From Syncephalis fuscata (Eukaryota; Zoopagomycota; Zoopagomycetes; Zoopagales; Piptocephalidaceae): 21,029 nucleotides of DNA. Below the pieces are notes generated by a model. It was given only the letters and a program-made list of their open reading frames with translations, did not search any database and was not told where the DNA came from. The translations under genes and the position numbers were made by a program. Below are positions 1 through 21,029 of this stretch, in pieces (position 1 is the first letter of the stretch; each line of letters begins with the position of its first letter). The DNA lies in contig JAHLTZ010000156.1 of assembly GCA_025786725.1 (NCBI GenBank), forward strand, positions 1 through 21,029. Direction: 5' to 3'.

Positions 1-480
1 TGTACGCTATTTGTATGTATGCAGATATTGGACCCGAGTCATTCAGTGGAAGTGACAGCAAAAACACATTATCGCTTTTATAAAACCAAACAATATACTT
101 GTTTTCACCAAGTAGTTAGACCTTGTAATAAAAAATACGACTAATGTGTCTATCTCTATCATATGTGTACTGAATTATTATCATTATTGTGTTATTACTG
201 TAAATGACTAGCAGATTGAAGTAAAGGCCGGGCAGATTATGTGCTATTTTGTATGCATGCAGATATCGGGGCCCAAGTCATTCGGTGGAAGTGACAGCAA
301 AGGCATCATTATCGTTTTTACAAAACCAAACAATATACTTGTTTTTATTAAATAGTTAGATCGTGTAACAGAAAATACAGAATAATATACCTATCTCTAT
401 CGCATATGCACCGGATTATTACCATTATTGTTTCATTCCTGTAAATGATGGGCAGCTTAAAGTAAAGACCAGGCAGGTTA
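1..480. repeat. Tandem duplication, two copies of about 240 bp
   Basis: Bases 1-238 and about 239-480 align nearly end to end. Both contain the blocks CAGTGGAAGTGACAGCAAA or CGGTGGAAGTGACAGCAAA, ACCAAACAATATACTTGTTTT, CCTATCTCTATC or its variant, and CTGTAAATGA. I estimate about 80-85 percent identity by eye, so the duplication is not recent. No open frame is shared by both copies. It lies just upstream of the microexon gene and may be part of its distal promoter or a fragment of a repeat that starts outside the window. Confidence 0.85.
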
Positions 481-483
481 AAA

Positions 484-774
484 TTAAGACTGGGAACATT
501 CTATCATACCACGAATCTATTGGTACCCGCACGTTTCAAACCATTATTTAGATTGCTTCATTGGTTCATATTACACATCAATGGTATGCCTCGTATGCTA
601 CAGTATACCAGTACCTCAGCATAACCATAGATTTAAATAGCCCACAAAGTATACACAACCAACTAAAATATCATCACCACACTCTACTTCTTACTAAACA
701 CACACTACTCTTCACTTTACACTTACCACACTCTACTATCTCTTTTATTTGTTTGTCTTAACAATCAATATCAC
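484..774 (+). promoter_or_regulatory. Upstream region and probable 5' UTR of the microexon gene
   Basis: There is no supportable coding region here. From about 665 to 755 the plus strand turns strongly C/T/A-rich and G-poor, with repeats of CACACTCTACT and CTTACCACACTCTAC. This resembles the pyrimidine-rich leader of well-expressed fungal genes. An AT-rich ATTTAAATAG at about 631 could be TATA-like. The start codon at 775 follows immediately. The promoter role is inferred from position and base composition only. Confidence 0.4.
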
Positions 775-3547
775 ATGAAGCTTTCCATTGCCGTCGTTTG
801 CACCATTGCCATTGCGCTTGTGGCCGTCACAACCATGGTGGATGCTAATCCAGCGTTAGTTCGTCGTGGTGGTATGTTGCAATAACAATAAATATGCCAT
901 ATCATTATATTTACTAACAGTATTGCTAACTAATGATTATAATAGCCAGTAGGTTGTATTATATACTACTTGACTATAAATTAACTATATTATTGATTAA
1001 TTGTACCGTTTATTTAATATTAATAGAGGGTAAGTTGTACTATATATTGCTTAACTATACATTAACTATGTGCCATATACTGTATTTATCAACAACTTAA
1101 TATTAATAGAATGTAAGTTGTATTGTATATCAATTGATTACTTAATAATTATATACTTTGTACTGTGTGCATCAATGTTTAATACTAATAGGCAGTAAGT
1201 GATATTGTATACTAGTGACCTATAAATTAATTCTATACCATGTATTATTTGTATCAACAACTTAATGTCATAGAGGGTAAGGTGTATTGTGTATTAACTG
1301 GCTATGAACTAATTTTATATTATCCCCGTGTATATCAACAATTTAATATTAATAGAATGTAAGTTATATTGCATATTAATTAATTATTCACTAATCATAT
1401 ATTATGTACTGTGTGTACCAACGGCTTAATAATAATAGGCGGTAAGCAGCATTATCTGTTGCTGACTTATAAATTAATTATATACCATACACTATGTGTA
1501 TCAATAACTTGATGGAATAGTTAGTAGGTAATATTACATATTAACTGACTATACATTAATTATATACCATGTATTGTGTGTATCAATAATTTAATACAAT
1601 AGAAAGTAAGCTATATTATATATTAACTAATTATTCACTAATTATATCTATGCACTGTATGCATCAACAAATATTAATAGACTGTAAGTAGCATTGTATA
1701 TTGGTGATTTATACATTGATTATATACCACTTATTGTGTATATCAATAACGTAATATTAATAGGCTGTAAGTACCATTATATATTGATGGTTTATAAATT
1801 AATTATGTGCCATGCACTGTGTATCAACGAATTAATATATTAGTGAGTAAGTAACATTGCATATTAACTGGACTATACATTAATAATGCTATTTACTAAT
1901 TGTACCGATTATTTAATATTAATAGATGGTAAGTATTATTGTATATTAATTAACTATACATTAATTATACTATTCATTGATTGTATCAATCGTTTAATAT
2001 TAATAGGGGGTAAGTGATATTGTATATTAACTGACTATACATTCACTATGCTATTTACTAATTGTACCGATTATTTAATATTAATAGGCTGTAAGTGATT
2101 TTGTATATCAATTAACTATACATTAACTATACTATTTACTGATTGTACCAATTATTTAATATTAATAGCTAGTAAGTGATATTGTATATTAACTGAATAT
2201 ACATTAATCATGTTACTTGCTGATTGTACTAATTATTTAATATTAATAGAACGTAAGTGATATTGTATATTAAATGAATATACATTAGTCATTCTATTTA
2301 CTAATTGTACCGATTATTTAATATTAATAGCCAGTAAGTGATATTGTATATTAACTGACTATACATTAACCATGTCACTTACTGATTGTACCAATTATTT
2401 AATATTAATAGCTGGTATGTTATATTGCATATTAACTGACTACATTAATAATGCTATTTACTAATTGTACCGATTACTTAATATTAATAGCTGGTATGTT
2501 ATATTGTATATTAACTGACTATACATTAATCATGCTATTTACTAATTGTACCGATTATTTAATATTAATAGATTGTAAGTGATATTGTATATTAGCTGAC
2601 TATACACTAATAATGCTATTTACTAATTGTACCGATTATTTATATTAATAGATTGTAAGTGATATTTTATATTAACTGACTATACATTAATCATGCTATT
2701 TACTAATTGTACCGATTATTTAATATTAATAGGCTGTAAGTGATATTGCATATTAACTGACTATACATTAATTATACTATTCATTGATTGTACCAATTGT
2801 TTAATATGAATAGGGGGTAGGTAGTATTGTATATTAACCGAATATACATTAACCATGCTATTTACTGATTGTATCAATTGTTTAATATTAATAGATAGTA
2901 AGTGATATTGTATATTAATTGGCTATAAATTAATTATGCTATTTGCTGATGATACCGATTATTTAATGTTAATAGAATGTATGTGAAATTTTGGATCAAT
3001 TGAATATTCACTAATCACATGCTATTTATTGTATGCATCAACAAATTAATATTAATAGGCAGTAAGTAGAATTATATATTAACTAAATATGCACTAATTC
3101 TATACCATGTATTGTACATATAAATAACTTAATATAAAAGGACGTAAGTTGTATTATGTGTCAATTAACTACTTGCTAATTATATATTATGTATTATGCT
3201 TATCAATGGCTTAATATTAATAGAATGTAAGTCATATTGTATATTAATTGAACATTGGCTAATTATATACCATGCACCATGTATATTAATAACTTAATAT
3301 TAGCTAAATGTAATTGTATTGTATATTAATTGAGCATTGGTTAATTATATATCACATATTGTGTACATTAATAATTTAATATTAATAGGCTGTAAGTAGT
3401 ATTGTATATTGACGGCTTATACATTAATTATATACCGCTTATTGTGTATATCAACAACTTAATATTAATAGACTGTAAGTAGCATTGTATATTGCTGCCT
3501 TATAAATTAATTTATGACATATAACATCTTTATTTGTAAATACAGAA
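775..3547 (+). CDS. Secreted cysteine-rich peptide encoded by a signal-peptide exon plus 32 tandem microexons
   Basis: Exon 1 (775-871) encodes 32 codons plus one base: MKLSIAVVCTIAIALVAV and onward, a classical signal peptide. A short NPALVRR pro-segment follows, ending in a Kex2-type dibasic site at a GTATGT donor. Then 32 microexons follow, each preceded by a TAATAG-like acceptor and followed by GTAAGT or a close variant. They start at 946, 1027, 1110, 1192, 1274, 1356, 1439, 1521, 1603, 1681, 1764, 1844, 1926, 2007, 2088, 2169, 2250, 2331, 2412, 2491, 2572, 2652, 2733, 2814, 2895, 2976, 3059, 3141, 3224, 3304, 3389 and 3472. All are 3 nt except 3304-3309, which is 6 nt. In phase 1 they read 33 residues without a stop, with cysteines at mature positions 4, 7, 11, 23, 27 and 32 (CX2CX3CX11CX3CX4C). 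The stop is T3474 plus AA at 3546-3547. The product is 65 aa. Function is unknown; an effector, antimicrobial or signalling role is possible. I recognise no family, although the CX3C pair recalls helical-hairpin peptides. Transcript proof is not available here. Confidence 0.85.
872..3545 (+). repeat. Tandem array of 33 introns (about 81-bp units, each intron plus microexon)
   Basis: The repeat unit is a whole intron of 71-80 nt (most commonly 78) plus 3 nt of exon. Each intron has a donor (mostly GTAAGT; GTATGT at 872, 2415, 2494 and 2979; GTAGGT at 949, 1524 and 2817; GTAAGC at 1442 and 1606; GTAAGG at 1277; GTAATT at 3310). A TACTAAT or related branch-point motif follows in many units, about 28 nt before an acceptor that usually reads TTAATATTAATAG. 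Units between about 1850 and 2900 are very similar to each other; the outer units are more diverged. The intron body is conserved while the three bases between AG and GT vary. A plain minisatellite would not be expected to put all its variability in exactly that triplet. Confidence 0.9.
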
Positions 3548-5099
3548 TAATCGATGGTTTCAAGACATCAGCATTGGTAGTGCAATCAAGTCACTATTCC
3601 AATACACTTTAGGTATATATTCGGTGAAAAGCAAGGCCATTTGACAATTACGCCGTCCAGTCTATATATATCAAGTTTTGGCCAATGCTCCGGTTTATCC
3701 AGTCTTTAATCAATGGAATCATTATGTTACCAACATGTTTGCATCTAGTTGTCACTATTTAACTGTGCAAGCTTATAGTAATAAACTTATGGTTTCATTT
3801 TAACTATATACAATCAAATTGCTATATCTATAACCATGTTTTATTTGCATTCAATAATGACAATTATCAATCAAATAATTAAATTAATAACAAAATGTGT
3901 ATAATTATATCGCCTAAGCTATAGGCATAGATTGTTATGGATGGTAGTAAAGCTATCATTATCATATAGCCAAATAATAGTATGCTGAAATTAGAATAAA
4001 TACGCTTTTTAATAAAACATGGCAATAAAGCATACAGTATTATAAAACAAAATAAATAGACAAAACGAATATGTGAATAGTAATAACAAAACTATACTGT
4101 ATCCAATTGATCAAGAGTAATAAACGAAATAAATCAAAATCTACTAAAGAAATACAGTTAGCAATAAACCCTTAGCTTTTGTTAATATAGTTTCTACAAT
4201 TTATAATATTAATGATATAGATGAACATATAGTACAAGTATACAAGATAAATATGTACAGTACAATAATAATGATAAATAAATAGCTTAATAACCAATGA
4301 CACTCAACAGCCAGTTTCATCTTCAATAAAGCGGATACTTCGTTTAAATGTGTGGCTATTATAGTTATTTAACTGCTAAATCACATTAAACAGTCAATAG
4401 TGTGCTCAATATTGTGGAAAGTTATCTTTATTTAGTTGATAAAAATATCATAAGATTCAATACAAATCAAATGGTTTAAATGATTCGCCACAGCTCCCTT
4501 TTAAGCTTTTTTGCCATATTACATAACTTTTCTAAATTATGACATTGGAGCGACTACTGCGATGTTTAAGAATGAATGTTACAAGTAGATTGTTCTAGTT
4601 TGCCAATGATAAATGTCATGTTGACGGTTTTATTTTGCATATCTCCCCTCTTGCTTGATACACCAACTAATTAACTTGATTTAATCAAAACAGTAATGCT
4701 TTCATGTAATTCGGAATTGTTTAATTACTAAATCTGATACCTGAAATGCTCTAAATAAGCCACTCTAATTTTATTTGTTGGTTAAATTTTATATTTTAAA
4801 AAATATTTATTAATTGAATCGCTTTTGTTTGCATTAAACTTTATTTATTTATTTTGCTAGTTGTTTCGTTAGTAGTTTGTATTTGTTCAATAAAAACGTT
4901 TATTTCAATATTAACTACTGTTTTAATACAATTAATGCTAATCTTTACATAGCATGTTTTTGTATTGTATTTTTGAGTTGCATTTGTCACAAATATATTG
5001 TTGAAAGTCTTTTAACAAATAAAACACAATTAGCATTGCTGTTGATATCGCTAAAATTAACTAAACTATGTAAATAAGCAAAATTGGTTTCAATTGAAA
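3548..5099. other. 3' UTR of the microexon gene, then AT-rich intergenic DNA
   Basis: The first 230 bases after the split stop are less AT-rich than what follows and probably form the 3' UTR. A polyadenylation-type AATAAA lies at 3780-3785. From about 3800 to 5100 the DNA is very AT-rich with many stops in all frames. The only sizeable open stretch (4877-5077, 66 codons) is a low-complexity AT-driven frame rich in Asn, Ile, Leu and Phe and looks non-coding. I see no RNA gene here. Confidence 0.5.
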
Positions 5100-5440
5100 A
5101 CATGCTGTTATGTACAAAAAACATAGTTATAGTGTTTTCATTTGATTAATTTGAAATTCACGAGGCTAATTATTGTTTTTGTTGGTCATGTATAGAAAAA
5201 TTGATCAAATATCGATAGAAGCTATATGATTGTAATTCCATATCATTTCGCATTTGTTGTTGCTATGTCTACGTACAGTGTGGATTATTGCATCTGAATG
5301 ATTTTTCTATTTTCTAATATTCTACTATTGTATTTTAAGCATATTTGTGCTGTAAGATTAATATTAATATAATTATTATAAATGTCGTTTATTAAACAGC
5401 CACTTTCCCTATAGCTAATCTAACTAAATAAGAAGTCAAA
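5100..5440 (-). repeat. Dispersed AT-rich repeat, inverted copy C
   Basis: The reverse complement of about 5250-5440 matches 16945-17110 almost base for base, including a run through CAGCACAAATATGCTTAAAA and the block around TCATTCAGATGCAATAATCC. The reverse complement of about 5100-5250 continues the match to about 17110-17240, through the CTTCTAT...ATCTTTCTACACATGGCCAACA segment in diverged form. It therefore belongs to the same family as the direct copies near 11170 and 16740 but lies in the opposite orientation. It has no coding capacity. Element type is unknown; a non-autonomous transposon relic is plausible. Confidence 0.7.
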
Positions 5441-5691
5441 GTAAAATAGCTCACTAATGTAAATAATTTATTAGTAGATTCATGTGATTTAGTGTCAAAA
5501 AATCAAAGCTAACATTTTTTACTTAATTGAACTACACATTTGCTATTCTACTAAACATGGAACTGGATGGTGAATGCTATTAAATATCAAATTACAATGC
5601 TTTCAATACTTTACAGCAACAATAATATGGATCAACATTTATTAACATATACACTAACATATAGCCTCTACCTATTCATCCACTTGATGAT

Positions 5692-6083
5692 AAAATTCCA
5701 CTTATTACTTTTGGGGCTACTTGATTTGCTACTTTTATGAAAGATAAGGTTGCTGGACTGGCCAATCGTTGCAAAAAGGTGCTCAAACTGCTGAGTGACA
5801 AGGACTTTTGGTTATTGTAAATATTAACGAGTACAATACATCAAAAGTCTGTTCCAAATGCAAGAAAAAGGAAATGGCAGGTTTACATCTGGAAGAACGC
5901 AAAAGCACAATGCATAGCGTATTTGTTTGGCAAAACAATGATTGTCGTACGGTATAGCAGTGTGATGTTAATGCCAGCAGAAACATGCACAGTATATTCA
6001 GTATAATGGCCGGTGGTGAACCAAGGCCTTCTGATTTCTTACCACCTATTATTATAAAAAGTCAAACTGACACTGTTGCATAA
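5692..6083 (+). pseudogene. Decayed 3' fragment of a Fanzor / OrfB-type (TnpB-related) nuclease gene
   Basis: Two overlapping frames carry the relic. Frame one (5692-5820) reads KIPLITFGAT, a stop (TGA 5722-5724), then MKDKVAGLANRCKKVLKLL. After a frameshift near 5817, frame two reads NINEYNTSKVCSKCKKKEM and later NNDCRTV, a stop (TAG 5955-5957), QCDVNASRNMHSI and GGEPRPSDF, ending at TAA 6081-6083. The order (EYxTSKxCxxC, then a second Cys pair, then DVNASRN with an Asp) matches the zinc-ribbon and RuvC-III end of IS605 OrfB/TnpB proteins and their eukaryotic Fanzor relatives. The second Cys pair has lost one Cys (Trp in its place), and the usual Arg before DVNA is Cys. In life this would be an RNA-guided DNA endonuclease; here it is dead. 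The N-terminal two thirds is not recognisable upstream. Confidence 0.7.
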
Positions 6084-6768
6084 ACATCATAATTAAATTA
6101 TAACATTTTATTGTAAGTAGCATGAAATACTGTTTAACATTTATTAACATTGATATCAAATGGAAACAGTGCTGATTAATTAAGACACTGATTAATTCAA
6201 TCGAGTTGATATAATACTACTTCAACAGATACTACTTCTTAGTAGTAAAAACTAATCGATGATTTATTATTCGAGTTATTGATTTTTGTCCCCAGTTTAA
6301 GGATGGAGAGTCAAAGTACAGTAGCTTCATCAACCTAGTATAAACATGACTATTAAATTTAGTAAAAACTTTATTAATAAATGCGTAAAAATGTGCTAAC
6401 TAGTGGGAAAAAGATCATTCACGTTACCTAAAATGGGCATAACAATGTGTCTTATCAGCAAATCAGCCACCAGACCATGTGAGTGAGTAATGGTTGATCC
6501 AAATGACCATTGTCAGTTACACAAATTCTTGGCAATTTTGTTCGATTAAAAAATGAACACGTTGCTAATTTCACATTCCTAATGGGATTGAAAAGAGGCC
6601 GAATTTCGCCCTTTTCCTTTTTAACTTTACTACTATTCACCACATTATCAACACACACACACACACGCACATACTTATATTTACACCTGGTTCAATTTGT
6701 TTGTTTATTTGTCATTATCTAGCATTATTAACTAGATTATTGCTCAGTTCACTTTTGTTTGCTAAGGT
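6084..6768 (+). promoter_or_regulatory. Upstream region of the HAC1-type gene
   Basis: Bases 6084-6450 are AT-rich without a convincing frame. From about 6580 the plus strand becomes pyrimidine-rich (CCTTTTTAACTTTACTACT), followed by a CA-dinucleotide run and TTTGTTTGTTTATTTGTC. This is a plausible promoter and leader. The start codon at 6769 is in the context AAGGTATGG, with G at +4. Promoter function is inferred only from position and composition. Confidence 0.4.
6651..6670. repeat. (CA)n microsatellite
   Basis: A run of about ten CA dinucleotides, interrupted once by CG, lies about 100 bases upstream of the bZIP start codon, probably in its 5' leader or promoter. Confidence 0.9.
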
Positions 6769-8268
6769 ATGGCTCACGTTTACTATCCCGTCTCGCCCAG
6801 CGCCTCGGATTTGGATGACGCACAGGCTATCAATCCTATAGCTGTTGACGCTGAATTGTTTTTTGACGATAATAGCAGCGACAGTTGCACAACAGTCCCG
6901 CAGTATAACGGTCGTATTCTTCGTAAACTGCTTTCTAGCGACCTGCCCATGTTTGCGCCCAGCTCTTCTGGCAGCCTTGCCAGCTCTCCGTCCATTGATG
7001 CATTGAAGATTAAGCCTATTAACGTTGCGCTTCCTATGTTTGCAGCGATCAGCCCGGTCAGCGATCTGGCCGACATGAGCGACGAAGGGAGCACAGGTGG
7101 TGCCTGTGAAGATAGTCAGTCGGACGATGCAGCAAGCACCGCCGACTACTCTTCGTATTCTCGTCAAAAGCCTGGCCGTAAGCGCAAAGGAGAGGAGCGG
7201 AAACCGGAAGACCAAGCGCGTATCCGTATGTTGCGCAACCGAGCTGCGGCACAAGCATCGCGTGAACGTAAACGACAACATGCTGCAGAAATGGAGGAAA
7301 CAAACAAACGATTACGCATCGATAACGATGAATTGAAGGAGCGGGCCGAAGCAGCCGAGAAAGCACAAATGCTACTTAGCAATCAAGTAGAGCTGCTGTC
7401 TAAACAAGTAAACGATCTTTTAATGATGTTTACACCGTCCAATTCTTCCATTTCTAATGAGCAAACTTTACCTTATGACAATCTATCTCTTGTTTCTAAT
7501 GAATCTAATGACAAACTGACAGCCATTCAACCTAGTGTCGATTTATTATCCGACAACAATTCCTCTTCTCTTCTTTCCGTCTTCAACCATCTTCTTTCGA
7601 ATCCCCCCACAAATGATGTAATGGCATCGGTAGACGGTCTTGGCGGATCAGAAGTATCCCCAATGTTAGTGCAGGACACTAGCATCTCCCGGCAGCGGAG
7701 ACCGTTCTGCTCGATGATCCACTACAGTCCATTTGTATTCCATCGCTATCCGAATCACTTCACACAGACGAGACGGTGTCCGGCCACGGTCACACCGAAC
7801 AACAGCTATTTGAACTATTATTTGGCGAGAATACCGAGTCTTCTAATGACACCACTGTTTCTTTCTAACGTTGCATCATTGTCATCCGCTCTAACCACCT
7901 CAGCAGTGTCTGTAGCGTCGATGTGGGTGCAATGGGTTAGAACAGTTTGTACATTAGTGCTACGGCTATGTTTGTCATTTGGGTTCTATAGTGATACGAT
8001 ACGTCGTGTTTGGCCATCAATGTTACCGTTGAACGGCTCCTTTACACGAAATAATCGATGTCATTACAGTTGTTCCAAATATACTTTACCGTTAAGGTCA
8101 GGTAGATTTGGTTGTTTATTCTCCAGTGAAGTGATCTTGCCACTTACAGTACCTCGTTTATCAGCGAATGGTCATTTTGTTGATTTAGCGGCTGTTTGTG
8201 CAAAAGATACGCATTATGCAAACAAACCTGCTCCATTGATGCCGGGTAAACAACGTCTATCTGTTTAA
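6769..8268 (+). CDS. hac1: HAC1/XBP1-type bZIP transcription factor (full unspliced reading frame, 499 aa)
   Basis: HAC1-type factors drive unfolded-protein-response genes in the nucleus after Ire1 removes a short intron from their mRNA. Residues 1-130 are acidic and Ser-rich. A basic stretch (KPGRKRK, about 134-140) precedes the bZIP basic region at about 151-170, whose core NRAAAQASRERKR is the HAC1/XBP1 signature rather than AP-1 or CREB type. The zipper follows at about 176-217. No spliceosomal intron is needed. The codons around 305-308 coincide with an Ire1-type stem-loop. Beyond residue 308 the unspliced frame continues for 191 codons with a long hydrophobic stretch (about 355-407) ending in TAA. 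The spliced product is 360 aa (see the entries at 7685 and 7710). The identity is confident; expression of the full 499-aa product is not certain. Confidence 0.85.
   Translation: MAHVYYPVSPSASDLDDAQAINPIAVDAELFFDDNSSDSCTTVPQYNGRILRKLLSSDLPMFAPSSSGSLASSPSIDALKIKPINVALPMFAAISPVSDLADMSDEGSTGGACEDSQSDDAASTADYSSYSRQKPGRKRKGEERKPEDQARIRMLRNRAAAQASRERKRQHAAEMEETNKRLRIDNDELKERAEAAEKAQMLLSNQVELLSKQVNDLLMMFTPSNSSISNEQTLPYDNLSLVSNESNDKLTAIQPSVDLLSDNNSSSLLSVFNHLLSNPPTNDVMASVDGLGGSEVSPMLVQDTSISRQRRPFCSMIHYSPFVFHRYPNHFTQTRRCPATVTPNNSYLNYYLARIPSLLMTPLFLSNVASLSSALTTSAVSVASMWVQWVRTVCTLVLRLCLSFGFYSDTIRRVWPSMLPLNGSFTRNNRCHYSCSKYTLPLRSGRFGCLFSSEVILPLTVPRLSANGHFVDLAAVCAKDTHYANKPAPLMPGKQRLSV
7685..7713 (+). promoter_or_regulatory. 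Ire1-type non-spliceosomal intron and 5' stem-loop of the hac1 mRNA
   Basis: Bases 7685-7689 (TCTCC) pair perfectly with 7697-7701 (GGAGA). They enclose the 7-nt loop CGGCAGC, which fits the CNGCNGN loop that Ire1 cuts after the third base in yeast HAC1, fungal hacA and XBP1. That puts the 5' cut at 7692/7693, exactly between codons. A second CTG/CTC site at 7709/7710 would release a 17-nt intron (7693-7709), a length of 3n+2 like hacA and XBP1 introns. The downstream frame opened by this removal has a stop at 7680-7682, so the switch must happen after that point, which is where the loop sits. The 3' site is only a partial match to the consensus and its stem is weak, so the exact 3' cut is less certain. 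Confidence 0.75.
7710..7868 (+). CDS. hac1: C-terminal exon of spliced (active) Hac1, 52 codons
   Basis: After removal of 7693-7709, codon 308 (CGG) is joined to CTC at 7710. Translation then runs LDDPLQSICIPSLSESLH and ends with EQQLFELLFGENTESSND and a few more residues before TAA at 7866-7868. The segment is acidic with spaced bulky hydrophobics (LFELLFGE), as expected of a transactivation tail. It overlaps the unspliced frame throughout, so the same 156 bases are open in two frames. Active Hac1 and XBP1s gain their activation domain by this kind of frame switch. The reading is seen directly; the splicing itself is inferred. Confidence 0.7.
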   Translation, partial: LDDPLQSICIPSLSESLHTDETVSGHGHTEQQLFELLFGENTESSNDTTVSF

Positions 8269-9235
8269 GATATGTTACTGTTGTCACCGTTGCACTTGGA
8301 CAGTAGAAAACAATGCTCATCTTAAGACACAAAGCAGTCACTTGGATCGCTAGATGATATCAAAGATAACAGCACTTTAAGTGGTAATTCGGTTTGTGCT
8401 TCGTTTAATCCCGTTTACTTTTTTTGAAGCTTGGCTTTAACTGTGTATGTTATTTCGAAACTTTTCGATCTTTTTATTGAATAGTCGTTGATTATCTCTT
8501 GATATTTTCTTTGTTTGCACTTCGTTTATACCAGTAACATCTGTAACCAATCTTATACTGATGAGTGATATAAACAATAAATAAGTTATTACTTAATTTC
8601 TATGACAATGGAACAGTAAAATACAAATGAATTATGTAAACTAAAGTATATGATCATCAAAGTTGTAACACATCATTGGCTATTTGAGTCGTATTAAATT
8701 ATTAGCATCTCACAATTAACTGCATTCATTAAATTGTGCATGCTATAACTTTAACATCATAATTCGTATGCTTCTCGTTGTATGTTCATCCTACAATATA
8801 TCTTTTTATGATTTATGAAAAACATATTATTAATAAAAGTAAAACTAATCCCAACTTACAAATTTACCATTATAACAATAAAATATTTATGTTTATTGCT
8901 GTTGCGGTAACTTCATAAACTATATTGTTGGTTACGGTGTCAATTAATTAATCGGCTTAGTAGTGACAAACCTTATATTAAATAACAATTTGTTCTATAA
9001 TTTTTTGTCAACAACTCATCAAATTCTTAACTAATTCTTAAACCATATTTACTTGTAAATAAAATAATAATATCTACACTGTACTTCAATAGGCATACAT
9101 AACTGTGTAACCATTATACTGTAAATAGAATAAAACAGCTCACAACCATGCATTGCCTTTATTTCTCACTTACATCTATTGCTGTCTATTCCTTTTATGT
9201 CGTATCAATTTTAGTACAGTCATTTCTGGTCAGCC
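8269..9235. other. Intergenic: hac1 3' UTR and AT-rich DNA
   Basis: Stop codons are frequent in all frames and I see no conserved coding segment. ATAAATAAG at about 8578 (AACAATAAATAAG) is a plausible polyadenylation signal for hac1. The rest is unstructured AT-rich DNA up to the broken F-box-like gene. Confidence 0.5.
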
Positions 9236-10998
9236 ATGCCTTTAAACGTTTATAGTAAACGTTTGTGGCAAAATCGTGATGCTTTGCTGTATTTGTGTCG
9301 GTTTATGGAAGGACAAGAGCTGATACTCTTTGCTAGTAGCTGCCAAATTATTTATTGAACAATAGTTGATCGTCCTGTTTATTAGGAACGACAATATAGA
9401 CAAACATTTTGCTTAGGCAATCAACGTGAACAAGAATGGCTTACATGGTATAAGTGGTACATCAGTACTACAACAAAATCAAAAAAATCTACACCTAGGT
9501 AAATCAAACAAAACAAGAACATTTATCATCTACTATTGCAATCATTGATAATAGCGACAATGAATTTATACTATTTGCCAATGATTTATCACCAAACCTT
9601 AATTTTAATAGTACTCAATGGTTTTATGCTTATTATCAGCGTCGACAGACTAATCTTGGCTTTATGTCGGGTCAATTTAAAAAAAACAAATGTGCCGACT
9701 GCCAGTTAATGACAACGCTCAGTTAAGGCTAATTGACGTGAATCCGTGGTATGCTTTAGTATGGAACAAACGAAATTCAAAATTTTGATCAATTCATTAA
9801 AAATGAAAACGAAACTTTTGATATTGTAGATGACTATCCTATTTTTTCTTGAAGCGGTAAAGCTTCAAGTGAGCAGGAAAATCATAATAAGAAAGTTATT
9901 GTAGTTTGGGCTAATGCTGGCTATTCATCTTCTTGTTTTATTTTTCTCGAATGCAAAAAGAAAGGCGAGCAAGAGCCTGTAAAGCCTAGATTAGTTGCTA
10001 TTCATAATCATTTTATGCTTTTACGAACTATATTTAGTCAAAAGCCATACTGGAAATACGATTTATTTGATTTGGAGCAGCATCGATGGATAGAAGGCCT
10101 AAAATTACACCAGTATAATTCGTGCTCTAATATCCAGCTTGCTTCTTTTAGCCAGTGTCAATTGGTGGCATGAACAATAATACGAAACTTTGTAAAAGAT
10201 GTCAATAATTCTACTGCTACTGCTACTCAAGATTCGCAAGATTTTGATAGTGGCAATCAATTAAAGCAAATACAATGGGAGCTATTTGATGTTAAAAGAA
10301 ATTAATTACAATGCAAAAATATATTATCTAACCAGGTCAGCATTCCATATCACGCAGGCACTATCATCAAATCCGATATGTACACAAGCAAAGTGTGCCT
10401 AGTCACTGTATTTGATGCAGATGATTTGTCAAATTACTGCTACTATGAAGAATTTAGCGCCTCATTGTTTCTATTTGCATGGAGTAATTTTTCATCAAAA
10501 AATTCATTAAAATTGCTATTTGACGCTAGTGATTCTGTTCAATCGCTTCCAATCAGTAGATCTGATCAAGGGCGTATATTATGGAGCCGAAATATACGTA
10601 GTGATGTTATTACAAAAATATACAGTGAAAAGCTAACTGTTGTTCAAAACATTGGAATATTTGACGTGCTCGATGCACGAAATGAAAGTTTATTATGTTC
10701 AATTGCTTTTCCATTTTACAAAAGATTTATACCTTTTATTGGACCTTTATGCTCAATGATTGATGGAGAAAAAGGACAGAGCTGGTTTGTTGATATGCGT
10801 ACTGGCTGTACCTACAATTCGCCAGTTTGTCTTACTACCCACCAAACTGGAGGTTATAATAAAACTCAATCTTTAGGCGTTGTCCGAACAACACATTTAC
10901 CACCACCAGGTCAATATATGAAAGGTAAACTGTCCAGTTATCTGGTATCAAGTCCCTTTATTGGTCGGATTGACGCGAGCAGCAATGGTATTTATTAA
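9236..10998 (+). pseudogene. Broken F-box-like protein gene
   Basis: From ATG 9236 the frame reads KRLWQNRDALLYLCRFM, then EGQELILFASSCQIIY, a stop, TIVDRPVY, a stop, ERQYRQTFCLGNQ and EWLTWYKWYIS. The layout (Leu-rich start, short helix pair, W..RQYRQTF, then a WxxWYK motif) resembles F-box-like families that expand in some fungi. In-frame stops are at 9356 (TGA), 9383 (TAG), 9500 (TAA), 9850 (TGA), 10171 (TGA) and 10303 (TAA). Frame shifts fall near 9505-9541, 9700 and 9775. The last segment (from 9781 in one frame, with 10378-10998 fully open, 206 codons) ends normally at TAA. The ancestral protein was about 580 aa. The downstream sequence has no recognised domain. F-box assignment is tentative; the decay is clear. 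Confidence 0.65.
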
Positions 10999-11169
10999 GC
11001 ATATATGTTTTAAATAAAGGTTTTAGTTGAAAACTTTTGAAATAAATAGCTTAAATACTAACTACTTGAATGCTTAGTTTTTTGTAATAAATTATAAGCA
11101 TACATAAAGCGTAAAATGTGATTTAAAAAAATCAGCTATTAAACATTAGAAACTACTGTACTTTGACAC
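10999..11169. other. Intergenic, downstream of the broken F-box-like gene
   Basis: AT-rich DNA with two AATAAA-type signals close to the end of the pseudogene (AAATAAAGG at about 11013 and GAAATAAATAGC at about 11039), probably remnants of its polyadenylation region. Nothing else is visible. Confidence 0.4.
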
Positions 11170-11890
11170 CCACGTTTTTATTTACTCATTTCACCCCTTA
11201 ACACTTTTAAATACAACTAAACACCAATCAATTACTATACCATGTACAATATTACATCCAACACTAATCAATTCATATGTAATTATCAATACAATAATGT
11301 AATTAAATATGCACATTACGGTATTAGTTGAAGTTAAAATAACATTTGATAAAAGATTTTTACACCAAATTACTAAATATCTTTGTTGAAATGGTCCACA
11401 AGTATAAAAAGAATAAAATAATTGCGATTATTAAATATAATTATTATAATATGCAAGTGTGGTTCAAGTAAACAGAAACAAAATAGAAAAGAAATAGACT
11501 ATATAACAGTTTGATGCGCAGTATGACAAACAAGCAACAGAAGTGATGAAGAACAACATGGAATCGCGATTATATGGCTTCTATTGATATTCTATCAATC
11601 TTTCTACACATTGCCAATAATAATAATCGGTCTCAAATATTTTAAAAAAATTAAACAGTATGTCACATTATTTATTCAAGTGTTTAAAATATCATCTACT
11701 GATACAACGTTTCGCTACAATCAATTCTATTTTATGGAAATGATAGTGTTATTACATTTATTAATGTTTATTTTAAATGATGATTTAAACACAAATTAAT
11801 TCAATCAACTCGTCAACTAATTAAATCGTTACTAGTGATTGCGTAAAATGAATTGCTGCTTTGGAAAGGGGGTGTTAAAGTAAATGTTGA
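11170..11890 (+). repeat. Dispersed AT-rich repeat, direct copy A
   Basis: About 11176-11340 aligns with 16746-16940; both contain ATTACATCCAACA and ATGTAATTATCAATACAATAA. About 11567-11860 aligns with 17147-17440; both contain GGCTTCTATT, ATCTTTCTACACAT, AATAATAATCGG, TTCTATTTTATG and ATTGCGTAAAAT. The middle (about 11345-11566) does not align well with copy B, so one copy has a replaced or deleted centre. There is no coding capacity, and the short open stretch 11584-11799 is AT-driven. Ends and any target-site duplication are not clear. Confidence 0.7.
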
Positions 11891-12339
11891 CCAAAGGGTC
11901 ATTACTATTGTAATAATATCATTGACTAGTCAAACTATTCACTGTTTCCCTTTATCATAGTTGCTTATGCGCAATAATTATTTAATAATGATAATCAGAG
12001 TGGTCAGCTCATTACTAATGACTCAAAGTGATTTCAAACTAAGCATGAGAACTAGATTCACCGAAATCCCATTCGGAGTAAAAATGATTGGAAAGCAGCT
12101 TTGTCAAAAAAAGCCGTCCTACACATCTTTCGTCTCCTTTTCAACTTTACTCCTCATTCAACGTTTTGACAAACACAACGTAGCTTCGTTGTTCTGGGTC
12201 TGGTCGTGGCCGTTCTTTTTCCTGTTTCCTATTGTTGCCCAATTACTGCGCACTAGTCATAAGCGCTATCTATCCACATACTTTATTGTGGCAACTAAAG
12301 CTACTGCACTTCTTACACTTGTTTCTACGTCTTTTCACT
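11891..12339 (+). promoter_or_regulatory. Upstream region of the AMMECR1 gene
   Basis: From about 12115 composition shifts from AT-rich to C/T-rich (TCCTTTTCAACTTTACTCC, CCTGTTTCCTATTGTTGCCC), like a fungal promoter and leader. An open frame continues upstream of the chosen start to ATG 12232, but its translation is Leu/His-rich and unlike AMMECR1. I therefore treat it as leader. Confidence 0.35.
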
Positions 12340-13371
<1,032 letters not shown>

Positions 13372-13433
13372 TTGCTTTCAATAAATATGTGATTAATAAT
13401 AAAAATTTATATCTATTAGTGCGTTTTATCCGT

Positions 13434-14478
13434 CTATTGACGTTTAAATTGTAAAGGAATAGCCAATTTACGAAAAGTGCCATGTCGAAGTGCTATATAA
13501 TTAAATAAATCACCATTTATCGTTAATTACTGTTTTATGCATTAATATCACATTATTATCTACGTACCATCTCCTCGTGCAACTCGTTTGCCATGAAGGA
13601 CACGCTTCTTGAACTTGACAGCCGAACTATCGATGGGTTTTGACAGTTTGGGTGTTTGTTTTAGTACAGTTACTTGGATGCCTCTATAGTTGATATTATG
13701 TTAGTGATTATTATATACATTCATAATAATTAGCATCCTACGCTTTACTAATTAAAATGCCATCATCTCTAGCTCTCTTTTGCCGTCCTATATCACCCTG
13801 TGATCGTCGTGTGCCACGTGCCCAGTCCATTTGATGATTCGCTGATTGCGATATACCTCCAGGAAGCGCAAGACTATAACCGTCCATTTCTTCGTCTTCG
13901 TCTTCCGAGTTAAACTGCCTATGCGCACCATGCTGTTTTTGCGCATCACTTTGCAAAGCCTGTTGTTGTCTATGTTGAATTAGTAAGTTAGCATTACATT
14001 GTTATAGTTATTAAATCACTAATAACTTACTGTTCTTTTTCTTCATCTAATTGTGCAATATTTTCAAGTAAATCAGCAGGAAGTGCCCGTTGATTTACTG
14101 TCACTTTCTGCACGCGTTCATCGCGCTCTTTACGCTGTGATTTTAGACGAGTATCGACATCACGGCGTTTTTTACGTAATTCAGCTGCTTTTCTATTTTA
14201 AAATTAATCATACAAGATATGCGTTAGCTATATGATGTGTCTACAATCGTTATAACATACTCGTCAATAGCAGTTTGTGCTTGACGGGCTGCTGTCTTCA
14301 CTTGCTGTCTACTTGTCGCAAGTGACACGGCTTCAGGCGCCTCGTCGTCGGAATCGTCTGTTAGAGACGCAGATACCACCTCTTTCGACTTCTTCTCAGT
14401 TGAAGATACAGCCCAGTTTTCGGCTTTTGACTTTTTATTCATACTCGCTCGAGTGCGCATTGGACTAATCGTCGACAT
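13434..14478 (-). CDS. Probable Utp16-like U3 snoRNA-associated nucleolar protein, five exons, 260 aa
   Basis: On the minus strand the exons are 14478-14261, 14192-14031, 13969-13742, 13683-13568 and 13492-13434. They are separated by introns of 68, 61, 58 and 75 nt; the second has a clear TACTAAT branch point, and the third uses a weak GTAGGA donor. Residues 41-53 hold the acidic motif DDSDDEAPEAVSL. A highly charged helical segment (about 73-103, KKRRDVDTRLKSQRKERDE) follows, then LPADLLENI (110-118), an acidic patch (SEDEDEEMDGY) and a basic C-terminus (KFKKRVLHGKRVARGD, ALRHGTFRKL). The combination of xDDEAPExVS, charged helix, LPxxLLE and basic tail is that of the Utp16 family of the small-subunit processome, which acts in 18S rRNA maturation. 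Another small nucleolar protein is possible. An upstream in-frame ATG at 14517 would add MSFFLFQSFFYYK; I prefer 14478. Confidence 0.65.
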
Positions 14479-14624
14479 TTTGTAATAGAAAAAAGACTGA
14501 AAAAGAAAAAACGACAATTAATTTAATTAAAAAACTATTTACACTTATAGCCACTTGGCTTGCGTACACATCACATACCATTCTACGATCTTTTGTACTT
14601 ACTACTAGCACCATACAACATACA
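14479..14624. promoter_or_regulatory. Divergent intergenic promoter between the Utp16-like gene and esa1
   Basis: Only 146 bp separate the two start codons, so both promoters must lie here or overlap the genes. The segment is A-rich on the left (AAAAAGAAAAAACGAC) and carries TTAATTTAATTAAAAAAC, a poly(dA:dT)-like tract typical of nucleosome-free regions. No specific factor site can be named. Confidence 0.55.
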
Positions 14625-16541
14625 ATGTCTAATCCCAGCCTCGAGAAAGACGATCCTTCTTCCGATCAACCTACAGATGTCATGAATATGGATGAGGATG
14701 CCGTAGGCGATGATAGTAAAGGAGATGCTGAAGTTGATGAATCTATAATTTTGCCTGCAGCCACAGACACGTCTATAGATCATACCATGCTGACCGAAGA
14801 TCCGCCAGGTGGCCTATCATCGCCAGAAAGAGCGTACACACCAAATTCATCACGAGCAATTGACGATGCCATCGATCCGGCAACACCAGCCGAAGTGTTT
14901 ACGCCTCCGGCACACGCACTTATCTCTACAGCCACTTCCTTATCTTCCTCCGTGGCAGTCACTGCTTCTTTGATGATGCTCGACAGTGCCAATGGTAGTT
15001 TACCAAGCACACCGGGCGCTATGGAAGCTGTAACGATTGAGGATATTGTCGTTGGATGCAAGGCATTTGTTCATCTATCTAGCGAACAGAAAGCCGCCGG
15101 TGAAATGGTAGATCGTAAAGCGGAAATTCTATCAATTCGTCCTTCAATGTCCAAGCCAGGTAGCGGTGCTATGGACTACTACGTTCATTATATTAATTTT
15201 AATAAACGTCTTGACGAATGGATCACCGACGAACGATTGGATCTTACGCAAAGAGTTGAATTTCCACGAAGTCGCCGTGGTAAAATTGAAGGAGCCACTG
15301 GTGGCAAGATGGCCAATGGCAAAGAGACAACGGAAAAAGCTAAGCGTGGAAAGAAAGCTACTGGCCGATCTCGCACTGCCACGAAAAGCAGAATAGGAAA
15401 GCGTACGGCAAAGAATAGCAAGGATATTGATGCTGGTACGCCAACACCCATGTCTCGTATTCGGTCGATGGATACATTGCCAGACACACCCACACCCGGC
15501 GCCCGTTGGAAAGCATCTAAAGACACCGATACGATCATGAACGAGGCAGAAGAGGACGATGCAGCATTTACTGAGGCGGGTGCCAAGGAGATGGCGAACG
15601 GTGATGAGGAGCCTGAAATATTTTCAAAGGAAACAGAGCTAGAACGACTTCGACACGGCGGGTCAATGACACAGTCTATCACGGAAATTGCCCGTGTACG
15701 CAACATCAATCGGATTCGTATGGGCCGGCATGAAGTCGATACGTGGTATTTTTCACCATACCCACAAGAGCTTACATCACAGGATACTGTTCATTTGTGC
15801 GAATTTTGTTTATCACCATTTGACAGCGAGTTCCAGCTAGTGCGCCATAGTAAACGGTGTAAACTGCAACATCCACCAGGCAATGAAATCTATCGTCATG
15901 AAGATATTAGCTTTTTTGAAATTGATGGCCGACGTCAACGTACTTATTGTCGCAATCTTTGTTTGTTAAGCAAGCTATTTCTTGATCACAAAACACTCTA
16001 CTATGATGTAGATCCATTTTTGTTTTATGTTATGTGCCTAACAGATGCCCATGGTGCTCATATTATTGGCTACTTTAGCAAAGAAAAAGATTCAGCCGAA
16101 AATTACAACCTGGCGTGTATTCTTACTCTACCTCAATATCAACGGAAAGGCTATGGACGTGTACTTATTGCCTTTTCCTATGAGCTAAGCAAAGTGGAAG
16201 GAAAACTTGGCAGTCCAGAAAAGCCGTTATCAGATCTTGGCCTACTTTCCTATCGTGCTTACTGGACTGAGGCTATTGTAGAACGTTTAATTCGGTTTCG
16301 AGGCGATGTCACAGTAGAGGAAATAGCCAATTCAACGGCCATTACACCACAAGACGTAATGCATACGCTACAAAGCATTGACGCGCTCAAGTATTATAAG
16401 GGCCAGCACATTATCTGTCTAAGTAATAAGGTTGTGGACGCGTATCGTCGAGCCGAGCAAAAGAAGCGGCGATGTATTCATCCGGAATTACTCGATTGGA
16501 AACCACCTATTTTTACTCCGGCCCAGTTACGTTTTGTCTAA
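14625..16541 (+). CDS. esa1: MYST-family histone acetyltransferase, Esa1/Tip60 type
   Basis: This is the catalytic subunit of NuA4-type complexes, which acetylate histone H4 (and H2A family) tails in the nucleus using acetyl-CoA. A disordered acidic N-terminus (1-135) precedes a chromo-barrel (about 139-215; VGCKAFVHL ... YYVHYINFNKRLDEWI). A basic linker (215-265) and an acidic stretch follow, and the MYST domain covers about 357-635. The C2HC zinc finger uses C392, C395, H408 and C412. The Lys autoacetylated in the family is K456 (FLDHKTLYYDVDPF). The catalytic Cys is C498 (NLACILTLPQ), the acetyl-CoA loop is QRKGYG (506-511) and the general base is E520 (SYELSK). At 638 aa it is longer than yeast Esa1 (445 aa) because of its N-terminus and linker. 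It has no introns, unlike its neighbours. All catalytic residues are intact. Tip60-type naming is equally valid. Confidence 0.95.
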   Translation: MSNPSLEKDDPSSDQPTDVMNMDEDAVGDDSKGDAEVDESIILPAATDTSIDHTMLTEDPPGGLSSPERAYTPNSSRAIDDAIDPATPAEVFTPPAHALISTATSLSSSVAVTASLMMLDSANGSLPSTPGAMEAVTIEDIVVGCKAFVHLSSEQKAAGEMVDRKAEILSIRPSMSKPGSGAMDYYVHYINFNKRLDEWITDERLDLTQRVEFPRSRRGKIEGATGGKMANGKETTEKAKRGKKATGRSRTATKSRIGKRTAKNSKDIDAGTPTPMSRIRSMDTLPDTPTPGARWKASKDTDTIMNEAEEDDAAFTEAGAKEMANGDEEPEIFSKETELERLRHGGSMTQSITEIARVRNINRIRMGRHEVDTWYFSPYPQELTSQDTVHLCEFCLSPFDSEFQLVRHSKRCKLQHPPGNEIYRHEDISFFEIDGRRQRTYCRNLCLLSKLFLDHKTLYYDVDPFLFYVMCLTDAHGAHIIGYFSKEKDSAENYNLACILTLPQYQRKGYGRVLIAFSYELSKVEGKLGSPEKPLSDLGLLSYRAYWTEAIVERLIRFRGDVTVEEIANSTAITPQDVMHTLQSIDALKYYKGQHIICLSNKVVDAYRRAEQKKRRCIHPELLDWKPPIFTPAQLRFV

Positions 16542-16739
16542 GACATTTTACTTTTACTTTGTAACTATAAAAATCATGATATTAATTAAATAAAAGTAAA
16601 CTACCATTAGTTGGTTAATCATACTATTATTAATTATATTACACAATTATAAATAATTATTATTAACTTTAATAGATAAATGATAAACAATTACTACATG
16701 GTTAATAATTTATTTAAGCTAAAGAAGTTATTTTGCTTT
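16542..16739. other. Intergenic, esa1 3' region
   Basis: AT-rich DNA directly after the esa1 stop, with AAATAAAAGTAAAC at about 16587 as a plausible polyadenylation signal. No coding potential is visible. Confidence 0.4.
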
Positions 16740-17470
16740 TATATCTTTTATTTGCTCATTTTATCATTTTCTTGATACTTTTAAATATAATTAAGCACTT
16801 ATTCATCATTATTCCATGTATAATATTACATCCAACATTAATTAATTTATATGTAATTATCAATACAATAATTTAATCAATTAATTATCTTTATTATTGC
16901 TTTAATATATATATTGTCATTATGATATTAGTTGTTCAAAATGCCATTTATTTAGTCAGATTGGCTATAGGAAAAGTGGCTGTTTAATAAACGACATTTA
17001 TAATAATTATATTAATCTTAATCTTACAGCACAAATATGCTTAAAATACAATAGTAGAATATTAGAAAATAGAAAAAATCATTCAGATGCAATAATCCAC
17101 ACTGTACATAGATGCAACAACACATGCAGAATGATATAAAATTGCCATCATACGGCTTCTATTAATATTCAATTAATCTTTCTACACATGGCCAACAATA
17201 ATAATAATCGGCCTTAAATGTTTAAAAGAAACCATATATTATGTTACATTGTTTATTTAAATGTATAATATTATTACTAATACAATGTTCTGTTATATTT
17301 AATTAATTCTATTTTATGAAAATGATAAGGAATACGAATATTATGTAAATATTTATTGTAAATAATAATTTAAATACAAATCAATCTAACTAAATTATTA
17401 CAATTAATTGCGTAAAATAATTTATTGCACTGAAGTAGAAAACGCAAAGTAAATGTTAACATCAAGCTAA
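16740..17470 (+). repeat. Dispersed AT-rich repeat, direct copy B
   Basis: The left and right thirds match copy A at 11170-11890 in the same orientation. The central part (16945-17240) instead matches copy C at 5100-5440 in inverted orientation. Copy B is therefore the most complete of the three in this window. It is non-coding and about 730 bp. No clear terminal inverted repeats or target-site duplications can be fixed by eye. Confidence 0.7.
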
Positions 17471-17545
17471 ATAATTATCGATTAATTACAGCAAAGATAT
17501 ATATTTATTGCAATTATTAACAGTTGTACGAATTGATGCTATTTC

Positions 17546-19348
17546 TTAAACGCCTATTAATATACCGCCAAAATGTACAACGGTATAGCTGATAGCAGAA
17601 AATGCTATAGAGAATAAAAGTGAAGCGGTATTGGTGGATGCAGAGCTAGCCTTTTTTGAAGGTCCACTTGGAGGTCTATTTGGATCGACTTGTGCACTGC
17701 GTAAGACATTCTGGCAAGAAGCTTCGATTTTTTTAGGTGTAGCAAGTTTTGCGGTACCTGCAAAACTGCAAGAATTACCATCTTTCTTGCTCTTTCCATA
17801 GGCGGCGTTGTAGGCCCAGGAAAGTCGTTCAACAGCCGAGCAGCCGCTATACTTGCCGTATTGGCCAGACTTGGTATTATGGCTAATATCGCTACAGTCA
17901 ATCTGGCCACAAATTGTTGCTAATGATTTTCCTGCAGTCATATTAATTTGTTCTGGAGAAGAGCCTAGAGCATGTTCTTCAACGTGGCATGTAAGTGTAT
18001 CAATCATACATTTGCATGCTTCTTCAGATGGTGTCGATGGTAGTTCGCCGCTAGAATGCCAACTGGCCGTTGTTGCTGGACACTGCGATGCTTCACGCCT
18101 ATCCTTTAGTGCGTTCATTTTTATTCCCTATAACAATTAAACATTAGCAATGGTTTAAAACATTGGCTTTTTGTAAAATAAATGAAGCGTAACTTACCAC
18201 TGGCCTTACAGCGGCATAAGCCGATTTCAAATTGTGAAAATCTTGCATCTTGGCCACCTGTTTTTCATTGACAATTTGAACTAAACCATAATTGTTTTCC
18301 TCGTTGCTAAATTCGTAGGCAATGCCGCCGGAAAGAACATCCGACATTTGCGGACCAAATATGGCTTCCACCTTGGCAATGTTAGTCAATATGAGATATA
18401 ATAAATGATGCCAAACTTACTTCACCGAACGTTCGAGGCATCGACAAATTGCATCCAAACTCTGTAAGGAAGATGGGAATGCTATATTGTTGAAACTCTT
18501 CGTGACGATCTTTATAACCAGATGTTTCAAAGGTCGCTTTGGTGCCGCACCATTCGTATAGGTTGACGCCGTAGAAATCGGCCCGTTCTCCTGGTGCACC
18601 GCAGTTAAAGTAGTTTAGTAGTTCCATCCGAATTGTCGGATCGTCGTTTGAAGCATAGCCGACGGGCAATGTATGTCCACCCGGACTTTTTTGATAAATG
18701 TAATTTTTAATATCACGAAGTGTAGCTTTTACAAATGCCGATGCACTTGTTGTATTAACTTCATTGCTGACTTCATTGCCAGCAATAAAACCAAGCATGT
18801 TAATATATTTTAAAAACGCGTCGGCAGTTTTCTTGTAATGCTGTAACAGTGTATAATCATAGGTTGGTTCAGCTCGGTTGATACTTTGTTTCGGAGTCGG
18901 GAGATCTAGTAACAAATAGATACCGGCATCAGCTAACATTTTCATGCAAGCGTCATGATTAGCTTCGTTATCGACCTATTAGTCGGTTATTAGCACTGCT
19001 ATTTGTATTATGGACTTTAATATTTACCTGATAGACTCGAATAGTATTAATGTTTAGTTCTTTAAGAGCAGGAACATCTCGCCGGCAGCCCGCCTCGTTT
19101 GCCAGTGGATCGCTAATTTGAGCGTTTCCACGAGGCTGGTAGGCTACACCTTTGACAAAAAATTCATCCTTTGTCACATCGTCAAACATTCTATGCCCCT
19201 TGATGACAATTGGATTAAGTGCATTGATGCCATCTATTGCAGTGACCAGCAAGAGTCCAAGCAACAGCAGCAATAGTGTCAATGGTTGGCGCATTGCCTG
19301 ACGAAGACCAAAAGGAGTGTCGCGGTATTTTGAATTTAATGAATACAT
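17546..19348 (-). CDS. GPI-anchored beta-1,3-glucanosyltransferase, GH72 with X8 domain, four exons, 543 aa
   Basis: Gas1/Gel-type enzymes cut and re-join beta-1,3-glucan chains in the wall outside the plasma membrane. Exons on the minus strand are 19348-19028, 18975-18421, 18371-18198 and 18127-17546; introns are 52, 49 and 70 nt, all in phase 0. The signal peptide is the Leu-rich run at about residues 23-43; Met19 (at 19294) would give a more typical start than Met1. The GH72 domain follows (KGVAYQPRG, then NTIRVYQVDNEANHDACM). It has the acid/base E175 in GFIAGNEVSNE and the nucleophile E279 in FLTEFGCN, 104 residues apart (101 in yeast Gas1). SGGIAYEFSNEENNYGLV ends the catalytic unit. 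The last exon holds the Cys-rich X8/CBM43-like region from about 388 (CKCMIDTLTC ... CGQIDCSDIS ... YSGCSAVERLSWAYN). A Ser-rich stretch and a hydrophobic C-tail (about 519-543) follow, as expected for a GPI signal. X8 places it with the Gas1/Gas2-like subfamily. Confidence 0.93.
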
Positions 19349-20817
19349 TTTTTGGATTAGACTTCAATCGACATTGAACCCTTGGATAGCGTGCCTGGTA
19401 AAAATTATAATAACAGAAATTGAATTAACAAGTACGGAGAGAAGCAAATGCTTGTGCTTGGTTAAAGTAACAATAATGGCGCTTTAGTTGTTGGATAGAC
19501 GCATAACCACAACAAAAAATCATCTCCTTAAATATCAGCACATCCAGCATAAGAGAGACGCTGAGTGCGATTTTTGTTTCGCGCAAGTGGATCAACTCAG
19601 CGACACGGCTGTGTTTTACTGAGAGACAAATGCTTAAGTAGTTTGTAGATACGTAGTTTATTTAGAACCATTTGTCGACCTTAGTCAGTAATGGTTATGT
19701 GTTTGCAATGCTTTACAAAATAAACACAGTTATTGTATATTGCAGTATCTTTGTTTATTTTCAAATTTGCAATTATTCCTACTGCACTTTAGCAACCCGA
19801 TCTTCAAGAAATAAACAATTTTAAATCATATTGGAAGCAATAAATATTTAATTAAGTCCGTTATACTATCAAGATAAAAATAAATTGATATAATATGTTT
19901 TTAATTTCGTATCAATTAAACACACTACGTTTAGAATCCGTGAAATTTATTATTTGTCTAACAAAATTATCCTTTTCTAAAAAAATACAACAAATTACAT
20001 ACCACTATAAACTACGTCATAGTAAATAATAGTGGTAAGTTGTTATAACACGCCATGTAAATAAATGGAACTTGAATGACATGATTACTTTTGAATATAT
20101 TGTATTGAGCGTCGTTACCAACTTGCACTTAATAATAAACATTGTTACCAAGCAAGTCTGGCTTATCATATCGCTATTTTACGAATTGGATATTAACCAA
20201 GTTATTTAGATCGTTATCGCAATAATTCGACTAAAATACATTTTATAAAAACAGTTGCTATTATCATCACAAATAAATTATAATTTGACACAATTTAATG
20301 ATCTTTGCATAGCAATTAATTCAATACTTGCTAGTTCAATAGGTATAATATATATATATATACTTTGCTACATTTACCACTAATCTTTGTACAGTAACAC
20401 CATTAGCCGTATTGACCACTTGTATAAAACTGCCTCCTTTTCTTTAACCTTGCCCCGGCAACCATACCAGCCACTCCTTGCATTTTAAACGGATTTGTTA
20501 TTTTTTCCTTCCTTTAGACAAAAAATCGAGGCGACGTGTTTACACGTTGTGAAGGTATCACCCATCAACCAACACTATTGTTGCAACATTGCGTTTTTGC
20601 ATGGGCTTTAAGGTTTGCATAATTTGAATCATCCGTATTTTCTGCAACATCTCGCGGTCTGTAAATTTACTACTGCTTGGTGGATCACCTTTTTTTCGTA
20701 CTTTCGCTTAAACTTATCATTTCATTATTGCTGTTCGTTCATGTAAGTGTACACATTCTATTTAAAAGTCTTCTACTCCCATACTAATCGGAGGATAAAT
20801 GATAGCCCCACTCATAG
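19349..20817. promoter_or_regulatory. GH72 gene upstream region and long intergenic stretch
   Basis: About 19350-19700 is less AT-rich and should hold the GH72 promoter and leader. An imperfect inverted pair (CTGAGTGCG at about 19561 and ATCAACTCAG at about 19591) could form a weak hairpin. About 19740-20400 is AT-rich with no frame. A pure TA run lies at about 20346-20363. From about 20420 composition changes again (TATAAAACTGCC at 20424, then CCTTTTCTTTAACCTTGCC), which looks like a promoter facing right toward the window edge. No tRNA or other RNA gene was recognised. Confidence 0.35.
20346..20363. repeat. (TA)n microsatellite
   Basis: A run of nine or so TA dinucleotides in AT-rich intergenic DNA. 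Confidence 0.85.
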
Positions 20818-21029
20818 TCAATCGCGCACTTCTTATCTCAAAGGTAACTACCATTTTAAGTAATTGTGGTCAACTCCGTTCATCCACATTCCCACTATCT
20901 TAATAGCTATTATTGTCTCATTATCGGCATTGATAGCGCTTTTCACGCTCGTTTAACATTTCCTTATACTGATATTGGCGCACTTTTAATTGCCAAAAAT
21001 AGTGGCCAATACACAAGCAATTTCGCTTT
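20818..21029 (+). CDS. Possible partial gene running off the right edge
   Basis: A candidate 26-nt exon (20818-20843) lies between ATACTAATCG...CACTCATAG and the donor GTAACT. A 63-nt GT-AG intron (20844-20906, ending TCTTAATAG) follows, and then an open frame that runs to the window end for 40 codons (CLIIGIDSAFHARLTFPY, TDIGALLIAKNSGQYTS). The splice signals resemble those of the other genes and the composition is more coding-like than the flanks. I do not recognise the protein, no start codon can be assigned, and the reading may be chance. Confidence 0.25.

Follow-up and report, generated by a model that had tools for sequence, protein, structure and literature searches.

Tandem single-codon exons probably encode a family of small cysteine-rich peptides in Syncephalis fuscata

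The window analysed here, a stretch of 21,029 nucleotides from the fungus Syncephalis fuscata, contains a tandem array of short, splice-site-bounded units, which raises the question of whether the mature product of a gene can be encoded by a long series of exons no larger than a single codon. A preliminary description of this locus had proposed such a gene, with 32 microexons of 3 nt set between introns in 81-bp units. Tandem Repeats Finder reports an 81-bp array of 30.7 copies at 1012-3512 of the window, and a splice-chain parser that allowed any exon length from 1 to 24 nt, whose site profiles were trained on the same loci as were scored (first on the window alone), recovers 32 microexons, of which 31 are 3 nt long and one is 6 nt long (3304-3309, CTAAAT). 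The two analyses thus bear out the 81-bp units of introns split by triplets, and the count of 32 stands, but the size of 3 nt fails for one exon, as the earlier text itself half says. As parsed, the window gene consists of exon 1 (775-871), 33 introns, 32 microexons and a terminal exon from 3546. The introns are 71-80 nt long (the last 71 nt, the others 74-80 nt), with donors that are mostly GTAAGT and acceptors that are mostly AATAG; low acceptor scores precede exons 5, 8, 12, 28 and 30, the last of which is also followed by a weak donor. The parts are as follows, from the splice-chain parse unless another source is named.

1..774 (+) upstream region common to the family; ~240 bp occur twice in tandem (about 1-239 and 240-480); from DNA alignment
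775..871 (+) exon 1, MKLSIAVVCTIAIALVAVTTMVDANPALVRRG plus the first base of the next codon (phase 1); from genome-wide matches
872..945 (+) intron 1, 74 nt, GTATGT...AATAG; also from the intron-1 pattern
946..948 (+) microexon 1, CCA
1027..1029 (+) microexon 2, AGG
1110..1112 (+) microexon 3, AAT
1192..1194 (+) microexon 4, GCA, completes Cys 1 of the mature part
1274..1276 (+) microexon 5, AGG, low-scoring acceptor
1356..1358 (+) microexon 6, AAT
1439..1441 (+) microexon 7, GCG, completes Cys 2
1521..1523 (+) microexon 8, TTA, low-scoring acceptor
1603..1605 (+) microexon 9, AAA
1681..1683 (+) microexon 10, ACT
1764..1766 (+) microexon 11, GCT, completes Cys 3
1844..1846 (+) microexon 12, TGA, a stop in phase 0 only; low-scoring acceptor
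1926..1928 (+) microexon 13, ATG
2007..2009 (+) microexon 14, GGG
2088..2090 (+) microexon 15, GCT
2169..2171 (+) microexon 16, CTA
2250..2252 (+) microexon 17, AAC
2331..2333 (+) microexon 18, CCA
2412..2414 (+) microexon 19, CTG
2491..2493 (+) microexon 20, CTG
2572..2574 (+) microexon 21, ATT
2652..2654 (+) microexon 22, ATT
2733..2735 (+) microexon 23, GCT, completes Cys 4
2814..2816 (+) microexon 24, GGG
2895..2897 (+) microexon 25, ATA
2976..2978 (+) microexon 26, AAT
3059..3061 (+) microexon 27, GCA, completes Cys 5
3141..3143 (+) microexon 28, GAC, low-scoring acceptor
3224..3226 (+) microexon 29, AAT
3304..3309 (+) microexon 30, CTAAAT, the sole 6-nt exon, with weak sites, directly before the Cys 6 codon
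3389..3391 (+) microexon 31, GCT, completes Cys 6
3472..3474 (+) microexon 32, ACT
3475..3545 (+) last intron, 71 nt, GTAAGT...AAATACAG
3546..3660 (+) start of the terminal exon, AATAATCG...; from the 3' homology with intronless loci, which starts at 3546-3548 in 9 of 12

The same architecture was found at 22 loci parsed with exon length free, which contained 21 to 42 microexons per array and in which 658 of 700 exons were 3 nt and 32 were 6 nt long. When 15 of the arrays were dinucleotide-shuffled (one shuffle per array), the median chain score fell to -57, compared with +678 for the real arrays, and 1 of the 21 exons recovered was 3 nt long. Genome-wide, a 32-nt junction pattern in which NNN separates AG from GTAAGT occurred 307 times and its reversed control 0 times. 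GTAAGT accounted for 386 of 448 donors and GCAAGT for 4, AATAG accounted for 384 of 448 acceptors, and the triplets flanked by these near-invariant signals had an entropy of 1.84-1.94 bits per base. Judged by their GT(GC)...AG ends and their conserved donor and acceptor, the introns fit the U2-type spliceosomal pattern.

Read in the phase set by exon 1, the triplets of the window contain 0 stops, compared with 1 in phase 0 (the TGA microexon) and 5 in phase 2, as the preliminary description had stated in reporting one stop-free frame and stops in both others. Freedom from stops in a single gene is weak evidence, because (61/64)^33 is ~0.2, and the claim could not have rested on this argument by itself. 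All 12 clean loci were open in phase 1, with 70 Cys and no stop among their 389 codons, whereas none of 5,000 within-gene shuffles of the same loci had fewer than 14 stops or more than 45 Cys. Each clean spliced locus had six Cys apart from L021, which had four. Exon 1 encodes a signal-like sequence and a short pro-part with a dibasic RR (read by eye), after which the mature part in the window has 34 residues, six of them Cys; the number of Cys originally described holds, but the length of 33 residues given with it does not. The spacing C-x2-C-x3-C stood at the start of the mature part in most clean loci, and five Cys columns did not vary across a chosen set of 26 members (9 of 14 open spliced loci and 17 of 27 intronless loci, taken as the locus or as its protein); RR was seen by eye before the mature part in most of these 26, L033, L043, L048, L054 and L058 being without it there. 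Exon 1 is 94 or 97 nt long and is followed by exons of 3 or 6 nt, so that all microexons of the clean loci begin at codon position 2; all introns lie in phase 1, and every codon is therefore split 1+2 over two exons. Of 21 exons of 6 nt in 15 loci, 19 stand before a Cys codon. The in-frame stop of the window gene, TAA, spans microexon 32 and the terminal exon.

The first 34 nt of exon 1 had 128 matches genome-wide at up to 3 mismatches (control 0), the intron-1 pattern had 110 (control 1) and positions 775-960 used as a query gave 40 scored DNA matches. Among the matches listed, at least 73 loci, haplotype copies included, have exon 1 followed by the same first intron in phase 1, and by this measure the window locus belongs to a large family. 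Of the 22 parsed loci, 14 (13 without L012) have an open frame whose stop lies where the terminal exon begins or no more than a few codons away; L012 is otherwise open but has lost its first donor, a loss left out of the donor comparison below. The other 8 do not read cleanly: in L014, L016, L024 and L027 the length of one piece is no multiple of 3, exon 1 of L018 and of L025 has lost 1 nt, and L015 and L023 contain long unresolved stretches. A further 24 listed intron-1 sites had no matched exon 1, and of the two that were read, L061 is a degenerate copy without a start codon and L062 a diverged copy. A profile search of proteins that requires shared 5-residue words returned 13 proteins, all from S. 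fuscata, and no relative outside this species. The size of the family had been missed in the earlier reading of the single locus.

The genome also holds intronless paralogues that share promoter, exon 1 and 3' flank with the microexon loci and carry the prepropeptide in one open frame, most with the same Cys framework (L047 and L056 are without it and were left out of the 26-member set). The upstream region of the window (1..774) aligned at 68-80% over >530 bp with 11 of 12 intronless loci examined and with all 6 microexon loci tested, and in 9 of the 12 intronless loci homology resumed at window positions 3546-3548, no more than 3 nt from where the terminal exon is predicted to begin. The array is thus the main difference between the two types of locus, and at its position about 30-45 residues are encoded in the intronless paralogues. 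For 11 of 20 loci (8 of 17 when the close copies L009, L012 and L013 were removed) the spliced mature peptide had a match with E<1e-3 among the intronless ones, the best at 1.9e-11, compared with 0 and 1 of 20 loci for the two wrong frames and 0-1 for five shuffled orders. In a six-frame genome search the spliced mature part of L011 was found in open frames at 4 places; the protein search with that of the window gave no contiguous genome match, a result that says little since no candidate reached scoring. Simple mRNA retroposition was set aside as the source of the intronless copies, because these share >530 bp upstream as well as the 3' flank with the microexon copies; they may instead stem from recombination with cDNA or represent the ancestral form. 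A tree built from 400 bp upstream plus exon 1, with 54 rows (26 intronless and 28 microexon-type, 4 of the latter assigned to their type from exon 1 and the beginning of intron 1 alone), was star-like, with 7 label changes between the types, and is compatible with a single origin and with either direction of change.

Between three close gene pairs, donors differed at 2 of 522 positions, compared with 160 of 5772 in intron bodies (p=1.4e-4), and by this comparison the donors are constrained. The microexons were no more diverged than the introns (10/273 and 160/5772 differing, p=0.35), and the 3' flank, at 8-16%, had diverged more than the array. Among duplicated units, the introns stay similar and the codons diverge, and array growth looks tandem. 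With the 12 open loci and the intronless paralogues, this donor conservation strongly supports the proposal that the locus encodes a prepropeptide with a mature part from codon-sized microexons.

These observations bear directly on other ways of reading the array. That the units form a tandem repeat and that some members are degenerate would suit a minisatellite, in which 872-3545 lies within one ordinary large intron or in non-transcribed DNA, expression is confined to exon 1 and the terminal exon and the splice-like motifs are by-products of the repeat. Exon 1 joined to the terminal exon would, however, yield no mature peptide where intronless paralogues code for about 30-45 residues, and a minisatellite does not lead one to expect triplets of near-maximal entropy amid near-invariant splice signals, donors that differ less than intron bodies between close pairs, or the Cys framework of the family in the exon-1 phase and not in shuffles; we regard this explanation as very improbable. 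It is also quite improbable that the microexon loci are decaying copies, pseudogenes or relics, and the intronless genes the working ones: the disrupted or unresolved 8 of 22 loci and the degenerate copies L061 and L062 point that way, but against them stand the 14 of 22 open loci (13 without L012) with a stop at or near the start of the terminal exon, the 0 stops in 389 codons and the donor constraint in close pairs. Short, precise, repeated interruptions would in principle fit the programmed removal of ~78-nt segments from DNA instead of RNA, but GTAAGT...AG ends with rare GCAAGT donors (4 of 448) are a spliceosomal pattern, the interrupted form is present in the assembled genome, and we know of no programmed excision system of such kind in fungi, so that this idea appears extremely improbable.

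Splicing of another form has more in its favour. Subsets of the single-codon exons could be skipped to give many in-frame variants per gene, as PMC5825161 proposes for schistosome microexon genes (MEGs), with variants made by alternative splicing. The donors resemble one another, as do the acceptors, and nearly every skip would keep the frame; however, the C-x2-C-x3-C spacing conserved at the start of the mature part suggests selection on full inclusion, and we consider such skipping possible though rather unlikely.

Our preferred reading, to which we assign a probability of about 0.9 on the sequence evidence, is that a large S. fuscata family encodes small Cys-rich, probably secreted peptides whose codons are most likely spliced separately and sequentially. 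Exon 1 would supply the conserved signal-like sequence and the short pro-part ending in the dibasic RR, at which the precursor may be cleaved, and the array, with nearly all exons of 3 nt between U2-type introns of mostly about 78 nt, would supply the mature peptide. The introns are most likely removed one after another by intron definition, in the manner of a ratchet, because two complexes can hardly flank 3 nt at once. Joined, the triplets would give a peptide mostly with the framework C-x2-C-x3-C...C-x(n)-C-x(n)-C. Adding or losing units would make a loop longer or shorter without a frameshift, because one unit of intron plus triplet equals one codon, and the triplets would diverge afterwards. 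The products are most likely hypervariable secreted Cys-rich peptides, and they may have a role in interactions, perhaps with a fungal host. Whether this amounts to a 'one exon, one codon' system, in which units are duplicated, deleted or skipped in frame to give a fast-changing library of secreted, Cys-framed peptides from one prepro scaffold, with ~30 consecutive 3-nt exons spliced by a strict sequential ratchet, we rate at even odds.

Among the matches listed in the open-licence literature of PubMed Central on microexons, Syncephalis, recursive splicing and single-codon exons, no such array is described. Schistosome MEGs, as presented in PMC5825161, have most of their coding sequence in short symmetric exons of 6-36 bp, encode secreted or exposed products, evolve fast and are a proposed route to protein variants. 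The S. fuscata genes likewise are coded mostly in short symmetric exons (658 of 700 of 3 nt, 32 of 700 of 6 nt); however, these are nearly all 3 nt long and so lie below that range, the host is a fungus, the unit is tandemly repeated, intronless paralogues occur in the same genome and the profile search gave S. fuscata proteins only. According to PMC9168663, aphid bicycle genes form a large, fast-evolving family of putative effectors with ~17 exons on average, including many small internal ones that almost all start from codon position 2. S. fuscata microexons also begin there, but bicycle exons are not single-codon and belong to an insect, and the likeness drawn here is one of gene structure. 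The plant genes APC11 and VPS55 are reported to splice a 1-nt exon constitutively, with intron definition and recursive splicing proposed and intronless copies known (PMC4674806, PMC8831610). There one tiny exon lies in a normal gene, whereas in S. fuscata some 30 in a row make up the whole mature product. Recursive splicing in Drosophila is described as the stepwise use of juxtaposed acceptor and donor at ratchet points (PMC8605326). In S. fuscata, by contrast, three coding bases remain between acceptor and donor. Ratchet points are not known to contribute an exon to the mRNA. Conotoxin-type families combine a conserved prepro part with a hypervariable, Cys-rich mature part, the same layout as in S. 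fuscata; the likeness drawn here is one of layout, and these families belong to another kingdom and have no codon-sized exons.

If confirmed by RNA, these genes would mean that mature proteins are built from single-codon exons, dozens in a row, in scores of genes. At 3 nt, far below the usual exon size, a practical lower limit would be broken as a general rule, and the arrays would offer a natural test bed for spliceosomes facing neighbouring sites too close for simultaneous binding. They would also represent a new route of peptide evolution, a tandem repeat with one amino acid per unit, and, since the family has both intron-rich and intronless copies in a single genome, intron gain and loss could be tested there. 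A fold model of an intronless member, annotated as P0001, was poor (pLDDT 63, pTM 0.30) and contained helices at 5-22, 36-47, 52-58 and 65-68. Of the public gene models at microexon loci, two were inspected and neither has the single-codon exon structure; similar genes may therefore lie unseen elsewhere.

The 81-bp tandem array reported in the preliminary description is real. The window is C64, a 21-kb contig within a 28.95-Mb assembly of 299 contigs from Syncephalis fuscata (order Zoopagales), and here a splice-chain parser, which links donors with acceptors and leaves exon length unconstrained, resolved the boundaries of the array as follows:

775-871, exon 1 (splice-chain parse)
3472-3474, microexon 32 (splice-chain parse)
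ending at 3545, the last intron, 71 nt (splice-chain parse)

The described number of 32 microexons was recovered, but they are not all 3 nt long: 31 are of 3 nt and one is of 6 nt. The introns from exon 1 to microexon 32 measure 74-80 nt each. The conceptual product consists of MKLSIAVVCTIAIALVAVTTMVDANPALVRR followed by GAKECKECVKNCLNGGSKPTADYCWDKCRQSKCY, with a TAA stop that spans the last exon junction, and its mature part is 34 residues long instead of the proposed 33. Overall, the original observation is confirmed and its interpretation supported. The splice-site profiles were trained on these same loci (at first on the window alone); since donors and acceptors were aligned separately, exon length was not taught to the parser. 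Median chain score was +678 for 15 real arrays versus -57 for the same arrays after one dinucleotide shuffle each, and in the shuffled arrays 1 of 21 exons was of 3 nt.

We parsed 22 loci of the family (L numbers) as far as a terminal exon; L016b, L026 and L045 were also parsed and had no terminal exon within the stretch examined, and L046, L050 and L055, whose short stretches cover exon 1 and intron 1, were left unparsed. Among the 700 exons of the 22 loci, 658 were of 3 nt, 32 of 6 nt and 10 of other lengths. In fourteen loci the frame stayed open from exon 1 until a stop no more than a few codons away from where the terminal exon begins; one of them is L012, although its first donor is lost. 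In the loci that were not open, we found one piece each not divisible by 3 (L014, L016, L024 and L027), long stretches that the parser leaves unresolved (L015 and L023) or a 1-nt deletion in exon 1 (L018 and L025). After leaving out these loci and the close copies L009 and L012, 12 loci remained for the frame count, with both members of the close pair L011/L013 kept. In phase 1, the frame set by exon 1, these loci had no stop among 389 codons and encoded 70 Cys (6 per locus in 11 of 12, and 4 in L021), versus 1 stop and 1 Cys in phase 0 and 39 stops and 20 Cys in phase 2. When microexons were shuffled within genes 5,000 times, there were always at least 14 stops and at most 45 Cys.

Across 15 loci with 448 triplets, 52 distinct triplets were present (entropy per base 1.84, 1.91 and 1.94 bits); the donor was GTAAGT in 386/448 and GCAAGT in four, and the acceptor was AATAG in 384/448. 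We compared three close pairs of loci, namely the window gene and its close copy L009, L010/L012, and L011/L013. Differences were found at 2/522 donor sites (six bases), 10/696 acceptor sites (last eight bases), 10/273 microexon sites and 160/5772 intron-body sites, so that both donors (p=1.4e-4) and acceptors (p=0.043) are less divergent than intron bodies, as expected if each intron is used, and no difference between microexon and intron-body divergence was detected (p=0.35). The first donor lies outside the donor class and the donor loss in L012 is thus uncounted in this comparison. Over its first 600 nt, the 3' part differed by 8%, 16% and 8% in the three pairs; the sequence beyond the terminal exon start (8-16%) is more diverged in close pairs than the arrays (about 3%).

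Genome searches reveal a large family. Exon 1 together with the beginning of intron 1 gave 40 scored DNA matches genome-wide at 83-100% identity and 232 first-look candidates. With at most 3 mismatches allowed, the first 34 nt of exon 1 matched at 128 places, against 0 for the reversed control. A 32-nt junction pattern, in which AG and GTAAGT enclose three unspecified bases, matched exactly 307 times (control, 0), and an intron 1 start pattern 110 times (control, 1). Of 100 listed intron-1 sites, 76 pair with an exon 1 and 24 are without a listed one. The phase-1 spacing (94 or 97 nt from the first base of exon 1) is found at 73 of the 76 paired sites; the other three, at 92, 93 or 96 nt, are frameshifted copies, L018 and L025 included. 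Since the 73 loci are homologous, their shared phase is one inherited fact and not 73 independent ones; among them, C135:363887 has ACG for ATG and the first donor is missing from L012. Among 100 listed junction sites, 92 have on the same strand, no more than 6 kb upstream, an exon 1 found by searching with the annotated protein P0001, six further sites lie downstream of 34-nt exon-1 matches, and two, on contig C57, are near no exon 1. By extrapolation (73 loci with about 30 units each, haplotype copies counted), the genome would hold roughly 2,000 codon-sized exons. Two further family members are L061, which has lost its start codon, and L062, a diverged copy.

The 150 places listed in the P0001 search were of two kinds: matches to residues 1 to about 33 only, which correspond to exon 1, and matches whose open frame extends across the mature part. 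We read 27 loci of the latter, intronless kind (near-identical pairs among them) and compared the flanks of 12, including the near-identical pairs L029/L030 and L038/L039. More than 530 bp of upstream sequence could be aligned to the window in 11 of 12, and L029 aligned over the 154 bp at hand; the alignment of exon 1 ends about 5 nt or less from its 3' end in 11 of 12, with L033 stopping sooner. Homology restarts at window 3546-3548 in 9 of 12, and in L034, L035 and L036 it begins 8-12 nt away from that point. As flanks and exon 1 are common to both types, the array is the main difference between intron-rich and intronless genes. Upstream of the window gene, positions 1-480 hold a tandem duplication of ~240 bp, each copy of which aligns to the upstream regions of paralogues.

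The spliced mature peptides of 11 of 20 loci matched intronless ones at E<1e-3 (8 of 17 without L009, L012 and L013), the best match being L011 with the intronless L054 (1.9e-11); control readings gave 0 matches in frame 0, 1 in frame 2 and 0-1 in five shuffled orders. In six-frame genome searches, L011's spliced mature part matched four open-frame places, L054 among them, and that of the window had no match. In an alignment of 17 intronless and nine spliced members, which omits near-copies and some divergent members, five Cys columns are invariant; the intronless L047 and L056 are without the Cys framework. The window gene and intronless L042 are 92% identical in exon 1 and 94% in the 3' part but only 48% in the mature part, a hypervariable centre between conserved ends. 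The annotated proteins P0009, P0010 and P0012 have the prepro part of exon 1 in common and quite different mature parts; given these, the prepro scaffold may carry peptides of more than one type.

Introns near either end of an array often resemble those at the equivalent place in other genes. Mid-array introns, which fall in the loop that separates Cys 3 from Cys 4, are often similar to their neighbours within the gene. The identity of flanking triplets is given below for intron pairs, which are not independent.

Triplet identity beside similar introns (fraction of positions)
Introns 91-94% identical: same gene 0.341 (43 pairs; close to the 0.284 expected by chance), different genes 0.354 (109 pairs)
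Introns 94-97% identical: same gene 0.485 (22 pairs), different genes 0.772 (11 pairs)
Introns above 97% identical: same gene 0.646 (8 pairs), different genes 0.929 (9 pairs)

Given the low triplet identity beside similar same-gene introns, units appear to be copied within genes and then to undergo rapid codon change. The window and L009 are syntenic over window 940-9592 (94.5% identity) and have 32 and 35 microexons, respectively, the difference sitting in this Cys 3-Cys 4 loop. Of the 21 6-nt exons in 15 loci, 19 immediately precede a Cys codon (for example, window 3304-3309), and shared ancestry was the one explanation we could offer. A 6-nt exon stands before the first Cys in 12 of the 15 loci. 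The window and L016 carry a pair of 3-nt exons split by an intron at this place, so this position seems to have gained or lost one intron with the reading unchanged. The tree does not decide between an array-first and an intronless-first origin. Introns of 493-498 nt in the arrays of L013, L017, L018 and L027 seemingly share one insert (416 nt in L013 relative to L011), around which the frame is kept in L013 and L017.

The analysis shows the structure of the genes, their phase, the family with its intronless counterparts, and the constraint on donors. The RNA would probably be spliced at all these sites, and the introns would probably leave singly, since there is hardly room for a spliceosome on each side of 3 nt. 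Secretion and cleavage at the dibasic RR site are predicted from reading the sequence by eye. Syncephalis species are parasites of other fungi, and the signal-like sequence, the gene number and the hypervariability point to a possible function in interaction, the partner perhaps being the host fungus. Searches with the spliced window peptide and with a profile, both of which see only relatives sharing short exact words, found 13 proteins in all, every one from S. fuscata. Two annotated proteins, P0002 and P0003, resemble at their start two microexon loci of the same contigs, L015 and L050, and after exon 1 continue with sequence unlike the spliced framework, so those gene models seem to miss the microexon structure (L015 itself parses uncleanly). 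Among microexon genes the predicted system is an extreme form, its unit being one codon. Small internal exons of the aphid bicycle genes almost all start at codon position 2 (PMC9168663), as the S. fuscata microexons do, and the abstract of another report presents its functional microexon as the first described in filamentous fungi (PMC11121469).

Elsewhere in the window, a long ORF at 6769-8268 has, by eye, a bZIP-like region resembling Hac1. Downstream of about 7690, a second frame runs on into a coherent C-terminus (LPAAETVLLDDPLQSI...TTVSF stop). Two CNGCNG motifs that overlap occur at 7690 and 7693; together, the alternative C-terminus and the motifs suggest a putative HAC1-type unconventional intron. 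The translation of 5750-6010 resembles, by eye, what we take to be the C-terminus of a TnpB/Fanzor-type protein. Two further features were named by eye:

14625-16541, + strand, MYST-type acetyltransferase-like ORF
17546-19348, - strand, glucanosyltransferase-like gene

Between them, 16948-17214 is a dispersed repeat with an 87% match, in opposite orientation, inside L009.
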